Positions 1 through 64,000 of a stretch of 64,000 nucleotides of DNA are shown here, in pieces. The stretch comes from Stanieria cyanosphaera PCC 7437. Lineage in GTDB: Bacteria; Cyanobacteriota; Cyanobacteriia; Cyanobacteriales; Xenococcaceae. The notes below the pieces were generated by a model. That model was given only the letters and a program-made list of their open reading frames with translations, was not told the origin of the DNA and did not search any database. The stretch is taken from the NCBI RefSeq assembly GCF_000317575.1, contig NC_019748.1:4298501-4362500 (forward strand), read 5' to 3'. The position numbers and the translations under genes are program-made. The stretch's first letter is position 1, and the number at the start of each line of letters is the position of its first letter.

Positions 1-1
1 A

Positions 2-94
2 GTAACTTTGCAAGCAAGCACAACAGTGATCGGAAACTGCACTCTGTGTTTAGCTGCTTGGTGGATTTGGCGTTCTTCTTTACAAAAACAATAA
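2..94 (+). CDS. DUF2499 family protein, C-terminal end (5' truncated by window)
   Basis: An open frame from base 2 to a TAA at 92-94 gives 30 residues ending in a hydrophobic, Trp-rich segment (LAAWWIWRSSLQKQ). The run ASTTVIGNCTLCLAAWW resembles the C-terminus of DUF2499 membrane proteins of cyanobacteria and plastids. The next gene is DUF3593, a known neighbour of DUF2499, and starts 3 bases after this stop, so the two are probably co-transcribed. The function of the family is unknown. The 5' part lies outside the window. Confidence 0.65.
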   Translation, partial: VTLQASTTVIGNCTLCLAAWWIWRSSLQKQ

Positions 95-97
95 TCA

Positions 98-397
98 ATG
101 AATAAAGATAGTTTATTTGCTCTGTCGCTGTTTCCTTATCTTGGTTTTCTTTGGTTTCTAACGCGATCGCAAAAGACTCCTCGTTTAGCTTTAATTGGCT
201 TTTATATGTTGCTTGTGTTTGTCGCAGTTACTATTCCTGCTGGTATTTATGCTAAGGTTCATTACGGCAAAGCCTTAGCTAATGTTGATTGGTTACATGG
301 TAGTGCAGAAGTATTTTTAACCCTTTCCAATATCTTGGTTGTGTTGGGTTTTCGTCAGGCAATTCTAGACCGACAGAAGCAGATAACAAATAAATAA
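98..397 (+). CDS. DUF3593 family membrane protein
   Basis: This is a 99-aa polytopic protein. Hydrophobic segments lie at about residues 5-22, 28-50 and 67-85, separated by short basic loops. The N-terminus (LFALSLFPYLGFLWFLTRS) is characteristic of DUF3593, a family confined to cyanobacteria and plastids. The ATG lies 3 bases downstream of the preceding stop, which indicates an operon. The role is unknown. Co-occurrence with DUF2499 in phototrophs suggests a thylakoid or envelope membrane function, which is inference only. Confidence 0.75.
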   Translation: MNKDSLFALSLFPYLGFLWFLTRSQKTPRLALIGFYMLLVFVAVTIPAGIYAKVHYGKALANVDWLHGSAEVFLTLSNILVVLGFRQAILDRQKQITNK

Positions 398-414
398 AAA
401 TAAATAGATATGGA

Positions 415-428
415 CGTAGCACGCTACG
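415..428. repeat. short palindrome between convergent genes
   Basis: The arms CGTAGC and GCTACG are separated by two bases, between the DUF3593 stop and the convergent gene at 449-1282. Similar GC-rich palindromic patches in otherwise AT-rich spacers occur near 32795, 43740, 56230 and 63313. It is probably a dispersed cyanobacterial repeat. No U-tract follows, so it is not clearly a terminator. Confidence 0.4.
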
Positions 429-448
429 CCCTAATAGTTTTTGATTGA

Positions 449-1282
449 TTAAGTTTCTAGCGGAACAAAGATTTGTTCTTCTTCTAAATATCGCCAAGCA
501 ACTCCTTCAGGATCTCGACTTTGACTCCATTCAGGAAAGTCTGGTTGACTTTTACGCCTGCCGACGGTGCTAGAGTGAACTTCTAGACGATCAGATAAAT
601 CAGCTTGAGATAAGCTTAAGCTAGATTGTTCTGTGGTGGTTGCTGAATCTTGGGGTTGGGTTTCGGTTGCAGTTGCTGCTGGCATAGGAGCATCTACCTG
701 GATTGATTCAGCAGAAGTAGATGGTTCTGGTTCTACTTGAGTAGTAGTTTGGTTTTGTTCTTGTTTGGCTTTTTGTTCTGCTAATTCTCGAAACAGAGAT
801 TTACTTGGTGGTTTACTAGCAGATCCAGCACTAACTAATTGCGGTGTAGTTGAAGTTTCTTCCTCTTCATCATCAAAATCACCAAAAGGTTCGCTGTCGT
901 CAAAAATTCGACCAAGCGCACTAGCTGTAGGAAAATAATAAACTACGCCTTTGTCTTTTATTTGTTTAGGGGCAACACCGTATTCATCGGCTTTGCGTTC
1001 GAGGAAAACTTTAGCACTTCTCGAAGTAAGGTTGGCTACTACGGATAAATCTAAGGGTGTTAAATAACCTTTGTTATCCCTAACTAATTGATTAAAGTAA
1101 GGGTTAACTTGGGCAGACCATTTTTCCCACTGATAATTTTGCCAAGCTTTCCAAGCAACAATTAATAGGGCTAAGATTAATAGTACTAGCCAAAACTTAT
1201 ACAAAACCAGCACCACGAAGGCGACAGGAATAATTAAAATCAGAATGCCAGCAGAACTATTATCTAATACTCTTCCAGTCAT
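449..1282 (-). CDS. membrane-anchored protein with winged-helix-like and C-terminal HTH-like segments
   Basis: This 277-aa protein has a long hydrophobic N-terminus (about residues 11-43, one or two membrane passes). A compact basic/hydrophobic domain at about 62-118 (LTPLDLSVVANLTSRSAKVF...VVYYFPTA) reads like a winged helix. A low-complexity acidic and Pro/Ser/Thr/Gln-rich linker (about 125-218) follows. The C-terminal block (222-275) includes SQADLSDRLEVHSSTVGRRK, which looks like a helix-turn-helix, and ends in EEEQIFVPL. It probably tethers two small helical domains to the cytoplasmic face of a membrane. I do not recognise a named family beyond conserved cyanobacterial hypothetical proteins, and DNA binding is unproven. 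It lies downstream of the GatD-like gene on the same strand, with a gap of about 110 bp. Confidence 0.75.
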   Translation of the reverse strand: MTGRVLDNSSAGILILIIPVAFVVLVLYKFWLVLLILALLIVAWKAWQNYQWEKWSAQVNPYFNQLVRDNKGYLTPLDLSVVANLTSRSAKVFLERKADEYGVAPKQIKDKGVVYYFPTASALGRIFDDSEPFGDFDDEEEETSTTPQLVSAGSASKPPSKSLFRELAEQKAKQEQNQTTTQVEPEPSTSAESIQVDAPMPAATATETQPQDSATTTEQSSLSLSQADLSDRLEVHSSTVGRRKSQPDFPEWSQSRDPEGVAWRYLEEEQIFVPLET

Positions 1283-1393
1283 GATTCTGGTTGCAACTTT
1301 TTGTTTAATTGCATTGCATGGTTAATAATTGCCAATCTTAAGACAAATTGCGTTGCATTGCACGCAAGGATGGCAAAGATTTATAACAATCAA

Positions 1394-2191
1394 CTAAATT
1401 GTTGCATTGATGTTAGATAAATCTAGACGTTGCAACATTGCTTTACGGGCTGCAACAGCTAGGTTATCTTCTAGTTTAGTTAAGGAAATTTCTTGTTGAT
1501 ATTTTTGTTGCAAGGAAGTTTTGATTAACCAATCAGCTAGAAAAGGATTTTTTGGTAACAATGGGCCATGAGAATAGGTAGCGATCGCGTTGCGGTAAAA
1601 TGCTCCTTCTGTGCCATCTTCCCCATTATTACCATAACCTTTGATTACTTTACCTAATGCAGCAACATTATTTAAATAGGTTCTTCCACCGTGATTTTCA
1701 AACCCAATTACTAGAGGTTGAGTACCTAAACTAGTTTTTAAGTCTTCTGCTAAGGGAGAAGCGGTAATTTCAAACACCACATTGCCAATACAACGTTTAG
1801 CATCAATTCCAGGGTGTTTACTGACTAAATCTAATAATCCTAAACCTTCTATTTTTTGTCCTAAAGCTGGTTCATAATAATGCCCTAATAGTTGAGGCGA
1901 ACCACAAGTAAATACTCCAGGTGTACCAGTTTCGATTTTAGCTTTTAAAGCTTTAGCTTTTTCACCTTTTAAGTCGCGCATGACAATTTCTTGTTGACGA
2001 TCTTGCGCGCCTCCACCAACAATGATATCTACTTGTTTAAATTGCTCTGCATCTGTTTGCCGATCTAGAGGTAAAATCTTTGCTTGGATACCTCGCCATT
2101 GACAACGCCGTTGCAAACAAATTACATTACCGCGATCGCCATAGGTACTCATTAAGTTAGGATAAAGCCAGCCAATTGTCAATTCCATCAT
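1394..2191 (-). CDS. GatD-like type 1 glutamine amidotransferase (CobB/CobQ-like)
   Basis: This is a 265-aa class I glutamine amidotransferase of the CobB/CobQ-like type. The nucleophile is Cys96 in VFTCGSPQLLG and the catalytic His is in YSHGPLLPKNP (about His208). The N-terminal TIGWLYPNLMSTYGDRGN matches the GatD subunit of lipid II isoglutaminyl synthase, which with MurT amidates the D-Glu of peptidoglycan stem peptides. No MurT-like Mur ligase is adjacent, so a partner would have to be encoded elsewhere. The start is at M1 or M2 (ATGATG). The family call is firm. The substrate is inferred from GatD homology. Confidence 0.8.
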   Translation of the reverse strand: MMELTIGWLYPNLMSTYGDRGNVICLQRRCQWRGIQAKILPLDRQTDAEQFKQVDIIVGGGAQDRQQEIVMRDLKGEKAKALKAKIETGTPGVFTCGSPQLLGHYYEPALGQKIEGLGLLDLVSKHPGIDAKRCIGNVVFEITASPLAEDLKTSLGTQPLVIGFENHGGRTYLNNVAALGKVIKGYGNNGEDGTEGAFYRNAIATYSHGPLLPKNPFLADWLIKTSLQQKYQQEISLTKLEDNLAVAARKAMLQRLDLSNINATI

Positions 2192-2256
2192 TTACCCAAA
2201 TTCCCACAAATCAAGAATTCAGTTTAACCTCTACAATCAAAATGTAGCTAACATTT

Positions 2257-2288
2257 CAGTTACCAGTTACCAGTTACCAGTTACCAGT
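2257..2288. repeat. heptanucleotide tandem repeat (CAGTTAC)4
   Basis: Four perfect copies of CAGTTAC plus a partial copy lie 46 bp upstream of the panB ATG. Short tandem heptamer repeats are common in cyanobacterial intergenic DNA. This one sits between divergent genes and could alter promoter spacing if its copy number varies. Confidence 0.8.
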
Positions 2289-2334
2289 CAGTAGATATTA
2301 TCTAATATTGACAACTTACGATTTATTTTTTTAT

Positions 2335-3111
2335 ATGGCTATTACAATTCAACAACTCCAGAAATGGAAACGACAAGGGCGTACTATTGTTAGTCTGACT
2401 GCTTGGGATTATCTGCTTGCTAAAGTCTTGGATGAGGCAGGAATAGATTTGATTTTAGTAGGTGATTCTTTGGCGATGGTAGCTTTGGGACACAGTACGA
2501 CTTTACCTGTTAGTCTAGAAGAAATGATTCATCATGCTAAAGCCGTGAATCGAGGAGTAAACAGGGCTTTAGTTGTCTGCGATTTGCCGTTTTTAAGTTA
2601 TCAGGAAAGTGTTTCTCAAGCAATTCATTCGGCAGGAAAAGTTTTAAAAGAAGCAGGAGTAGGTGCAGTTAAAATTGAAGGGGGAAGTCCTCGTATTATT
2701 AATACTGTAGCTGAACTGACTGCGATCGGTATTCCTGTGATGGGACACGTTGGTTTAACTCCTCAATCTGTTCATCGTCTCGGTTATCAACAGCAGGGAA
2801 AAACTGTTGAAGAAGCTAATCGAATTATTGATGAAGCGATCGCTTTAGAAAGAGCAGGAGCTTTTGCGATTATTTTAGAACATATTCCTGGGGAATTGGC
2901 AGCAACAATTACGGCAGAAGTTACTATTCCTACAATTGGTATTGGTGCTGGGGTAAAATGCGATGGACAAGTCTTGGTTACTGCTGATTTATTAGGTTTA
3001 TCGGATCGTTTACCACCTTTTGCTAAGTCTTATCTCAATTTAAGGCAAGTTATTACTAGTGCTGTTAAAGATTTTGCTACAGATGTTCAAGAGCATCATT
3101 TTCCTGAGTAA
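2335..3111 (+). CDS. panB: 3-methyl-2-oxobutanoate hydroxymethyltransferase
   Basis: PanB transfers a hydroxymethyl group from 5,10-methylene-THF to alpha-ketoisovalerate to make ketopantoate, the first committed step of pantothenate synthesis. The family signatures are visible: [45 protein letters not shown] (metal and substrate site), [18 protein letters not shown]-like text and [17 protein letters not shown] chose the ATG at 2335 (258 aa), because an upstream TTG would add nine non-conserved residues. The gene stands alone; the next gene starts 90 bp later beyond a repeat. Confidence 0.95.
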
Positions 3112-3122
3112 AATAGGCGTTC

Positions 3123-3182
3123 AAAAAATGCGTCCACAGATGAACGCGGATGAAGTTATTGTTTAGTGATGTTTTTTGTTGA
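3123..3182 (+). repeat. dispersed repeat, copy A (inverted partner at 6181-6252)
   Basis: The segment begins AAAAAATGCGTCCACAG and ends GTTATTGTTTAGTGATG followed by a T-run and GTTGA. Its reverse complement, with a roughly 12-bp insertion, lies at 6181-6252. Together the two bracket the exonuclease-ATPase and DUF2288 genes. Shorter relatives sharing GTCCACAG lie at 23461-23527 and 63261-63300. Confidence 0.8.
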
Positions 3183-3201
3183 TAGTTGATGGCAATTAAC
3201 A

Positions 3202-5619
3202 ATGAATAATCAGCAAGATTTTTTAATTGTTGATACAGAAGGAAAGCATCAAGTAAATGAAATTGCTGTCATTAATAGTCAAGGTAATTTAATCTACGAA
3301 GCTTTTGTTCAAGAATATGCTGCTCACGATCACATTAAGTTAAATCGTAAACCTCTGCAACAAATTATTCTTGAATTTAATAATTTAGCACAGAATAAAC
3401 TATTAATTTGTCATCATGCTGACCACGATTTTCAAGTTTTACAAAATAGTTTTATTGCCGTAGAAGTTCCTTGGCAAAATTTTCAATTTGCTTGTACTTA
3501 CAAGTTAGCTAAAAAATATTTTCCCAATCTAATCAGTTATTCCCTTGAATATCTTAGTAAAAAACTTAATTTAAAGGTCAAGCAAAAATATTTTAATTCT
3601 CAACAAGCACATTCAGCTAGATACGATGCTGAATTTACTTATCAATTATATTGGAAAGTTATGGAAGAAATAACTATTAAAAGATTACAGAATCAACCCA
3701 ATCCTTTTGGGAGTAGTAGAGTAGATACTCCTTTTCAAGAACATCTCGATTTGACTTCTATTTATAACAATCAATTTGCCACTTTAAAATCCATTATTAC
3801 TGATATTAAATACGATCAAAATCATCAAAGTAAAGGAGTTATAGTTATTGGTGAGCCAGGAACAGGAAAAACTCATTTAATGATGCGATTGGCGCAAGAA
3901 GTACTCGAAGTTAATCGGTTACTTTTTATTCGTCAACCGAATAATCCAGATGCAGTTATTTATCATACTTACAGTAGAATTTTAGAATCTTTAATTGAAA
4001 AAGTAACTCAAAGCAATTACACCCAACTAGAATATTTACTAGCTAATAGTTTTAGAAAAATAATTCAAAATAATCTCATCGATAATACCAATCAAAAAGA
4101 TCAATTTATTTTAGCTGCAACTCAAACTAATCCTCTCGAACTTTATGATAGTTTAGGCACGGATGGTACTCAGAAAAAACGCGACTATTGGCAACACATT
4201 GAAAAAAGAACTTTAGAATGGTGGCTAGAACATTATGGTGGAGCAGGTTATTCTTTAGAAATTATCAAAGGTATTATTAAGTTTTGTAGTTATTCAGATT
4301 TTAATTATAAAAAATTAGTCACTCGATGGCTAGCTGCTGATGAACTAGCACCAGAAGAACTAGATAAAATAAAATTAAATAATTGGAATGAAGAAATCAG
4401 TAAAGAAAATTTTTCTTTAGAAGCGATCGCGGTTCTGAGTAAGCTTTCTCTTTTAGATGAACCTCTAATTATTATTTTCGATCAACTAGAAGGTTTAGGT
4501 TTAAAGCATCACGAAAAATTGCTATTAAGTTTTGGCGAAGCAATTAAAGAAATTTTTACTCATGTCCCAAATAGTTTGATTATTTTTAATTTGTTTCCCA
4601 GTCGTTGGCAACATTTTCAACAGATTCTTGATGGCTCTATTGTAGACCGTATTTCTCAATATCAAGTTACCTTAGAGAAACCGAATTATTCAGATTTAGA
4701 ACAAATTTTACAACTAAAAGCAGCTATCATTGATTTAGATGTAAAAACTTTATTTACCGAGCAAGAATTAGTAAATATTTTAGCAGGTAATTCTATTCGT
4801 GCAGTTTTAAATCGGGCTGCGGATTATTATCGTTATAAAGTCAATCAAATTCCTTTACCACAATTATCTTCTCAATCTTTAACTCATTCTTTAGCTTCAG
4901 AAGAAACAATTTTACCAAGAATTGAAAAATTAGAACAGCAATTTACACAGTTGCAAAAATTATTAGCTAATTTAGCTCAAGCTTTTAGTGGTTTTACCAA
5001 TACATTAGCTGTAACAAATAAACAAGAATTACAATCAAACGAACCTAATAATTATCCTACTAATCAAGAAGTTATTGATTATCTAGAAACTCAGAAAAAG
5101 TTATTAGAACAAGACTACGATAAACTACAAATTATTAGTGATAGTGATGATATTGGTAAGTTAAAAACTATCATAGAAGCTTTTCAAACTATTGTTAATT
5201 TAGAAATAGATCATTTGAGGTTAGGTAAAAAAAAGATTCCCGATCATCTGGTAGTCAAAAAAACAAACTACACTCTGGTAATTGGATTTTTACAAATAGA
5301 TGGTACTGCTTTTACGACTCGAATAAAAAACTTTAATGAATTAGTAATCAATCATAAAGAAATTAGATTTTTACTGCTTAGAGACAATAGAAAACCTAAA
5401 CTTACAGGTAAAGTTGCTCAAGAAGAAATAACCAAATTAAATAATTCTGCTAATGGAAAATTTTCTCTAATTGATCGCGATAATAGAATTAGTTTTGAAG
5501 TAATTTATCGCTTAGTTACAGATATTTACAATCGAGATTTTGATGTATCTTTGGTAGAAGCTTTTAATGCTCTTAAACAACAATTAAATAATTATTGGCT
5601 AATTAAACTAATGCAATAA
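3202..5619 (+). CDS. DEDDh exonuclease fused to P-loop ATPase, 805 aa, function unknown
   Basis: Domains seen in order: (1) residues 1-155, a DEDDh 3'-5' exonuclease fold, with Exo I DTEG (Asp11, Glu13), Exo II in HHADHDFQVL (Asp76) and Exo III HSARYD (His137, Asp142). (2) About 190-560, a P-loop ATPase with Walker A GEPGTGKT (217-224) and Walker B LIIIFDQLE (Asp427, Glu430), followed by a sensor-like strand IIFNLFPSRW. (3) A coiled coil at about 572-600. (4) A mixed alpha/beta C-terminal region, about 650-805, that I do not recognise. All exonuclease and ATPase residues look intact. The fusion suggests ATP-driven processing or sensing of nucleic acid, perhaps defence or repair; that is inference. 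The gene is very AT-rich and lies between inverted repeat copies. Confidence 0.8.
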   Translation: MNNQQDFLIVDTEGKHQVNEIAVINSQGNLIYEAFVQEYAAHDHIKLNRKPLQQIILEFNNLAQNKLLICHHADHDFQVLQNSFIAVEVPWQNFQFACTYKLAKKYFPNLISYSLEYLSKKLNLKVKQKYFNSQQAHSARYDAEFTYQLYWKVMEEITIKRLQNQPNPFGSSRVDTPFQEHLDLTSIYNNQFATLKSIITDIKYDQNHQSKGVIVIGEPGTGKTHLMMRLAQEVLEVNRLLFIRQPNNPDAVIYHTYSRILESLIEKVTQSNYTQLEYLLANSFRKIIQNNLIDNTNQKDQFILAATQTNPLELYDSLGTDGTQKKRDYWQHIEKRTLEWWLEHYGGAGYSLEIIKGIIKFCSYSDFNYKKLVTRWLAADELAPEELDKIKLNNWNEEISKENFSLEAIAVLSKLSLLDEPLIIIFDQLEGLGLKHHEKLLLSFGEAIKEIFTHVPNSLIIFNLFPSRWQHFQQILDGSIVDRISQYQVTLEKPNYSDLEQILQLKAAIIDLDVKTLFTEQELVNILAGNSIRAVLNRAADYYRYKVNQIPLPQLSSQSLTHSLASEETILPRIEKLEQQFTQLQKLLANLAQAFSGFTNTLAVTNKQELQSNEPNNYPTNQEVIDYLETQKKLLEQDYDKLQIISDSDDIGKLKTIIEAFQTIVNLEIDHLRLGKKKIPDHLVVKKTNYTLVIGFLQIDGTAFTTRIKNFNELVINHKEIRFLLLRDNRKPKLTGKVAQEEITKLNNSANGKFSLIDRDNRISFEVIYRLVTDIYNRDFDVSLVEAFNALKQQLNNYWLIKLMQ

Positions 5620-5858
5620 AAAATGTAATCAATTGGATTTAAAATTGCCTTTCTGTTTATTATTTATACCGACGTTTTTTAATTTGGTATTAATTTATGT
5701 TAAAGCTTTTCTTGTTTCTTTTACACACAAACAGGTCAAACTAATAAATTATCAGTACTCTCTATGCTTCGGCGTAAAAAAATCCAAACTTGTAAATTAT
5801 CTAATTTAGTTTTAGGATCAATCAAACTACCGAGCAGTTTAGTAAAACTCTATAAATA

Positions 5859-6146
5859 ATGCCAGAACTTAAAGATAGATTAAAGGATGAATTAGCTGAA
5901 ATTAATTGGCAAGATTTATTACCTCATGCCAAAAGAGATGTAGTAATTGTTGTCAAAAAAGAATTAAATATTCTCGATGTTGCAACTGCGATCGCACAAG
6001 ACAATTCGATTGCTGTCAGTAATTGGATCGAACAACAATTAATTTCTAAACCATCTTCAGAACAATTAACTAACTGGAATGGTGAACCTAATAAACAGTT
6101 TTGGACTTTAATTATTCAGCCTTTTGTTGTCATTCAAGAAATCTAA
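5859..6146 (+). CDS. DUF2288 family protein
   Basis: This 95-aa soluble protein has the DUF2288 pattern: LKDELAEINWQDLLPHAKRD near the N-terminus, VVIVVKKELNILDVATAIA, and a late aromatic block NKQFWTLIIQPFVVIQE. The family is widespread in cyanobacteria and proteobacteria and has no established function. It lies 239 bp downstream of the exonuclease-ATPase gene on the same strand, within the same repeat-bounded segment. The long spacer argues for its own promoter. Confidence 0.8.
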   Translation: MPELKDRLKDELAEINWQDLLPHAKRDVVIVVKKELNILDVATAIAQDNSIAVSNWIEQQLISKPSSEQLTNWNGEPNKQFWTLIIQPFVVIQEI

Positions 6147-6180
6147 TAATTTCATTTATAGCTATTAAATTCACAAAAAA

Positions 6181-6252
6181 TCAACCCAAAAACATCACTA
6201 AACAATAACACCATCGGCGTTCATTAGTCTAAAAGCTGTGGACGCATTTTTT
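6181..6252 (-). repeat. dispersed repeat, copy B (inverted relative to 3123-3182)
   Basis: Read on the minus strand it begins AAAAAATGCGTCCACAG, has an extra 12 or so bases, and continues ATGAACGCCGATG then GTTATTGTTTAGTGATG. It matches copy A almost base for base apart from that insertion. It abuts the 3' end of argS. Confidence 0.8.
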
Positions 6253-6261
6253 TTCTTTCAA

Positions 6262-8019
6262 CTACATCCTTTCAACTACAGAAATCCCCAATAAAGATAA
6301 ACCTAATTTAATAGTTCTAGCAGTCAAATCTGCCAAGATTAATCGAGAGGTGCGTGAAGGTTCTTCTACTTGTAAAATAGGACAAGATTCATAAAATTGA
6401 TTGAACTTTTGACTCAGTTCATAAATATATAAACACAGACGATTAGGTAATAATTCTCGCTCAACTTCTTGAATTATTTCTCCTAACTGCAAAATATGTT
6501 TAGCTAAAATAAGTTCTGTTGATTCTGCTAAAACAATTTTGGTATGTGTTCCTAATTTTTCAAAATCAATTTCACCTTTACGACTAATACCTTGTACCCT
6601 GACATAAGCATAAAGTAAATAAGGTGCAGTATTACCTTGAAGAGCTAACATTTTTGAATAACTAAATTTGTAATCTGTAGTTCGATTTTGACTCAAATCT
6701 GCATACTTTACTGCACTAATCCCAACAGTTTGAGCAACTTGATTAATAAATTCTTCTGTTTCTTCTCTACCCTCTTCTTGCAATCTTGATTCTAGATCAT
6801 TACGTGCTTGAATAATTGCTTCATCTAATAATTCTTTTAGTTTAATTGTTTCCCCAGAACGAGTTTTTAATTTTTTGCCGTCTTCACCTAAAACTAATCC
6901 AAAAGGTACATGAACAACTTCTACTTTTTCAGGTAATATTCCCGCTTTTTTAGCTACTTGAAATACTGCTGCAAAATGATTACTTTGCCCTACATCTGTA
7001 ACATAAATAATTCTTTCTGCATTATCTTGTTCAATGCGATATTTTAATGCAGCCAAATCTGTAGTTGCATAGTTATAACCACCATCAGATTTTTGCACAA
7101 TTAAAGGTAAAGGTTCACCTGCTTTATTAGTAAATCCTTCTAAGAAAATACATTTTGCACCTGCATCTTCTTGTAATAAACCTTGTTGATCTAATTCAGC
7201 TACAATATCCGCCAAAAAAGGATTATAAAAAGATTCTCCTCTCTCAGTTATTTTAATATCTAATAAATCATAAATTACTTGAAATTCTCGACGAGATTGT
7301 TCGCAAAGTAATTGCCAAGCATGACGACTTTCAGAATTACCTGCTTGTAATTTTACTACTTCGTTTCTGGCAGTTTCCTTAAACTCTTCATCCTGATCAA
7401 AACGAATTTTTGCTTTCTTATATAAACTAACTAGATCCCCTAAATCTAAAACATCCGCAGTTGTTAAAGCTTCTGGATAAGCTTCTTTGAGGTAAGCAAT
7501 TAACATCCCAAACTGAGTACCCCAGTCTCCTACATGATTGAGACGTAAAACATCATGTCCTCGAAATTCTAACACATTCGCTATCGCATCACCGATAATC
7601 GTAGAACGTAAATGTCCTACGTGCATTTCTTTAGCAATATTGGGACTGGAAAAATCTACTATAACTTTTTGTGGCGATGGTACTGGTTCAATTCCTAAGC
7701 GTTGATCAGCTTGAATTAAACTTAATTGAGTAACAAGATAATCTGGTTTAATTGTAAAGTTAATAAAACCAGCACCAGCTATTTCTGGCTTTTGACAAAT
7801 TTGATCTACTTCTAGTTTAGCAATAATTTTTTCCGCGATCGCTCTTGGTGCTAGTTTCAGTTGTTTAGCTAATGGTAAAGCAACATTCGATTGATAATCA
7901 CCAAATTTAGGATTGCTAGCAACCGCCACTAAAGGATCTACATTAGCTAACTCTTCACCAAAAGCAGCTACCAAAGCTTGACTAACAGATATTTTAAGCT
8001 GTTCGAGTAGGGAATTCAT
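6262..8019 (-). CDS. argS: arginyl-tRNA synthetase
   Basis: ArgRS (585 aa, the usual length) charges tRNA-Arg in the cytosol. An N-terminal additional domain (about 1-110) is followed by the class I catalytic core. The HIGH equivalent HVGH lies in [20 protein letters not shown] and the KMSK-loop equivalent in [13 protein letters not shown]. The C-terminal anticodon-binding domain includes [20 protein letters not shown] and ends [13 protein letters not shown]. The start ATG gives the conserved [16 protein letters not shown]. It is a single housekeeping gene, convergent with the DUF2288 gene across repeat copy B. Confidence 0.97.
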
Positions 8020-8402
8020 AAAATCAGAGTTTGAAACTGACAGAGCAAAGATTCTAGTCGAGGTAAAAACTTAATTTATCATTCTCACTCTACTTAGGGA
8101 AACTTTTTTCTAGACTGAATTAATTATAAAATTTAAGCGATCGCATTTTATCTTTGGGAAGATCACGCTTGCAGAGTGCGTTAATTTTCTCTAGATCAGC
8201 TTATAACTATACTTAATTATTTTACTTTACTGCTACAACAATCTCCACTACCAATTAAATTGCTTTCACAATTTAACTTCTCACACTATTGGTCTAACCC
8301 AGTCCAAATGATTAAGATTTTTTCCTAATTTCAGGAATAATTAAATACCAACCATACTCTTACTTAACTAGCTTCAAACAAACTCAAAAAAATAGCAAAA
8401 CT
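8020..8402. other. intergenic, no gene seen
   Basis: About 380 bp of AT-rich sequence lies upstream of argS and downstream of the Hsp20 gene. A HIP1-like GCGATCGC occurs near 8139. I see no ORF with coding character, no RNA gene and no clear hairpin. Confidence 0.5.
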
Positions 8403-8717
8403 TTAACAAACTTTGGGCATAGTTATTGTTAAGATACCATCGATTAATTCTGCGATCGCTTTATGGTGACAGACTGGCATCGGTAAAGGAATAATCCTTT
8501 CAAATTTCCCATAATGCAATTCATGACACAAGTAATCATCGTTTTCTTGGTCGCATCTTTCTGTATGTTCTCCTTTAATGATAACTGATTCTTCATCAAC
8601 ATGAACTTGTAATTCTTGAGTTCTTACTCCAGGAATTTCTACTTTTAAAACTAGCTCTGTTTTTGTTTCTTGTAAATCGATAGCGGGTGACCAACTTTTA
8701 AGATTTTTTGTCAACAT
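8403..8717 (-). CDS. small heat shock protein, Hsp20/alpha-crystallin family (short)
   Basis: A 104-aa alpha-crystallin domain protein. The beta-strand pattern is visible in PAIDLQETKTELVLKVEIPG, VHVDEESVIIKGEH, YGKFERIIPLP and the terminal AELIDGILTITMPK. The N-terminal arm is only about 10 residues and the chain stops just after the last core strand, so the usual C-terminal I-x-I assembly motif is missing. Cyanobacterial HspA is nearer 145 aa. It may therefore form dimers or small oligomers rather than large cages, which is inference. The gene is monocistronic with long AT-rich flanks. Confidence 0.85.
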   Translation of the reverse strand: MLTKNLKSWSPAIDLQETKTELVLKVEIPGVRTQELQVHVDEESVIIKGEHTERCDQENDDYLCHELHYGKFERIIPLPMPVCHHKAIAELIDGILTITMPKVC

Positions 8718-9515
8718 CTTAATTTACCCTCCAATCTGATAATTTGAATTTATCTACCCATGATTAGTTTAAAAAAACAATGTGAGGAAATTGTGGATAA
8801 AATCTTAACATTTTTTTGATAAGTCTTGATCTAACCATTGTGATTCAGATAAAATTGCTTTAGTGATTTTTTTTTAATTAAATCCTTTTGTTTTGACTAA
8901 AAAAATAAGTGATTGAATTCAATTATTTCTAATAATTTAGTAAAATAGTACTGAGTAATATCACTCAAAAATTTGCTTTAACACATAAATCTTAAATAAA
9001 AAAAAATCTTTTAAAGTAATAATTGTTAAACTTTGAGGATAAATAAATTGAATTGAGTAAAAAAAATCAACTAACTTTAGATAATATTTAATAATTAAGT
9101 TAAAATCTTTTTAGAACCCAAAAATAACTTGCTAAGTTTTTGTTTATTGATCCTGATGTTGGTGTTGAGCCGACAATGGTAAAACTTTAGACAATTGACA
9201 GTATTGTTTTGATACCACTTTGATCGTTAAATAAATTACCTTAGCAACAATAATTAGAAATCTAGTTAAAATCAAACAACATCTTGTTTGTAATCACAAC
9301 TAAATTGCTTGCCACAGAGTAATTAATTTTTGATAATTAAAATTCACTAATTAAGAGGAGACTAATTTTTGTGCTTATTTTGTCTTAACAAAAAGCTCAC
9401 CAAAGTTTAACCAGACTAGTTGAGCAAAAAAAAATCTCATAATCATAAAAAAAATGTAACAAGAGTTACAAACTTTTGAAACTAACACTTTTTAAACAAT
9501 AATTATTTACTACCA
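8718..9515. other. gene-poor AT-rich spacer
   Basis: About 800 bp with very high A+T, many A- and T-runs and no ORF of coding character on either strand. It is the longest gene-free stretch in the window and separates the Hsp20 gene from a 58-codon gene. No stable GC-rich hairpin or tRNA-like fold was seen by eye. Confidence 0.5.
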
Positions 9516-9692
9516 ATGAATTCCAATCTGATCAATCGTTCTCAACCAAACCTCCAGCGTAATTTAGAATCAATTAATCCTAATAGTAATAATTTTGATT
9601 TTGAACTTTGGGCGATCGCCGTACGTCGTCAAATGTTAACTGTCTTTGAGCCAGAAGTAGTCACAGAAACTAAGCTTGACGAAGAAGAATAA
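9516..9692 (+). CDS. small conserved-looking protein, 58 aa
   Basis: The ATG at 9516 opens a 58-codon frame ending TAA at 9690-9692. The centre reads FDFELWAIAVRRQML and the tail is acidic (TKLDEEE). That central motif (F-D-x-x-L-W-A-x-x-V-R-R-Q-M) recalls short cyanobacterial hypothetical proteins I have seen, but I cannot name a family. The HIP1 core GCGATCGC falls inside the Trp-Ala-Ile-Ala codons. No strong Shine-Dalgarno sequence is visible. It is flanked by long non-coding DNA. Confidence 0.5.
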   Translation: MNSNLINRSQPNLQRNLESINPNSNNFDFELWAIAVRRQMLTVFEPEVVTETKLDEEE

Positions 9693-9896
9693 CAATTTAT
9701 CCCATATATAATCTGAAATACTCTAAAGTTTGCTAAGTAATCAAAAGTAGAGGAAGTAGGAGTCTTAATTTGTAGCATTCATTATTAGATTCAAGATAAC
9801 TAATACTACTTAAATAACACAAAAATATCCTACTCAAGCAGAGCAGGATTGATTGTAATTTTAGCCTTAATTAGTTACTAAATTGCTACTTAGGAA

Positions 9897-10526
9897 TTAA
9901 TTACTGATTTTTAAAACGTCTTTAACGACCAAATGGCGATCGCGATCAACAACAATTAATCCTCTAGTTTGGAAATCCCCTAACATTCTAGTCACAGTAA
10001 CTCTAGTAGCACAAATCATATCAGCTAAATTCTGATGAGTAAAACGTACAGTGAGACGAGTACCATTAGTAACAGTTTGTCCAATTTCTTGCTTAAGAAG
10101 CAATAATAATTCCCACAACCGGTCCTCAACTTTTTTTAATCCCGTAATCGTCAACAAATGTTCCGCAACAATTAAACGACGACTTAATTGTTCTAAAAGA
10201 ATACGACTAAAATGAGGATAATTTTCTAAATCTTGAGGAGAAAGCCATCGCACATATACATCTGATAAAGCTTGAGCGCGATCAATACCAGTATGCTCTA
10301 AAATATTACCAAAAGCTGTATTTCCTGTTGCCCAACCCAAAGTTATTTCTTCACCTTTCGCATTAATTCTACTAAGTTGCACTACTCCTCGATAAACTTG
10401 CCAAAAACCTTGATCAAATAAAGGAATTTCTTCGCCTTTTTCATAAAACTGTAGTAAAAGCTTCTCTTCATTTAGATCTAAATAAAGTTTTGATGTTATT
10501 TGATTTGCGAGTAGCATAATGGGCAA
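9897..10526 (-). CDS. Crp/Fnr family transcriptional regulator, NtcA-like HTH
   Basis: A 209-aa regulator with an N-terminal cyclic-nucleotide-binding-like beta-roll (about 15-115) and a long dimerisation helix. The C-terminal winged helix reads FTHQNLADMICATRVTVTRML, matching the TRVTVTR recognition helix of NtcA. The effector pocket lacks an obvious cAMP-binding phosphate cassette, and this is a paralogue rather than NtcA itself. A role in carbon/nitrogen control is suggested by the motif and by a PII gene about 750 bp away on the same strand, but is inference. The start is at M1 or M4; 37 bp separate it from the upstream hydroxylase gene, so the two may be co-transcribed. Confidence 0.85.
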   Translation of the reverse strand: MPIMLLANQITSKLYLDLNEEKLLLQFYEKGEEIPLFDQGFWQVYRGVVQLSRINAKGEEITLGWATGNTAFGNILEHTGIDRAQALSDVYVRWLSPQDLENYPHFSRILLEQLSRRLIVAEHLLTITGLKKVEDRLWELLLLLKQEIGQTVTNGTRLTVRFTHQNLADMICATRVTVTRMLGDFQTRGLIVVDRDRHLVVKDVLKISN

Positions 10527-10563
10527 TTATTTCAGCTTAAAAAAGTTCCAATTCGAGTCTAAA

Positions 10564-11112
10564 TTATTTTGGTAAAGAAATAATAATTAACAGGTTAAGC
10601 TTTGGAAATTTCTTTTTGATAACGGTTAAAAATCTGAGCCATAATCTGGCAGGATAATCGTAAAAAGTAAAAATATCACCATAAGCTAAACTAGCATTTT
10701 GATGATGTAACCAATGACGTTCAGGAGTAGTAATAAATAATAATCGACAACAAAATTTAATTACTGGGGAAGTCTGCCAATCAATTATTGAAACGTGTCG
10801 CCAAACTACGTGTAATTCACCTAAAATTAAACCCAAAACTGTCCCAAAGGTCGAAATTTGCCAAAACCAAGGTACAAAAATAAAATAAGGTAAAGCACCA
10901 AGCATTCCATCCAACAAAACTAAAGGATTTCTAGTCAAAACTGCATAATGAATAAAACTACGGTTTTTACCGTGATGAACTAAAGTATGAAATTTGCCAA
11001 AAACGTGTTCTGGAACATGATACAAAAAAGTAGATAAAAAATCTCCAATTAATAATAATAAAAATGCGACTAAAAAAATATTTACAACCGACATAGCTAA
11101 CTCCTCACTCAC
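10564..11112 (-). CDS. sterol desaturase / fatty acid hydroxylase superfamily membrane protein
   Basis: A 182-aa integral membrane protein with hydrophobic segments at about 8-30, 65-85 and 88-105. It has the His-box pattern of non-haem di-iron membrane hydroxylases: HVPEHVFGKFHTLVHH, HVVWRHVS and ERHWLHHQN. The family hydroxylates or desaturates lipids and carotenoids. The protein is shorter than typical members (220-300 aa), so its substrate is unclear. The start could be M1 or M7 (SVVNIF). It lies 37 bp upstream of the Crp-family gene. Confidence 0.75.
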   Translation of the reverse strand: MSEELAMSVVNIFLVAFLLLLIGDFLSTFLYHVPEHVFGKFHTLVHHGKNRSFIHYAVLTRNPLVLLDGMLGALPYFIFVPWFWQISTFGTVLGLILGELHVVWRHVSIIDWQTSPVIKFCCRLLFITTPERHWLHHQNASLAYGDIFTFYDYPARLWLRFLTVIKKKFPKLNLLIIISLPK

Positions 11113-11272
11113 AGGGGCTAGCTTAATTAATCAAAGTTAAAATTGTTTTAAGCTTGCTTTAAATTTATTAATTTATAGCAGTCAAAGCAAAAATTAAGAG
11201 ATTCTCTATTTCCTTAGTTTAAGATTATGATATCTTCGCACTATAGTTCGCTTGCTATACTAGGAAAAAAAA

Positions 11273-11617
<345 letters not shown>

Positions 11618-11687
11618 TTACCTCTAAACTTTTGACTCACTATGATTGTGTTTAATTTTATAGTAATAAATTAATTTATTAAAACAG

Positions 11688-13148
11688 CTAATTATAATTA
11701 ATTGGAGTATCAACAGGCAAAGTTAAAATAAATTTAGCTCCTTGTCCTGGTTGGCTAAATAATTCTATTTTTCCTTTGTGAGCTTGTACGATCGCTTTAA
11801 CAATTGCTAATCCTAAACCTGTTCCATCAGAATTTCTACTGTTAGTTCCTTTAATAAAACGTTCAAAAATTTGTGATTGTTCAGAAAAAGAGATTCCTGT
11901 TCCTGTATCAGTGATCCAAAAACGAACGTAACCTTGATTTATTTCTGAACCTAAAGCGATTACATCAGTAACTTGTGTGTGTTTAGTTGCATTTTGTGCC
12001 AAGTTAACAATTGCTTGGATTAATCGTTGACGATCTACTACGATTAAACCCGAGCCAACTTGCTCCAGATGCCAGTTTCGATCTGCTAAAACTGTAGACC
12101 TATCATACATTTCTTCAGTTAACTTACTTAATTGAACAGTTTCTAAATGCAAAAAATTAGGTTGTTCTGATTTAGCCAATAACATCAAATCTGCTACTAA
12201 ACGACTCATCCGCTTTAATTCGTCCATAACTAATTCTAGGGTTTGACGTTGTTCTTCAGGAGTAGAGCCGATTAATTCTAGATGTCCTTGAATAATAGTA
12301 ATTGGCGTTCTTAGCTCATGACTAATATCATTAAGAAAATGTCTTTGATTATTAAAAGCAGACTGAAGCCTATTCAACATTTCATTAAAAGTCATGCTTA
12401 ATTGAGCAATTTCGTCCTTTCCTTGAACAGGAATACGTCTTTCTAAATTGGTTTCACTAATAGCCTGAGTAGTATTAGTAAGTAGATACAAAGGAGCTAA
12501 TATTTGTCCAGCTAAAATCCAAGCCAAAATAGTAGTGCTAATTATTACAACAATAGTCACCTGGACAATAATCAGAGTCGCTTCATCAATTTCCTGGCGT
12601 TCATATCCAGCAGCAACTGCCACAACAAATACGCCTCGAACTTTTCCATTAATTTCGATGGGTTCTGCTAAATAGACAATTTGATCTTGATAGAGATAAA
12701 TTTCTCCAAGCTCAGGCTCAGTAAGTGTTCGCCAATGTTGAACTATCTTTGAATTGCGATCGATTGATGGAGGTAATGCTAATGGACTCGAATAATAAAG
12801 ACCGTCTGGAAGTAACGTGATGTAATATTCATTAGCTTCGGGAATATTGCGACTGAGAAATACGTTGAAAATAGCAGTAATATTTTCTCCAAACGATTGT
12901 GCTGTAGTTGGATTTTTTCCACTGATTAAAAGATGTAACTCTTGTACTTCTTGTTCGAGAGCTTGTTCGATTCTTTCTTCCAGACGCAGCAGTAAAACTC
13001 GTCGAATAGCGAAAATTGCACCGGAAAAACCAATCAGTATCAGTAGCAAATATACTGCCATAATACGACCTCGAAATCCAAAAGAAAAACTATCCCAGAA
13101 CCAAAAGCGATTTTTTTTCATGTTTAATATTTTGGGACTCGATCTCAA
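11688..13148 (-). CDS. sensor histidine kinase (periplasmic sensor, HAMP, HisKA, HATPase)
   Basis: A 486-aa protein with TM1 at about 31-50, a periplasmic domain of about 140 residues, TM2 at about 191-213, HAMP about 214-266 and an H-box FLNDISHELRTP (His277). The ATPase domain has an N-box (LAQNATKHT), G1 DTGTGIS, an F-box and G2 DGTGLGLAIV. The kinase residues look intact. No response regulator is next to it, so it is an orphan kinase. It is followed on the same strand by the PII gene, 76 bp downstream. The start may be M10 (MKKNRFW, 13121), which better fits the hydrophobic N-terminus. Confidence 0.9.
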   Translation of the reverse strand: MRSSPKILNMKKNRFWFWDSFSFGFRGRIMAVYLLLILIGFSGAIFAIRRVLLLRLEERIEQALEQEVQELHLLISGKNPTTAQSFGENITAIFNVFLSRNIPEANEYYITLLPDGLYYSSPLALPPSIDRNSKIVQHWRTLTEPELGEIYLYQDQIVYLAEPIEINGKVRGVFVVAVAAGYERQEIDEATLIIVQVTIVVIISTTILAWILAGQILAPLYLLTNTTQAISETNLERRIPVQGKDEIAQLSMTFNEMLNRLQSAFNNQRHFLNDISHELRTPITIIQGHLELIGSTPEEQRQTLELVMDELKRMSRLVADLMLLAKSEQPNFLHLETVQLSKLTEEMYDRSTVLADRNWHLEQVGSGLIVVDRQRLIQAIVNLAQNATKHTQVTDVIALGSEINQGYVRFWITDTGTGISFSEQSQIFERFIKGTNSRNSDGTGLGLAIVKAIVQAHKGKIELFSQPGQGAKFILTLPVDTPINYN

Positions 13149-13392
13149 TGTACTTAAAACTTTACTGTTTTTGTCGACAGCACAATACAGCCATTAGGGA
13201 TAAAGGTTGTTCGATTGTTGATTTTAAATAATTTTGATTGAGTAAACAGTACAACGCTGTTCAAAGTCGTGCTTACGTTCACTGCATCTGGGCAGTCAAA
13301 TAACTGCAATTCTTATTTTTAACTAAAAGATATTAGTCTTACTCTTAATTAGTTATAAGATCAATTGCCGATCGCTTAAAAAAAATATTTCA

Positions 13393-13884
13393 ATGATTGC
13401 TCTTTATCCAGGAAGTTTCGATCCCATTACTTTTGGTCATCTCGATATTATTGAACGAGGTGCTAAATTGTTTGAAAAGGTAATTGTAGCGGTTCTTTCC
13501 AATACGAGTAAACAGCCTTTATTTAGTGTAGAACAAAGAGTTAAGCAAATTAATATCTGTACTCAACATTTATCCAATGTAGAAATAGATAGTTTTTTTG
13601 GTTTAACTGTTGATTATGCCAAAATAAGTCAGGCAGGAGTTTTATTAAGAGGTTTGCGAGTTCTGTCTGATTTTGAAAAAGAATTACAAATGGCTCATAC
13701 CAACAAAACTTTGTGCGAAGAAATAGAAACTGTATTTTTAGCTACTGCTAAAGAATATAGTTTTTTAAGTAGTAGTGTTGTTAAAGAAATTGCTCAATTT
13801 GGTGGCTCAATCGATCATCTTGTTCCTGAAAATGTTGCTCAAGACCTTTATCTGCATTATCAAAATATTAACCTTAAGTATTGA
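13393..13884 (+). CDS. coaD: phosphopantetheine adenylyltransferase
   Basis: CoaD (163 aa, full length) adenylates 4'-phosphopantetheine, the penultimate step of coenzyme A synthesis. It is a nucleotidyltransferase with the TFGH motif in [39 protein letters not shown], and the ISSTxVRE equivalent [15 protein letters not shown]. The divergent gene is the histidine kinase. The coiled-coil gene that follows is on the same strand after a 283-bp AT-rich spacer. Confidence 0.95.
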
Positions 13885-14167
13885 CTTTTATTAATTTTTT
13901 TTTTCAAAATGAATAATTCCATCACTAAATGCTTAAATTTATTATATTTAACTTAATCTTTTCTGTTTTTAAACAGTTAATAAAGTTATTTTTTAAGTCA
14001 AACAAGTATGACTTACTTAAAATCTTAAGCATCTTTTGATTATTAAAAAATAGCTGTTTTTTTGGATTAAAACTTTCAAAGTTTTTTAATTTTAAAATTT
14101 AAATAAAATTTTCTGCAAATTTCTAAAATATTAGTATACAATGAACAATTTATAATCTAATTTACTA

Positions 14168-14776
14168 ATGCTAAATTCATATCCTTCTCATCATTATCAA
14201 TCTCCTTCTCCAACTCATAAAAGGGTAGAAAATCCTCAAACACAACCAGAATCAGATTTAAAACTAGAAAGAGAATTAGATGTTCTAAAACATTTAATTT
14301 TGAATGGAGTTAATCTACCTTTTTCTAAACTAACTATTATTGACCGCTATCGTCTCCTCAAGCAACTCGATTTAATTAGAAACCTATTACCTCAAGCTTT
14401 AAATCTAGCAATAGATATTTTAGAGCGTCGCCAAGAAATTATTGAAGAAGCAGAAAATTATAGTCAAAATTTGGTTAGATCTGCTCAAGAAAAAGCTAGT
14501 AAAATTCTGAGTGAATCAGCCATTATTCATCAAGCTGAATTAGAAGCAAATACATTAAGATATCAAGTACAACAAGAATGCGAACAATTACAACAACAAA
14601 CTCAAGCAACCATAACTCATTGGCGAGAATTAGCTATGGCTGAATGTAGAGATATTCAGACTGAAGCAGATGATTATGCTGATGCAGTTTTAGATAATAT
14701 TGAACAACAACTTCAACAAATGCTTCAAATTATTATTAATAGTCGTCAGCAATTAGAAGAAAATAGAGAAAATTAA
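14168..14776 (+). CDS. DivIVA-like coiled-coil protein
   Basis: A 202-aa hydrophilic protein with a disordered N-terminus (about 1-28, Ser/Pro/His/Gln-rich) and a predicted helix from 30 to 200. The helix has a heptad-like Leu/Ile/Ala pattern, with repeated Gln and Glu (QQECEQLQQQTQATI; NIEQQLQQMLQII). The QSENYSQNLVRSAQEKASKIL-like stretch recalls the DivIVA/ATP synthase b-type coiled coils found near coaD in other cyanobacteria. A scaffold role in division or polarity is possible but not shown. It converges with recJ; the stops are separated by 2 bp. Confidence 0.65.
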   Translation: MLNSYPSHHYQSPSPTHKRVENPQTQPESDLKLERELDVLKHLILNGVNLPFSKLTIIDRYRLLKQLDLIRNLLPQALNLAIDILERRQEIIEEAENYSQNLVRSAQEKASKILSESAIIHQAELEANTLRYQVQQECEQLQQQTQATITHWRELAMAECRDIQTEADDYADAVLDNIEQQLQQMLQIIINSRQQLEENREN

Positions 14777-14778
14777 AC

Positions 14779-16764
14779 TTAATTTTTTTGAGCTTGATCT
14801 AAAGCTATCTGAGCAACTTGTATTAATTCTTGAAAATAAGGTTGAGTTAGATCAACTTGTTTTGCATTAGCTCTATTTGTTCCCAGTAAACCCGTGTTTT
14901 TTCCTGGTTCAACCGCGAGGATTTTTCCTTGTTCATTTCTAATTCTTAATTCATTCAAAGACAACCACCAACTGCAAGCATAACTTCTACCTTGATAATT
15001 AAAAACTGCTTTTTTAATCTCAGAAAAAACTTGATGAATATTTGGTAATCTTACTCCCACTATTTCTAGCTCTACAGCAATGTTTCCTTGCCAATTGTTT
15101 TCTTTTAATTTATAAGCAAGATCGAGACGATTAGGTAAAGGAAAATAATCTTTCCAACGCCAGGCGATCGCTTTAAGTTCTTGGTCTGAATTTTCTTCTT
15201 GTAAAATTAATTTGAGATGATTACTGCCAACAATTTTTTGTTCTTTAAGTAAAACATTAGCTGTCCAAAATACAGGAACATCATTCCCAATTCCCCAAGG
15301 TTGTAAACTCTCAATCTGCTGATACAAAGGTAAACTTATTTGCTCAAATTTAACTTGCGCATCTATTTTAATTAAAGGTTTTAGATGTTCTATTTTTAAA
15401 CATTGATGAGCAAATTCACTTAACCTGGCTTGAAAAGATTCTAAATTACTAGCAGCTAAACTAAATCCTCCCGCTGCTTTATGTCCCCCGTATTTACCTA
15501 ATAAATCCTGACAATAATTTAAAGCTTCAAAGATATTAAATTCCTCAATCCCTCTTGCCGAACCCCGAATTTTAGAAGGATCTTCTTCTTCATAAGTGCC
15601 GATAAAAACGGGTACTCCATAACGTTCTACCAAACGAGAAGCAACAATACCAATCACACCATGATGCCAGTCTTCTTTGACAACTACTAATACCCTTGCC
15701 TCTTGCCAAAGTATCGGTGTCGATTCAACTAACCAAATCGCTTCTTGTTCAATTTGTTCGCATAATTCCTGACGTTTACGATTGATTTGTTCGCATTGCA
15801 TTGCCCTCTCTAATGCAATTCCAGAATCATCAGTTGTTAATAATTCAATCACAATTTGTGGATCAGCAAGTCTACCCACTGCATTAATTCTTGGCCCTAA
15901 TTTAAACCCAATATCATCTGGTTTTAATTGTTTTTGTTCCTCACTGATTCCTGCTACTTGCATTAAAGCTTGAATACCTTCTAATTGAGAATTAGGTAAC
16001 TGTCGCAAACCTCTTTTCAACCAGCGACGATTCACCCCAATTAAAGGTGCTAAATCAGCAATTGTTCCTAACGTAAATAACTCTAAAATTTGATTAGTTA
16101 AACCTTTTAATTGCCCCAAACTTTGGGCAGTAGCTACGGCTAAAATATAGGCTACTCCTACTCCTGCTAATCCTCGATAAGGAGAAGTTTCTGACAATAA
16201 TTTAGGATTTAAAATAGCATCGGCAGGAGGTAATTTTTCAGGCAAATCATGATGATCGGTAATAATAACTGTCAACCCTAACTCCACAGCGTGCAGAATT
16301 GGTTCATAAGCAGAAATACCATTATCAACTGTTAAGATCAAACCTACATCCGTAGCTGCAAACTCCTCAACAATTCGATTGTTAATTCCATAACCATCCT
16401 TCATCCGACTGGGAATCGCATAATCAACATCCGCTCCCAAATGCTTTAAGGCACGTAATAATAAAGCAGTGCTAGTCATCCCATCCGCATCATAATCACC
16501 ACAAATCGCAATTTTTTCCCCTGATGCGATCGCTTGACACAGCAACTCTACACTGACGGCTAAATCAAGAAATTCCTCTAACGGAGAAGGTAAGTTTTGA
16601 GATTCTGGTTCAACATATAAGTGAGCTAATTGAGTAGTATCAATTCCGCGATTAACAACCACTTGACTAACAATTGGCAAAAGATTTGTTGATTGACTGA
16701 TTTGCTGAACTAAATCTGATTGGGTTGGCGCAATCTGCCATCTTTGCTTAGGTATATTAGTCAT
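14779..16764 (-). CDS. recJ: single-stranded-DNA-specific exonuclease RecJ
   Basis: RecJ (661 aa) is a 5'-3' ssDNA exonuclease acting in RecF-pathway recombination and mismatch repair. The DHH-family motifs are present: motif I CGDYDADGMTSTALLLRAL, motif II VDNGIS, the DHH motif TDHHDLPEKLP, and the DHHA1 block GKYGGHKAAGGFSLA (GGHxxAGG). A C-terminal OB-fold and an extra cyanobacterial tail (about 560-661) follow. The length and core look intact. It is a single gene on the minus strand. Confidence 0.95.
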   Translation of the reverse strand: MTNIPKQRWQIAPTQSDLVQQISQSTNLLPIVSQVVVNRGIDTTQLAHLYVEPESQNLPSPLEEFLDLAVSVELLCQAIASGEKIAICGDYDADGMTSTALLLRALKHLGADVDYAIPSRMKDGYGINNRIVEEFAATDVGLILTVDNGISAYEPILHAVELGLTVIITDHHDLPEKLPPADAILNPKLLSETSPYRGLAGVGVAYILAVATAQSLGQLKGLTNQILELFTLGTIADLAPLIGVNRRWLKRGLRQLPNSQLEGIQALMQVAGISEEQKQLKPDDIGFKLGPRINAVGRLADPQIVIELLTTDDSGIALERAMQCEQINRKRQELCEQIEQEAIWLVESTPILWQEARVLVVVKEDWHHGVIGIVASRLVERYGVPVFIGTYEEEDPSKIRGSARGIEEFNIFEALNYCQDLLGKYGGHKAAGGFSLAASNLESFQARLSEFAHQCLKIEHLKPLIKIDAQVKFEQISLPLYQQIESLQPWGIGNDVPVFWTANVLLKEQKIVGSNHLKLILQEENSDQELKAIAWRWKDYFPLPNRLDLAYKLKENNWQGNIAVELEIVGVRLPNIHQVFSEIKKAVFNYQGRSYACSWWLSLNELRIRNEQGKILAVEPGKNTGLLGTNRANAKQVDLTQPYFQELIQVAQIALDQAQKN

Positions 16765-16942
16765 CGATTGTTAATATTAGCTACTGTTAAATAATTATCA
16801 TATTGACCAAGCAAGTAAGAATAATTGATGAATTGTTCCTAAAAGATAAAAAAATAATTAAGCCTAACAAGTTAGACTAAATCCGATGAATAAAGTACAT
16901 TTATTGGTTAGCAGGATAAATTAGCCTAAAATCCTTTAAACT

Positions 16943-18433
16943 CTAAAGATGATTAACTACATCATCAGAATAAACTTTGTTTTCTAGATTATTTTGATAA
17001 GTCTGCCAATCCTGACCAATTTGAATGGTCACATCTGAATCTAAAACACCAGTACTCTCTATTAAAACCTCTCCTAAACCTAGACTACGACGAAGAGAGG
17101 TAGCAGCGCGATCGTTTCCCCCTTGAGCAATAATTTTTGTTTCTGCTAGTGGTTCATGCCAAGCTTCACTCACATAAACCCTAGTATAACCAGCTTGTCT
17201 TAAGCTATTTACCATTGCTTGTTCAGCTTCGGGATTATTAATACTATCTTGAATTGCTACTCTAGCATTACTATAGTCTTGATATCCTTCGGTTAACTGA
17301 TAATCACTAGTAACCACATCAAAATGTTCAGTCACTAATTGTTGAATACGGTTTTCATTCGGTAACCAATAACTAACACCTGTTCTACCATCGCCACTAA
17401 AATCACCAGGCAACATCAGCATTTGCACGTCACTTCTTTTAGTGCCACTAGCAAAATCTCCTAAGGCCATCAATTCTTTGACCGTAAGATTTGTATCAAT
17501 ATGAGATTGAATTACGGAAAGTATTTCGGGAATTTTAAAAATAGTAGCAGGTTGTAATGTCTGTTCTACAACCGATCGCATTAACATTTGTTGTCGTTGT
17601 ACTCTAGAAATATCCCCATAAGCATCATAGCGGAAACGTAAAAACTGTACGGCTTTATCTCCATCCAGATGCTGTCTACCTTTTTTGAGATCGATATAAA
17701 GATGCTGACTGAAATCGTTATATTTCATGTCTTTGGGTACATCAACTGTGACTCCTCCCAAAGCGTCAATCAACTTTTCTACTCCTTGGACATTAACTCG
17801 CACATAACGATCAATGTTTATACCCCCCAATAACTCGCTAACTGCTGCTGCGGTTAAAGCAGGTCCACCAAAATCATTAGCAATATTAATTTTTTGTTCC
17901 CCATGTCCTTCTAAATTAACTTTGGTATCGCGGGGAATAGATAGCACTGTTAATTTTTGTCTTTCTGGATCGAAGCGCAGCAATAACATCGTATCGCTCA
18001 AACCATCAAAAGAATTAACCAAAGCATGATATCCAGCTTCTTCTGATAAAGAATCGTCAATATCCGAAGTAAGAACTTTAATACCCAAAACCAGAATATT
18101 GACAGGACGGGACAATTCAGGTACTGTCAAATTTCTTTGAGCGACAGTTTCTTCTTGACTGAACACTGCTTTTTGTTGTGGTGTTAGTTCAGTTTGTTGT
18201 AGAGGCGAAGATACCGACCAACTAATTGCTAAAATAGCTCCAGCTACAGCAGAAACCACCGATAATCCTGTTAAACCTATGCCAATTAAAACAGCGCGTC
18301 CTCGTTTTAACTTTTGAGAACGAGGTTTAATTCTCGGTTTATATTGTCTTCCAGAAGGAGTAGATTGATAAGCTTTTCTTACTGACACTGGTTTCCTCAC
18401 ACTTGCAAAATAAATTAAAATTGATTTTCTCAA
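16943..18433 (-). CDS. LytR-CpsA-Psr (LCP) family protein with LytR_C domain
   Basis: A 496-aa protein with a basic cytoplasmic tail (about 1-45), one TM helix (about 48-72) and an extracytoplasmic LCP domain. That domain has LVLGIK, the Asp/Arg motif LSIPRDTKVNLEGHG, the NIAND/GG loop and the HLDGDKAVQFLRFRYD block. A C-terminal LytR_C-like domain spans about 370-480. LCP enzymes transfer lipid-linked glycans onto peptidoglycan; in cyanobacteria they probably attach cell-wall polysaccharide. The start is uncertain: a GTG at about residue 12 or 16 would remove a non-conserved leader. Confidence 0.85.
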   Translation of the reverse strand: MRKSILIYFASVRKPVSVRKAYQSTPSGRQYKPRIKPRSQKLKRGRAVLIGIGLTGLSVVSAVAGAILAISWSVSSPLQQTELTPQQKAVFSQEETVAQRNLTVPELSRPVNILVLGIKVLTSDIDDSLSEEAGYHALVNSFDGLSDTMLLLRFDPERQKLTVLSIPRDTKVNLEGHGEQKINIANDFGGPALTAAAVSELLGGINIDRYVRVNVQGVEKLIDALGGVTVDVPKDMKYNDFSQHLYIDLKKGRQHLDGDKAVQFLRFRYDAYGDISRVQRQQMLMRSVVEQTLQPATIFKIPEILSVIQSHIDTNLTVKELMALGDFASGTKRSDVQMLMLPGDFSGDGRTGVSYWLPNENRIQQLVTEHFDVVTSDYQLTEGYQDYSNARVAIQDSINNPEAEQAMVNSLRQAGYTRVYVSEAWHEPLAETKIIAQGGNDRAATSLRRSLGLGEVLIESTGVLDSDVTIQIGQDWQTYQNNLENKVYSDDVVNHL

Positions 18434-18645
18434 ATAATGCTAAGTATTTATACACATAAATCCCAAGTTTAATCAAGACCAATAGGATAATTACTGCATC
18501 AACCTCATTAAATAGAGCTAATTGAACTTGCTTTGATAATGGCAAGAACTTCTAAATAAATAATTAAAAAAAATTAAATTAATTTCTTTTGATTTTAACT
18601 TGATAGTTCCAGAATGACAGCAGGTACTCCCTCAATTTAGGCTCA

Positions 18646-19005
18646 TTATTTACGTCCAATTGAATTGAACAATTTACTAATTAAAGGCAAATCGATTGAT
18701 TTTCCTTTAACTAAACGCAACATTAAAACTACAAAAGTTAGAAAATAACCAGTAGTAATTAAAGCATTTAAATAAAGCAGCCGAAAAGCTAATAATTCAT
18801 TTGCTTGAATTGAACCTAAATTAAGTAATAAATATATTAATAACCAACTCAAAGTTAAAATAAGACATAATCGGCTAGCTTCTTGTTGTTCTCGGTGATA
18901 ATTGGGGCGAGTAATTGTCCAAAGAGAAGGAATAATTCCTACCACAGGCAAAAGATATAGCCAAAGTTGTAATTGTCTTTCTGTGATTAATTCTGGTTTA
19001 TTCAT
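18646..19005 (-). CDS. small four-helix membrane protein, cyanobacterial hypothetical
   Basis: A 119-aa protein with hydrophobic segments at about 13-30, 45-63, 68-82 and 84-104, and a basic C-terminus (KLFNSIGRK). The Q-LWLYLLPVVGIIPSLWT opening resembles small cyanobacterial membrane proteins of the DUF4870-like kind, but the match is weak. The function is unknown. It is divergent from the MobA gene with about 45 bp between the starts, implying a shared promoter region. Confidence 0.6.
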   Translation of the reverse strand: MNKPELITERQLQLWLYLLPVVGIIPSLWTITRPNYHREQQEASRLCLILTLSWLLIYLLLNLGSIQANELLAFRLLYLNALITTGYFLTFVVLMLRLVKGKSIDLPLISKLFNSIGRK

Positions 19006-19050
19006 CTTGGTTGAGTTGCTAGCGAATTGGTATTTAAAAAATCACTATTC

Positions 19051-19671
19051 ATGAAAAAAGATTTTAGGCAAATTACTACCGCTATTGTGTTGGCAGGTGG
19101 TCAAAGTTCGCGGATGGGAAAGGATAAAGCATTGCTAACCATTAGCAATAGTAGCTTACTAAATCAAATTTGTACTCTAGCTCAACAATGTGCCAGTCAA
19201 GTATATATTGTTACTCCTTGGAAAGAAAAATATGAACCTATTGTTCCCACTGGATGCACATTTATTCAAGAAACTTTGCTATCTCCAAATCATGATTCTA
19301 ATAGTCCTTTAATTGGTTTTGTCCAAGGATTAGAACAGGTAAAACAAGAATGGGTATTATTGCTTGCTTGTGACCTACCTCGATTAACTTCTACTGAGGT
19401 CAAACAATGGTATAATTACTTACCAGAAATCCCTGAAAATGCGATCGCTCTTGTTCCTCGTCATCCCGCTGGTTGGTGGGAGCCTTTAGCAGGTTTTTAT
19501 CGCCGTAGCTGTTTATCTTTATTGAAAGAGTATCTTGCTCAAGGTGGTAAATCTTTTCAAGGTTTTTTAAATCAACATTGTGTAGCTCAATTACCAATTA
19601 GCGACTGGCAAATATTGTTTAATTGTAACACTCCTGAAGAGCTAGAGATTATAAAATTAGAGCTACAATAA
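19051..19671 (+). CDS. mobA: molybdenum cofactor guanylyltransferase
   Basis: MobA attaches GMP to molybdopterin, giving the bis-MGD precursor used by enzymes such as nitrate reductase. The NTP-transferase signature AIVLAGGQSSRMGKDKALL starts the chain, followed by the LLLACDLPRLT metal-site Asp and PLAGFYRRSCL. I chose the ATG at 19051 (206 aa); an upstream in-frame TTG at 19027 adds eight unconserved residues. It is followed after 12-51 bp by the MnmC-like gene on the same strand, so an operon is possible. Confidence 0.9.
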   Translation: MKKDFRQITTAIVLAGGQSSRMGKDKALLTISNSSLLNQICTLAQQCASQVYIVTPWKEKYEPIVPTGCTFIQETLLSPNHDSNSPLIGFVQGLEQVKQEWVLLLACDLPRLTSTEVKQWYNYLPEIPENAIALVPRHPAGWWEPLAGFYRRSCLSLLKEYLAQGGKSFQGFLNQHCVAQLPISDWQILFNCNTPEELEIIKLELQ

Positions 19672-19722
19672 ACAATAGCGGTTTTGGCTCAACTGAAGCA
19701 TTATTTTGGATCGCTCGTACTG

Positions 19723-20628
19723 ATGAACGACAATTCTTTAATTCCTCAAGAAACTGAAGATGGTTCTTATACTTTCTTTTCAGATGAATTTAATGAAGCT
19801 TTTCATTCTCACTACGGAGCTAAACTAGAAGCCGAAGTTAAATTTGTCGAACCAACTCAACTAAAAATCAAAGCCCAACAATTATCTACTATTCATCTAC
19901 TCGATATTTGTTATGGTCTTGGCTATAATACTGCTGCTGCCTTAGACGCTATTTGGTCAATTAATCCTTATTGTCGAGTAGAATTAATTGGTTTAGAACT
20001 AAATCCTGTAGTTCCTCAAAATGCGATCGCATTTCAACTTCTATCTTCTTGGCACGAGCCTATTCCTCAACTACTAACAGAATTAGCAACAACTCAACAA
20101 GTTAATCATCAATTTTTCCAAGCCAAACTCTTACTAGGAGATGCCAGAACTACAATTAAGCAAATTCTGCAACAGCAATGGCAAGCTGACGCTATTTTTC
20201 TTGACCCTTTTTCACCGCCAAAATGTCCGCAATTATGGACAGTAGAATTTTTAAATTTAGTTGCTCATTGTTTAAAACCTACAGGTAGACTAGCTAGTTA
20301 TTCTTGTGCAGCAGCCTTCCGTAATGCCTTATCTTTAGCTGGTTTAAAATTCGGCTCTACTACTAGTGTAGGCAGAAAAGCCCCTGGAACGGTAGCTAAT
20401 TTTTCGGGAGAGGATTTACCTTTGATCTCGCTTTTTGAACAAGAACATCTCCAAACTCGCGCAGCTATTCCCTATCGCGATCCTACCCTTGCAGATGTTG
20501 CCTCACAAATTCGACAAAGAAGAAAACAAGAACAACAAAGCAGTACACTTGAATCAACAAGCCAATGGAAAAAACGTTGGTTGAAATCAATTAATTTTTC
20601 ATGCCAGTCAGTAATTTTAACTAATTAA
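19723..20628 (+). CDS. MnmC-like SAM-dependent methyltransferase (tRNA wobble modification type)
   Basis: A Rossmann methyltransferase of the MnmC N-domain type (about 301 aa from the ATG at 19723; an in-frame TTG at 19684 would give 314). Visible motifs: FSDEFNEAFHSHYGA, LDICYGLGYNTAAAL (SAM loop, G-x-G-x-N), VELIGLELNP, and the AIFLDPFSPPKCPQLWT catalytic-site block. The last forms the aminomethyl-uridine methylase pocket in MnmC. The oxidase half of bifunctional MnmC is absent, as in many cyanobacteria. It probably methylates nm5U at tRNA position 34. Confidence 0.85.
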   Translation: MNDNSLIPQETEDGSYTFFSDEFNEAFHSHYGAKLEAEVKFVEPTQLKIKAQQLSTIHLLDICYGLGYNTAAALDAIWSINPYCRVELIGLELNPVVPQNAIAFQLLSSWHEPIPQLLTELATTQQVNHQFFQAKLLLGDARTTIKQILQQQWQADAIFLDPFSPPKCPQLWTVEFLNLVAHCLKPTGRLASYSCAAAFRNALSLAGLKFGSTTSVGRKAPGTVANFSGEDLPLISLFEQEHLQTRAAIPYRDPTLADVASQIRQRRKQEQQSSTLESTSQWKKRWLKSINFSCQSVILTN

Positions 20629-20898
20629 TGGAGATTGATTAGTAATCAATGTCAAAAATATTAACCCAATGTCCGTAGAAAAGCCGATTTCAAATGAAGA
20701 GAAAATTACCATAATGATAAACACAAATATAAAAAAAACCGATATACAATCTTTTATTTCTTGCCTAGCTCGTCAGACTCAAGCCATGCTTGAAGCATTA
20801 ATCTATCTAAATTATTACTTCACACTTGTTTTGGTACAGAGACTGAAGAACTGAAAAAATTTACTAATGGCGATCAAAATTCTTCAGTAAAAGAGATA

Positions 20899-21927
20899 AT
20901 GATGAATCAAATATCTGGCTTACGGTCCACTAATATTAATTTTTCTGCGGTGAATCATTCTAATTATGCTTCGGCTAGGATATTAGTTATTGATGATCAT
21001 CCTCTTAGTCGTATGACCGCAGTAGATCTGTTGTCATTGGATGGTTATGAAGTACTAGAAGCAGACGGAGAATCTCCAATTGTCGATTTTGTCATTGAAC
21101 ACAAACCAGACTTAGTTCTGCTTGATGTCATGATGTCTTATTTAGATGGCTTTGAGATTTGTCGGCAATTAAAACAAGACGAGCGAATTAACGGTATACC
21201 AATTATTTTGATGGCGGTAGCAGATAATCGAGAATATCGTCGCAAAGGAGTAGAAGTTGGTAGCGATGATTTTCTGATCAAACCTTTAGACCGTTTTGAA
21301 CTCGCTACTAGAGTCAAATCCTTAATTCAGCAAAAACGCCTTAATGAAGGTTTGGATCAAACTGAACAAGTATTGTTTTCTATTGCTAAAGCGGTAGAAA
21401 GTCGTTCTTCGGATAGTGGTTCTTGTGCAAGAATTGCCTCATTAGCCCAAGCTTTCGGCGAATATTTACAACTTTCCGAAGCAGAAATCAATAATTTGGT
21501 TTTTGCTGCTCACCTTCACGATATTGGCACAATTGCTATTCCTGATGCAGTGATGCTTAAAAAAGGCGAATTAACAGCCAACGAAACGGATTTAATTCGT
21601 CAACACGTTTTGATTGGTGAAAAAATCTGTCAACCCCTCAGAAACCGTCGTGGAGTCTTACCCATTATTCGCAATCATCACGAACGCTGGGATGGTAGTG
21701 GTTATCCAGATGGTTTAGTAGGTAAAGAAATTCCTTATTTAGCACAAATATTTCAAATTTTAGATATTTATGACGCTTTAACCAGCGATCGCCCTCATAA
21801 ACAAGCTTACACTCCTGCTCAAGCGATAGAAATTATTACAGAGGAAACTAGTAAAGGCTGGCGAAATCCCAAAATTGCTGAGGCATTTACCGCTTTTGTG
21901 CAAACTACAATGCAGCATCAAAACTAA
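20899..21927 (+). CDS. response regulator with HD-GYP c-di-GMP phosphodiesterase domain
   Basis: A 342-aa protein. The receiver domain (about 26-145) has acidic pair IDDH, phospho-acceptor Asp76 in LVLLDVMM, and the DDFLIKPLD lysine. The HD-GYP domain (about 155-335) has [38 protein letters not shown] and [13 protein letters not shown], so all HD-GYP motifs are intact. It should hydrolyse c-di-GMP under phospho-relay control. Its partner kinase is not adjacent. It starts at an ATGATG; the next gene is glmU, 80 bp downstream. Confidence 0.93.
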
Positions 21928-22007
21928 TAATTTTTAACGAGTTTTTGCGATCGGGTCTAACTACAAGCTATACTCCAATCGAATTAACTCAACTCGATCT
22001 CATAAGC

Positions 22008-23375
22008 ATGGTAGCGGTAGCAATATTAGCAGCAGGGCGGGGAACCCGCATGAAATCTGATTTACCCAAAGTATTGCATTCTTTAGGAGGGCGATCGCTA
22101 GTTGAACGAGTACTAGATAGTTGTCGTTTACTCCAACCAGAAAGGCAAATTGTCATTATTGGTTATCAAGGAGAACAACTCAAACAAGCCTTAAGTTCTC
22201 GTCAAAACGTTGAATTTGTCGAACAAACAGAACAATTAGGTACAGGACACGCAATTCAACAACTATTACCTCATTTACACGGATTTGGGGGAGATTTATT
22301 AGTTCTTAATGGTGATGCTCCTTTGTTACGTCCAGAAACTTTACAACATTTAGTTGAAGTACATCAAGCTGGACAGCACGCAGCAACTCTTTTAACTGCT
22401 CATTTACCCAATCCTTCTGGTTATGGCAGAGTATTTTGTGACGGGAACAATTTAGTTAATCAGATCGTTGAAGACAGAGATTGTAGTACTGCTCAAAGGC
22501 AAAATCGTCGCGTTAATGCGGGAATATATTGTTTTAACTGGCAAAAACTAGCCGAAGCATTACCAAAACTTTCTACAGATAACGATCAACAAGAATATTA
22601 TTTAACTGAAGTAGTTGATTATCTTGCTCCAGTTACAGCAGTAGATGTAGAAGATTATTTAGAAATTGTTGGTATTAATGACCGTAAGCAATTGGCTACT
22701 GCCTACGATATTCTTCAGGCTAGGATTAAAGACAATTGGATGAAAGCAGGGGTAACCATGATTAACCCCGATAGCATTACCATTGATGAAACTGTTCATT
22801 TAGAACCAGATGTCATTCTCGAACCTCAAACTCATTTACGGGGTAACACTAGCATTGCTACTGGTAGCCGAATTGGACCAGGTAGTATGATCGAAAATAG
22901 CCAAATTGGGGAAAATGTCACGGTTGTATATTCAGTAGTAAATAATGCTGAAGTTAGTGCTAATACTCAAATTGGTCCTTATGCTCACTTGCGTGGTGAC
23001 GTTAAAGTAGGTGAAAGTTGTCGGATTGGAAATTTTGTTGAGTTGAAAAAAGCAACCCTAGGCAATAAAACCAACGTTGCTCATCTTGCCTATCTTGGTG
23101 ATGCTACTTTAGGGGAAAAAGTCAATGTAGGCGCAGGTACGATTACTGCTAATTATGATGGTGTAAATAAACACCCTACCGTCATAGGCGATCGCACTAA
23201 AACTGGAGCTAATAGCGTTATGGTAGCTCCGATTACTTTGGGACAAAACGTTACAGTAGCTGCTGGTTCAGTAGTTACTAAAGATGTTCCTGATGATTAT
23301 TTAGTAATTGCTCGCGCTCGTCAGAAGGAAATACCTGATTGGCAATTACCAACTAATAGTAATCCGCAAAAATAA
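22008..23375 (+). CDS. glmU: bifunctional GlcNAc-1-P uridyltransferase / GlcN-1-P acetyltransferase
   Basis: GlmU makes UDP-GlcNAc for peptidoglycan and lipopolysaccharide. The N-terminal uridyltransferase begins [20 protein letters not shown] and has [10 protein letters not shown] and the VNAGIYCF loop. The C-terminal left-handed beta-helix carries hexapeptide repeats and the acetyltransferase block [21 protein letters not shown] chose the ATG at 22008 (455 aa, the normal length), because the longer frame adds 21 unconserved residues. It marks the left chromosomal border of the Zorya-like insertion. Confidence 0.96.
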
Positions 23376-23460
23376 CTTATTTCTTGTTTTTAATCGAGAA
23401 AAAATCGGCATCTCTTTAACTCTGAGTATGCCGACTAAACCTCATGAAATCAAAAAACCA

Positions 23461-23527
23461 TAACCCATCGATAACTCTATCCGTGTTCATCTGTGTTTAT
23501 CTGTGTTTATCTGTGGACACATTTTTT
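23461..23527 (-). repeat. dispersed repeat, GTCCACAG family, copy C with internal decamers
   Basis: Read on the minus strand it begins AAAAAATGTGTCCACAGAT, like copies A and B. It then has three near-identical decamers (plus strand: ATCTGTGTTC, ATCTGTGTTT, ATCTGTGTTT) and ends near GAGTTATCGATGGG. Copy D near 63261 shares GATAGAGTTATCG. It lies just left of the Zorya-like cluster. Confidence 0.7.
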
Positions 23528-23614
23528 ACTTATTAAGAAAATATTAAAATAATTAGTAACTACGTGGTTTGAAATGGGAACTCTTTAAATAGACAATTAT
23601 TTTCAAACTAGCGT

Positions 23615-23956
23615 ATGAAACTGTTAAACCCATCAATAGAACAGTTAGTTCAAGAAATAGTAGCTGTAAATCACGCTTGGAAAGAAGCAAAAGAAATATT
23701 TAATGATTCTGCTTCGCCTTTGGTAACATCTTTAAGAGACTTAAAAACACGTTTGCAGATAAGATTATTGCGTACTTATGCACCAAAGCAAGTTTATTTA
23801 GCTGAAGATCGAGAAACCGAAAGTGAAGAACCACTATATGGTTTGCTTCTTGTTAATTCAATTGAAAACTGGAAAGACGCTGCACATATTCCAGTAAGAG
23901 TAGTAAAAGAACATCTTTTAACTGAAGAAATACAACGCTACATAAGATTTCATTAG
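23615..23956 (+). CDS. small protein of unknown function, first gene of the Zorya-like cluster
   Basis: A 113-aa soluble protein, mildly acidic and helical at the N-terminus (residues 1-60, EQLVQEIVAVNHAWKEAKEIF). The compact C-terminus contains LYGLLLVNSIENWKDAAHIP and EEIQRYIRF. I do not recognise it. It lies 54 bp upstream of zorA on the same strand, inside the block between glmU and hemB, so it is probably co-transcribed with the motor genes. It is not one of the canonical Zorya proteins (ZorA-ZorG) as I know them. Possible roles are sensor, regulator or immunity accessory, without direct evidence. Confidence 0.7.
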   Translation: MKLLNPSIEQLVQEIVAVNHAWKEAKEIFNDSASPLVTSLRDLKTRLQIRLLRTYAPKQVYLAEDRETESEEPLYGLLLVNSIENWKDAAHIPVRVVKEHLLTEEIQRYIRFH

Positions 23957-24010
23957 TTAAATATATCAAAATTTTACAACAACAGAATTATTTAAAAACA
24001 GGAGTAAATA

Positions 24011-26356
24011 ATGGTACTTTTGCTCAATAACTTACTACTCAACGTAGTTTTTGTTGCTTTTATTTTTGCCGTCGCAATTTGGGCTATATGGACAGAGATA
24101 AAATCTGTTAATGATTATAAAAAAGAGTTGAAATTAACTGAAGAAGCAACCGAATGTCTTAAAAAAAATCAATTAAAACAAGAAATACCACATCAAGAAG
24201 TAGGAGAAGAAATTAGAAAATGGTTATTTAATCATGTTGATGGTCAACTTGAAAGCTCAAAATTTATTCCAAGAAAAGAAGATAATCGTTTTGTCTTGTT
24301 ATCTTATCCAACTATTTTAAGTAAACCAGTACCTCGTAGCACGGTTTATTTTGTACCTACATTACTGACAACTTTGGGTATTTTTGGAACTTTTTTTGGT
24401 ATTTCTGTTGGTATTTCGGGAGTAAATCTTGGAGAGTTAAATGATGCTTCGTCACTATTAACTACAAGTACTCAATTGCTTTCGGGTATGAAAACTGCTT
24501 TCTTTACTTCTTTAGCAGGACTTTCTGGAGCAATACCCTTAATGTTTATTATTGCTCGTCAGACCAAACAAAAAGAAAGAAATCGTAATCAACTGCGAAA
24601 ATATTTAAGCGAGGTTGCTTTCTTAGAAACTTCCGAACGTCTTCTTTCCCGTTTCGATCATACCTCTAGTCGGGATGCTGCTAAAACACTAGAAGAGGTT
24701 GCAAAAAATCTTAAAGGTTTAAGTCAATTTCATCCCGATGCGATTGGCAATGCTGTAAAACAGGCACTTGCTTCAGAAGACAGTCTTTTAGTTCAGCAGT
24801 TAAAAGAAATTCAGAAATTACAAAAAATACAGAACGAACAATTTAATCCAGACTCAATTGCTCAAGCAATTAATCAAGAGCTTAAGTTATTAATTAATCC
24901 TATTAGTCATAAATTAGAAAAAATCGATCATTTAGTAAAAAATACTACTAATTTACCTCAATTAACCCCAGAAGCGATCGCAATTAAAACAAAACAACAA
25001 CTCGAACCTCATCTAACTAAGTTACTAGCGAATACTACTAATTTACCTCAATTAACCCCAGAAGCGATCGCAATTAAAACAGCAGAACAATTTCGGTTAA
25101 TTATCACACCGATTTCTCAAGATTTAGGCAAAATTAGGGAAATACAAGAAACTCAAAAACAAACTGTTGAATTATTAGTTCAACAACTCCGCAATGAATT
25201 AATTGAACCAGTTGTTGAGCGGTTAGATCAAAGTGCTAACTTAACTCAAGAAGCTTCTGAAGCTGTTAGAGAACTGAAAAATGAATTAGGCGGTATTACT
25301 CAAAGTTTAGCAGGAGCAGTCGAAACGATTCAAATCTTCCAAAAAGACACTCTTACTGAACTTCAACAATTTGCTACTAGCTTACACATTATTCTCAAAG
25401 ATTTTCGTGAAGAAACTAAAGGTGTTCTAGAGCAAGTGGGTTCAGAAATTAATCAAGCAGTTGCTCAAAGTGTAGCTGGTATGGAAGCACAGAGACAAGC
25501 TTTTGCTGAAAGTGCCAATAAAGCAGCTAAAACCTTCCGAGGCATCAGGGAAGACTTGGAATCAGCATTGTCTACTCAAGCGGAACAACAAAAAGCAATG
25601 CTAGAAGGAGTTGAGTCTCAGACTAGACAGATTTTATTGGAAACAACCGCAGCTTTCCAAGATCAATCAAATACTTTAAAAACAGTTGGACAAGAAGCTT
25701 CTAGTTTAATGAATCAAGCAAAAGATAATCTGCTTGGTACTTTAAGCAATATCGATCTAATGCTGCAAAATACTCGTCAAACTGTACAACAAGAGTTAGA
25801 AAGATTCCGCCTCGACTATCAAGCTGCACTGTCAGAATTTTTTACTCAACAAAATAACTTACTCAACGATACTCTAGGTCAACAGCGTGAAGGATTAGCT
25901 CAAGTAGTTGTCAATTTACAACATACTTTCGATGAAGAAATTCAGAAACGCCAAGAAATGAGCGAACAAGTCAATCAAAGTTTAGTAAAAATCAAACATA
26001 CAGTAGAAACGGTTAGTAATCTTGCCAATACCTTTGGATTAACTTCTGGTGAACGTTTAGGTCAATTAACGGAATTGGCACGAACTATTGGAAATGAAGC
26101 ACATCGGGTAGAAAGAGCTTATCAAAACATGACCAATCAATTCAACGAAGCTCTTACAAAAGGAAATAAAGAGCTATTTGAATATCTTCAGCAAGCTAAG
26201 GAATCTTATAGTAACAATCTTACAGAATTAGACCTAGCTGCTGCTCAAGTCTGTCAAAAACTTGACCAAAATTCTCACGGTTTGATGAGTGTAGCGCAAT
26301 ATTTAGTAGCTGCTGCTAATGAACTGAAAAACGGTCAAGGGAGCATTGAATCATGA
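24011..26356 (+). CDS. zorA: ZorA-like MotA/ExbB-type motor protein with long coiled-coil tail
   Basis: A 781-aa protein with hydrophobic segments at about 5-27, 112-135 (FVPTLLTTLGIFGTFFGISVG) and 161-183 (MKTAFFTSLAGLSGAIPLMFI). This is the MotA/TolQ/ExbB proton-channel layout. From about 185 the chain is a roughly 600-residue helical tail. Four degenerate repeats lie near 240-370 ((Q)-F/L-x-P-D/E-A/S-I-A), two of them from an exact 50-bp duplication. In Zorya, ZorA5-ZorB2 is a proton-driven motor in the inner membrane whose tail projects into the cytoplasm to signal phage attack. A good Shine-Dalgarno (GGAG at 24001) precedes the ATG. The stop overlaps the ZorB start (ATGA). Confidence 0.85.
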   Translation: MVLLLNNLLLNVVFVAFIFAVAIWAIWTEIKSVNDYKKELKLTEEATECLKKNQLKQEIPHQEVGEEIRKWLFNHVDGQLESSKFIPRKEDNRFVLLSYPTILSKPVPRSTVYFVPTLLTTLGIFGTFFGISVGISGVNLGELNDASSLLTTSTQLLSGMKTAFFTSLAGLSGAIPLMFIIARQTKQKERNRNQLRKYLSEVAFLETSERLLSRFDHTSSRDAAKTLEEVAKNLKGLSQFHPDAIGNAVKQALASEDSLLVQQLKEIQKLQKIQNEQFNPDSIAQAINQELKLLINPISHKLEKIDHLVKNTTNLPQLTPEAIAIKTKQQLEPHLTKLLANTTNLPQLTPEAIAIKTAEQFRLIITPISQDLGKIREIQETQKQTVELLVQQLRNELIEPVVERLDQSANLTQEASEAVRELKNELGGITQSLAGAVETIQIFQKDTLTELQQFATSLHIILKDFREETKGVLEQVGSEINQAVAQSVAGMEAQRQAFAESANKAAKTFRGIREDLESALSTQAEQQKAMLEGVESQTRQILLETTAAFQDQSNTLKTVGQEASSLMNQAKDNLLGTLSNIDLMLQNTRQTVQQELERFRLDYQAALSEFFTQQNNLLNDTLGQQREGLAQVVVNLQHTFDEEIQKRQEMSEQVNQSLVKIKHTVETVSNLANTFGLTSGERLGQLTELARTIGNEAHRVERAYQNMTNQFNEALTKGNKELFEYLQQAKESYSNNLTELDLAAAQVCQKLDQNSHGLMSVAQYLVAAANELKNGQGSIES
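24941..25080 (+). repeat. exact 50-bp direct repeat, 90-bp period, within zorA tail
   Basis: The units are 24941-24990 and 25031-25080 and are identical by eye; each encodes TTNLPQLTPEAIAIKT and contains GCGATCGC. The 90-bp spacing keeps the frame and adds 30 residues to the coiled-coil region. Confidence 0.9.
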
Positions 26357-27147
26357 ATAATTTCCCTGACTATGAAATAGAAACGGAATCAGAAGAACAG
26401 GATTCTGGAGTCTATCTATCTATTAGCGATTTAATGTCCAGTGTATTGATGATTTTTGTTCTTTTATTTATTACTGTACAAATTCAACTTCAAGCAAAAG
26501 TTAATCAAGTAAAGCAACTAGAAATACAACTTCAGGCAGAAATTGACAAAACAAAAAAATTAGAAATACAACTCCAAGCAGAAATTGACAAGGCAAAACA
26601 GTTAGAAATACAACTAAAAAAATATAAAAAAGCAGTTGATGAACTACCAATTAGAATTCTTAACGCTTTAGAAGGAAAAATAGGAGGAAAAGGTTTATTT
26701 ACAGTCGATCCAACCACAGGAGATGTTAGTATAGGCGATCGCATTTTGTTTGATGAGGGAAGTGCTGAACTTAAACCAGAAGGTAAAAAGTTTCTTCAGC
26801 AATTTATCCCGACTTACAGCAACATCATTTTTTCTGATAGTATGTTTGATCGTCAAATTACTCGTGTGGTAATTGAAGGACATACCAGTTCCAAAGGTTC
26901 TGATAAAGAGAATATGGAATTAAGCTTGCGTAGAGCTTTAGCTGTTTCTGATTATATTTTGTCTAATCAATTCAAGTTTTCTACTAAAGAACGTTTCAAA
27001 AAGAAAATATTAGCATCTGGTCGTGGTGAAATTGATGCTAACCAAAAAATCGATCACTCAAGCGATCGCAAAGTTGTTTTTCGTTTTCAATTTCGCAGAG
27101 AAAATTTTGAACAATTTCTTCAGTCAAACAATACTAACAAAAAATAA
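26353..27147 (+). CDS. zorB: ZorB-like OmpA/MotB-domain stator protein
   Basis: A 264-aa protein with an acidic cytoplasmic N-terminus. Asp26 in SISDLMSSVLMIFVLLF stands at the head of the single TM helix (about 27-45), as does the proton-carrying Asp of MotB/ZorB. A periplasmic coiled coil (about 45-90) is built from 14-residue repeats (KKLEIQLQAEIDK). The C-terminal OmpA-like peptidoglycan-binding domain (about 115-255) has GDRILFDEGSAELKPEG and VVIEGHTSSKGS. It would anchor the ZorA motor to the cell wall. The start overlaps the zorA stop, and the next gene begins 2 bp after its stop. Confidence 0.88.
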   Translation: MNNFPDYEIETESEEQDSGVYLSISDLMSSVLMIFVLLFITVQIQLQAKVNQVKQLEIQLQAEIDKTKKLEIQLQAEIDKAKQLEIQLKKYKKAVDELPIRILNALEGKIGGKGLFTVDPTTGDVSIGDRILFDEGSAELKPEGKKFLQQFIPTYSNIIFSDSMFDRQITRVVIEGHTSSKGSDKENMELSLRRALAVSDYILSNQFKFSTKERFKKKILASGRGEIDANQKIDHSSDRKVVFRFQFRRENFEQFLQSNNTNKK

Positions 27148-27149
27148 TA

Positions 27150-28658
27150 ATGAATTTTCATTTTTCTCAATTAAATTTACCTCCTCTAACTCAAGTTCGT
27201 TGCGAAGAATTAATTAAATTAGCAGGAAATAACATTAATAATAATTTTCCTCAACCACTACAAATTCCATCTTGTATTACTCAAAGTTTCATAACTCAAC
27301 CTCGTAGCATAGACGAAATTATTTCGGACATTCAACATGGTCAAATTGACCAAATAACTTTACTGGAGTGGATTTATTGCCTTTATCTCAAACAGAAATG
27401 GGATCTACAAAATCCAGAACAAGCAGAAAACACTTCTGAAGCAATTTGGCAAGCAGCAAATGATAATGCTTGGTTAAAGCATCGTTTATTTTGGGATTTA
27501 ATACTTAATTATAATGAAGAGAATCAAACGCTAGCTTCTTCTTTAATTAACAGCTTTAGTATTTTTATTCCTAAAACTAATTCAGAAAAAGTATCAGTAC
27601 AAATTATTGATGTTTTATCTAAACCATTCCCTGCTCCCGAACTAGCTAAAATAAGCTGGCAAAATTTACTTACCCCACGACAACTTTTAAACAATTATCA
27701 ACTTCCTGATAAAATTGATGCTGTCAAAGAGGCTTTCAACTATGTTGCTATCCAATTTACAAAAGCTAAAAATCCTAGCAAACAACAAATTGAATGGTTG
27801 TTGAATTGTTTAAAACAAATGTCTAGCGAACAAGAATTAAAAACAGTAGATTATTTACTTATTAATACTTCTCCAGAAATAACCCACTCTCACCCAGAAT
27901 TAGCTACTTGGATATCTCAAAATTATGGTTCAGGTGTGATTAATTCCCGTTGGAATGAACTTTCTTCAACTGCCAAAAATGCTCTTAAAAAATGGATTGG
28001 TGCAGTTAATTATCGAGATTTTCAAAAATTAGTTGATGTTATCTTAAAAAAATTATATTTACAAGAATACGAAGCTAAGCGACTGAGAAATAGAAAAGAA
28101 TTTTGGGCTAATTATAGCGATCGCTTTGAACGAATTCGGATTTTATTACCTCAATCTTCTGTTAAAGTTTTAGGAAATAATTTTGCCGATCAAGATATCA
28201 GTATTTTAGTTGAAGATGGTAGCAGTCCAACCGAAGTTTGTATTTTTGATTTTGGTGAATGGTTTATTGTAGAATTTTTTCGAGGTAATGGTAGCGAAAC
28301 TCGTTTGTTTAAAAATGATTCTATTGTAGAAAAAAAACTTTTTCATTCTCATGAATTATCTGTCAAAAGATTGCGCTGCCTGGGTGGAGAAATTCACGAT
28401 CACGAATTTATATGGCAATATTATTGTGAACAATGGTTAAGAAAAAATAATATTCGTCCAAATCAAGGTACACACTATTTTATTGGTTTACCTGATAGAT
28501 ATAGCAAGTATCATTCTCAAACAGGACTACCAGAACCTTCTTTTGAAAATAAGCAAAAACGAAGCTACAAATTAGAATATTGGCAAAGAGAAATTAATAG
28601 ATTAGAACAAGAAGCTAAACGATTTTGCCAAGACAATCAAATTTTTCAATCAGTTTAA
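27150..28658 (+). CDS. zorC: ZorC-like protein with EH_signature-type region
   Basis: A 502-aa soluble protein that is mostly alpha-helical. The segment at about 310-440 contains RNRKEFWANYSDRFERIRIL, then alternating strands (DISILVEDGSSPTEVCIFDF, FIVEFFRGNG, ETRLF) and a late WQYYCEQWLRKN. This matches the EH_signature domain that defines ZorC of type I Zorya (K/R-x-FW-x-x-Y-S-D-R near the start). In the E. coli system ZorC binds DNA and acts with the helicase-nuclease ZorD. No ZorD is encoded here: 115 bp later the convergent hemB begins. The assignment is by motif pattern and operon position. Confidence 0.7.
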   Translation: MNFHFSQLNLPPLTQVRCEELIKLAGNNINNNFPQPLQIPSCITQSFITQPRSIDEIISDIQHGQIDQITLLEWIYCLYLKQKWDLQNPEQAENTSEAIWQAANDNAWLKHRLFWDLILNYNEENQTLASSLINSFSIFIPKTNSEKVSVQIIDVLSKPFPAPELAKISWQNLLTPRQLLNNYQLPDKIDAVKEAFNYVAIQFTKAKNPSKQQIEWLLNCLKQMSSEQELKTVDYLLINTSPEITHSHPELATWISQNYGSGVINSRWNELSSTAKNALKKWIGAVNYRDFQKLVDVILKKLYLQEYEAKRLRNRKEFWANYSDRFERIRILLPQSSVKVLGNNFADQDISILVEDGSSPTEVCIFDFGEWFIVEFFRGNGSETRLFKNDSIVEKKLFHSHELSVKRLRCLGGEIHDHEFIWQYYCEQWLRKNNIRPNQGTHYFIGLPDRYSKYHSQTGLPEPSFENKQKRSYKLEYWQREINRLEQEAKRFCQDNQIFQSV

Positions 28659-28772
28659 AAGACATTTGCGCTTGCTTAACTACAATAATTTTTTTAGATG
28701 TTTGTGTAGGAGTAATTCATGAATTACCCCTACTTAAAACCCAAAATATTTATTTAATCGCCCTAGATATTT

Positions 28773-29759
28773 TTACGATTCATTCAGCCAACGCACCGCA
28801 TCTTTGGCATGATAAGTCAAAATCAAATCTGCCCCTGCACGTTTAAAACTTGTTAAAGTCTCTAAAGTTACTTTTTTCTCATCAATCCAACCATTGAGTG
28901 CAGCAGCTTTAACCATTGAATATTCACCAGAAACATTATAAGCAGCTACAGGTAAATTAGTGATTTCTTTGACTCGCCAAATAATATCCATGTAAGATAA
29001 GGCAGGTTTTACCATTAGCATATCCGCCCCTTCAGCAATATCTAATTGAACTTCTTTGAGAGCTTCTTTGCCATTGGCAGGATCCATCTGATAAGTTCTG
29101 CGATCGCCAAATTGAGGAGAAGATTCAGCAGCATCACGGAAAGGACCATAATAAGCAGAAGCATATTTAGCTGCATAGGAAAGAATGGGAGTGTCTTGAA
29201 AACCAGCTTCATCCAATCCTTCTCTAATCGCTTGAACAAATCCATCCATCATACCTGAAGGCGCAATGATATCTGCCCCTGCTTTAGCTTGAGAAACAGC
29301 CGTTTTTTTTAGTAAATCTAGGGTTGGATCGTTTAAAACTTTACCCGTTAAGTCTCCTACTTCTAAATAACCACAATGACCATGAGAAGTATATTCACAC
29401 AAACAAGTATCAGCAATCACTACTAAATCTGGTACAGCTTCCTTAACAGCAGTTGCTGCTTTTTGAACAATTCCACAATCATGCCACGCACCAGTAGCAT
29501 CGGCATCTTTATTTTCAGGAATGCCAAAGAGAATAATCGCGGGAATTCCCAAATCGTAAACTTCTTTAGCTTCTTCCACAATCTTATCTACCGACAGTTG
29601 ATACACTCCTGGCATAGATTTGACTTCTACTGCCACTGCTTCCCCTGGTACGGCAAAGAGAGGATAAATTAAATCATTAGCAGTAAGCACTGTTTCTTGC
29701 ACCATACGGCGCAATTGAGAATTTTGACGTAAACGGCGAGGGCGATTAATAGGAAACAT
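28773..29759 (-). CDS. hemB: porphobilinogen synthase (delta-aminolevulinic acid dehydratase)
   Basis: HemB (328 aa) condenses two 5-aminolevulinates into porphobilinogen for haem, chlorophyll and bilins. Schiff-base lysines are in [18 protein letters not shown] and [12 protein letters not shown]. The metal site reads [14 protein letters not shown]; the three cysteines indicate the zinc-binding type rather than the Asp-rich magnesium type. It is on the minus strand, convergent with the Zorya-like operon, whose last stop is 115 bp away. It marks the right border of that insertion. Confidence 0.97.
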
Positions 29760-29919
29760 GATCGTATCTGGATTTACTTATCGAGTGATTTTGCAACACA
29801 ATTTAATTAATATAAAGTGATCTTCTCGCGGAAAGATACCAAGATTAGTACTACTCAATCTTTTGTAACGTTGTCAGTTTTGACTAAAATCGCTACAATG
29901 ATTATTAGAAAATGCACAA

Positions 29920-30300
29920 GGGGCCGTAACGGTTTCGACAGGTTGGCGAAAGCTAACCCGTGATACAGGTCGAGAGGGAGTCAACTCTCGGAAATCCAGG
30001 CTCAAAACAAAAAAGTAACTGCGAATAACATCGTAAAATTTGAGCGCCAGGCGGTATTAGCCTAGGTCTAAACTAGACTTGCTCGCTTTTAGTTTGACTC
30101 CGTTAAGGACTAAAAGTTTAACCCCAACGGATGCATCTTTTATTTGCCTCTGGTCAATTAAAAGGTAAAGACTTTACTAGAGAATCCCGCCATCAGGGAT
30201 AAGAGATGGTTCCCGCTCTGAGGATCAGAAGAGCTAAACCTGTGAATGAGCGGAAAGTCAATATCCAGTCTGGACAGCAGTTCGACTCTGCTCGGCTCCA
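29920..30300 (+). ncRNA. ssrA: tmRNA (one-piece), tag ANNIVKFERQAVLA
   Basis: The 5' end GGGGCCGTAACGGTTTCGAC and the 3' end TTCGACTCTGCTCGGCTCCA pair as the tRNA-like acceptor (GGGGCCG with CGGCTCC, discriminator A) and T-arm. CCA is not encoded. The tag reading frame starts GCG at 30021 and ends TAG at 30063-30065, encoding ANNIVKFERQAVLA, a cyanobacterial-type tag (ANN start) with a hydrophobic C-terminus. The rest folds as pseudoknots. The RNA rescues stalled ribosomes with SmpB. It is a single uninterrupted gene, not the permuted two-piece form of some picocyanobacteria. Confidence 0.96.
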
Positions 30301-30376
30301 TAAAAATTAATATGGTAAATTGTCTAGCTCACTAGTCTATAGTTGGTGTGACAATAAATTAAGCCAAATATAATTG

Positions 30377-30730
30377 TTATTTTGCTTCAGAAAAATTATA
30401 AACGTCTACAAGTATAGAGTAAGTAGCATCTTTACCAGTATTGCGCCATTCTGGTTGATTTTGTTCAAGAATGCGGACATTTGGTTGAGAAAGACTTAGT
30501 TGATAACTATCATCAGTTAATTCCCCTCCTCCTATGGCAAAATTCCAATCTGAGGAATTTCTGTTTTCTAATCCTTTTAAGTAACGAGCTTGATCGTCTA
30601 TTGGTATCTCATGACCCTGATGATCAACTACTGTATCAGTTTGTGCCTGAGTAGTTTTAGCTGATAAATTCAGTTCCAATAGGCTAGAGATAAGAAAAAT
30701 AATAGCGATCGCGTTAATGATGTTACCCAT
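30377..30730 (-). CDS. secreted hypothetical protein
   Basis: A 117-aa protein with an N-terminal signal peptide (hydrophobic 5-22, SLLELNLSAKTTQAQ; cleavage likely near the AQA-T region). The mature part is acidic and polar with no Cys, carrying YLKGLENRNSSDWNFAIGGGELTDDSYQLSL. I do not recognise a family. It is convergent with ssrA. The start is the first ATG of the frame. Confidence 0.6.
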   Translation of the reverse strand: MGNIINAIAIIFLISSLLELNLSAKTTQAQTDTVVDHQGHEIPIDDQARYLKGLENRNSSDWNFAIGGGELTDDSYQLSLSQPNVRILEQNQPEWRNTGKDATYSILVDVYNFSEAK

Positions 30731-31077
30731 TTGTCGATCTACTAATTAAAACTATACTCTTATGCTAATACAAGACACTTTTAATGGAATTAAATTTACA
30801 ACAATGTCATGATTTATTGAAATAATTCTCATTACACCAAATAAAAATAATTTATTAAAACTAACTCTTGTGATAATTAAAATAATTTACCATCAAACAT
30901 AAATAATACTTTTATTTTTAATATCTATTACTCTAAACCTGTGCTAGCGTGAAGGTATTAGCAAGAGAAATTACGTAAATGAAAGAAAAACTATTATTTT
31001 CTAGATATTACTAAATTTAAGAGCAACAAATGACCTAAAGTAATGCGTAATTTTTCAAGATTAACTAAGGAGGGCTT
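30731..31077. other. intergenic, upstream of the 79-aa gene
   Basis: About 350 bp of AT-rich DNA that probably contains promoters for the divergent genes at 30377-30730 and 31078-31317. I could not define a confident -35/-10 pair. No RNA gene or repeat was seen. Confidence 0.45.
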
Positions 31078-31317
31078 ATGTTTTTAAAACATAAACAAAG
31101 TGGTGATTTAGTAGAAATTTTAGAGATGGAAGAGATTTATGATCCTTGTAAACAATCAATCACGGGTCGATTTCATGCCGGTGAAGAAATGCAAGATCCT
31201 GAAACTTTTGCCAAATCCAATTTAATTTTTCCTTCAGGTGAATCTTTACCTCTGTGCTGGTTAGATCCTAAATATCAAGAACATTTATCTTCTCAAAAAA
31301 CTGCAAGCAATGTTTAA
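31078..31317 (+). CDS. small acidic hypothetical protein, 79 aa
   Basis: The ATG is preceded by a near-perfect Shine-Dalgarno (AAGGAGGG at about 31068), which sets the start. The chain begins MFLKHKQSGDLVEILEMEEI, has DPCKQSITGRFHAGEEMQDP, and ends SLPLCWLDPKYQEHL with a polar tail. It looks like a small conserved cyanobacterial protein whose function I cannot name. It is a single gene in a gene-poor region. Confidence 0.7.
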   Translation: MFLKHKQSGDLVEILEMEEIYDPCKQSITGRFHAGEEMQDPETFAKSNLIFPSGESLPLCWLDPKYQEHLSSQKTASNV

Positions 31318-31488
31318 TAAAAATTAAGAGCCAATGGTGTCTTACTAATTAAATACATTTGTCTTGTCAATCATCCTTGTCTATTCACTGTCCCGAGACA
31401 ATCTCCAAACTTAGACGACCGCATTAGTTGACTTAATAAGTTTCATTGTTGTTTGGTTAAAAAATCGGTACATTATAATTTTCAGATG

Positions 31489-31523
31489 ACTCTCGTTACA
31501 TCGAAAAAACGAGAGTTTTTTTA
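31489..31523 (+). terminator. Rho-independent-type hairpin, possibly ending a very short RNA
   Basis: The arms ACTCTCGTT (31489-31497) and AACGAGAGT (31508-31516) are perfectly complementary, with a 10-base loop and a following T7 run. The nearest upstream ORF ends 170 bp earlier. A TATAAT at 31474-31479 with a weak TTGGTT at 31453 lies just before it, so the hairpin could terminate a tiny transcript. Confidence 0.6.
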
Positions 31524-31582
31524 TTTAATATCAAATTGCTAAATTTTTGCTACAGATTGTTAAGCGATGTAAATTGGAAAAA

Positions 31583-31615
31583 TAAGTATCTAGGCAAAAT
31601 TAATTGTGTACTTTA
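31583..31615. repeat. 33-bp repeat, copy 1 (copy 2 at 46536-46568)
   Basis: Identical by eye to the sequence starting at the stop codon of the M23 peptidase gene and ending at the left edge of IS element 2. It contains TATCTAGGCAAAATTAATTG and ends GTACTTTA. Confidence 0.85.
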
Positions 31616-31654
31616 GGAATCAAAAGCTTAAGGAGCAAAGGAGAAAAGAAAAAT

Positions 31655-31762
31655 ATACAAAATTTATTTAATCAGGAGTATTTTGAATCTGCTTATGGCG
31701 ATCTCAATGTTTATTCAGGAGAGCCGTTTACGGTTCAAGGAACAGTTTCTTGGGAGTTTTAA
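31655..31762 (+). pseudogene. C-terminal remnant of a TonB-dependent siderophore receptor
   Basis: The frame ending TAA at 31760-31762 reads NIQNLFNQEYFESAYGDLNV and then YSGEPFTVQGTVSWEF. This has the last-strand pattern of TonB-dependent outer-membrane receptors: N-L-F-N-K/Q-E-Y, then G-x-P-F-T-V-x-G-T-V-S-W-E-F with a terminal Phe. Only about 36 residues of a roughly 700-residue barrel remain. The join is just downstream of the 23-bp repeat at 31635-31657, suggesting an insertion or deletion truncated the gene there. Confidence 0.65.
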
Positions 31763-31906
31763 CACCTTTAAACGACCACAATCTTTCTTAATTTTATTTG
31801 GAACTCAATCCGCAGGGATGCAACGGCAAAAAATTTAACCCTAATGTGCCGAGACAAATTAGGGTCTAATTTAAAGCGTAATCTTCTTACAGTATGGAAT
31901 TAAACA

Positions 31907-32734
31907 TTAAGATGGACTATTACCGCTCCATTTTTTTAAGATGTTTTTAATCTCCCTTTTTCGGTCGGATGCCCATACTAACGGTGTACCAAATTTAGTA
32001 AATAAAGGCATAGGAACAGGAGTCCAATAGTAGATTGAAAGCAATTTACGACTACGATCTTTAGGACAAGATAGCTTATTAGGTGCGCCATGCATTGTTT
32101 CTATCGTTGTCGGAAAAATCACAGTGCGGTTAAAAAAGGGAGGATAACTAACTTTATTTTCTGGGTTTTTGTGGTCTCCAAGAACTAATTCACCTCCCCA
32201 ATTAGGATCCCAATCTCGGTTCAAATAGATCAGCAGATTAATTCGACGAATTAATGGTAATGTAAAGTGTTTGGTATAGTCGGCGTGCATTCCTAACCAG
32301 CCACCTTGATACATTTCGTGTAAACCAGCACCATGAAATACGGGGTCGCCGACAAGGTTGTCAAAACCAACAATTTTTTGTAATTCATTAATAAATTCGC
32401 CTGAACTTAACCACAAACATAAGAGTTGGGTGAAGGTAGATAAACCATTAATACCCCGTGAAGTTGTCTTTAATTCATGTTCTGTATCCCAAATTAGCCA
32501 ATCTAGTCTTTGTTCAGCTTGGGGAAATTCAGCGACGATTCGATCGAGTACTTCAGGATCAAAAAGATCATCAATCACTAAATGAGGATAAGGTTTTCCT
32601 TGAGAATACGCTTGTTTAAAAGACTCAGATTCATTTTTGAGACGATCGCTTACCTTATTAAATAAGTTTAGATTTATTGAATCTAAATTGGACAGATTGG
32701 TTTCTGTCTTCACTGCATCAATTTCAATGGTCAT
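31907..32734 (-). CDS. 2-oxoglutarate/Fe(II)-dependent oxygenase family protein
   Basis: A 275-aa protein with the double-stranded beta-helix triad: H-x-D in LGMHADYTKHF and the distal His in ETMHGAPNKLSCP, followed by the co-substrate Arg in SRKLLSIYYWTP. The N-terminal part (FKQAYSQGKPYPHLVIDDLFDPEVL) is typical of prolyl-4-hydroxylase-like bacterial members. The substrate is unknown; small-molecule or protein hydroxylation are both possible. It stands alone on the minus strand. Confidence 0.85.
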   Translation of the reverse strand: MTIEIDAVKTETNLSNLDSINLNLFNKVSDRLKNESESFKQAYSQGKPYPHLVIDDLFDPEVLDRIVAEFPQAEQRLDWLIWDTEHELKTTSRGINGLSTFTQLLCLWLSSGEFINELQKIVGFDNLVGDPVFHGAGLHEMYQGGWLGMHADYTKHFTLPLIRRINLLIYLNRDWDPNWGGELVLGDHKNPENKVSYPPFFNRTVIFPTTIETMHGAPNKLSCPKDRSRKLLSIYYWTPVPMPLFTKFGTPLVWASDRKREIKNILKKWSGNSPS

Positions 32735-32792
32735 AGACTATAATTATTAGATTTAGGAAATTGACTTTTTATTATAATTCAGAAATAATCAG

Positions 32793-32828
32793 ACGCGATC
32801 TCGCGAAGCGAGGCGCTGCGCGATCTCG
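32793..32828. repeat. GC-rich palindromic repeat
   Basis: A CGCGATCTCG core flanks GCGAAGCGAGGCGCTGCG, making an imperfect palindrome in AT-rich DNA, upstream of the oxygenase gene. The style is that of dispersed cyanobacterial palindromes; related fragments occur near 63313. Confidence 0.55.
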
Positions 32829-32924
32829 ATTCAATAAAAATATTTTTGTGTTATAATTAGGTCTTTTTTTTATTTAAAAAACTTTGTTTGCTTCAGCAGA
32901 TTTAAAATTGCCGAAAATTAATTT

Positions 32925-34040
32925 TTATCTTTGTAAATTACGAGGATCGAGGGCATCCCTTAAACCATCTCCTAATAAATTAAATGCTAATACTGTCAAA
33001 ATAATTAATAAAGCAGGAGTCCAAATTAACCAAGGTTGAAGAACTAAAATAGAAGCATTAGTAGCTAAAGAAAGTAAATTGCCCCAACTAGGATCTGGTT
33101 GTTGAATTCCTAGACCAATTAAACTCAGAACAGATTCGGCAACAATAAAGCCAGGTACAGCTAAGGTAGCAGAAATAATAATATAAGTAGCAGTTTGGGG
33201 AAGAACATGACGAACAATAATATAAAAAGGATTAGCACCCATTGCTTTAGCTGCTTGAACAAATTCCTGTTCTTTTAAAGATAATACTTGTCCTCGGATT
33301 ACTCTAGCTAATCCTGACCAACTAATAAAAGAAGTTATTAAAACTATTAATAAAAAACGCTGTGCGCTACTCAATCCAGCAGGTAAAACTGCTGCTAAAG
33401 CTACTAATAAATATATGCCTGGTATAGTCATTAATACTTCTACCAAACGCATTAAAATAGCATCACTCCAACCCCCAAAATAACCAGAAATTCCGCCAAT
33501 CAACATTCCTAAAGGAAAAGAAATAATAATTCCTACTAAACCAATAAATAAACTAATTCTGCCACCAAAAATAATGCGACTAAATTCATCTCTGCCTTGT
33601 TCATCTGTACCTAAAAGATTGATTTTTCCTGCTCCAATTGCACCAAATAAATGACGTTCAAGAGGAATACCTGGAAAGATAGTAACTTCTTCAAATTGAG
33701 GTGGTAACGGTAATCTAATTTGAAATAAGTTATAGGGTTTACCTTTGACAAATAAACGAAGTGGTGAAGGTTGTTGCCAATCTACTTTTAACTCGCGATC
33801 GCCTGTATCTAAATCTGTTGGCCCCAAGGTGGTAGGATAAACGTGAGGACCAAGAAATTTTCCTTCAGGAGTACGCCAGTAAATGGTTGTCGGTGGTAGT
33901 AAAGAACCATCAGTTTGGGAATCATAAGGATTATAAGGCGCAACAAAATCAGCAAAAATTACAACTAGATAAAAAACTATTAATAAAATTGCTCCAAAAC
34001 GAGCAAGAGGATTGTGTTTGAGTTTCCGCCACCAGTCCAT
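32925..34040 (-). CDS. oligopeptide/dipeptide-type ABC transporter permease (DppC/OppC-like)
   Basis: A 371-aa inner-membrane permease. The OppC N-terminal TM (about 13-33) is followed by a long insertion (about 40-145), then five TM helices with the EAA loop EFVQAAKAMGANPFYIIVRH and the end GDGLRDALDPR. Partner ATPases, the second permease and a binding protein are not adjacent, so it works with genes elsewhere. The insertion of about 100 residues after TM1 is longer than in E. coli DppC; cyanobacterial homologues of this type often carry it. Substrate specificity cannot be read. Confidence 0.9.
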   Translation of the reverse strand: MDWWRKLKHNPLARFGAILLIVFYLVVIFADFVAPYNPYDSQTDGSLLPPTTIYWRTPEGKFLGPHVYPTTLGPTDLDTGDRELKVDWQQPSPLRLFVKGKPYNLFQIRLPLPPQFEEVTIFPGIPLERHLFGAIGAGKINLLGTDEQGRDEFSRIIFGGRISLFIGLVGIIISFPLGMLIGGISGYFGGWSDAILMRLVEVLMTIPGIYLLVALAAVLPAGLSSAQRFLLIVLITSFISWSGLARVIRGQVLSLKEQEFVQAAKAMGANPFYIIVRHVLPQTATYIIISATLAVPGFIVAESVLSLIGLGIQQPDPSWGNLLSLATNASILVLQPWLIWTPALLIILTVLAFNLLGDGLRDALDPRNLQR

Positions 34041-34120
34041 AAGTTAACCAAACTGAAAATATTTATCTTTTATTTTTACTGTAGTTTAAACTATGGGTTT
34101 GATTGAATGCGTAGAAGTTC

Positions 34121-35725
34121 ATGAATAAAAATCTTTTAGCCCAAGAAGCTTTAGCCCAACTACCTAAAATCCTTACTCTTCTAGATCGTAATCCTCATAG
34201 TCCAACTTATGGCTGTTTTGATCGTAATTTTTGGCAGTATAAAATTATTGATTTTCCGAGCGGAATGTCTCAAGAGTTTGTCTATCCTCTAGCTTTGGCA
34301 TATCATACCAAAATTGAGCATAATCCTTTTTACCAACAACCAAATCTTAAAAATTGGGTAGAAGCAGGAATTCTTTACGCAGCAAAAAGTTCTCATCCAA
34401 ACGGCTCTTGTGACGACTATTTTCCCTACGAAAGAGCAGCAGGTGCAGCAGCTTTTTCTCTACTTGCTTTTATTGAAAGTTATACTTTAATGGAATTAGA
34501 CAATCCCCAATTGTTAAGTTTCTTTGTCAAACGAGCAGATTGGTTAGCTCATCATCAAGAAAGCGGTAGGCTCACTAATCATCAAGCTTTAATCGTACTT
34601 TGTCTAGAATTACTGTCGAAACTTTTAAAAAGCAGTCGCTGGAATCAAAGCAAACAAGAACGTTTAGAACAAGTATTAGCTTGGCAAAATCCTGAAGGTT
34701 GGTTTCAAGAATATGAAGGTTGCGATCCAGGTTATCATACTCTCACAATTTCTTGTTTAGCTCGCATCTATGAATTAAATCCTTGCAACCGATTAAAAGA
34801 TGCCTTAGCTAAAGCAGTTATTCTTGCTGCTCAATTTGTGCATCCTGATGGTTCTTATGGAGGAGAATATACCAGTCGCAATACTTACAATTTCTTTCCT
34901 CACGGTTTTGAATTGGTAGGCAAATGGCTACCAGAAGCGTTGAGTATTAACGATCAATTTTTACAAGGATTAGCTAATGGTTTAGCACCTTGTTATGCAG
35001 ACGATCATATTATCGGTCATCATACCTGGAATTATTTACTAGCTTGGCGAGACTTTGTTGCTGATAGACGAATGATCGAACCTCGTCCTCAAGGACGTTT
35101 TTGGTTACAAGAAGGAGGAATTTTAATAGACCGACGTGAGGATACAGAATTATACTTAGCTTTAAATAAAGGAGGAGTATTTAAATTATTTCATCAAGGG
35201 AAATTAATTGCTTCAGATACTCAATTTTCCTTACAGGTGCAGGTTGGAAATAAAATTAAAAATGCAGTAGGTCATTTAGTTAGTAATTATCAAACAGTTG
35301 TAGAAGCAGACAAAATTGTGATTAAAGGTTCATTGGGTTGGGCAAAACAAAAACAAATGAATCCTCTAAATTTAATGGTCTTGAGAATAGTGATGTTATC
35401 TGTTGGACGCTTCTTTCCAAATTTAATCCGTCAAATTTTACAGAAAATTCTCATTACAGGTAAACAAAGCGCACCGTTTCGTTTTCAACGTCAATTGCAA
35501 TGGCAAAATGGTTATTGGCAAGTAATAGATCAACTCTGGGCTGATACTTGGGATAATCTTATTTCAGTTGGAATTGGCTGCGATCAAACTTCTATTTATG
35601 TAGTGATGAGTCGTACTTTTCAACTAGGACAATTGCAACCTTGGCTAGATCTAACCGAACAAATCAAACAAATATCTCCTGGTGAAACTTTTTTGCTACA
35701 ACGTGATTGGGGAAAAAAAGCTTAA
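34121..35725 (+). CDS. putative (alpha/alpha)-toroid protein, heparinase-like layout
   Basis: A 534-aa protein without signal peptide or TM. The first 330 residues form helical repeats with aromatic motifs (HPNGSCDDYFPYERAAGAAA; NPEGWFQEYEGCDPGYHTLT; HPDGSYGGEYTSRNTYNFF), which read like an (alpha/alpha)6 toroid as in polysaccharide lyases and glycan-modifying enzymes. The remainder is beta-rich (about 345-525), as in heparinase II/III-type folds. The conserved Tyr/His/Asp residues suggest an enzyme, but no catalytic assignment is safe. It is divergent from the ABC permease with 80 bp between them. Confidence 0.65.
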   Translation: MNKNLLAQEALAQLPKILTLLDRNPHSPTYGCFDRNFWQYKIIDFPSGMSQEFVYPLALAYHTKIEHNPFYQQPNLKNWVEAGILYAAKSSHPNGSCDDYFPYERAAGAAAFSLLAFIESYTLMELDNPQLLSFFVKRADWLAHHQESGRLTNHQALIVLCLELLSKLLKSSRWNQSKQERLEQVLAWQNPEGWFQEYEGCDPGYHTLTISCLARIYELNPCNRLKDALAKAVILAAQFVHPDGSYGGEYTSRNTYNFFPHGFELVGKWLPEALSINDQFLQGLANGLAPCYADDHIIGHHTWNYLLAWRDFVADRRMIEPRPQGRFWLQEGGILIDRREDTELYLALNKGGVFKLFHQGKLIASDTQFSLQVQVGNKIKNAVGHLVSNYQTVVEADKIVIKGSLGWAKQKQMNPLNLMVLRIVMLSVGRFFPNLIRQILQKILITGKQSAPFRFQRQLQWQNGYWQVIDQLWADTWDNLISVGIGCDQTSIYVVMSRTFQLGQLQPWLDLTEQIKQISPGETFLLQRDWGKKA

Positions 35726-35893
35726 AAATTCTTTAAATTACCAAAATTTTGAAGTAAGTATGATGGTAAGCTCTTTTTTTGCTTGGTTTACCCGCTTATA
35801 ATTAGCTTTACTTAATTAATTGGCTAGTTGCGATCGCAATATTAGACTTTAAAGATTCTTTTTTTCTAATTTGAGCGAATTCGGCCGCGCATC

Positions 35894-36364
35894 CTACTCT
35901 TCTACCGCAGGTGAAGAGTTAGTTAGCGGTGGTCTGAGTCTAGCGGGTTCGTCCTGATTCTCTATATACTTTAACAACGTTTGTATGTTAGCCCTTCCAC
36001 CAACAGAAATAATACAATAAGCCCGATTCCAGAAGTATGACTTCCAATAGTACTGGTTTAAATGCTCTGCATATTCGTTTCGCATTCTTCTAGAAGATAC
36101 TGACTTTAAATTTTTAACTAGGTCAGCTAACTGTACAGTCGGCACCGCTTCAAACAAGACGTGGATGTGGTCGCCCTCCCCTCCGAATTCGATTAGTTCG
36201 CAGTGCCACTTCAAAAGTAAGTCTTTAAATATTTCTTCTAACCGTTCTAGCATCTCTCCTGTAATACATTTATGCCTATATTTCGTAGACAACACTAAAT
36301 GGTAGAAAAGACGATAAGCACTATGATTATTAGTTTTTAGTCTTGCAAATTTAGATGACTTCAT
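35894..36364 (-). CDS. tnpA: IS200/IS605 TnpA, Y1 (HUH) transposase
   Basis: A 156-aa single-strand transposase. The HUH motif is HIH in GDHIHVLFEAVP and the likely catalytic Tyr is in TLLKYIENQ near the C-terminus. The opening HSAYRLFYHLVLSTKYRHKCI is typical of the family. It excises and inserts the element as single-stranded DNA during replication. The length and motifs look intact. The 3' end overlaps a terminal hairpin. Confidence 0.9.
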   Translation of the reverse strand: MKSSKFARLKTNNHSAYRLFYHLVLSTKYRHKCITGEMLERLEEIFKDLLLKWHCELIEFGGEGDHIHVLFEAVPTVQLADLVKNLKSVSSRRMRNEYAEHLNQYYWKSYFWNRAYCIISVGGRANIQTLLKYIENQDEPARLRPPLTNSSPAVEE

Positions 36365-36377
36365 TTATGATTGCACC

Positions 36378-37724
36378 ATGGATAATTTAATTATACGGTC
36401 AGATAACTGGGATTTAAATCCCAACAAAGAACAAATCCAGTATGCTCTTGATACCGAAAAAGTTTATCGTCAATTTGCCAGAGCATTAATCGGTGTCGTG
36501 TATACTCATTGGACTTTAATAGCTAACGCTTCTAGTCCTTGTGCTGCCGTAGAAAAGTTAATCCATAAGACGAACAAAAATCCTAATCCGCGCTATCAGT
36601 ACTTTACCTGTAACTTCTACAAATTTCCTTCGTACCTTAGACGGGCAGTTATTCAAGCAGCTATTGGACAAGTATCCTCTTTTGTAATTAGATACCGACA
36701 ATGGCTGTCTGGTGACAGGAAAAGGAGAGATGCTAATCCACCAAAACTAAATGCAGTAACCAATTTGCGTACAGTCTTGTACCAAGGACAATGCATTCTC
36801 TTCCTAAAAAACAGCGTAAAAATTAAGTTGTACAAAGGAAAAGATTGGAGTTGGGAGACTATACCTGTTAAAAACACAGGTCAGCGACATTTGCTACCTG
36901 AGTCTAAAACAATGTCCCCCAGTATGATGGTTACAAATACTGGTATCTCGCTCTCAGTACCGTTCAAAATTAAACCACCGCAAACACCAAAAGTCAAAAA
37001 GGTTTGCTCGGTAGACCTGGGAATTAATACAATAGCAGTGGCTTCAGTCGTAAATCCCAATGGCACTGTGACGGCACGTAAATTCTTTAACTCTTGTGCC
37101 GCCGACATAGACCGAAGAGATAAGCGATTGCAAGCCATCCGCAAGAAAGCTCGTTTAACGATGGGTAAAACAGGCAAGTTAACTAAAGGCTTTTGTCGAG
37201 ACATCTACCGCAAAGCTCATAACATTAACAAGCAAATAGCCCACAAAGTTTCTAGAGAACTAATTAACTTTGCTACTACCAATGGTGCTGCAGTAATCGT
37301 CTTCGAGTATATGACAGGATGGAAACCACGAGGAGGTAGACGAGGTTCGACCTTAAGACAGAGATTTCATGGGTGGTTAAAGAGCAGTATCGTTTCTTTA
37401 ACGACTGAAAAATACGTAGAGCTAGGCGGAAAAACTAGCCAAGTCAATCCTCGTGGTACATCTAGCTGGGCATATGATGGCTCTGGAAAAGTTAGAAGAA
37501 ACAAAAAGAACTATGCTCTAGCTACATTTGCAAGCGGTAAAAAATATAATGCCGACCTTAGCGCATCGTACAATATCGGTGCTAGGTATTGGCTAAAACT
37601 CGTTCGGAGAAATCGCAACGAGTCTGGTATGGGCCAAAGTACCCAGCCAGAACAGAGAATGCCTGGTCTACTCTGCCAATTATGGTCGGAGATAGAAGCC
37701 GCTTATGTACCCGAAGGGTCATGA
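36378..37724 (+). CDS. tnpB: TnpB-type RuvC protein lacking the zinc ribbon
   Basis: A 448-aa OrfB-family protein. The RuvC acidic residues are present: Asp in CSVDLGINTIAVA, Glu in AVIVFEYMTG and Asp in KKYNADLSASYNIGARY. TnpBs are RNA-guided nucleases that promote transposon retention. Between the second and third RuvC motifs, where most TnpBs have two C-x-x-C pairs, this one reads NPRGTSSWAYDGSGKV and ATFASGKKYN with no cysteines, so the zinc ribbon is lost. A similar zinc-less form exists in other cyanobacteria as I recall. The coding 3' end overlaps the right-end hairpin, where the guide RNA would lie. Confidence 0.88.
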   Translation: MDNLIIRSDNWDLNPNKEQIQYALDTEKVYRQFARALIGVVYTHWTLIANASSPCAAVEKLIHKTNKNPNPRYQYFTCNFYKFPSYLRRAVIQAAIGQVSSFVIRYRQWLSGDRKRRDANPPKLNAVTNLRTVLYQGQCILFLKNSVKIKLYKGKDWSWETIPVKNTGQRHLLPESKTMSPSMMVTNTGISLSVPFKIKPPQTPKVKKVCSVDLGINTIAVASVVNPNGTVTARKFFNSCAADIDRRDKRLQAIRKKARLTMGKTGKLTKGFCRDIYRKAHNINKQIAHKVSRELINFATTNGAAVIVFEYMTGWKPRGGRRGSTLRQRFHGWLKSSIVSLTTEKYVELGGKTSQVNPRGTSSWAYDGSGKVRRNKKNYALATFASGKKYNADLSASYNIGARYWLKLVRRNRNESGMGQSTQPEQRMPGLLCQLWSEIEAAYVPEGS

Positions 37725-38032
37725 GCAGAGCATTCACAGTCAATAAGCTATCATAAGCTGAAATAAAAACTAGATCAATTTCAATAGTACATAAATTTTA
37801 AAGTTGAATCATATAACACTTTTTAAGTATTTATTTTGAAGGAACACTAAATTCTCTTCAACAGTCTAATTATTAGTTTGACCAAGGAAGGAAACAAACA
37901 CCCTTCACCAAGCTAAAAATGCAGTCTGATTGAAGTCAAGAAATTGTTCTATCTTAAAGGTAAATAATATTCTCTAGAAAATTACCATTTTACATACACA
38001 ATAAAAAAACAAAATTGAACAAAGACAAAATC
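37725..38032. other. intergenic between IS element 1 and the Tic22-like gene
   Basis: About 310 bp of AT-rich DNA, containing the probable right end of the IS and the upstream region of the Tic22-like gene. No ORF or RNA gene was recognised. GAAGGAAACAAA near 37887 is purine-rich but not next to a start. Confidence 0.45.
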
Positions 38033-38797
38033 ATGATTAACTCTTTATTTCTGCGCAGTGTCACTTTAGGCTTAATCGGAACAAGTTTAATTGGTTTAGG
38101 TTTAGGTCAAAATTTGAAAGCTTGGGCTTTACCTACTGAGCAAATCGTTGAAAAACTTAACCCAGTTCCAGTTTTTACCGTGGCTGATGAACAAGGAGCT
38201 CCTTTAGTTGCTTCTGGAGAAGATAACGCTAAAGTAGCAGGCGTATTTATTAGCCAAGCAGATGCTAATAATTTTATTAGTCGTTTACAAACACAAAATC
38301 CCGATCTTGCTAGTAAAGTTAAGGTAGTACCTGTCTCTTTAGGAGAAGTATATAAGTTAGACCAGGCAAATCAAGCCCAAACTAACAGTCTGAATTTTAC
38401 TTATGTTCCTACTCAAACAGAAGTAGAGTCAGCTAAAACTATTTTGAGCCAAGATGGCAAACAATATCAAGGTGGAGTACCTTTGTTTGTTGCTAAAGGT
38501 GGACAAGATGATGGTTATTTAACGATTGAAAGAGACTCTGAGCAAGTAATTCCTTTCTTTTTTGAGAAACAACAGCTAGAAAGTGTTATTGAAAAATTTA
38601 AACAACAAAAACCAGAATTAGCAGATACTGTCGATATCGAAGTTGTTTTATTAGAAGGGGTAATTGATACTCTACAAAACAGTAATGATGCCATGTTGAG
38701 CAAAATTGTGCTAGTGCCTACTGCTGAATCGATCAAATTTATTCAAGAAAATGTACCTGCTCAAGAGGGACAAACCGAAACTCAGCCAGCACAGTAA
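38033..38797 (+). CDS. Tic22-like family protein (periplasmic)
   Basis: About 254 aa from the ATG at 38033. The N-terminal signal peptide (SVTLGLIGTSLIGLGLGQNL, cleavage near the LKAWA region) is followed by two Tic22-like halves: IVEKLNPVPVFTVADEQGAPL...VAGVFISQADANNFI and KQYQGGVPLFVAKGGQDDGYL...VIPFFFEKQQLESVI. Cyanobacterial Tic22 is a periplasmic chaperone supporting outer-membrane biogenesis through Omp85; plant Tic22 acts in chloroplast import. The Gln-rich C-terminal tail is disordered. The TTG start upstream adds six residues and is not preferred. Confidence 0.85.
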   Translation: MINSLFLRSVTLGLIGTSLIGLGLGQNLKAWALPTEQIVEKLNPVPVFTVADEQGAPLVASGEDNAKVAGVFISQADANNFISRLQTQNPDLASKVKVVPVSLGEVYKLDQANQAQTNSLNFTYVPTQTEVESAKTILSQDGKQYQGGVPLFVAKGGQDDGYLTIERDSEQVIPFFFEKQQLESVIEKFKQQKPELADTVDIEVVLLEGVIDTLQNSNDAMLSKIVLVPTAESIKFIQENVPAQEGQTETQPAQ

Positions 38798-38818
38798 ACT
38801 AAACTTTTATTTAATTCT

Positions 38819-39709
38819 ATGCTCTCTGGGCAAGAACTTTATCTTTGGCGTAAGCAAGCTCAACAAGAAGCATTAGCTGCCAAGGTATCTCCACAGGAAG
38901 TAGACTGGTTGTTACAAGAATTATTAGGGTTGAGTAATTTAACTCTTCGTTTAGAGTTGTTTTGTCAACAAACAGAAGTTTCTTCAACTCAGTCTCTTCA
39001 ACAACTAACTGATTTGTGGCAAAAACGTCTTCAAGATCGTTTACCAATTCAGTATTTAGTTGGAAGAGTACCTTGGCGGTATTTTCATCTCAAAGTATCT
39101 GCTGCTGTCTTGATTCCTCGTCCCGAAACTGAGTTAATGATTGATTTTGCTCAACAAGCTATTGAGAATAGTAATTGTTCTAATCTTAGTTTGGGTAATT
39201 GGGTTGATTTAGGAACTGGTAGTGGTGCGATCGCTTTAGGTTTGGCTAGTATCTTACCTCAAGCAAAAATTCATGCGGTAGATGTTAGTGAAGCTGCATT
39301 GGCAATAGCTAAGGAAAATGCTGAAAATTTAGGATTTTCTGAGCAAATTAGTTTTTATCAAGGCAATTGGTGGTATCCTTTACCACATCTTCGAGGTAAA
39401 GTTAGTGGGATGGTTTCTAATCCTCCTTATATTCCCACTGATGAACTTGAACATTTACAGCCAGAAGTATTTAAACACGAACCTCTGCTAGCTTTAGATG
39501 GAGGTGCAGATGGCTTGGATCATATTCGTTATTTAGTCCAAGAATCGGCTGATTATCTCCATTCAGGTGGGATTTGGTTAATTGAAATGATGATTGGACA
39601 AGCACCAATTGTCGCTAAAATGCTATCTGAGACAGGAAATTATCACAATATTCAAATTTTTTCCGATCTAGCAGGAATTGAACGTTTTGTTTTAGCTTAT
39701 CGTTGTTAA
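38819..39709 (+). CDS. prmC: peptide chain release factor N5-glutamine methyltransferase
   Basis: PrmC/HemK (296 aa) methylates the GGQ glutamine of release factors RF1/RF2. It has an N-terminal helical domain (about 1-95), a Rossmann methyltransferase domain with VDLGTGSGAIALGLA, and the catalytic NPPY in VSNPPYIPTDELEHL. The linker LVGRVPWRYFHLKVSAAVLI precedes PRPETE. It lies 21 bp downstream of the Tic22-like gene, and the Sua5 gene begins 1 bp after its stop, so the three may form an operon. Confidence 0.93.
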   Translation: MLSGQELYLWRKQAQQEALAAKVSPQEVDWLLQELLGLSNLTLRLELFCQQTEVSSTQSLQQLTDLWQKRLQDRLPIQYLVGRVPWRYFHLKVSAAVLIPRPETELMIDFAQQAIENSNCSNLSLGNWVDLGTGSGAIALGLASILPQAKIHAVDVSEAALAIAKENAENLGFSEQISFYQGNWWYPLPHLRGKVSGMVSNPPYIPTDELEHLQPEVFKHEPLLALDGGADGLDHIRYLVQESADYLHSGGIWLIEMMIGQAPIVAKMLSETGNYHNIQIFSDLAGIERFVLAYRC

Positions 39710-39710
39710 C

Positions 39711-40304
39711 ATGACTAGAGTTTCTCAAGAGGAATTAGTTAAAGGAGTTGCGTCTGGAAAAGTTGTCAGTTTTCCGACAGATACTGTACCAGCTTTAGCC
39801 GTTAAACCAGAATTAGCGAAACTAATCTTTCAACTCAAACAACGCCCTGCAACTAAACCTTTGATTTTAATGGCTGCCTCAATTGAAGAACTTTTACCTT
39901 ATCTTGATGGCAGCGATGCAGAATTGGCAAATTGGTTGGAAATAGCTCAAAAATATTGGCCAGGAGCTTTAACTCTGGTGTTACCTGCTTCTGATTCAGT
40001 TTCTTCGACAATTAATCCTACTGACTCTAAAACAATCGGCATCAGAATTCCTCATAGCGCGATCGCATTAGAAATTTTAAGACAAACTGGGGTATTAGCT
40101 ACCACTAGTGCTAATTTTTCTGGAAAACCCCCTTTAGAAACTATGGAGGCAATAGAGCATAATTTTCCAGAGGTGTTAGTACTTCAAGATGATGGTGTTA
40201 AGGAAGATCAACCAATGGGTAGCGGACTCCCTTCAACCGTAGTTCAATGGACAGAAGCAGGATGGCAAATTTTGCGTCAAGGCAGTATTGAATTATTTTT
40301 GTAA
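39711..40304 (+). CDS. L-threonylcarbamoyladenylate synthase (Sua5/YciO/YrdC family)
   Basis: A 197-aa protein that makes threonylcarbamoyl-AMP for the t6A37 tRNA modification. Visible: VVSFPTDTVPALAVKPE (nucleotide pocket), LKQRPATKPLILM (Lys/Arg site), WPGALTLVLPAS, IGIRIPHSA and VLATTSANFSG. It has the short TsaC-type length without the long C-terminal Sua5 domain. It begins 1 bp after the prmC stop. The TsaC/Sua5 and PrmC neighbourhood (both translation-quality genes) is common in bacteria. Confidence 0.9.
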   Translation: MTRVSQEELVKGVASGKVVSFPTDTVPALAVKPELAKLIFQLKQRPATKPLILMAASIEELLPYLDGSDAELANWLEIAQKYWPGALTLVLPASDSVSSTINPTDSKTIGIRIPHSAIALEILRQTGVLATTSANFSGKPPLETMEAIEHNFPEVLVLQDDGVKEDQPMGSGLPSTVVQWTEAGWQILRQGSIELFL

Positions 40305-40313
40305 AGCTATTAG

Positions 40314-41648
40314 CTAAACGAGAGGAGAAAATTTGATTTTAAGCCCATCACGAGGATGAGGAGTAGGAATAGTAAGTAATTCTAAGCTTTGATTGGGTAA
40401 GAGTTCCCATTGATAATTTTTTAGTAACATCGAGGCAAAAATCCTCATTTCCAAACGAGCAAATTCTTTGCCTAAACACTCTCTTAAACCACCACCAAAA
40501 GGAATATAAGCAAAACTAGCTTGTTTATCTTCTGCTTTATCAGGGGAAAAGCGGTCAGGAGCAAAGCGATCGCAATCGGGATAAACTGCTTGATCTTTAT
40601 GGGTTTGAGCAATTTGATATTGAATATTCCATCCTTGAGGAATTTGATAACCTTGGAATTCAAACGACTCGATTACTTCTCTAAAACCACCACCAACAGG
40701 AGGAATAATTCGCATTACCTCTTTTAAAACTTGTTCTAAATAAGTCATCTGTTTAAGATTTTCCAGAGTGAGAGGAGAAGCAAGAGATAATTGTTGTTGT
40801 TCCTCACGAAGTCGTTGTAAAACTTCTGGATGTTGGGCAGTCAGTAAACAAAAAGATGCGATCGCAGATGTGAGGGTTTCATGTCCAGCAAAGAGTAATA
40901 ATAAAACTTGGTCTTTTAATTCTTCTAAACTAAGGCTATTTCCCTCTTCATCTTTGGCTTGAATTAATAATCCTAAAGCATCTTCGCCTGGATTTTTTGC
41001 TTGTTGACGTTTGACAACAATGTCTTCAATGTATTGAAGTAACTTTTTACGACAATATAATGCCTTACCAAATTTAGTCCAAGGAAGAGGAATCGCAAGA
41101 GTAAATAAACCAGCACACCATTCTTCAAAGTACTCTCCTAAAGGCGTTTGTGAACCACCGTCAGTACTAACCAACAAACTGCTAGCAATATCAAAAGTAT
41201 AATTTCTTAATTCTGGATACCAAGTAAATGTATTTAGCTTTTCCCACTTGTTGAGATATTCTTGAGTAATATGTTCCATTGTGGGGATATAACTAGCTAA
41301 AGCTCTCGGTTGAAAAGCCTGATACAGTAATTTACGACGAGAAGTATGAAAATCCCCAGTTTTGACAGCTAAAGATGTTGAGCCTAATAATATTTTGGTA
41401 CTTTTTGGCCAAGTAGCAACCACATATTTATTTTCGTTCTTAAATAAAAAAGTATTTGCTTCTGCACCAACCATCACTACCGTTGGACGACCAAAAAGAC
41501 TTGTTTTAAACAGTTTACCGTATTTATTTAATCGTTTTTGATTAAAATTTGGGTCGGTAAAAAAGCTAATTGTTTCCCCCAGTAAGGGTAAACCTAAATT
41601 TCCAGGTGGTAAAGAAAGAGATTGTTTTGTTTTTTGGGAAATAGTCAT
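40314..41648 (-). CDS. cytochrome P450 (CYP120-like)
   Basis: A 444-aa soluble P450. The I-helix oxygen-binding motif is in LLFAGHETLTSAI, the ExxR pair in KEVMRIIPPVGGGFREV and the haem-ligand Cys in YIPFGGGLRECLGKEFARLEM. Class E architecture, with an N-terminal proline-rich start (LPPGNLGLPLLGET), resembles CYP120A1, the cyanobacterial retinoic-acid hydroxylase. The substrate here is unknown but is likely an apocarotenoid or fatty acid. It is convergent with the Sua5 gene; the stops are about 9 bp apart. Confidence 0.9.
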   Translation of the reverse strand: MTISQKTKQSLSLPPGNLGLPLLGETISFFTDPNFNQKRLNKYGKLFKTSLFGRPTVVMVGAEANTFLFKNENKYVVATWPKSTKILLGSTSLAVKTGDFHTSRRKLLYQAFQPRALASYIPTMEHITQEYLNKWEKLNTFTWYPELRNYTFDIASSLLVSTDGGSQTPLGEYFEEWCAGLFTLAIPLPWTKFGKALYCRKKLLQYIEDIVVKRQQAKNPGEDALGLLIQAKDEEGNSLSLEELKDQVLLLLFAGHETLTSAIASFCLLTAQHPEVLQRLREEQQQLSLASPLTLENLKQMTYLEQVLKEVMRIIPPVGGGFREVIESFEFQGYQIPQGWNIQYQIAQTHKDQAVYPDCDRFAPDRFSPDKAEDKQASFAYIPFGGGLRECLGKEFARLEMRIFASMLLKNYQWELLPNQSLELLTIPTPHPRDGLKIKFSPLV

Positions 41649-41879
41649 GATAATAACAAATTACCAACCACAACTTAAAAATTTAATTGAGCTATTTTAT
41701 TTTGTGCAAGAATTTAAATAGTTAGCAACCTCAATCAATTGTTCTCATGTAAAAATGCGATATCGCTTTAATCTGTAGATTGACAAACAGATTGTTGTTT
41801 GTGTTGGTAATTGGATTTAATAATTGAACCTTTTGGTTTTTGTTTTGGTCTAAAAAGAAGAATAAACTTTTGTTAGGAA

Positions 41880-42506
41880 TTGGCAGTTGTGTTAGCCATC
41901 AACCAAGCTAGTATTAAAGAACTAGAAACAAAGTCAATTACAGATGAGCAATTAGTTAAAGGCTGTCAACAAGGAGACTGCCATTCTTTTCGTTTATTGT
42001 ATCGCCGTTATCAGCAACGAGTTCGTTCAACCCTTTATCAACTATGCGGTTCAGAAATGCTAGAAGATTTAGTTCAAGAAGTGTTTCTAAGAGCTTGGAA
42101 AGGATTACCCCAACTACGAGAGAGTAGTTATTTTTCGACTTGGTTGTATAGAATTAGCTGGAATGTTGCAAGCGATCGCAGAAAAAAGTTAGCCAAACAT
42201 CAACCACAACTTAATCAAACTAAGTCTAAATTTGACTCCGATGAATCAAACTTAAATCTAACCTCTTCTAGTTCTCAGGATACACCAGACCTGATGCGTT
42301 TACATTATCAAGATTTAGTTCAAAGAGGTTTACAAACTTTAAGTCTTGAACATAGAGCCGTTTTAATTTTGCATGATTTAGAAGACTTACCCCAACAAGA
42401 AATTGCCCAAATCTTGAACATACCTAAAGGTACAGTAAAGTCAAGGTTATATTATGCTAGAAATGCACTCAAAAAATTTCTTCAACAACAAGATATATGC
42501 CTTTAG
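41880..42506 (+). CDS. ECF-type RNA polymerase sigma factor
   Basis: A 208-aa sigma-70-family regulator. Region 2 is in FRLLYRRYQQRVRSTLYQL and EDLVQEVFLRAWKGLP with YFSTWLYRISWNVASDRRK; region 4 is in HRAVLILHDLEDLPQQEIAQ with NIPKGTVKSRLYYARNALK. The linker (about 105-140) is Ser/Asp/Gln-rich. TTG 41880 starts the frame, but GTG at 41889 is equally plausible. It is the first of three same-strand genes (anti-sigma-like protein, then Spy-like protein), the usual arrangement of an autoregulated extracytoplasmic stress module. Confidence 0.92.
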   Translation: MAVVLAINQASIKELETKSITDEQLVKGCQQGDCHSFRLLYRRYQQRVRSTLYQLCGSEMLEDLVQEVFLRAWKGLPQLRESSYFSTWLYRISWNVASDRRKKLAKHQPQLNQTKSKFDSDESNLNLTSSSSQDTPDLMRLHYQDLVQRGLQTLSLEHRAVLILHDLEDLPQQEIAQILNIPKGTVKSRLYYARNALKKFLQQQDICL

Positions 42507-42530
42507 TTTTTTTACTTAGGTACTAAAGTT

Positions 42531-42923
42531 ATGACTAAATTACCATCAGATGACGATCATAATCTCATTAATTTTTTAAAACAAAATCGACCTTATACTC
42601 CTCAAGAAAAAGCTGGTTTTGAAGATGAATTAATTAATTTAGTACATCAAAAAAGTTTTTTTGAACATAAACAGATCGAACCTTTAGTCTGGCTTTTTCC
42701 TGGTATATTTTTGTTCGGTGTCTTGGTAGCAATTAATAGCGAACAACCTTATGGTTATCGGTTTGCTATTCGAGAGTCCAAAACTACCCCTTCAATCACT
42801 GACAATAGTGAGGAATTAGAAACCTTTTTAATTAATAGTTGGGAAAATACTATTTATCCTAACCATACCACCGAACAAGTTATTCAAAAAAACTCAGATT
42901 TATCGTTCTCCTCAGTTAAATAA
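42531..42923 (+). CDS. putative membrane-anchored anti-sigma factor
   Basis: A 130-aa protein with an N-terminal cytoplasmic part (about 1-48, LINFLKQNRPYTPQEKAGF), one TM helix (about 51-68, PLVWLFPGIFLFGVLVAI) and a polar periplasmic C-terminus. There is no zinc H-x-x-x-C-x-x-C anti-sigma motif. It is inferred to be the anti-sigma partner from its position 24 bp downstream of the sigma gene and from its topology. The identity is not shown by motif. Confidence 0.6.
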   Translation: MTKLPSDDDHNLINFLKQNRPYTPQEKAGFEDELINLVHQKSFFEHKQIEPLVWLFPGIFLFGVLVAINSEQPYGYRFAIRESKTTPSITDNSEELETFLINSWENTIYPNHTTEQVIQKNSDLSFSSVK

Positions 42924-42966
42924 TGGCAACATTACGCTTAATTATTTTGAAATCTAAAAGTCAATT

Positions 42967-43461
42967 ATGGTGATGCGCTATTTTCCTTTGATTGCTTCTG
43001 CTGCTTTTTTAGCTGCTGATAGTTTTCCAGTCTCAGCTACCTACCAAAACTCTTCACTTCAGATATTTTCGGGTAGTCAGATTAATCAACCAAGCTTATT
43101 TGAGCGTAGTGTGCCACAAATGACTATTCCATTCCACCGCAACAATAACTTGCTCGAACAATTAGATTTCAGTTTTGAGCAAACAATGGAAATTCAACAA
43201 ATTAGTAGTAATTACCAGACTATCATTAATCAAAAACAGCAAAAACTTTTTCTGGCACAAAAAGAGTTAGTTAAGCTGATCAAAGAAGATGATCTTCAAT
43301 TAATTCGTGCTAAACATCAAGAAATTCTGCAACTGCGCCAAACACTAGATCAATTAAATTTTGAAAGTCTTTTAGCAATCAGAGAAGTGCTAACCCCCTC
43401 TCAGCGTCAAGAATTTACCCAAATTATGGAATCTCGACAAGTTAACTCTCAACAAAATTAA
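42967..43461 (+). CDS. Spy/CpxP/CnrX-like periplasmic helical protein
   Basis: A 164-aa exported protein with an N-terminal signal peptide (PLIASAAFLAADSFPVSA). A long four-helix-like region (about 60-155) is rich in Gln and Leu, carrying QIQQISSNYQTIIN-like, LFLAQKELVKLIKE and LTPSQRQEFTQIME. The LTPxQ motif and the helical pattern match Spy/CpxP/CnrX-type periplasmic sensors. CnrX regulates its anti-sigma CnrY in metal resistance systems. The protein could act likewise here. Metal ligands are not obvious. Confidence 0.6.
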   Translation: MVMRYFPLIASAAFLAADSFPVSATYQNSSLQIFSGSQINQPSLFERSVPQMTIPFHRNNNLLEQLDFSFEQTMEIQQISSNYQTIINQKQQKLFLAQKELVKLIKEDDLQLIRAKHQEILQLRQTLDQLNFESLLAIREVLTPSQRQEFTQIMESRQVNSQQN

Positions 43462-43503
43462 CTAATTAAACTTTAAATGTGATAAAGTTATAAATGCCCG
43501 TGC

Positions 43504-43584
43504 GCGGATGTGGTGGAATCGGTAGACACGCACGCTTGAGGGGCGTGTGGCTTTGCCATGCGAGTTCGAGTCTCGCCATCCGCA
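43504..43584 (+). tRNA. tRNA-Leu(GAG)
   Basis: The acceptor stem GCGGATG (43504-43510) pairs with CATCCGC (43577-43583) and the discriminator is A. The D-arm has GGTAGAC, the anticodon stem CACGC/GCGTG encloses TTGAGGG (anticodon GAG), a long variable arm GGCTTTGCC follows, and the T-loop is TTCGAGT. CCA is not encoded. The long variable arm marks class II (Leu). Confidence 0.95.
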
Positions 43585-43734
43585 TTAAATTTATTTCCCT
43601 ATAGCGTCTAGCTTTCCCCCATCTTGCCTAGCAAAATAAACGCTTCATACACTCACTTATTACTCAATCTATAGGGTTTAAAGTATTTCAAAAAGGCAAC
43701 TTAAAAGTGGGGTTTGAGAATGGGATTTCGTATC

Positions 43735-43802
43735 AGGACGCCGAAGCGCTTTTGTACAGACGTTTCATGTTCCCAAGGGTGCGAAGCAACGTCTCTACTT
43801 TT
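43735..43802. repeat. GC-rich dispersed palindromic repeat after tRNA-Leu
   Basis: The segment has AGACGTTTCATGTTCCCAAG and GCGAAGCAACGTCTCTAC, with inverted ACGTTTC/GAAGC-type arms, in otherwise AT-rich DNA. It is typical of a dispersed cyanobacterial repeat (GTAGAGACGTTG family). No gene overlaps it. Confidence 0.5.
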
Positions 43803-43865
43803 TACTTTCTGCTAATAGCCGACAACAAAAATTGACGGTATTGGTACAGAAAAATACTGGCTTGG

Positions 43866-44471
43866 TTAACGCATTTTTCCTAAATATTTAGATAAATAAG
43901 GAGAAAATACTTCATAAATTAAAGTTAAAGGTTTACGATCATGCCAAAATAAGTAATGACGACCCCAAAAAGGCCCTTTTTCTCCAAAAGCCAGTTCTAA
44001 AGCTCGACAGTGACCATAATAAATTCCTTGAACATCTCGATACAACTCAGTATGTAAACGAGAAAGACTTTCCCAAATAGGTAGAGAACGATTTTGTAAA
44101 TATTCATCAACATGATTCGCATCCCACCAAGAAGCTGCATAAGCTAATCTTTGACCAGAGGCAGTACGTAACCATACTTGTCTTCTTAGTCGAGGTTCTG
44201 ATATGGCAGCAATTCCTTCAGGCGCACCATCATCATCAGTTCCAATTAAAGACATATCAATCACATCAACTTCGGTTGGTTCCCCAGTTAGTAGTCTTAG
44301 GTGACGAGTCGGAGAACCATCTCCTAGTAATAAAATTTGCCAAGTAGGTGCTAATTGACTGTGAGGCAGTCCTTGTTTGACAATTTCTTCTCCTCCTTGC
44401 CAAATCGGTTGGAGAGAGTGCCATTTAGTAGTTCTAGGTAAGAGATTTTGTGGTTTAAGATTTGCAGTCAA
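43866..44471 (-). CDS. chorismate lyase (plastoquinone 4-hydroxybenzoate branch), DUF98/UbiC-like
   Basis: A 201-aa protein resembling cyanobacterial chorismate pyruvate-lyase (Synechocystis sll1797). It makes 4-hydroxybenzoate, the head group for plastoquinone. Visible: LLLGDGSPTRHLRLLTGEP, LRRQVWLRTASGQRLAYA, YRDVQGIYYGHCRALELAF and GRHYLFWHDRKPLTLIYEVF. The conserved Arg/Glu/Trp pattern fits. It is next to hisB on the same strand, about 70 bp downstream of it. Confidence 0.8.
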   Translation of the reverse strand: MTANLKPQNLLPRTTKWHSLQPIWQGGEEIVKQGLPHSQLAPTWQILLLGDGSPTRHLRLLTGEPTEVDVIDMSLIGTDDDGAPEGIAAISEPRLRRQVWLRTASGQRLAYAASWWDANHVDEYLQNRSLPIWESLSRLHTELYRDVQGIYYGHCRALELAFGEKGPFWGRHYLFWHDRKPLTLIYEVFSPYLSKYLGKMR

Positions 44472-44539
44472 AGTTCTTTACAAAAGTTTATTTTTCTTTA
44501 AGCAGATCGTAACGCTTTTTCTTGACTTTTTCTGCGGTT

Positions 44540-45181
44540 TTATAAAACTCCTTTCGAGCTAGGAATAGCACCAGCGCGCCTGGGATCTATTTCTACCGCC
44601 ATCCTGAGAGAACGAGCAAAAGCTTTAAAAGCAGCTTCAATAATGTGATGAGAATTGATTCCATCTAGTTGACGCAGATGAAGAGTCATTTGTCCATGAT
44701 TAACTATAGCAACAAAAAATTCTCTCACTAATTGAGTATCATAAGTACCCACTCTTTCGGTGGGAATAGTTAAACCATAACTGAGATGAGGTCGACCAGA
44801 AAAATCTAGTGCCACTTGAATCAAAGCTTCATCCAAAGGAGCGATAAAATGACCAAAACGAACGATTCCCTTGCGATCGCCTAAAGCTTGAGTTAAAGCT
44901 TGACCTAAAGTAATACCCACATCTTCATTAGTATGATGATCGTCGATTTCAATGTCACCTGTAGCTTTAATTTCTAAATCGATTAAACCGTGAGAAGCAA
45001 TCTGATGCAACATATGGTCGAGAAAAGGTACTCCTGTGTCTACCTGACATTTTCCTTGACCATCTAAATTCAACTTTACTGCCACATCAGTTTCTTTAGT
45101 CGTCCGTTTCACTGAAGCGATTCGGGAAGGAAATAAAATTTCTGATTGCTCATCGATAACAGGACGCTGACTAACTTGCAT
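44540..45181 (-). CDS. hisB: imidazoleglycerol-phosphate dehydratase
   Basis: HisB (213 aa) dehydrates imidazole-glycerol phosphate in histidine biosynthesis. It has the metal-binding HDHHTNED motif in [20 protein letters not shown] and the second half [13 protein letters not shown], ending [19 protein letters not shown]. The leader of about 20 residues before [10 protein letters not shown] is slightly longer than in E. coli, and is usual for cyanobacteria. It is followed by chorismate lyase on the same strand. Confidence 0.95.
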
Positions 45182-45218
45182 TGTTAAAAAACCTCATTAA
45201 TTAATTTAATTTTAATAC

Positions 45219-45599
45219 CTAAGCTTGACCATCTTGATGACCTAAAATATAGACACCGCAACCTATACAAGCCATAATACCCAAGCTGAACGACCAACTT
45301 AAACCCAGACTAAGTTCTAATCCCCAATTACAAAAAAATCCTGCTACCAAAAAAGGAACAATACTAAATACCGAAGCGTAGAAAGCATTTTGTGATTCTC
45401 TGGCAGCGCGAGTAGCTTCAAATTCTTCTACAGAAGTATACAAAGAACGCTCGGCAAAATTAAACCACCGCGTTAATTGGTCAGTAATCCAATCTTTAAG
45501 AGAAGCAAAAGTAAGATAAAGAACCAAAGACCACAGACAAGCAGACGCGATCGCAACTGTATCTATCTGAAAATCAAAGGGCAAGATTTCATTAAGCAT
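45219..45599 (-). CDS. cyanobacterial hypothetical membrane protein, 126 aa
   Basis: A 126-aa protein with hydrophobic segments at about 16-33, 75-93 and 98-116 and an amphipathic central stretch (WFNFAERSLYTSVEEFEATRAARE). It ends GHQDGQA. It resembles conserved cyanobacterial proteins of unknown function. It lies 37 bp upstream of hisB on the same strand, with a possible shared promoter. Confidence 0.65.
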   Translation of the reverse strand: MLNEILPFDFQIDTVAIASACLWSLVLYLTFASLKDWITDQLTRWFNFAERSLYTSVEEFEATRAARESQNAFYASVFSIVPFLVAGFFCNWGLELSLGLSWSFSLGIMACIGCGVYILGHQDGQA

Positions 45600-45923
45600 A
45601 ATTTGCTGGTATTGCTACCAAATTATTGGGTAATTAAGTAATTATTCAAGAATTTTAACAAACCTCTTCCCCATAGACCTAATTTCTCTTGGTGTTATTA
45701 CCTAATTTTTATCTTGCCGATTCGATAATTAGATTGTATATTAGGAAAGAATATTGATTAATGTGTATATTAATTTAAATATCTGCTAATTTTTGCGAAA
45801 AAACTACTATAAAAGCGGTTTTATTGACTCAATCTTTACATTACTCTGAATGAATTTAAGTATGACTATTACCAGTTGATTGTTGTAAAAAAAACTTTCA
45901 ACTAAATTCACTTGGCAATCCAA
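45600..45923. other. intergenic between divergent genes
   Basis: About 320 bp of AT-rich DNA holding the upstream regions of the 126-aa membrane protein (minus) and the M23 peptidase (plus). Several TATATTA-like boxes occur (45735-45775), but none has a clear -35 partner. No RNA gene was seen. Confidence 0.45.
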
Positions 45924-46538
45924 ATGACCAACGTTCTCAAGTTTAAGTGGTATCGCTCGATCTTATTAGCTTTCTTCGCTTTATTAATTTGTTTGGGATT
46001 AAATAATTTAAATCTACAGCCTACCCAAGCAACTAACCCTCCAAATCCAGACTCGATTGAAGTTGCTCAGACTGCGTGGCGATACGGTTCTTTTCCAGTA
46101 GAAAACTTTCAATCTTATACTTCTGCTTTTGGTTATCGACTGTCTCCTGTTGATGGTCAAAGACAGTTTCACAATGGTTTAGATATGGCTGCTCCCATCG
46201 GTAGTTATGTCAGAAATTGGTGGACAGGTAAAGTAATTCAAGTCTCCGATCATACTGCTTGTGGTACTTCTGTAATCGTAGAATCGGGCCCTTGGCAACA
46301 CGTTTACTGTCATTTGGAAGGTCATGTTGAAACGGGAGCTAAAGGAAGTTATTTAATTGACCGCAATGGTGGATTACAGATTTGGCAAGGACAAGAAGTA
46401 CCTGTCGGATCGAGAATTGGACGTGTGGGTATGACTGGACGTACCACAGGGCCTCATTTACACTGGGCTTTAAAATACAACGGAAGTTATATCGATCCTG
46501 CTTTAGTACTGAAAGAAATGTTTAAGCAACAGGCGTAA
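45924..46538 (+). CDS. M23 family metallopeptidase (LasA-like)
   Basis: About 204 aa from the ATG at 45924. The N-terminal signal or anchor is at about 10-30 (ILLAFFALLICLGLNNL). The M23 zinc site has H-x(3)-D in FHNGLDMAAPIG, VYCHLEGHV and the terminal GPHLHWALKYNGSYIDP. It is likely to cleave peptidoglycan cross-bridges or act as a divisome/wall factor. The motifs are intact. The TAA stop begins the 33-bp repeat adjoining IS element 2, so the mobile region starts immediately after it. Confidence 0.88.
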   Translation: MTNVLKFKWYRSILLAFFALLICLGLNNLNLQPTQATNPPNPDSIEVAQTAWRYGSFPVENFQSYTSAFGYRLSPVDGQRQFHNGLDMAAPIGSYVRNWWTGKVIQVSDHTACGTSVIVESGPWQHVYCHLEGHVETGAKGSYLIDRNGGLQIWQGQEVPVGSRIGRVGMTGRTTGPHLHWALKYNGSYIDPALVLKEMFKQQA

Positions 46539-46568
46539 GTATCTAGGCAAAATTAATTGTGTACTTTA
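46536..46568. repeat. 33-bp repeat, copy 2 (copy 1 at 31583-31615)
   Basis: Identical by eye to 31583-31615. It starts at the M23 peptidase stop codon and ends at TTTA, immediately before the C of the TTAC that precedes IS element 2. Confidence 0.85.
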
Positions 46569-46699
46569 CAACATTCTCGCCCCGTTCCCTACCCTACTTC
46601 GTTGAGGGTAGGGAACGGGGCGTTGCTATCGGGCTGCAGTGAATTCAGCCCACAGCCCCTCGGGATAGCGAACTAATTCGATGGCTCGATGCCTGAGAA

Positions 46700-47107
46700 T
46701 TAGTCTAATGGTGTATCTTGCTCCTCGATATATTTCCTCAGTCTTTCTATCGTTACGCCACCACAGGAAGTAATATAGTACGAGCCAGACCAAAATACAG
46801 GTTTGGAATAGGTTTTCGAGACTTCAGTTTCAAATTCTTTTCTAATTATTCTACTAGATGCGCTTTTGAGACTAGCTACCAGTTGAGAGATATTGTTGTC
46901 GGGGTGAAGATCGATTAAAAGATGCACGTGATCTGATTCTCCATCGAACTGAAGCATCAAGCTTTTTTTCTTCTTGCAGATGTTTTGAAACACTTCAGTC
47001 ATTCGAGCAATCATCGCAGAAGTAATTACCTTACGACGATATTTAGTCACTAGAACTAAGTGCAAATGAATTGAATAAACCGAATGCGAACCCTTGTTAG
47101 GTCTCAT
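46700..47107 (-). CDS. tnpA: IS200/IS605 TnpA, Y1 (HUH) transposase
   Basis: A 135-aa transposase with HVH in GESDHVHLLIDLHPD and the catalytic Tyr in RLRKYIEEQ near the C-terminus. The opening HSVYSIHLHLVLVTKYRRKVI is standard. It looks intact. Its start is 31 bp from the divergent tnpB start. Confidence 0.9.
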   Translation of the reverse strand: MRPNKGSHSVYSIHLHLVLVTKYRRKVITSAMIARMTEVFQNICKKKKSLMLQFDGESDHVHLLIDLHPDNNISQLVASLKSASSRIIRKEFETEVSKTYSKPVFWSGSYYITSCGGVTIERLRKYIEEQDTPLD

Positions 47108-47138
47108 GTTATACTAGCTACAGGTCAGTTGGGTAACT

Positions 47139-48305
47139 ATGTTAACACGGCGCATTACATTTAGGCTTTATCCTTCTACTGCTCAAGAACAAAAAATGTT
47201 CTGGGCAAGAAGAATGCACGCCTACTTGTATAATGCAGCAGTAGCTAACCGCAAAACTCAATATCAAAAATTTGCTCATTCAGTAGATTACTTTGAGCAA
47301 CAGGCATCATTACCAGGCTTCAAAGAAACTTGGATTGAGTACAAAGAGTTAAATGCTGGTTCTTTGCAAGCGACATTAAAGCGTGTCGATTTTGCTTTTG
47401 TTAGATTCTTTCAAGGATTAGCTAAATATCCTAAGTTTAAGCCATTTAAAGCTTATTCTGGATGGACATACCCTGATGCTCGTCAAGGTTTTAAAGTTCA
47501 TAGCAGTGGCAAAAATGGTTATCTAGAATTAAGAGACTTGGGTATCATTATTCAAATGAGAGGACAAGCTCGTATTTGGGGTCAACCTACTACTTGTACG
47601 ATTGTCTACCGCAATAGCAGATGGTATGCCAGCGTTACAGTTAAATGCTTGCCAACCAGAGAAACAGGGAAAGGTAGTATTGGACTAGATTTTGGTTGTA
47701 AAACGGCTGTTGCTATGAGCAACGGCATTCTGGTTGAACCATCAAAATTTTTGACTAATACCCAAAATCAAATAAACCGATTATCTAAGCAACTAAGGAG
47801 AAAACGTAAACCAGAAAAGAAAAAACATAAAGCCTCTCGCAGATGGAAAAAAATACAGGCTAAAATTTCTAAACTCAAGAAAAAAGTAGCCAATCGCCGT
47901 CAAAACTGGGTGCATCAAGTGGCAGTAGATATTGTTCGGAGTAATTCCCTCATTGTCACAGAGAAACTTCAAATCAAAAATATGACCAGAAAAGCATCCT
48001 CTGGCAGCAAAAGAAAAAGACAGAAGACGGGTCTTAATCGTTCTATGCTTGATATCGGAATAGGTATGCTTAGAGATGCCATCGCATATAAAGTCAAAGA
48101 AGCTGGTGGAGTATTTCTCGAAGCTCCTACTCAAAGTTTAAAACCAACACAGCGATGCGTTAAATGTTGGGAATTAACCAAAAAAAGCTTGAGCGATAGG
48201 CTTCATATTTGTTCTAATCAAAGTTGTCGGCATACCGAAGATCGAGATATTAACTCAGCCCAAGTATGTCTCTCTTGGGCGCGGGGGCAGGTTATACAAC
48301 ATTAA
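47139..48305 (+). CDS. tnpB: TnpB-type RNA-guided nuclease with zinc ribbon
   Basis: A 388-aa OrfB-family protein. RuvC motifs: GSIGLDFGCKTAVAMSNG (Asp), SLIVTEKLQIKNM (Glu) and DRDINSAQVCLSWARGQ (Asp). A zinc-ribbon region reads TQRCVKCWELTKKSLSD followed by HICSNQSCRHTEDR, so the C-x-x-C pair and a second Cys pair are kept, in contrast to the TnpB of element 1. The length is normal. The guide RNA would come from the right end, overlapping or following the coding 3' end. Confidence 0.9.
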   Translation: MLTRRITFRLYPSTAQEQKMFWARRMHAYLYNAAVANRKTQYQKFAHSVDYFEQQASLPGFKETWIEYKELNAGSLQATLKRVDFAFVRFFQGLAKYPKFKPFKAYSGWTYPDARQGFKVHSSGKNGYLELRDLGIIIQMRGQARIWGQPTTCTIVYRNSRWYASVTVKCLPTRETGKGSIGLDFGCKTAVAMSNGILVEPSKFLTNTQNQINRLSKQLRRKRKPEKKKHKASRRWKKIQAKISKLKKKVANRRQNWVHQVAVDIVRSNSLIVTEKLQIKNMTRKASSGSKRKRQKTGLNRSMLDIGIGMLRDAIAYKVKEAGGVFLEAPTQSLKPTQRCVKCWELTKKSLSDRLHICSNQSCRHTEDRDINSAQVCLSWARGQVIQH

Positions 48306-48329
48306 TTTAATATATTAAACAACAACAAC

Positions 48330-48353
48330 AAAGGCAAGATAATTGCCTTTTTT
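48330..48353 (+). terminator. Rho-independent terminator
   Basis: The arms AAAGGCAA (48330-48337) and TTGCCTTT (48343-48350) pair around a 5-base loop, and T-residues run on to 48353. It lies just after the TnpB/right end of IS element 2 and before the tyrosine recombinase start. Confidence 0.8.
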
Positions 48354-48399
48354 AACGTTTTGTGTAAATATAAATCTTGATAATTACACAAAGCATATA

Positions 48400-49494
48400 A
48401 TGAGAGTTCAGAAGGTCAATATTCGAGGTCAAACCAGTTGGGTTTTACTTAGTGATGACTATCTTCCTATCGAACCAGTCACAGATTATCTGCAACACCT
48501 GATGGCGTTAGGCAAAGCACCAAACACGCTGAAGAACTACGCCCACCACTTGAAATTATTCTTTGAGTACTTGGAAGCTTACAGTCTCGACTGGACACAA
48601 TGTTGGGAGAAAGAGTTAGCGGAATTTATGCTCTGGCTACAATTACCCGATTCTATTCCTGGTGTTCCTTCTATTGCCCCACAAACGGCAAAAAGGACGG
48701 AAAAGACAGTCAATATCATGATGAGTGTGATTTATCAGTTTTACGAGTTTCACGCCCGAAATCAGAGGATAGAAAGCCGAGAACTGTATCAAACTAGCTA
48801 CCCAGTCCAGAGAAGGTATAAGTCACTTCTCTATGAGATGAAGAAAGATAAGAGGGTAAAAACTAAGAGATTAAAAGTCAAAGAACCTAGAACTTTTCCT
48901 GGGTGTTTAACTAAAGAAGAAGTCCAAACTTTAGTTGATAATTGTGCCAATCTTCGGGACAAGTTTTTAATTGTACTTCTCTATCACTCAGGTATGAGAA
49001 TTGGGGAAGCTTTGGGGTTACGCCATAGTGATATTCACAGTGAAATGGGATTGAATGAAATCCATGTAATTCCCCGTGATGATAATCTCAATGATGCCAG
49101 AGTCAAAGATGGTGAAACAAGAATTATTAGCGTACCAAGACAAACAATTCAAGCTTATGAAAATTACGTTTTAGATGATGATTTTCCTGATGTAGATTCT
49201 GATTATGTCTTTATCAATATGTGGCGTAATGAAATCGGTTCGCCCATGAGATATTCTACTGCTCAAAGTTTATTTAGAAGGTTGAGTGAAAAAACAGGAA
49301 TTGAAGCCACAGCACATTTATTAAGACATACCCACGCTACAGAATTAATTAGAGCAGGAATGGATTTAATTTATGTTCAAGAACGCTTAGGTCATGCCAG
49401 TATCCAAACCACAATTGATACTTATGTGCATTTGTTAAACAAAGACCAAAAAGCTGCTTACAAACAGTATTTAGCTAAGTGCGAGGAAGATTAA
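48400..49494 (+). CDS. tyrosine recombinase, Tn554 TnpA-like
   Basis: About 364 aa from the ATG at 48400 (a longer frame opens at 48343). It has a SAM-like N-terminal domain (about 20-120, LGKAPNTLKNYAHHLKLFFEYLE) and a catalytic domain with Arg in YHSGMRIGEALGLRHSDI, H-x-x-R in LLRHTHATELIRAG, and His/Tyr in LGHASIQTTIDTYVHL. The R-H-R-H-Y set is intact. The next gene is a second tyrosine recombinase that starts immediately after this stop, the tnpA-tnpB order of Tn554-family transposons. It is probably one subunit of the integration machinery. Confidence 0.88.
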   Translation: MRVQKVNIRGQTSWVLLSDDYLPIEPVTDYLQHLMALGKAPNTLKNYAHHLKLFFEYLEAYSLDWTQCWEKELAEFMLWLQLPDSIPGVPSIAPQTAKRTEKTVNIMMSVIYQFYEFHARNQRIESRELYQTSYPVQRRYKSLLYEMKKDKRVKTKRLKVKEPRTFPGCLTKEEVQTLVDNCANLRDKFLIVLLYHSGMRIGEALGLRHSDIHSEMGLNEIHVIPRDDNLNDARVKDGETRIISVPRQTIQAYENYVLDDDFPDVDSDYVFINMWRNEIGSPMRYSTAQSLFRRLSEKTGIEATAHLLRHTHATELIRAGMDLIYVQERLGHASIQTTIDTYVHLLNKDQKAAYKQYLAKCEED

Positions 49495-51168
49495 ATGCAA
49501 AAAATATCGATATCAAAGTCTAAAGACAAAGAAATAGTTTGTCCTAGATGTTGCAGTATAAAAGTAAAAACTTGGGCAAAATCGAAAGCAAGACAACAAT
49601 ATAAATGTGATGATTGTGGTCGTTTCTTCTATAAAAATCCAAAATTACAGTCTGCTAAAGATATATTACCTTCGGATATTACTCCCAAAGAAATGCGAAT
49701 ATATGATATATGGGACTTAAGAGTTTTTGGGAAAGAAGCAACTACTGGAGGTTTATATACAGCTAATTTCTCAATGATTAATCCTGAATGGTTTAAAAAA
49801 ACTGTGAAAGATTATATCTGGTATAATTCTTCGCAATATAGCACCAGCGAGCTTTTAAGAAAATTAACAGAGTTTAGACGTTTTTCACGATATTTAACCG
49901 AAAAAAGAGCGACAGTAAAACCGCAGGATATAGATAGATTATTAGTGATTGAAGCAATTAATTATGCTTCTCAAGACTTAAAAGTATCTAAATCATTATC
50001 TATCTTTATCACTACATTAAAGTATTTTTTTGAATTTTGTAATTCTAACAATCTCATAGAGATTAGCAGTAAACAATTAATTTTTGAATCTGATTATCCT
50101 AAAGCTGAAAGAAAAATAATTAAAGAAATTCCTTCTGATGTCATTAAACAGATACGTCAACATCTTGATTCTCTTCCAAAACCAATAAAAATAGCAATTA
50201 GTATTCTTATTGAAACGGGAATGAGAATATCAGAAGTATGTAGTTTAAAGCTAAATTGTATTAGCCAAGATTCAGATGGAGATTGGTGGGTTAGTTTATA
50301 TAGAATAAAGCTTAAAAAAGAAGACAGATTATTTATTAGTAAAGAATTAGCTCAAAGTATTTTACAACAGCAAGAGTTTATTAAAAATAACTTAGGAAGA
50401 GATTTTAGCTATTTGTTTTGCAGCACAGAAGGTAGTGGATGGTTTGCATCCTATACTAATACCCCAAAAAGAAGGGCAAGTGTAAAAAGAGAACTTTCTC
50501 ATTTTATTCCTGTTAAAAAACTTATCAAACAACCTTTAATAAGAGGATATCTTCATCAATTGGCTCACGAACATAACATTACTGATATTTCTGGTGAAAT
50601 ATATCCTGTTTGGAAGTGCCACAGATTTCGTCATACTCATCTAACAGATTTAGCTAGAAAAGGTATGGGCATCGCTCACATTATGCAGCGTGGCGGTCAT
50701 GCTTCTCCTTCGATGTCTATGCACTATATTCACCTGACTAATGACGACCAGAAAAAGAAAATGAAAGAAGTGTGGGACAATACCCACTTCAACATGGAAG
50801 GTGAAATAGTAGCACCTGTTAATCCTGATTTAGACACAGCAGAAATGCAATGGATAAAGAAAGGAATGGGAGTACAAACTACAGATAATGGTTACTGTAC
50901 TTTACTCTGGACACAGACTTGTCCCCATCAAGATTTACCTTGTAAAAGCTGTGGTAGTTGGGTAACAACTTTAGACTTCTTAGATAGCCATAAACAGGAA
51001 TTAAAAGAGACAGAAAAAATTATCGAAAATGCTCGTCAAAAAGGCTATCAAAGACAGATAGAAAAGAACGTTCCCAGAGCGGAAAGACTCAAGAGAATTA
51101 TCTCTGGAATGGAAAAACACAAAACCATGAGAGGTCTTGGTCATAATGAATGGGAGGAGAAAGAATAA
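49495..51168 (+). CDS. tyrosine recombinase with N-terminal zinc ribbon, Tn554 TnpB-like
   Basis: A 557-aa protein. The N-terminal zinc ribbon has CPRCC and CDDCGRFFYKN (Cys pairs). The core-binding domain (about 95-190) is followed by a catalytic domain with Arg in LIETGMRISEVCSLKLN, His-x-x-Arg in CHRFRHTHLTDLARKG and His/Tyr in RGGHASPSMSMHYIHL. A Cys-rich element follows (TCPHQDLPCKSCGSWV). The catalytic residues look intact. The start immediately follows the TnpA-like stop. The stop TAA shares its last A with the ATG of the next gene (TAATG), so translation is coupled. Confidence 0.85.
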   Translation: MQKISISKSKDKEIVCPRCCSIKVKTWAKSKARQQYKCDDCGRFFYKNPKLQSAKDILPSDITPKEMRIYDIWDLRVFGKEATTGGLYTANFSMINPEWFKKTVKDYIWYNSSQYSTSELLRKLTEFRRFSRYLTEKRATVKPQDIDRLLVIEAINYASQDLKVSKSLSIFITTLKYFFEFCNSNNLIEISSKQLIFESDYPKAERKIIKEIPSDVIKQIRQHLDSLPKPIKIAISILIETGMRISEVCSLKLNCISQDSDGDWWVSLYRIKLKKEDRLFISKELAQSILQQQEFIKNNLGRDFSYLFCSTEGSGWFASYTNTPKRRASVKRELSHFIPVKKLIKQPLIRGYLHQLAHEHNITDISGEIYPVWKCHRFRHTHLTDLARKGMGIAHIMQRGGHASPSMSMHYIHLTNDDQKKKMKEVWDNTHFNMEGEIVAPVNPDLDTAEMQWIKKGMGVQTTDNGYCTLLWTQTCPHQDLPCKSCGSWVTTLDFLDSHKQELKETEKIIENARQKGYQRQIEKNVPRAERLKRIISGMEKHKTMRGLGHNEWEEKE

Positions 51169-52003
51169 TGTCTCGCCCTAGTAACAACTCTAAAGGCAAT
51201 CCAGAGCTATTAGTCAAAGCAGCAGCAGCTAAGAAAAAGATGCAGAAGAAAGACTGGAAAAAGCGATTCAACAAGTCTTAGATTCTGGAGAAACTATTAC
51301 TTTTAACGCCATAGCAGAAGCAGCAGGATTATCTGTTAGCTACCTCTATAAATATCCTGAGATTAAAAATCGTCTTGCCGAACTACGCAACCAACAAAAA
51401 GCAGCTATTGGAGGAATAGTAAATAAAACTCCTCAGTTTCAACCAGCTACAGACAAGTCTAAAGCGGTAATTATTAGTAAATTACGACAAGAAAATCGTC
51501 GGTTACGTAATGAAAACGAAGACTTGAAAAAACATATTGAAATAGCTCAAGGTAAAGTTATCGAACTGCGTCAAGTAGAAGCAGAAAATAATCGCCTAAA
51601 GGCAAGAATAAAAGAGTTAGAACAATCTTTAACTAATGCCAAAGTCACGCCAATTAATCAGAAAAAACAGAGTGATATTAGCTCCAATATTCTGACTCAA
51701 TTACAAGTGGTAGGAGTTAAGTTAAATCCTACCCTGACTAAGACTATTCATACAGCTTCAGATGAAATAGTATTAGATGCGATTGAAGCTTTAAAAGACC
51801 AACTTACTAAACAAGATATTCCTAATGCTGGTGGTTGGTTGAATAAGGCAATTCAAGAAGGTTGGACTAAATCTGAAACTATTCATCAACAACCAAATCA
51901 ACCCGAACAAAAGATAGTTAAGGCTGGCGACAAACCACAAAAAGAACAAGTTAGTTTGACTCAACTTAAGAAACTAAGCAGTATTTTTAACAAAGATGAA
52001 TGA
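51168..52003 (+). CDS. DUF6262-like Tn554 TnpC helper, frameshifted
   Basis: ATG 51168 opens a frame reading SNNSKGNPELLVKAAAAKKK that would end at TAG 51282-51284. The -1 frame takes over near 51231-51239 (AAGAAAAAG), reading DAEERLEKAIQQVLDSGE, then FNAIAEAAGLSVSYLYKYPE and a coiled coil (about 51480-51640), to the stop at 52001-52003. The HTH-like domain and coiled coil match DUF6262/TnpC proteins that accompany Tn554-type recombinases. A single base is missing relative to an uninterrupted frame, so this is either a real inactivating indel, programmed -1 frameshifting on the A-run, or a sequence error. Without the shift the downstream ORF would start only at 51524. Confidence 0.75.
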
Positions 52004-53309
52004 TAATCATTTACCTCCCACTAACATTGAAGCTGAAGAAGCTATCTTAGGAGGAATATTACTCGACCCAAAGGCAATTACCATTGTTGCTGATATTCTA
52101 CCAGTAGAAGCTTTTTCTATTTCTACTCATCAACAGATATACAAAGCAGCACTCTTGTTACATCACAAAGATAAGCAAGTAGATTTGATGACTGTTTCTA
52201 CTTGGCTATCAGACCATAAATTACTGGAAAAAGTTGGAGGTACAACTAAATTAGCACAACTGTTAAATCGTACTGTATCAGCCGTTAATATTGACCGCTA
52301 CAGTCTCTTGGTTTTAGATAAGTATCAGCGTCGTCGTTTAATTGCTGCTGGTCATGAAATAGTCGATTTAGGATACGATACAGCAATAGAATTAGAAACA
52401 GTCTTTGACTTCGCTGAATCCAAGCTCTTCGCTCTAACTACTGATAAGAAAGATAAGTTTACTACTGAACCAATTAATGACTGTCTAGCTGATATCTTCA
52501 ATGAATTAGAACAAGGTTCATTACCTCTTTTTTCTACTGGTTTAACCGACTTGGATTCTTTAATTGGTGGTTTAACTAAACAGGATTTAATTATTGTTGC
52601 AGCACGTCCGAGTATGGGGAAGTCTTGGTTTGCTTGTTACCTGGCTAATCACATTGCTATTAAAGAGAAAAAGCCAGTAGTCTTCTTTTCTGCTGAAATG
52701 TCCAGAAAACAGTTGACTAAGAGATTTCTAGCGATGCACACGGGCATTGACTCTCAAAGATTAATGAACAATGTCATCTATGAAGATGAGATGGATTCTT
52801 TAGTTAATGGTTTGAGTAATTTAGCTGAATTACCCATCGAGATTAATGACACTCCAGCCGAACAATTAACCCCTGCTAAAATTCGTTCTGAGTTGAGGAA
52901 AATCCAATCGAAAAGAGGAGAACTAGGATTAGTTGTACTGGACTACATTCAGAAACTAGGAGACAGAGCAGCAGGGAATAGAGCGCAAGTTATCGGCAAA
53001 TATAGTGGGGCTTGTAAGGATATTGCCAAACAGTTTAACGTACCATTTGTTGTCTTAGCTCAAATTAACCGAGGTGTTGAATCTCAAAGTAATAAGCGTC
53101 CTGCTATGGCTTCCTTGAAAGACAGTGGAGATATTGAACAAGACGGCGATCTTCTTTTAATGCTTTATCGAGATGAATATTACAAGTCGGACACTGAGGA
53201 TAATGGAGTGATGGAAGTAATTGTAGGGAAGAATCGCAATGGTGCTACTGGGACTTGTAAGGTTTTATTCGACCCATCAGTCGGAGCTTTTTGTGACTAT
53301 ACAAGCTAG
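51996..53309 (+). CDS. DnaB-type replicative helicase, element-encoded
   Basis: A 437-aa helicase. The N-terminal DnaB domain (about 1-105, PPTNIEAEEAILGGILLDPK) precedes a RecA-like core with Walker A ARPSMGKSW, Walker B LGLVVLDYIQKL, the H-loop region LAQINRGVESQ and the KDSGDIEQDGDLL switch. No intein is visible. The start overlaps the previous stop (ATGA at 51996-52003 region), so it belongs to the recombinase operon. A second DnaB beside the chromosomal one could help the element replicate its own ends or load on forks, which is inference. Confidence 0.85.
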   Translation: MNDNHLPPTNIEAEEAILGGILLDPKAITIVADILPVEAFSISTHQQIYKAALLLHHKDKQVDLMTVSTWLSDHKLLEKVGGTTKLAQLLNRTVSAVNIDRYSLLVLDKYQRRRLIAAGHEIVDLGYDTAIELETVFDFAESKLFALTTDKKDKFTTEPINDCLADIFNELEQGSLPLFSTGLTDLDSLIGGLTKQDLIIVAARPSMGKSWFACYLANHIAIKEKKPVVFFSAEMSRKQLTKRFLAMHTGIDSQRLMNNVIYEDEMDSLVNGLSNLAELPIEINDTPAEQLTPAKIRSELRKIQSKRGELGLVVLDYIQKLGDRAAGNRAQVIGKYSGACKDIAKQFNVPFVVLAQINRGVESQSNKRPAMASLKDSGDIEQDGDLLLMLYRDEYYKSDTEDNGVMEVIVGKNRNGATGTCKVLFDPSVGAFCDYTS

Positions 53310-53403
53310 AATGGTTAGCGTTATATAATTTGACTAACTACTCTAGCTTTGCATAAAATATTCACAACACTAAAGCTTATAATCAGCAAGCTTTATAGGC
53401 GTT

Positions 53404-53634
53404 ATGGGTGTGATAAGGCAGGAACTGTCCTCGTTTCAGACTGCTGATGAGTCTAGCTCTACTAAAAATCCCAAAGTTAAACACTGCGGAGGTTTTCAGC
53501 AACTAGCTCAAGTGAAGCGTCAGAAACTTCAGGCGCAAAGGAGAAAAGAAAAATATAAAAATAAATTTACTGAAGTACTTAAGAAAAATGAAGTTGCTCA
53601 ACAACAAGTAGGAAATGATTTCATTTCGTTTTAA
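53404..53634 (+). CDS. small basic ORF at the right of the island
   Basis: A 76-aa ORF with a Lys/Arg/Gln-rich second half (VKRQKLQAQRRKEKYKNKF). No Shine-Dalgarno is strong. The DNA encoding GCAAAGGAGAAAAGAAAAAT recurs at 31635-31657, where the local frame also reads NQKLKEQRRKEKY. Matching peptide in two places argues this ORF or its ancestor is a real element gene. I do not recognise the family. Confidence 0.45.
   Translation: MGVIRQELSSFQTADESSSTKNPKVKHCGGFQQLAQVKRQKLQAQRRKEKYKNKFTEVLKKNEVAQQQVGNDFISF
53535..53557. repeat. 23-bp repeat, copy 2 (copy 1 at 31635-31657)
   Basis: GCAAAGGAGAAAAGAAAAAT plus ATA is identical to 31635-31657, and similarity extends about 20 bp upstream at lower identity. 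It encodes part of QRRKEKY in the 76-aa ORF. Confidence 0.85.
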
Positions 53635-53665
53635 AATCTAGCTTGTCTAGATTTATGGAAGTCTG

Positions 53666-54553
53666 ATGAGTAATCCCGTAACTCAATTATCCGAGACAGA
53701 AACTGATGCTTTGTTGAAGAAAGTCAATCAACAATTGAACCTCAATAGTTTTGATGTTAACGATCATCAACTGATTCAACAAATGGTTGAATGTATGGGA
53801 GATCCGCGAGGTTTAGTTAGACTTGGATTTGCGGAAGCTTTGGGTGTAGTTGGTTTCCCAGCAGTTCCTTTTTTACGAGAAGCTTTAGCTCATCATTGTA
53901 ATCCAGTAGTACGTAGAGCAGCAGCTAAAACCTTAAATCTAATTGCCGATCCTACGGCTATTCCTACCTTGATTGATGCCGTTTTAAATGATGATGATGT
54001 GGTTGTTAGAGGTTCGGCAGTTGGTGCATTGGCTCAAACAGGAGAAGCATCAGTACCACCATTAATTGATATTTTAGCGTCTCCAGAAAGTACTGAAACG
54101 ATTAAAGGTCATGCAGCCTGGGCATTAGCTTTTATTGGTAATAAAGCTAGAGAACAATTGTATCAAGCATTTAACTCTGATTCAGCAGAAGTACGTTCGG
54201 CGGTAGTAGGAGCGATCGCAAAAGTAGCAGAGGAACAACGAGAAGAACGCGCTTTAAATTTATTGATTGATTCTTTACAAGATCCTGCCAGTAGTGTTAG
54301 AAGTGAAGCAGCAGCAGCTTTAGGTAATTTAGCCGAGCAATCGGCAATTCCCGATTTACTGAAATTATTGCAGCATAGTGAAGGAGAAAGTCGTAAAGCA
54401 GCAGCTTTAGCTTTGATGAAAATAGGCGATCCTGCTGTTTTAGAATCATTACAAACTGCTTTGGAGCGTGAATCAGAAGCAGCTATTCAACAGATAATTA
54501 AGTTAGCTATTACTCAACTAGAGAAGAAATTAGAATCAGATGATTGGAATTAA
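53666..54553 (+). CDS. HEAT/PBS-lyase-repeat protein
   Basis: A 295-aa protein of HEAT-like repeats, about six units: GLVRLGFAEALGVVGFPAV, PVVRRAAAKTLNLIADPTA, VVVRGSAVGALAQTGEASV, ETIKGHAAWALAFIGNKA, AEVRSAVVGAIAKVAEEQ, SSVRSEAAAALGNLAEQSA and ESRKAAALALMKIGDPAV. Proteins of this type include CpcE/CpcF bilin lyases, NblB and other phycobilisome-related factors. No catalytic residue distinguishes which. It begins 31 bp after the island ORF. Confidence 0.75.
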   Translation: MSNPVTQLSETETDALLKKVNQQLNLNSFDVNDHQLIQQMVECMGDPRGLVRLGFAEALGVVGFPAVPFLREALAHHCNPVVRRAAAKTLNLIADPTAIPTLIDAVLNDDDVVVRGSAVGALAQTGEASVPPLIDILASPESTETIKGHAAWALAFIGNKAREQLYQAFNSDSAEVRSAVVGAIAKVAEEQREERALNLLIDSLQDPASSVRSEAAAALGNLAEQSAIPDLLKLLQHSEGESRKAAALALMKIGDPAVLESLQTALERESEAAIQQIIKLAITQLEKKLESDDWN

Positions 54554-54678
54554 GCACAGAAATTTAATTTATTTTGATTGATTCAGTGGAAAAAATATGT
54601 GCTTGTATCTATCGGGATAGGAACAATAATTACTTTGTCATAATCTACAGAAGAAATTAAGCAAATATTGAACTGACT

Positions 54679-55938
54679 TTAAACAGCAAGATTTAGTGCG
54701 AGTAATGCCGTACCATAAGCAGCTTCTGTATTAATTGCTGAAGTTACTGGTACTTGTAAGTAGCGTTGACGAATTTTACTCCAAGTTAAATTTTTTGCGC
54801 CTCCTCCTGCCGTATATACTTGAGTTAATTTATCTGCACCTAGTTGTTGTAGTTTTTGATAGCCAAGAGCTTCAATTCTTGCCATACTTTCTAATAAACC
54901 ATGTAAAAATTCTACTCGATTGCTGGGACGAGGTTGTAGTTTGGGTTCTAAATTTGGATCGTTAATTGGAAAGCGATCGCCTTGGCTCAATAAAGGATAA
55001 TATTCTAAAAGGCTTGGTTGTTGGGAGTCTATTTTTTGAGAAAGATTAATTAATTCTTCGTCGCTAAAGAAGTGTCTTAAAACAGCGCCTCCTGTATTCG
55101 AAGCACCGCCAGTTAACCATAAGCTTCCTAATCGATGACTATAAATTCCTGATGAGGCATCATCTATTTTAGTTGTGCTGAGTAATTTTAAAACTAAAGT
55201 AGAGCCAAGGGAAGTAACTGCTTCTCCTGGTTGACTAGCACCACTTGCTAGAAAAGCAGCAATACTATCGGTTGTACCCGTACAAACTAAACAATTAGGA
55301 GATAAACTAAAGCGATGATCGCAAATATTTGGAGTAACGGAGTCAATTATTGTTCCAGGAGCTAGTATTTGGGGTAATAAATTACTAAAAGGCAAATTTT
55401 GTAGCCAATCGGGATAGCAAAGTCGTTCGACATCGTAACCTAATTTTAAAGCGTTATGATAATCGCTAATTCCTAACCTTCCATGTAATAAAAAAGCTAA
55501 CCAATCAGCTTGATGTAAAAAATATTTAGCTTCAGTAAAGACAGTTTGTTTAGACCACCAAATTAATTTTGCCAGACTTGAAGTAGCACTTACCACAATT
55601 TGATTGTCGTTAGTAAGCTTTTTGATGGTTTCTAATACTGTCACTCCTCGTCCATCATTGTATAAAATTGGTTCATCTAAAGGATTACCATAAGCATCAC
55701 ATAATAACACTGTAGCGGAAGTTCCATTAATTGCGATCGCTTGAAGTTGTTTACGGATCTCAAGAGGAATTTGTTCAATTAATGAATATAAGGCTGTTTG
55801 CCAACTCAAGGCTAAATTATTTTTTGATAAATGCTCTAAAGAATACTGTACTGTTAGCAGTATAGTTTTGTCTCGCTCAATTACAATTCCTCTAGCACCA
55901 GAAGTACCAAAATCAATTCCTAAATAATAGTTCATCAA
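54679..55938 (-). CDS. FGGY-family sugar kinase (xylulokinase/ribulokinase-like)
   Basis: A 419-aa kinase with the ATPase fold: phosphate-1 YYLGIDFGTSGARGIV, substrate contact LPFSNLLPQILAPGTII, phosphate-2 VCTGTTDSIAAFLASGASQPGE and adenosine YTAGGGAKNLTWSKIRQ. It is about 70 residues shorter than XylB and resembles the cyanobacterial/plant D-ribulose kinase group. It probably phosphorylates a ketopentose. The stop is 125 bp downstream of the HEAT gene; it stands alone. Confidence 0.8.
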   Translation of the reverse strand: MMNYYLGIDFGTSGARGIVIERDKTILLTVQYSLEHLSKNNLALSWQTALYSLIEQIPLEIRKQLQAIAINGTSATVLLCDAYGNPLDEPILYNDGRGVTVLETIKKLTNDNQIVVSATSSLAKLIWWSKQTVFTEAKYFLHQADWLAFLLHGRLGISDYHNALKLGYDVERLCYPDWLQNLPFSNLLPQILAPGTIIDSVTPNICDHRFSLSPNCLVCTGTTDSIAAFLASGASQPGEAVTSLGSTLVLKLLSTTKIDDASSGIYSHRLGSLWLTGGASNTGGAVLRHFFSDEELINLSQKIDSQQPSLLEYYPLLSQGDRFPINDPNLEPKLQPRPSNRVEFLHGLLESMARIEALGYQKLQQLGADKLTQVYTAGGGAKNLTWSKIRQRYLQVPVTSAINTEAAYGTALLALNLAV

Positions 55939-56077
55939 CTATTCTCAAAATATTGTTGTCTTTTACTATGAAGATATTAAATTTTCTGTAATAAAAAATA
56001 CATTATGTTAAAAAAAGCTACGATAGAGATAGAGCAAAATCTCCTCAATAGCAAGTTTAATCGCAGGAGGAAAAGTT

Positions 56078-56191
56078 ATGACAGTCGAACTGAGTCAAGC
56101 TTTGTCAATCATCTTAGTAATTTCTCTAGCTTGTATAATTCTCTCTCCAATTCTTTGGTGGATTTTACCTAATCGCAGACAATCAATTTAA
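56078..56191 (+). CDS. 37-aa single-span membrane protein
   Basis: A perfect AGGAGG at 56065-56070, 7 bases before the ATG at 56078, fixes the start. The chain is MTVELSQALS, a hydrophobic helix (11-29, IILVISLACIILSPILWWI), then LPNRRQSI. It reads like a thylakoid small subunit with the positive tail outside, but I cannot match it to PsbT, PsbX, PetM, PsaM or Ycf12. It is flanked by divergent genes with 140 bp and 108 bp of space. It is missed by most length cut-offs. Confidence 0.65.
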   Translation: MTVELSQALSIILVISLACIILSPILWWILPNRRQSI

Positions 56192-56260
56192 TTGCTTTAT
56201 CCTGGTTAATTGATGATGATTGAGACCTACGGTAGTGCGCTTCGCTTATGTTAATTGTTA

Positions 56261-56290
56261 ATTATTCATCCCTCATAATTAGTAATTAGT
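56261..56290. repeat. 30-bp repeat shared with 63343-63372
   Basis: ATTATTCATCCCTCATAATT and AGTAATTAGT continue without mismatch in both places. Both copies stop just short of the 3' end of a minus-strand gene (ChaC here, Flv3-like there), and both are preceded by a palindrome of the GCGC type. Confidence 0.8.
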
Positions 56291-56299
56291 CACTGCTAA

Positions 56300-56962
56300 C
56301 TAAGATAATTGTTTAAGAGCAACTTGCTTGTGAAGATGAAATAAATGCTTATCCTTGATCTCAGCAGCACGTAACCCCTCAATAGTTTGGTGAAGATATT
56401 CCGCAGCAGAACCTAATTGTCCCCTAGCAGTAGCAAGACAATCAACAATTATTTCGGTAGATAAATTTTTAGCATAAATTGGCGTGTTAGGATTAATAGT
56501 AAAAGCGATCGCATTAATTACTTGTTGTCCAAAAAACACTTTTACCCAACGAGGAATATAAGAATCTGCCACCATTTCTCGTCGCCATAATAACAATAAC
56601 TCTTTTTCAAGATGCTCGGCAGCGATAGAATAGGCAACTCCTTGACAGCTACCACCCCGTTCTAAACCTAAGACTAATCCTGGATTTTCTGGTGTACCCC
56701 GTCCTATCGGTGTCCACAAACAAAAACGTCGATGCCAACCGTAAATTTTACCAATACAGCGATTTTCATAGCGGATACAAGGATTCCAAATTAATGAACC
56801 ATAACCAAATACCCATACTTCGGAAAGATTGGGTTTTTGGTGCAAAATTTCCTGAATCGATTGTTTTAACTGGTCTTCAGTTAGGATAGGTAAATTTAAA
56901 GCTGATTTAATTAGGATTTTTTGTAAAAGTTGAGATTTAAGATCGGCGCGAGTCAATCCCAT
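56300..56962 (-). CDS. gamma-glutamylcyclotransferase, ChaC family
   Basis: A 220-aa protein with the cyclotransferase start VWVFGYGSLIWNP, the HRRFCLWTPIGRGTPENPG block, and the catalytic Glu region (RREMVADSYIPRWVKVFF). ChaC enzymes degrade glutathione to 5-oxoproline and Cys-Gly. The N-terminal extension of about 45 residues (LKSQLLQKILIKSALNLPIL) is amphipathic. The gene stands alone. Confidence 0.85.
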   Translation of the reverse strand: MGLTRADLKSQLLQKILIKSALNLPILTEDQLKQSIQEILHQKPNLSEVWVFGYGSLIWNPCIRYENRCIGKIYGWHRRFCLWTPIGRGTPENPGLVLGLERGGSCQGVAYSIAAEHLEKELLLLWRREMVADSYIPRWVKVFFGQQVINAIAFTINPNTPIYAKNLSTEIIVDCLATARGQLGSAAEYLHQTIEGLRAAEIKDKHLFHLHKQVALKQLS

Positions 56963-57219
56963 AGATAAAATTAGTCAAAACAAATGATGTTATTGTAATG
57001 GCTAAAGAGAATTTTTGATTGCAACTTTGTATACTATGTATTAACTATAGATTAGGGTAATTTTATTGATCCTAACTTGAGCTTGGACTGTCATTGTTAT
57101 ACTAAAAACTCTAGAGCTTGGTGTTGTAAGTATACTTGAAGCGTATCTGGTGTAGTTTGTTGAATTTTATTTATATCCTGAAAAGGGTTTTTATCATTAG
57201 CCCAAAGCTTGCTGTCTAA

Positions 57220-57377
57220 ATGGACTTCACTACCTTCCCATAGCAGTTGTAAGTGTTTCCCTCTACGTATAGTAAAGTTGGGGACTTTTTCTTCCCCATT
57301 TAAGCAACTTGCCAGATAATGCTCAAAGGTTTTTCGTTCTTCTTCGCTAACAAAAACAACGTCAAAGTATCCGTCGC
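57220..57377. repeat. 158-bp direct tandem repeat, unit 1
   Basis: Identical by eye to 57378-57535. Each unit begins ATGGACTTCACTACC and ends CAAAGTATCCGTCGC. Lies in the 3' part of the lipid kinase gene. Confidence 0.93.
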
Positions 57378-57535
57378 ATGGACTTCACTACCTTCCCATA
57401 GCAGTTGTAAGTGTTTCCCTCTACGTATAGTAAAGTTGGGGACTTTTTCTTCCCCATTTAAGCAACTTGCCAGATAATGCTCAAAGGTTTTTCGTTCTTC
57501 TTCGCTAACAAAAACAACGTCAAAGTATCCGTCGC
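57378..57535. repeat. 158-bp direct tandem repeat, unit 2
   Basis: The adjacent second copy. It is the in-frame version for the kinase read from 58175. Confidence 0.93.
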
Positions 57536-58216
57536 CAGGATCTGCTGAAGGTGCAACACAAATGTTCGGACCAATATTTTGAATATTCATTGCTTCTATA
57601 AGTAGATAGCGACCAGAACAGTCTTGTCCGTCAAGTGTAACTTGCCACGTTTGTGCGCGGTAATTGCCAAGCATTGCTTTAAATGCATTAAGATCGTATT
57701 TCAATTCCTGATCACAACTACTGAACGAATGATCTTCTTTAGCAATTGAAACTAATGGCATCATTTGGGGAAACATACCAACACCCATAGCTTCAATGAA
57801 GTGCGTCGTACCCCAAGGAGCTTCTACTACACCTACATCAAACTTTTGGTGAGTTGCTGAAGTCCATCCAGCAATTAGCTTTTCTAATGAATCAGTTATA
57901 CCGAGTGTCTTGGCTATATTATTAGCAGTACCAAGTGGCAATATCCCGATAGGAATATTTCTTCCGCTCAGATGTTGAGCTACTTTATCTATCGTACCAT
58001 CTCCACCCGCGATCGCGACTAATTCACCTGGTTCAGAAAGTGCTTGAGGAAAATCATCTTCATCCGTAGATTGATAGGTAGGATCGTATCCTGCTTCTCG
58101 CAGTATCTGCAACAGTTTTTCTTTTGAGTGCTGTCCTTGCCCTGCGGTAGGATTATGCATTAAGGTTATATGCATGGCTTAGTATTAACAGACATTAGTT
58201 TGATTAAGATGTTGAG

Positions 58217-59590
58217 CTAGTTGCTACAGACTCCAGAAACTAATTTTTTATCCACCACTTCTCCAGTTAAACTAAAAGCGCGTGCTTCAGTTATCTTGAC
58301 TTTGACTGTTTTACCTTGTAACTCTTCAATCTTACCAGGAAAGAAAGTGAGACGATTGCCTCTGGTTCTACCCATTACTTGAGTAGGATTTTTCGGATTT
58401 TCTGCTTCAACTAGAACTTCTTCGATCCGACCAAAATAACGTTCAGATCTTTCTGCTGCTTTAGTTGCGACTAAATGATTTAATCTTTGCAAGCGATCGC
58501 TTTTTACTTCCTCACTTAATTGATTATCCCATAAAGCTGCTGGTGTGCCAGGACGAGGAGAGTAGGCAGCAGTGTTTAATTGATCGAAACCAATCTCTTC
58601 GACTAGTTTTAAAGTGTTTTCAAATTGTGCTTCTGTTTCCCCAGGAAAACCAACAATAGCATCAGCACTAATGGCAGCATCGGGCATATATTGACGGATT
58701 TTAGCAATAATGGAGCGATATTTTTCTTGAGTATAACCACGCTTCATTGCTTTAAGGACTTCGTTATCTCCTGACTGAAAAGGAATATGGAAGTGTTCGC
58801 ACACCTTTGGTAATTCTTGACAAGCTTTAATTAGTCTTTCGGTAAAGTAACGAGGATGACTGGTAGCAAAACGAATTCGATCTATACCTGGAATATCATG
58901 AACATAGTAAAGTAGATCGGTTAAGGTGTGTTGATGTCTTCCTGTTTCAGTACTACCAGGTAAATCTCTACCATAAGCATCAATATTTTGTCCGAGGAGA
59001 GTTATTTCCTTGTATCCTTGTCGTCCTAATTCTTCCATTTCTGCCCGAATTGCTTCAGGAGTCCGAGATTGTTCGACCCCTCTTACGTTAGGTACAACGC
59101 AATAAGAACAACGTTCATTACAACCATAAATTATATTCACCCAAGCAGTAACTGTACTATCCCGACGGGGTTTGGTAATATCTTCAACAATATGAATTGG
59201 TTCGGTAGCAACTACTTGATTGCCATCAAATACCTGTTGAAGTAAATCTTCCAGTCGATTAGCGTGTTGAGGTCCCATGACCAAATCTAATTCTGGAACG
59301 CGTCTTAATAGTTGTTCTCCTTCCTGTTGGGCAACGCATCCAGCTACAATTAGAGTTAAATCAGGCTGTTCGTGTTTTCTTTTTGCTTGTCTACCTAAAT
59401 AAGAATAAACTTTTTGTTCGGCATTATCTCGAATTGTGCAAGTATTGTAGAGAACTAAATCTGCTTCATTGGGGTCTTCTGCCCATCGAAATCCCATTTC
59501 TTCTAGGATACCTGCCATGCGCTCAGAGTCGGCTTTATTCATCTGACAGCCGAAAGTAACAATGTTGTATCGTTTGCTGGCTTTATCCAT
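58217..59590 (-). CDS. miaB: tRNA-2-methylthio-N6-dimethylallyladenosine synthase
   Basis: MiaB (457 aa) is a radical SAM methylthiotransferase acting on i6A37 of tRNA. The UPF0004 domain starts [18 protein letters not shown], the radical SAM C-x3-C-x2-C is in [18 protein letters not shown] and the TRAM domain ends [20 protein letters not shown]. The length is typical. It converges with nothing nearby; the lipid kinase starts 41 bp downstream on the same strand, so co-transcription is likely. Confidence 0.95.
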
Positions 59591-59882
59591 AGCAATCTTA
59601 TTGCGAATTGTATCTAAAAGAAATATTTACTTAAATTTTTTAAAGCAAGTTCTCTATTATATCATAATTTTATGCTCAGGAATATACTTGATTGTTGGTC
59701 TGATTGTTTCTCAGTAGTTCCACTTCATTAAACATCAAATGTTATTTTTCCTACCTCCTCTACTTCCGACACTTTCCATATTTTATAAATAATTAGGTTG
59801 ACTTACTTAGAACCTTTTTAAGGAACTTAGCTTACAGTTGAATCGTCATTGATCGCAAGCTACCTTTTGTGGAGCAAAATAG

Positions 59883-60635
59883 ATGAAAGCATCTTCGGGA
59901 CTAGAGCATTTTCCACAATTCTTTGCTGGATTAGCTGTACTCTCTTTTTCCTTGGTTGTGAGTTCTTTTATATTTTCCAAAGCAATTAGTGACTTTAAAC
60001 AAGCCAATGATGTTTTGGTAGTAACTGGTTCTGCTAAAAGACCAATTCAATCAGACTATATTATTTTACGTTTTTCTGTATCTAGCCAAGAGCCAACTGC
60101 ACAAGCTGCCTACCAAAGCTTGAAAGTTCAAATGGAGAAGTTACAAGCCTATTTGCAAGAACAACAAGTACCAAATGATGTTCTTACTTTAAGTACTATT
60201 CAATCTGAATCTATCCCAGAAATTACAGCAAACGGGAGTGCAACGGGTGCGATTTTGGCTTATCGTCTAATTCAGCAATTGGAAATTCGTTCCAATGAAG
60301 TAGAAAGATATGCGAAACTCTCTCAGCAAGCAAATGAGTTAATCAACGAAGGAATTAACCTAGTTGTCGATCCTCCCCAATATTTATATACCAAACTCAG
60401 TCAACTGCGGGTAGAAATGGTTGCTGAGGCAACTAAAGATGCTAAAGCTAGGGCTGAGGCGATTAGTCAAAGTACTGGCAATCAAGTTGGTCCGATCCGA
60501 AGTGCTACAACAGGTGTATTTCAAATTACATCCCGTAACTCAACGGATGTAAGCGATTATGGGATTTATGATACTTCTTCCCTGGAAAAAGATATTACTG
60601 CTGTAGTATCGGTTCAGTTTGCGATCGCGAATTAA
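59883..60635 (+). CDS. SIMPL (DUF541) domain protein, exported
   Basis: A 250-aa protein. The N-terminal TM/signal anchor is at about 15-33 (FAGLAVLSFSLVVSSFIFS). The SIMPL core begins VLVVTGSAKRPIQSDYIILR and has AQAAYQSLKVQMEKLQAYL, LAYRLIQQLEIRSNEVERYA and a terminal FQI...AVVSVQFAI pattern. The family is periplasmic, often oligomeric, of uncertain function. The terminal GCGATCGC is a HIP1 site in the coding end. Confidence 0.85.
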   Translation: MKASSGLEHFPQFFAGLAVLSFSLVVSSFIFSKAISDFKQANDVLVVTGSAKRPIQSDYIILRFSVSSQEPTAQAAYQSLKVQMEKLQAYLQEQQVPNDVLTLSTIQSESIPEITANGSATGAILAYRLIQQLEIRSNEVERYAKLSQQANELINEGINLVVDPPQYLYTKLSQLRVEMVAEATKDAKARAEAISQSTGNQVGPIRSATTGVFQITSRNSTDVSDYGIYDTSSLEKDITAVVSVQFAIAN

Positions 60636-60980
60636 TTAAACCTCTCCAGAAACCCTTATTTTTGCACCCTTTCATAATAGTTTCAGCATAATTATTGGAG
60701 ATGTCTATTGAGTGAACTCCTCGCGAATTAAGTGAGTGAATCTAAAGAAGTATTTAATGTGTAACTAATTCATTTGTCATAACTATGGCTTTTTAGTCAG
60801 TTTCTATACAGATAAGATCTAAACTGGTAAGGTAGGCAAAAGTATTTTTAATCAGGTTATTAAATTAAATTTGTGTTTTGCCCACCCTAATCTTTGAATC
60901 TGAAACAAAGTCAAGCTATTCTCAATCAACAATCAACAACAAAGAAGATATTACACTTAAACTAAGATAATCATTCTAAA
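60636..60980. other. intergenic, broken hairpin remnant
   Basis: About 345 bp between convergent genes (SIMPL protein and flv1). GGTAGGCAAAAG near 60830 and TTTTGCCCACCC near 60880 are complementary across about 40 bp, like a dispersed palindrome. No ORF or RNA gene was recognised. Confidence 0.5.
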
Positions 60981-62720
60981 TTAATAATGACTGCCAGATT
61001 TACGATGTTGAATTGCAGTAATTCCATGATTTTCTAGAACTTCACCACAATCAATTACCGCATAAATCAAAGTTCTATCTCCTGATTCCATCCGACTATG
61101 AACGGTACATTCTAGATAAGCTAAAGCTTCTTCAATAATTAAACAACCATTGCTAGCAGTTTTGGTATTTAAATTGTTAAAAGAGTTACTACTTTGATAG
61201 GAAAAGTTTCTTCTGACATTTCTACCTTCATTGAGGATATTCAGGACAAATTTATCGCCTGGATTTCTAATTAAATCAGCATTTTGTTCTTTGGCAACGG
61301 CAATCATCAAACCAGGAGGATTAAAAGTTGCTTGAGATACCCAAGAAGTGAGAACACCGCTATGTTGGTTATCATGAAAAGTAGTTAAGACACAGAGAGA
61401 ACCGACAATTCTACCGACTGCTTGTTCGGTGCGATCAATTTGAGTTTCTGTAACAGCTTGTTTGGGAGTACGTAATTTTTTGGTTTTTTTCAGTTTTTGA
61501 GTAAATTCTCTTCCTGCTTGTTGGCATTCTTCTAAAGTAGTAGCAGTAGGACTAAAACGGACACGAATTGGTTCAAATCCCAAGCTGTAATGAGCATCTC
61601 TTAGTTTATTTTCTAACACATCGATCGCTTCACCACTCCAACCATAAGACCCAAAAACCCCTGCTAATTTAGTTTTGGCTGCGTTAGCGAGGATAATTCC
61701 TAAAGCAGTTTGAATTTGAGTAGGTGCATGACCACCTAAAGTAGGCGAACCGATGATAAAACCATCACAAGTTTGAATTGCTTGGGTAATTTCTTCAGTT
61801 GAAGCAAGTTCACAGTTAATTGATTCTACCGCTACTCCCGATTGTACCAATCCTTGAGCGATCGCATTAGCCATAGTTGCGGTATTACCATAAGCAGAGG
61901 CATACAAAAGAACTACTTTTAATTCTTGAGCTTTTTGCTGTTGACACCACTGACGATAATCATAGCTAAAGCGACTGAGGCTATATTTAATTAACGAACC
62001 ATGAGCAGGAGCATAGATTTTATTCGGAAAAGCCGTAAATTTGTCTAAAGCAGTTTCTAACTGTTTGGTTTGGGTGGCGTGAAGACAATCAAAATAGAAA
62101 CGACGGTCTTGGTCTAATTGTTTCCAATTATCATCAAAAATAGGTTCATCGCACAAATGTGCGCCAAAGAATTTATCCGTGTAGAGGATTTTACTTTGAG
62201 GATCGTAAGTACAAAATCCATCTACCCAACGAGGAGTTGGAACACTAATAAATTGTAGTTGATGTCCTTGTCCCAAATCTAAAGTATCCCCTTCTCTAAC
62301 TACTTGAATGCGAGTTTGCCATTCGGGAAAAGTTAAGGCTGCTTTGAGGGCATTAACTGCTGGTTTAGAACAAATTATTTTCGCCTGGGGTGCTTTTCCT
62401 GCTAATACTTGTACCGTTGCCAAGCGATTGGGATTAACGTGCTGTAAGATGATGTAATCTAATTTGTGCCAGTTAAAAGATTTTTCTAAAGTTTCCAGAT
62501 AAATTTGCGTAAAAGATTGTCCTGGTGGATCGATCAAAGCGATTTGATCTGCTTGAATCAGATAGGAATTTGAAGTTGTACCTTTTTGACGAGAATATTC
62601 AATTTCAAACTTTAATCTATCCCAAGTACGCGATCGCAATACTTGAGTATTATTGCCAATTGTTGCTACTTGAACGTCTCTTGTTTTAGCTGGTGTTGGT
62701 TTAATAGTTGCTTGTACCAT
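60981..62720 (-). CDS. flv1: flavodiiron protein, Flv1-type (non-canonical diiron ligands)
   Basis: About 579 aa from the ATG at 62720. It has a metallo-beta-lactamase-like domain (about 30-280), a flavodoxin domain (about 290-440, VVLLYASAYGNTATMANAI, IIGSPTLGGHAPTQIQ) and a C-terminal flavin-reductase domain (about 450-579). In class-C cyanobacterial FDPs, Flv1/Flv3 reduce O2 to water at photosystem I. The H-x-E-x-D-H site reads QHVNPNR and the later HW site reads PRWVDG, so several iron ligands are replaced, as in the Flv1/Flv2 group. It presumably pairs with the Flv3-like protein encoded upstream. A longer ORF start would overlap psiE. Confidence 0.9.
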   Translation of the reverse strand: MVQATIKPTPAKTRDVQVATIGNNTQVLRSRTWDRLKFEIEYSRQKGTTSNSYLIQADQIALIDPPGQSFTQIYLETLEKSFNWHKLDYIILQHVNPNRLATVQVLAGKAPQAKIICSKPAVNALKAALTFPEWQTRIQVVREGDTLDLGQGHQLQFISVPTPRWVDGFCTYDPQSKILYTDKFFGAHLCDEPIFDDNWKQLDQDRRFYFDCLHATQTKQLETALDKFTAFPNKIYAPAHGSLIKYSLSRFSYDYRQWCQQQKAQELKVVLLYASAYGNTATMANAIAQGLVQSGVAVESINCELASTEEITQAIQTCDGFIIGSPTLGGHAPTQIQTALGIILANAAKTKLAGVFGSYGWSGEAIDVLENKLRDAHYSLGFEPIRVRFSPTATTLEECQQAGREFTQKLKKTKKLRTPKQAVTETQIDRTEQAVGRIVGSLCVLTTFHDNQHSGVLTSWVSQATFNPPGLMIAVAKEQNADLIRNPGDKFVLNILNEGRNVRRNFSYQSSNSFNNLNTKTASNGCLIIEEALAYLECTVHSRMESGDRTLIYAVIDCGEVLENHGITAIQHRKSGSHY

Positions 62721-63234
62721 GATTTTTAATTGTTGATTGTTGATTGTTGATTGCTTGTTTTTTGTATCTTTGAGATATTTTTTGTTCTGGATCGATGCCT
62801 TCAAAGGTAGGAGGTAGCCAAACTCGGACTACTAATAAAACGGCTAAAACTAATAAAAAGGAACAAGTTGCTAATACCTGAGTCCAAGGTGTTTCTAAAA
62901 TTCCTTTGACAATGATTTCTCTTAAAACTGAAACAATGGAAACTTCGACGGCAACTCCAATCGAAACTCGATGTTCTTGTAAGTAAATGATTAATAATCG
63001 AAATAATTCAACTAAAATCAGCAAAAACAAAATATCTGCTGTAACTTCGGTAAAATTTAAAGGCGGTAGCAGAGAAATAAACATCTCTTGCAACTGAATT
63101 ACCATGAAGCTGAATAAACCGATACAAAGTGAGACAATAATTAAGTCTTGGATAAATTCCAAAGCTCTAACTACTCCACCACTATTGAGTAATTTGTACC
63201 AGGGAGTTGGGGAAGTGTTAATCAGTTTTTGCAT
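62701..63234 (-). CDS. psiE: PsiE-family membrane protein
   Basis: A 177-aa protein with four hydrophobic segments (about 28-48, 65-85, 100-115, 122-138), carrying RALEFIQDLIIVSLCIGLF, LFLLILVELFRLLIIYL and a conserved HRVSIGVAVEVSIVSVLREIIV. This matches the phosphate-starvation-inducible E family. The basic C-terminus is partly encoded by TTGTTGA repeats. Its stop lies inside the flv1 start region (overlap of about 20 bp), so it sits between the Flv3-like gene and flv1 in one operon. The function in oxygen photoreduction is unknown. Confidence 0.8.
   Translation of the reverse strand: MQKLINTSPTPWYKLLNSGGVVRALEFIQDLIIVSLCIGLFSFMVIQLQEMFISLLPPLNFTEVTADILFLLILVELFRLLIIYLQEHRVSIGVAVEVSIVSVLREIIVKGILETPWTQVLATCSFLLVLAVLLVVRVWLPPTFEGIDPEQKISQRYKKQAINNQQSTIKNHGTSNY
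62730..62752. repeat. heptanucleotide repeat (TTGTTGA)3
   Basis: Three perfect TTGTTGA copies plus TTG lie 10 bp upstream of the flv1 start and within the psiE C-terminal codons (NNQQSTIKN-type residues). A copy-number change would alter the tail of PsiE. Confidence 0.75.
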
Positions 63235-63260
63235 TGTAGTTAGTTAATTGTTGATAGTTT

Positions 63261-63300
63261 GTCCACAGCCTTTACACAGATAGAGTTATCGGTTGGTATT
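63261..63300 (+). repeat. dispersed repeat, GTCCACAG family, copy D
   Basis: GTCCACAGCCTTTACACAGA then TAGAGTTATCGG matches copies A-C in the GTCCACAG and ACACAGAT/AGAGTTATCG portions. It lies upstream of psiE. Confidence 0.65.
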
Positions 63301-63342
63301 ATTTTTTTGTTGATCGCGCTACGCGCACCTTCGGTGAGGTTG

Positions 63343-63372
63343 ATTATTCATCCCTCATAATTAGTAATTAGT
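63343..63372. repeat. 30-bp repeat shared with 56261-56290
   Basis: Identical by eye to 56261-56290. It overlaps the stop of the Flv3-like gene by about 5 bases, so it forms part of the gene's 3' end. Confidence 0.8.
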
Positions 63373-64000
63373 AATGATTTCCTACTTTGCGATGGTGAAC
63401 TGCAGTTAGGGCATCTAGTTTGGCTACTCTGCCAGTTTGCACAGTACTATAAACTATCCAGTGATCACTACATTCGATGCGACTGCTAACTTCGCATTCA
63501 ATATATGCAAGAGATTCAGCAATGATCGGTGAACCGTTATTAGCAGGTACAGTTTTAATTCCTTCAAATCTATCTGCACCAGGAGGAAAACGTTTGAGAA
63601 AATGTTTAACTAAGCCCTGATAATTACCTTCTTCCAAAACATTTAGCACAAAACGATCGCCGATGTGTAGAAAAGATTCAATTGCCCTGTCTTTAGCTAC
63701 TGCGATCGCAATTCCTAGGGGATTCAAACTTGCTTGGGTTATCCAAGAAGCAACCATCGCACTGGAAATTTCACCTTTTTTGGCAGTAATAATATACAAG
63801 CCGTTGCTGATTCTGCCTAAAGCTTTTTCTAAACTGTTATCAATGGCTTTAATTTGTTTAACAGTGCGATCGCGGGTTAACCATTGTCCTAAATCTGTAC
63901 CAGCTTCATCGCAGACTTGATTAATGATTTGAGTGGGAGATTCTTTGACTAAAATGGGTGGAAATGCTTCAGTTAAGCCGATTTCTTGAAATTTATTGCG
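63368..64000 (-). CDS. flv3: flavodiiron protein, Flv3-like, C-terminal part (5' end beyond window)
   Basis: The minus-strand frame stays open to the window edge, so this is the C-terminal 210 residues of a larger gene. The stretch RNKFQEIGLTEAFPPILVK is the linker after the flavodoxin domain, CDEAGTDLGQWLT follows, and ALGRISNGLYIITAKKGEIS begins the flavin-reductase domain, which ends ALTAVHHRKVGNHY. It pairs by position with the Flv1-type gene and PsiE, giving a flv3-psiE-flv1 operon order. Diiron ligands cannot be checked because that domain lies outside. Confidence 0.88.
   Translation of the reverse strand, partial: RNKFQEIGLTEAFPPILVKESPTQIINQVCDEAGTDLGQWLTRDRTVKQIKAIDNSLEKALGRISNGLYIITAKKGEISSAMVASWITQASLNPLGIAIAVAKDRAIESFLHIGDRFVLNVLEEGNYQGLVKHFLKRFPPGADRFEGIKTVPANNGSPIIAESLAYIECEVSSRIECSDHWIVYSTVQTGRVAKLDALTAVHHRKVGNHY

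Follow-up and report, generated by a model that had tools for sequence, protein, structure and literature searches.

The genome of Stanieria cyanosphaera PCC 7437 is predicted to encode a DEDDh exonuclease fused to an ORC/Cdc6-like ATPase and followed by a probable degenerate REase-like (iREase) domain. This is an unusual fusion within a kind of ATPase-iREase protein that has already been predicted (PMC10853773). We give a probability of about 0.5 to the reading that the protein is a solitary ATP-controlled DNA-surveillance exonuclease, acting mainly against invaders.

Gene and domain architecture

The gene was found in the window, the whole 64,000-nucleotide stretch of DNA analysed here. Its reading frame is open throughout, and the genome (5.54 Mb, 6 contigs) contains a single copy of the exonuclease-ATPase gene. 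It lies between panB and a 95 amino acid small ORF, followed by argS on the opposite strand. We take the flanking genes to be panB and argS from recognition of their sequences, and this setting is an ordinary chromosomal one. The features in window coordinates are:

3202..5619, + strand: whole gene, 805 amino acids, ATG start; predicted DEDDh exonuclease, ORC/Cdc6-like AAA+ ATPase and degenerate REase-like domain
3202..3687, + strand: residues 1-162, predicted DnaQ/PolC-type DEDDh 3′-5′ exonuclease (PDB fold matches; catalytic D11, E13, D76, H137, D142)
3688..4866, + strand: residues 163-555, predicted ORC/Cdc6/TnsC-like AAA+ ATPase with lid helical bundle (PDB and Foldseek matches, AAA_16)
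3850..3873, + strand: residues 217-224, Walker A GEPGTGKT (invariant G217, G220, G222, K223)
4465..4491, + strand: residues 422-430, Walker B LIIIFDQLE (invariant D427, Q428, L429, E430)
4648..4650, + strand: R483, candidate arginine finger (invariant; just before core strand 5, residues 487-490)
4867..5058, + strand: residues 556-619, low-confidence linker with a long helix at 570-596 (pLDDT <50 at 556-568 and 597-619)
5059..5616, + strand: residues 620-805, probable degenerate REase-like (iREase) domain (fold model; weak PD-(D/E)XK-type matches; no ExK)

The aligned family consists of 38 full-length homologues with ~40-54% identity. An AlphaFold model of the 805 amino acid protein, based on 34 sequences, has a pLDDT of 85 and a pTM of 0.74. 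The sequence-only reading had described one chain with these domains in this order and with limits at residues 1-160, 190-560 and 650-805; the order is correct, and the limits fit the AlphaFold models. Between close pairs, dN/dS is 0.03-0.32 in each domain, so intact copies are under purifying selection and the protein is not a product of chance.

Residues 1-162 are predicted to form a DEDDh exonuclease with an intact active site. The catalytic residues are present in the order DxE, D, and H-x4-D (D11/E13, D76, H137/D142), at the positions given in the sequence-only reading, and all five are invariant in 38/38 homologues. Pfam RNase_T matches every member of the family (32.7 bits in the window protein, with a cut-off of 24). 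The exonuclease model is closest to PolC (Z 17.7 over 153 residues, 2.5 A), which points to a DnaQ-type fold, and further PDB matches include RNase T (Z 16.3), Pol III epsilon, and Cap18. The window protein has its fold and five catalytic residues in common with the DnaQ/PolC, RNase T, and Cap18 exonucleases, none of which is, to our knowledge, fused to an ORC/Cdc6-like ATPase.

Residues 163-555 are predicted to be an AAA+ ATPase of the ORC/Cdc6/TnsC type. The model matches ORC/Cdc6 structures 1w5t (Z 16.1, 251 residues, 3.3 A) and 2qby (Z 15.8, 236 residues, 3.1 A) and the TnsC structures 7mcs (Z 15.2) and 7ufi (Z 15.0), and the Foldseek matches include BREX BrxC (9zdx). Pfam AAA_16 matches all 38 members of the family; in the window protein the score of 31.7 bits falls just under the cut-off of 32.6. 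Both Walker motifs, which the sequence-only reading had considered intact, have core residues that are the same in every homologue. R483 is also invariant in the 38 homologues; in the AlphaFold model it directly precedes the strand at 487-490, and helices follow at 496-548. In ORC/Cdc6-type ATPases an arginine finger is placed just before core strand 5 (PMC12839542), and we infer by analogy that R483 may have this role.

The C-terminal domain modelled alone has a pLDDT of 93.6 and a pTM of 0.88, and its topology is PD-(D/E)XK-like. Its PDB matches are weak (best Z 6.8), and the best of them are mostly of PD-(D/E)XK type: XisH, SfsA, EcoT38I, BspD6I, BstEII, Bax1, EndoMS, FokI, and McrC, which have this fold in common. 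The ExK motif is absent from strand 3 (LVIGFLQ) in 34/34 sequences, and an active PD-(D/E)XK nuclease at the C-terminus was rejected on this basis. Invariant residues in the homologue alignment are P680, N710, N712, F723, L725, R727, D728, and R762. The domain is probably a catalytically dead REase fold used for binding. The model contains no C-terminal wHTH after it, and only helices at 759-776, 784-794, and 799-804 lie past the last strand.

Related ATPases and known systems

Profile comparison of the ATPase (hhalign) gave probabilities of 99.3 and 97.8 to two other cyanobacterial ATPase families, each found in a gene cassette:

L046:5987-11679, L047:4109-9710, L048:3595-9154: three genes, encoding a wHTH-like protein, an ORC/Cdc6-type ATPase and an exonuclease-PD-(D/E)XK-FtsK protein
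L049:6750-10766, L050:5304-9333: second cassette, encoding a 226-233 amino acid protein, an ORC/Cdc6-type ATPase of ~611-615 amino acids and a DUF1802 protein

In the first cassette the ATPase is flanked by a ~300 amino acid protein with a weak wHTH match and by a partner of 861-879 amino acids. The partner contains an RNase D-like DEDD exonuclease, a PD-(D/E)XK domain, and FtsK (Pfam 1.1e-26, 1.7e-14, and 4.2e-41) and matches PADLOC SspH at 1.3e-69. A ParA-like gene (MGYVIATANMKGGVGKTT or close to it) lies within a few kb of the cassette in L046, L047, and L048. The L046 ATPase also matched the DS41_1 antiphage model of NCBIfam (9.8e-10), which was set aside as far below the cut-off. In the second cassette, the DUF1802 protein encoded after the ATPase has a weak Mrr_cat nuclease match. 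The C-terminal domain alone had no significant match to these distant relatives in profile comparison, so that their C-terminal domains are homologous is suggested by order and placement only.

Rakesh, Aravind and Krishnan (2024) predicted that neighbourhoods of ORC/Cdc6, iREase and HerA/FtsK are counter-invader systems (PMC10853773). In that paper, an inactive REase lies between the AAA+ core and a wHTH, the neighbourhoods also contain an active REase and HerA/FtsK, and a 3′->5′ exonuclease is sometimes fused to the HerA/FtsK part. The L046-L048 operons match this description. The window protein has the ATPase core of these systems, probably followed by their iREase domain (weak matches, Z ≤6.8); they too have a 3′->5′ exonuclease, and the operon ATPases are profile homologues of the window ATPase.

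Unlike these systems in their published outline, the window protein is a single gene with the exonuclease fused to the ATPase, and it lacks the HerA/FtsK, the active REase, and the C-terminal wHTH. Its exonuclease is predicted to be of the DnaQ-type DEDDh kind, whereas that on the FtsK partner in L046-L048 is RNase D-like. Genes for HerA/FtsK and an active REase do not form an operon with it: there is no conserved neighbour in the 38 loci, and the neighbours in the window are housekeeping genes. The protein may work like a member of the counter-invader systems, though it is not filed as one.

Three other groups of proteins have parts in common with the window protein. BREX BrxC (DUF6079) and BrxD have an ORC/Cdc6-type AAA+ ATPase. 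The DUF6079 profile has a weak match in 12/38 members and is not among the Pfam matches of the window protein, which has no room for the wHTH/alpha+beta/wHTH tail of BrxC and has an exonuclease fused in front; PglZ and PglX are not conserved as neighbours over the 38 loci. The AAA+ core of Tn7-type TnsC/TniB has the same fold (Z ~15), but the window protein is longer, with exonuclease and C-terminal domains, and no transposase (TnsAB/TniA) is conserved beside it in the 38 loci. The exonuclease-DinG proteins of Gram-positive bacteria, as described for S. aureus (PMC12345164), likewise begin with a DEDDh exonuclease, to which a motor driven by ATP is attached; that motor is an SF2 helicase, whereas the window protein appears to have an ORC/Cdc6-type AAA+ ATPase.

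No characterised homologue with the same domain order was found in PDB sequences, Pfam, NCBIfam, PADLOC, or PHROGs. This agrees with the earlier view that the protein is not a standard repair enzyme, and a characterised housekeeping homologue was rejected.

Distribution, shortened versions and gene surroundings

Of 386 cyanobacterial genomes searched, ~30 have a copy that is complete or nearly so; for 388 genomes of the same order, the listed matches of a profile search include full-length copies from ~59. Seven plasmid records, all cyanobacterial and some conjugative or mobilizable, have a copy of almost full length. Cyanobacteria were the only source of family members in a GTDB scan for close relatives and in the plasmid search. 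A viral origin was rejected, with no match in 50,697 phage records, no confirmed IMG/VR contig with the gene, and no viral structure among the matches listed that clearly covers more than one domain.

Across 30 genomes, distances between gene copies correlate strongly with those of ArgS (Mantel r 0.868, a value reached in 0/2000 permutations), and copies from one host family mostly cluster together in the gene tree, so descent is mainly vertical. The gene changes faster than ArgS (median distance 0.558 vs 0.318). The family is ancient and readily lost. One congeneric species (G431, locus L134) has the same neighbours and lacks one segment:

3129..5285, + strand: 2,157 bp lost in the same-genus species

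The flanking panB and argS DNA of this species aligns at 91-92%, and only a decaying remnant of residues 692-805 is kept between the two genes. Other broken fragments occur among the 388 genomes of the profile search.

Two decayed copies (L135 and L136, in G659 and G645) have exonuclease and C-terminal pieces with the ATPase gone, and these are internal deletions, not truncations. One genome (G518) has two gene copies (L138:6420-8876 and L139:5766-8327). The L138 copy is a full gene in which an in-frame stop separates the exonuclease from the ATPase, and it was counted only as a likely recent break. Another genome (G591) has two full-length copies.

Nine genomes have intact copies of 641-682 amino acids that begin just past the exonuclease; G536 was left out of this set because its ORF runs off the contig. 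The copies keep all ATPase key residues and have one substitution among the C-terminal key residues, D728E in one copy. They form two separate groups in the tree, one adjoining the window protein, and at least two lineages retain versions without the exonuclease. Their dN/dS is 0.09-0.25. Because they persist under purifying selection, the ATPase-iREase part has a function independent of an exonuclease in cis. A hidden exonuclease beside these copies was rejected, as the fetched flanks contain no remnant of one. In G529 there is a 644 amino acid copy (L133:6352-8286) with the exonuclease and the ATPase and without the C-terminal domain, of which no remnant was found nearby.

There is no conserved neighbour of any kind over the 38 loci. 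The chromosomal neighbours examined include acetate kinase and a glycogen debranching enzyme; others look like genes for ribosomal proteins or central metabolism, an assignment we base on sequence recognition. Around 16 chromosomal copies, PADLOC families at 1e-15 numbered 195 among 144 neighbours and 173 among 141 control proteins, with look-alikes dominating both sets. Matches to Cas12f and PD-T4-6 near some loci are presumably TnpB transposases and protein kinases. The chromosomal neighbours are not clearly above control regions in PADLOC matches, and these copies are not in evident defence islands; the check for defence genes as neighbours that the sequence-only reading proposed gave no support for the chromosomal copies.

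The surroundings of plasmid copies include TIR and macro-domain genes, GmrSD-type genes, methyltransferases, or a NurA-DUF87 pair, though plasmids may carry many such genes in general. On two Synechococcus elongatus plasmids (L053:19252-22424 and L056:13276-16442) the gene adjoins a divergent parA. TIR and macro-domain genes come next in one of them and a DNA methyltransferase in the other.

Possible functions

In the DNA-surveillance reading, the AAA+ domain would bind ATP and oligomerise on DNA, with the dead REase domain and the linker's long helix helping to recognise or hold a DNA structure. ATP binding or hydrolysis would then deliver a 3′ end to the DEDDh site, and the protein would trim or destroy DNA that enters the cell or is aberrant (from phages or plasmids, or with broken or displaced ends). 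On this view a single gene would encode a compact relative of the ORC/Cdc6-iREase-HerA/FtsK systems predicted to act against invaders. For the window protein, we infer what it acts on, that it oligomerises, how the steps follow one another, and what they serve.

This reading draws on the fold assignments and the invariant catalytic residues, on the profile homology of the ATPase to the two cyanobacterial operon families with SspH-like and DUF1802 partners, and on the neighbourhoods described in PMC10853773, in which ORC/Cdc6, iREase, and HerA/FtsK occur with a 3′->5′ exonuclease. It also draws on the sporadic presence, the decayed copies and the plasmid copies, and on the purifying selection that acts on every domain, also in copies without the exonuclease. 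Against it are the housekeeping surroundings of the chromosomal copies with PADLOC matches not clearly above controls, an inheritance that is mostly vertical (Mantel r 0.87) unlike that of many mobile defence genes, and the lack of wHTH, HerA/FtsK and active REase partners together with weak iREase matches. The link with defence that had been raised from the sequence stands in part: ancestry with the ORC/Cdc6-iREase ATPases of that paper, sporadic presence, and decay speak for it, and the chromosomal neighbours and the line of descent speak against it.

More tentatively, the protein could be an ancient counter-invader nuclease that works as one polypeptide without partners, descends vertically in Cyanobacteria, and lies outside defence islands. 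The ORC/Cdc6-like ATPase would place the DEDDh exonuclease on foreign DNA; where the exonuclease has been lost, the remaining ATPase-iREase module would still protect the cell or perform another DNA task. If so, the multi-gene ORC/Cdc6-iREase systems predicted to act against invading DNA would be reducible to one protein, and a defence gene would have been overlooked by island-based searches. A DEDD exonuclease would also have been joined to the ORC/Cdc6 ATPase family in two ways, by fusion here and through a separate FtsK partner in other systems. A single gene, natural exonuclease-free versions, and a sister species with the gene lost make for easy genetic testing.

An accessory enzyme of repair or replication maintenance is a credible though rather unlikely alternative. 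Its ATPase would recognise damaged or stalled DNA and its exonuclease would resect 3′ ends, a function that some habitats would favour and that would be lost elsewhere. Mostly vertical descent, housekeeping surroundings, a single copy in most genomes, and the proofreading/repair DnaQ-PolC type as nearest exonuclease fold are consistent with this, but presence is very uneven within families and genera, copies decay freely, related ATPases sit in operons of the counter-invader type, and exonuclease-free versions are viable.

We regard it as improbable that the protein is a maintenance or anti-competitor protein borne by plasmids or mobile elements and later resident in chromosomes. The seven plasmid records, conjugative and mobilizable ones included, and the position next to parA in S. 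elongatus would fit such an origin; most copies are chromosomal, however, the gene tree follows host families, and no replication or transfer partner is conserved.

An RNA-directed abortive-infection effector, in which the DEDDh domain would trim RNA (as RNase T does) under a STAND-like switch, is very improbable: RNase T is among the closest folds and several STAND/NACHT Pfam models match the ATPase weakly in the 38-member family, but the NTPase is followed by no C-terminal repeat or sensor array of STAND type, only by a short linker and the REase-like domain of 186 residues, and an oligomerising AAA+ of DNA type is what both the ORC/Cdc6/TnsC fold and the invariant R483 ahead of strand 5 suggest.

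What the first reader, a model, noticed from the sequence alone, without database searches (positions are those of the whole stretch)
23615..28658. Zorya-like cluster (ZorA, ZorB, ZorC) without ZorD, with an extra small gene, between glmU and hemB
Seen: the MotA/ExbB-type protein with a 600-residue tail (24011), the OmpA/MotB-type protein with Asp26 at its TM (26353) and an EH_signature-like protein (27150) lie in one tight operon (overlap of 4 bp, gap of 2 bp). The operon is bounded by housekeeping genes. Established: type I Zorya is ZorA-ZorB-ZorC-ZorD, with ZorD the helicase-nuclease effector; type II has ZorE and type III ZorF/ZorG. Inference: a ZorABC module with no visible ZorD would be a reduced or new variant, or use a trans-acting effector.
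Basis: partly seen in the sequence, partly recalled or inferred. Interest (0 to 1): 0.88.

Follow-up and report, generated by a model that had tools for sequence, protein, structure and literature searches.

The report
ZorD-less Zorya with small fourth gene
A cyanobacterial relative of the Zorya anti-phage motor keeps the motor (ZorA, ZorB) and the ZorC protein, never has the nuclease-helicase ZorD that known type I systems need, and instead always travels with a small, previously unnamed protein, so it is probably a distinct Zorya subtype with a different effector step.

Summary
PADLOC places the proteins as ZorA1 (1004 bits), ZorB1 (262) and ZorC1 (803). A model of the ZorC aligns with the solved E. 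coli ZorC (8r68, Z 15.0; next 5.8). No ZorD exists nearby or elsewhere: NCBIfam ZorD exceeds its cut-off in 0 of 33 zor-bearing cyanobacterial genomes, and every hit covers only the generic helicase part. This is not a reduced or decaying type I locus. The "extra small gene" (113 aa, here ZorX) is the conserved fourth gene: 36 intact X-A-B-C (or A-B-C-X) operons were found. ZorX occurs in 22 and ZorC in 24 of 390 cyanobacterial genomes, 21 in common (P = 1.5e-30); the exceptions are decayed loci. No fifth gene recurs. Patchy distribution, frequent decay, fast protein evolution, a plasmid copy beside DISARM-like genes and a second gene order argue for defence and against a housekeeping motor. 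ZorX matches no Pfam, NCBIfam, PADLOC, PHROGs or PDB family; its confident model (pLDDT 93) has no clear fold match. Best reading: a new ZorD-less Zorya subtype, with a ZorAB sensor-motor acting on ZorC plus ZorX. Phage defence and the effector step are inferred, not shown.

The parts
23615..23956 (+). zorX: 113-aa protein of unknown family, constant fourth gene of the cassette; predicted helix-helix-three strands-helix-helix
   Evidence: Present in 48 loci with zorA/B/C; 22 of 390 genomes, 21 of them with zorC; no Pfam/NCBIfam/PADLOC/PHROGs hit; AlphaFold2 pLDDT 93; dN/dS 0.36 between two species
24011..26356 (+). zorA: MotA/ExbB/TolQ-type motor subunit with long cytoplasmic tail
   Evidence: PADLOC ZorA1 PDLC00597 1004 bits; matches Shewanella type I ZorA 8vvn_C; G-T-F and T-S motifs in the predicted membrane region conserved at 95% or more
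26353..27147 (+). zorB: MotB-like subunit with Asp26 in the TM helix and OmpA/peptidoglycan-binding domain
   Evidence: PADLOC ZorB1 PDLC00609 262 bits; OmpA PF00691 54 bits; Asp26 aligned with E. coli ZorB Asp26 and at least 95% conserved in 37 sequences
27150..28658 (+). zorC: EH-signature protein
   Evidence: PADLOC ZorC1 PDLC00618 803 bits; PF15611 85 bits; model aligns with solved E. coli ZorC 8r68, Z 15.0, 347 residues, rmsd 7.8; Glu375 aligned with E. coli Glu400, His418 conserved

Best explanation
The four genes are a cyanobacterial Zorya subtype, X-A-B-C, that lacks ZorD and carries the small protein ZorX in its place. Likely mechanism: ZorA5B2 sits in the inner membrane as an ion-driven motor anchored to peptidoglycan through the OmpA domain of ZorB. 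Local damage to the envelope by an injecting phage engages ZorB, ions flow past Asp26, and the ZorA tail rotates or changes shape and recruits ZorC to the site (steps proposed for type I and II; here inferred from conserved parts). In type I the recruited ZorC acts with the helicase-nuclease ZorD. Here that step must be done by ZorC together with ZorX: either ZorX is an adaptor or regulator that lets ZorC act or brings in a host nuclease, or ZorC itself is the DNA-acting effector. Shown: gene content, constancy, fold of ZorC, absence of ZorD. Inferred: defence function and every mechanistic step.
For: ZorA1/ZorB1/ZorC1 assignments; ZorC model matches E. coli ZorC 8r68 at Z 15.0, next row 5.8; ZorB Asp26 and OmpA domain conserved. 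ZorD absent: 0 of 33 zor-bearing genomes over the NF041790 cut-off of 1500 bits, best about 321 bits, all matches starting at profile position 498 or later, whereas a real ZorD gives 1787 bits. Four families only recur at the loci: C in 55, A in 52, B in 50, X in 48; the next has 17 and is Nostoc synteny. 36 intact four-gene operons; pairwise distances of X and C correlate, Mantel r 0.92. X and C co-occur, P = 1.5e-30. A second gene order A-B-C-X in one lineage keeps X. Defence-like behaviour: 24 of 390 genomes, many decayed copies, a mobilizable plasmid copy next to a DISARM-like cluster, and zor genes evolving faster in protein sequence than flanking glmU and hemB.
Against: No phage challenge of any member was found. 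In E. coli, type I ZorABC without ZorD gives no defence (PMC11890865), so an unknown component must replace ZorD. ZorX has no recognisable catalytic motif or known fold. The correlation of X and C distances could reflect common descent of the whole operon and is no proof of contact. Gene distribution alone does not prove an anti-phage role. In many Nostoc genomes the cassette keeps the same neighbours, so it is partly vertically inherited.
Confidence: 0.7

Rival explanations
1. It is an ordinary type I Zorya that has recently lost zorD and is decaying.
For: Decayed copies of the cassette exist in several relatives.
Against: All four ORFs are open here and in the sister species, with dN/dS of 0.12-0.36. 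36 intact ZorD-less operons in several families and no ZorD in any of 33 zor-bearing genomes show that absence of ZorD is the ordinary state of this lineage. Decayed copies have lost parts of A, B and C too.
Confidence: 0.04
2. ZorABC with a ZorD-like effector encoded elsewhere in the genome (trans-acting).
For: The genome has two SNF2 proteins; one aligns with PADLOC ZorD models at up to 449 bits.
Against: That one is the sll1366-family helicase (NF058636 693 bits, over its cut-off 550), lacks the ZorD N-terminal half and scores 294 bits against a ZorD cut-off of 1500; the other is HmaA of an Hma locus (1667 bits). The only Mrr-domain match is a methyltransferase-Mrr fusion. Helicase hits below the cut-off also occur in most control genomes, for example Synechococcus elongatus, which has no EH_Signature protein. 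A generic host nuclease or helicase recruited in trans cannot be excluded.
Confidence: 0.1
3. A non-defence ion-driven motor of cyanobacteria (envelope maintenance, transport or motility).
For: MotAB-type motors serve such roles; in Nostoc the cassette keeps its neighbours over many species.
Against: Only about 6% of cyanobacterial genomes have it, with repeated decay, a plasmid copy and different surroundings in different families; ZorA, ZorB and ZorC fall in defence models.
Confidence: 0.14
4. ZorX is an unrelated small gene that only shares the promoter.
For: No detectable similarity to any Zorya protein.
Against: Present at 48 loci, always with zorABC genes, with 12 invariant positions in 37 sequences, retained in the rearranged A-B-C-X order, and no stand-alone copy in 390 genomes apart from one remnant.
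Confidence: 0.03

Closest known systems
Zorya type I (ZorA, ZorB, ZorC, ZorD)
   Same: ZorA/ZorB motor of the type I PADLOC groups, OmpA-type ZorB with Asp26, EH-signature ZorC with the fold of E. coli ZorC
   Different: No ZorD; an extra conserved protein ZorX; ZorC has lineage-specific conserved acidic residues (Glu362, Asp367) not conserved in four canonical ZorC; NCBIfam type I equivalog cut-offs for ZorB1 and ZorC not reached
Zorya type III (ZorA, ZorB, ZorF, ZorG)
   Same: Also uses ZorAB without ZorD, with other accessory genes (PMC8565338)
   Different: The present system keeps ZorC; no DUF3348 or DUF2894 protein in the operon
Zorya type II (ZorA, ZorB, ZorE)
   Same: ZorAB motor; no ZorD
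   Different: No ZorE/HNH protein in the operon; ZorC present

Membership tests
Zorya (superfamily) | ZorA: MotA/ExbB/TolQ motor subunit with long cytoplasmic tail | tested here: met
   PADLOC ZorA1 1004 bits; similar to solved type I ZorA 8vvn_C
Zorya (superfamily) | ZorB: TM helix with ion-carrying Asp and OmpA-type peptidoglycan-binding domain | tested here: met
   PADLOC ZorB1 262 bits, OmpA PF00691, Asp26 aligned and conserved
Zorya (superfamily) | Protection against phage | not testable with these tools
   needs an EOP assay
Zorya type I | ZorC with EH signature | tested here: met
   PF15611 over cut-off; PADLOC ZorC1 803 bits; model vs 8r68 Z 15.0, 347 aligned, rmsd 7.8; Glu375/His418 conserved
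Zorya type I | ZorD encoded with ZorABC | tested here: not met
   No helicase in the operon or its flanks; recurring genes are X, A, B, C only
Zorya type I | ZorD anywhere in the genome | tested here: not met
   0 of 33 zor-bearing genomes over the NF041790 cut-off
Zorya type I | NCBIfam equivalog cut-offs for ZorB1 and ZorC | tested here: not met
   ZorB1 NF041788 45 bits against 400; no NCBIfam hit for ZorC
Zorya type II | ZorE (HNH nickase) with ZorAB | tested here: not met
   no such protein among the four and no further recurring neighbour
Zorya type III | ZorF (DUF3348) and ZorG (DUF2894) | tested here: not met
   no such domains among the four

The most novel reading that the evidence does not exclude
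A new Zorya subtype whose effector is not ZorD: the motor delivers ZorC and ZorX, and either ZorC has gained its own nuclease-like site (conserved Glu362, Asp367, Glu375 and His418, of which the first two are not conserved in canonical ZorC) or ZorX is a new kind of effector or adaptor with a fold not matched in the PDB search.
Probability: 0.4. Interest if true: 0.75.

Novelty: new variant of a known kind. Interest (0 to 1): 0.62.

Why it matters
Type I Zorya is understood as a motor that brings ZorC and the nuclease ZorD to the phage entry site, and ZorABC alone does not defend in E. coli. A natural ZorABC lineage, spread over many cyanobacteria, with no ZorD separates the roles of ZorC and ZorD and asks directly what the motor really activates. 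It adds an undescribed component (ZorX) that the annotation libraries searched here miss, and gives cyanobacteria, for which no dedicated Zorya work was found in the papers searched, a testable system.

Tried and rejected
Trans-acting ZorD: SNF2 and Mrr proteins of the genome identified as sll1366-type helicase, HmaA and a methyltransferase-Mrr fusion. ZorX as a piece of ZorA, B, C or D: hhalign gave probabilities under 1%. ZorX by sequence in Pfam, NCBIfam, PADLOC, PHROGs and PDB sequences: nothing. ZorX by fold: Foldseek in PDB and BFVD, no match with E under 0.001; VIA rows are helical hairpins with Z under 8, which is uninformative. ZorX on viral contigs and ZorC in phage records: none. 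A fifth recurrent gene: none. An empty site between glmU and hemB in zor-less relatives: glmU was never within 1.5 kb of hemB in the other genera, so no clean empty site could be shown. Spread outside cyanobacteria: a genome scan of other phyla was not possible with the handles available; plasmids gave one Nostoc hit only. Literature: no paper with 'Zorya type IV' and none naming both ZorD and cyanobacteria was found in the held library; the main structural paper on type I (PMC11946911) is not held.

Full report
OBSERVATION. The four ORFs are as described: a 113-aa gene (23615-23956), zorA (24011-26356), zorB (26353-27147; 4-bp overlap) and zorC (27150-28658; 2-bp gap), all on the + strand, between glmU and hemB. 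PADLOC gives ZorA1 1004 bits, ZorB1 262 bits and ZorC1 803 bits; scores this high suggest that PADLOC's models already include close relatives of A, B and C. The EH_Signature Pfam model is over its cut-off. The 113-aa protein matches nothing convincing in PADLOC, Pfam, NCBIfam or PHROGs.

ZORC IS A REAL ZORC. A predicted model (pLDDT 87) was aligned by VIA-align with the solved E. coli ZorC (8r68): Z 15.0 over 347 residues (rmsd 7.8), the next row having Z 5.8. Profile comparison with four canonical ZorC gives probability 88%, E 3e-6. Glu375 aligns with Glu400 of E. coli ZorC, and His418 lies in the region of His443; that these two residues are the functional 'EH' pair in E. coli is from memory, not tested here. 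ZorB Asp26 aligns with Asp26 of E. coli ZorB and is conserved in at least 95% of 37 sequences.

NO ZORD, IN CIS OR TRANS. The genome has two SNF2 proteins. One is HmaA of an Hma locus (1667 bits). The other is an sll1366-family helicase, 294 bits against a ZorD cut-off of 1500, matching only the helicase part. A true ZorD from an E. coli plasmid scores 1787 bits (locus). In 33 zor-bearing cyanobacterial genomes no ZorD passes the cut-off; the best match is 321 bits and none reaches the N-terminal half of the profile. The only Mrr-domain match is fused to a DNA methyltransferase. By contrast, four canonical proteobacterial loci all show ZorA-B-C-D in one operon.

THE SMALL GENE IS THE FOURTH COMPONENT. 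Among the neighbourhoods fetched, four families recur: zorC in 55 loci, zorA in 52, zorB in 50 and zorX in 48; the next most common has 17 and reflects Nostoc synteny. 36 of 61 loci examined are intact four-gene operons; the rest are broken or lie at contig ends (two loci of one genome are counted apart when contigs split them). In 390 cyanobacterial genomes ZorX occurs in 22, ZorC in 24, both in 21 (P = 1.5e-30; genomes are related, so the P value is only a guide). The three ZorC-only genomes have interrupted or fragmentary loci and the one ZorX-only genome holds a partial copy. All over-cut-off EH_Signature matches in these 390 genomes are at the same loci, so no canonical ABCD locus was seen in this cyanobacterial sample. 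One lineage carries the order A-B-C-X, so X is kept even when the order changes. Pairwise distances of X correlate with those of A, B and C (Mantel r 0.88-0.92), as expected for joint inheritance.

WHAT ZORX LOOKS LIKE. Twelve positions are invariant in 37 sequences: N19, W22, K44, Q48, L51, L52, L62, D65, E72, H91, P93, R95. The model is confident (pLDDT 93, pTM 0.85): two long helices, a three-stranded sheet and two short helices. Foldseek found no match with E under 0.001 in PDB or viral models. VIA rows cover mainly the helical hairpin with Z under 8. No function can be read from it.

DEFENCE OR HOUSEKEEPING. The cassette is patchy (about 6% of genomes), often decayed, and present on a mobilizable Nostoc plasmid directly upstream of a DrmD/DpdE-type helicase and a DrmMI-like methyltransferase gene. 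Between the two species of this genus the zor proteins are 86-92% identical and GlmU/HemB 97-98%, while synonymous divergence differs less (0.17-0.30 against 0.14-0.18); dN/dS is 0.12-0.36 for zor and 0.06-0.08 for the flanks. This fits a selected but fast-evolving accessory system and not a universal motor. It does not prove defence.

MECHANISM. From work on type I and II (PMC11890865), ZorA5B2 is an ion-driven motor anchored to peptidoglycan, and loss of any component, ZorD included, abolishes type I defence. In the present lineage the motor, its Asp, the peptidoglycan-binding domain, the long ZorA tail and ZorC are all kept. The effector step must differ. ZorC of this lineage has conserved residues that four canonical ZorC do not share, notably Glu362 and Asp367 beside Glu375, so ZorC may itself have gained a metal site; or ZorX is the adaptor, regulator or effector. 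This is inference.

STATUS. By gene content it is not type I (ZorD tested, not met), II or III. It is a Zorya system by its motor and ZorC, and best described as a new subtype. Published subtypes in the papers read are I, II and III (PMC8565338, PMC11890865). Limits: other phyla could not be scanned, metagenomes were not available, and no experiment exists.

Noticed in passing
G000:C1:4278273-4294813 (L044:9773 to L045:6313), just upstream of the window: An Hma-type defence locus: HmaA (1667 bits), a HmaB methyltransferase cut short with transposon-like (TnpB-type) ORFs next to it, and HmaC (1060 bits).
   Followed up: partly
window 29920-30300: tmRNA gene (tag ANNIVKFERQAVLA) just beyond hemB, about 1.3 kb from the zor operon; tmRNA genes are common integration sites.
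   Followed up: no
L157:9995-21377 (Nostoc sp. HK-01 plasmid AP018320.1): zorXABC directly upstream of a DISARM-like cluster (DrmD/DpdE-like helicase, DrmMI-like methyltransferase, further helicase).
   Followed up: partly
L123:12854-18157: 1767-aa protein with DpdF-like and UvrD/GajB-like helicase parts close to the zor operon of a distant cyanobacterium.
   Followed up: no
L118:3267-6290: 1007-aa protein with an N-terminal caspase-like match near a decayed zorC.
   Followed up: no
window 3202-5619: 805-aa protein that reads as an exonuclease domain joined to an ATPase (read by eye only).
   Followed up: no
G000:C1:3297559 (L158): DNA methyltransferase fused to an Mrr-type nuclease domain, probably a restriction-modification protein.
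   Followed up: partly
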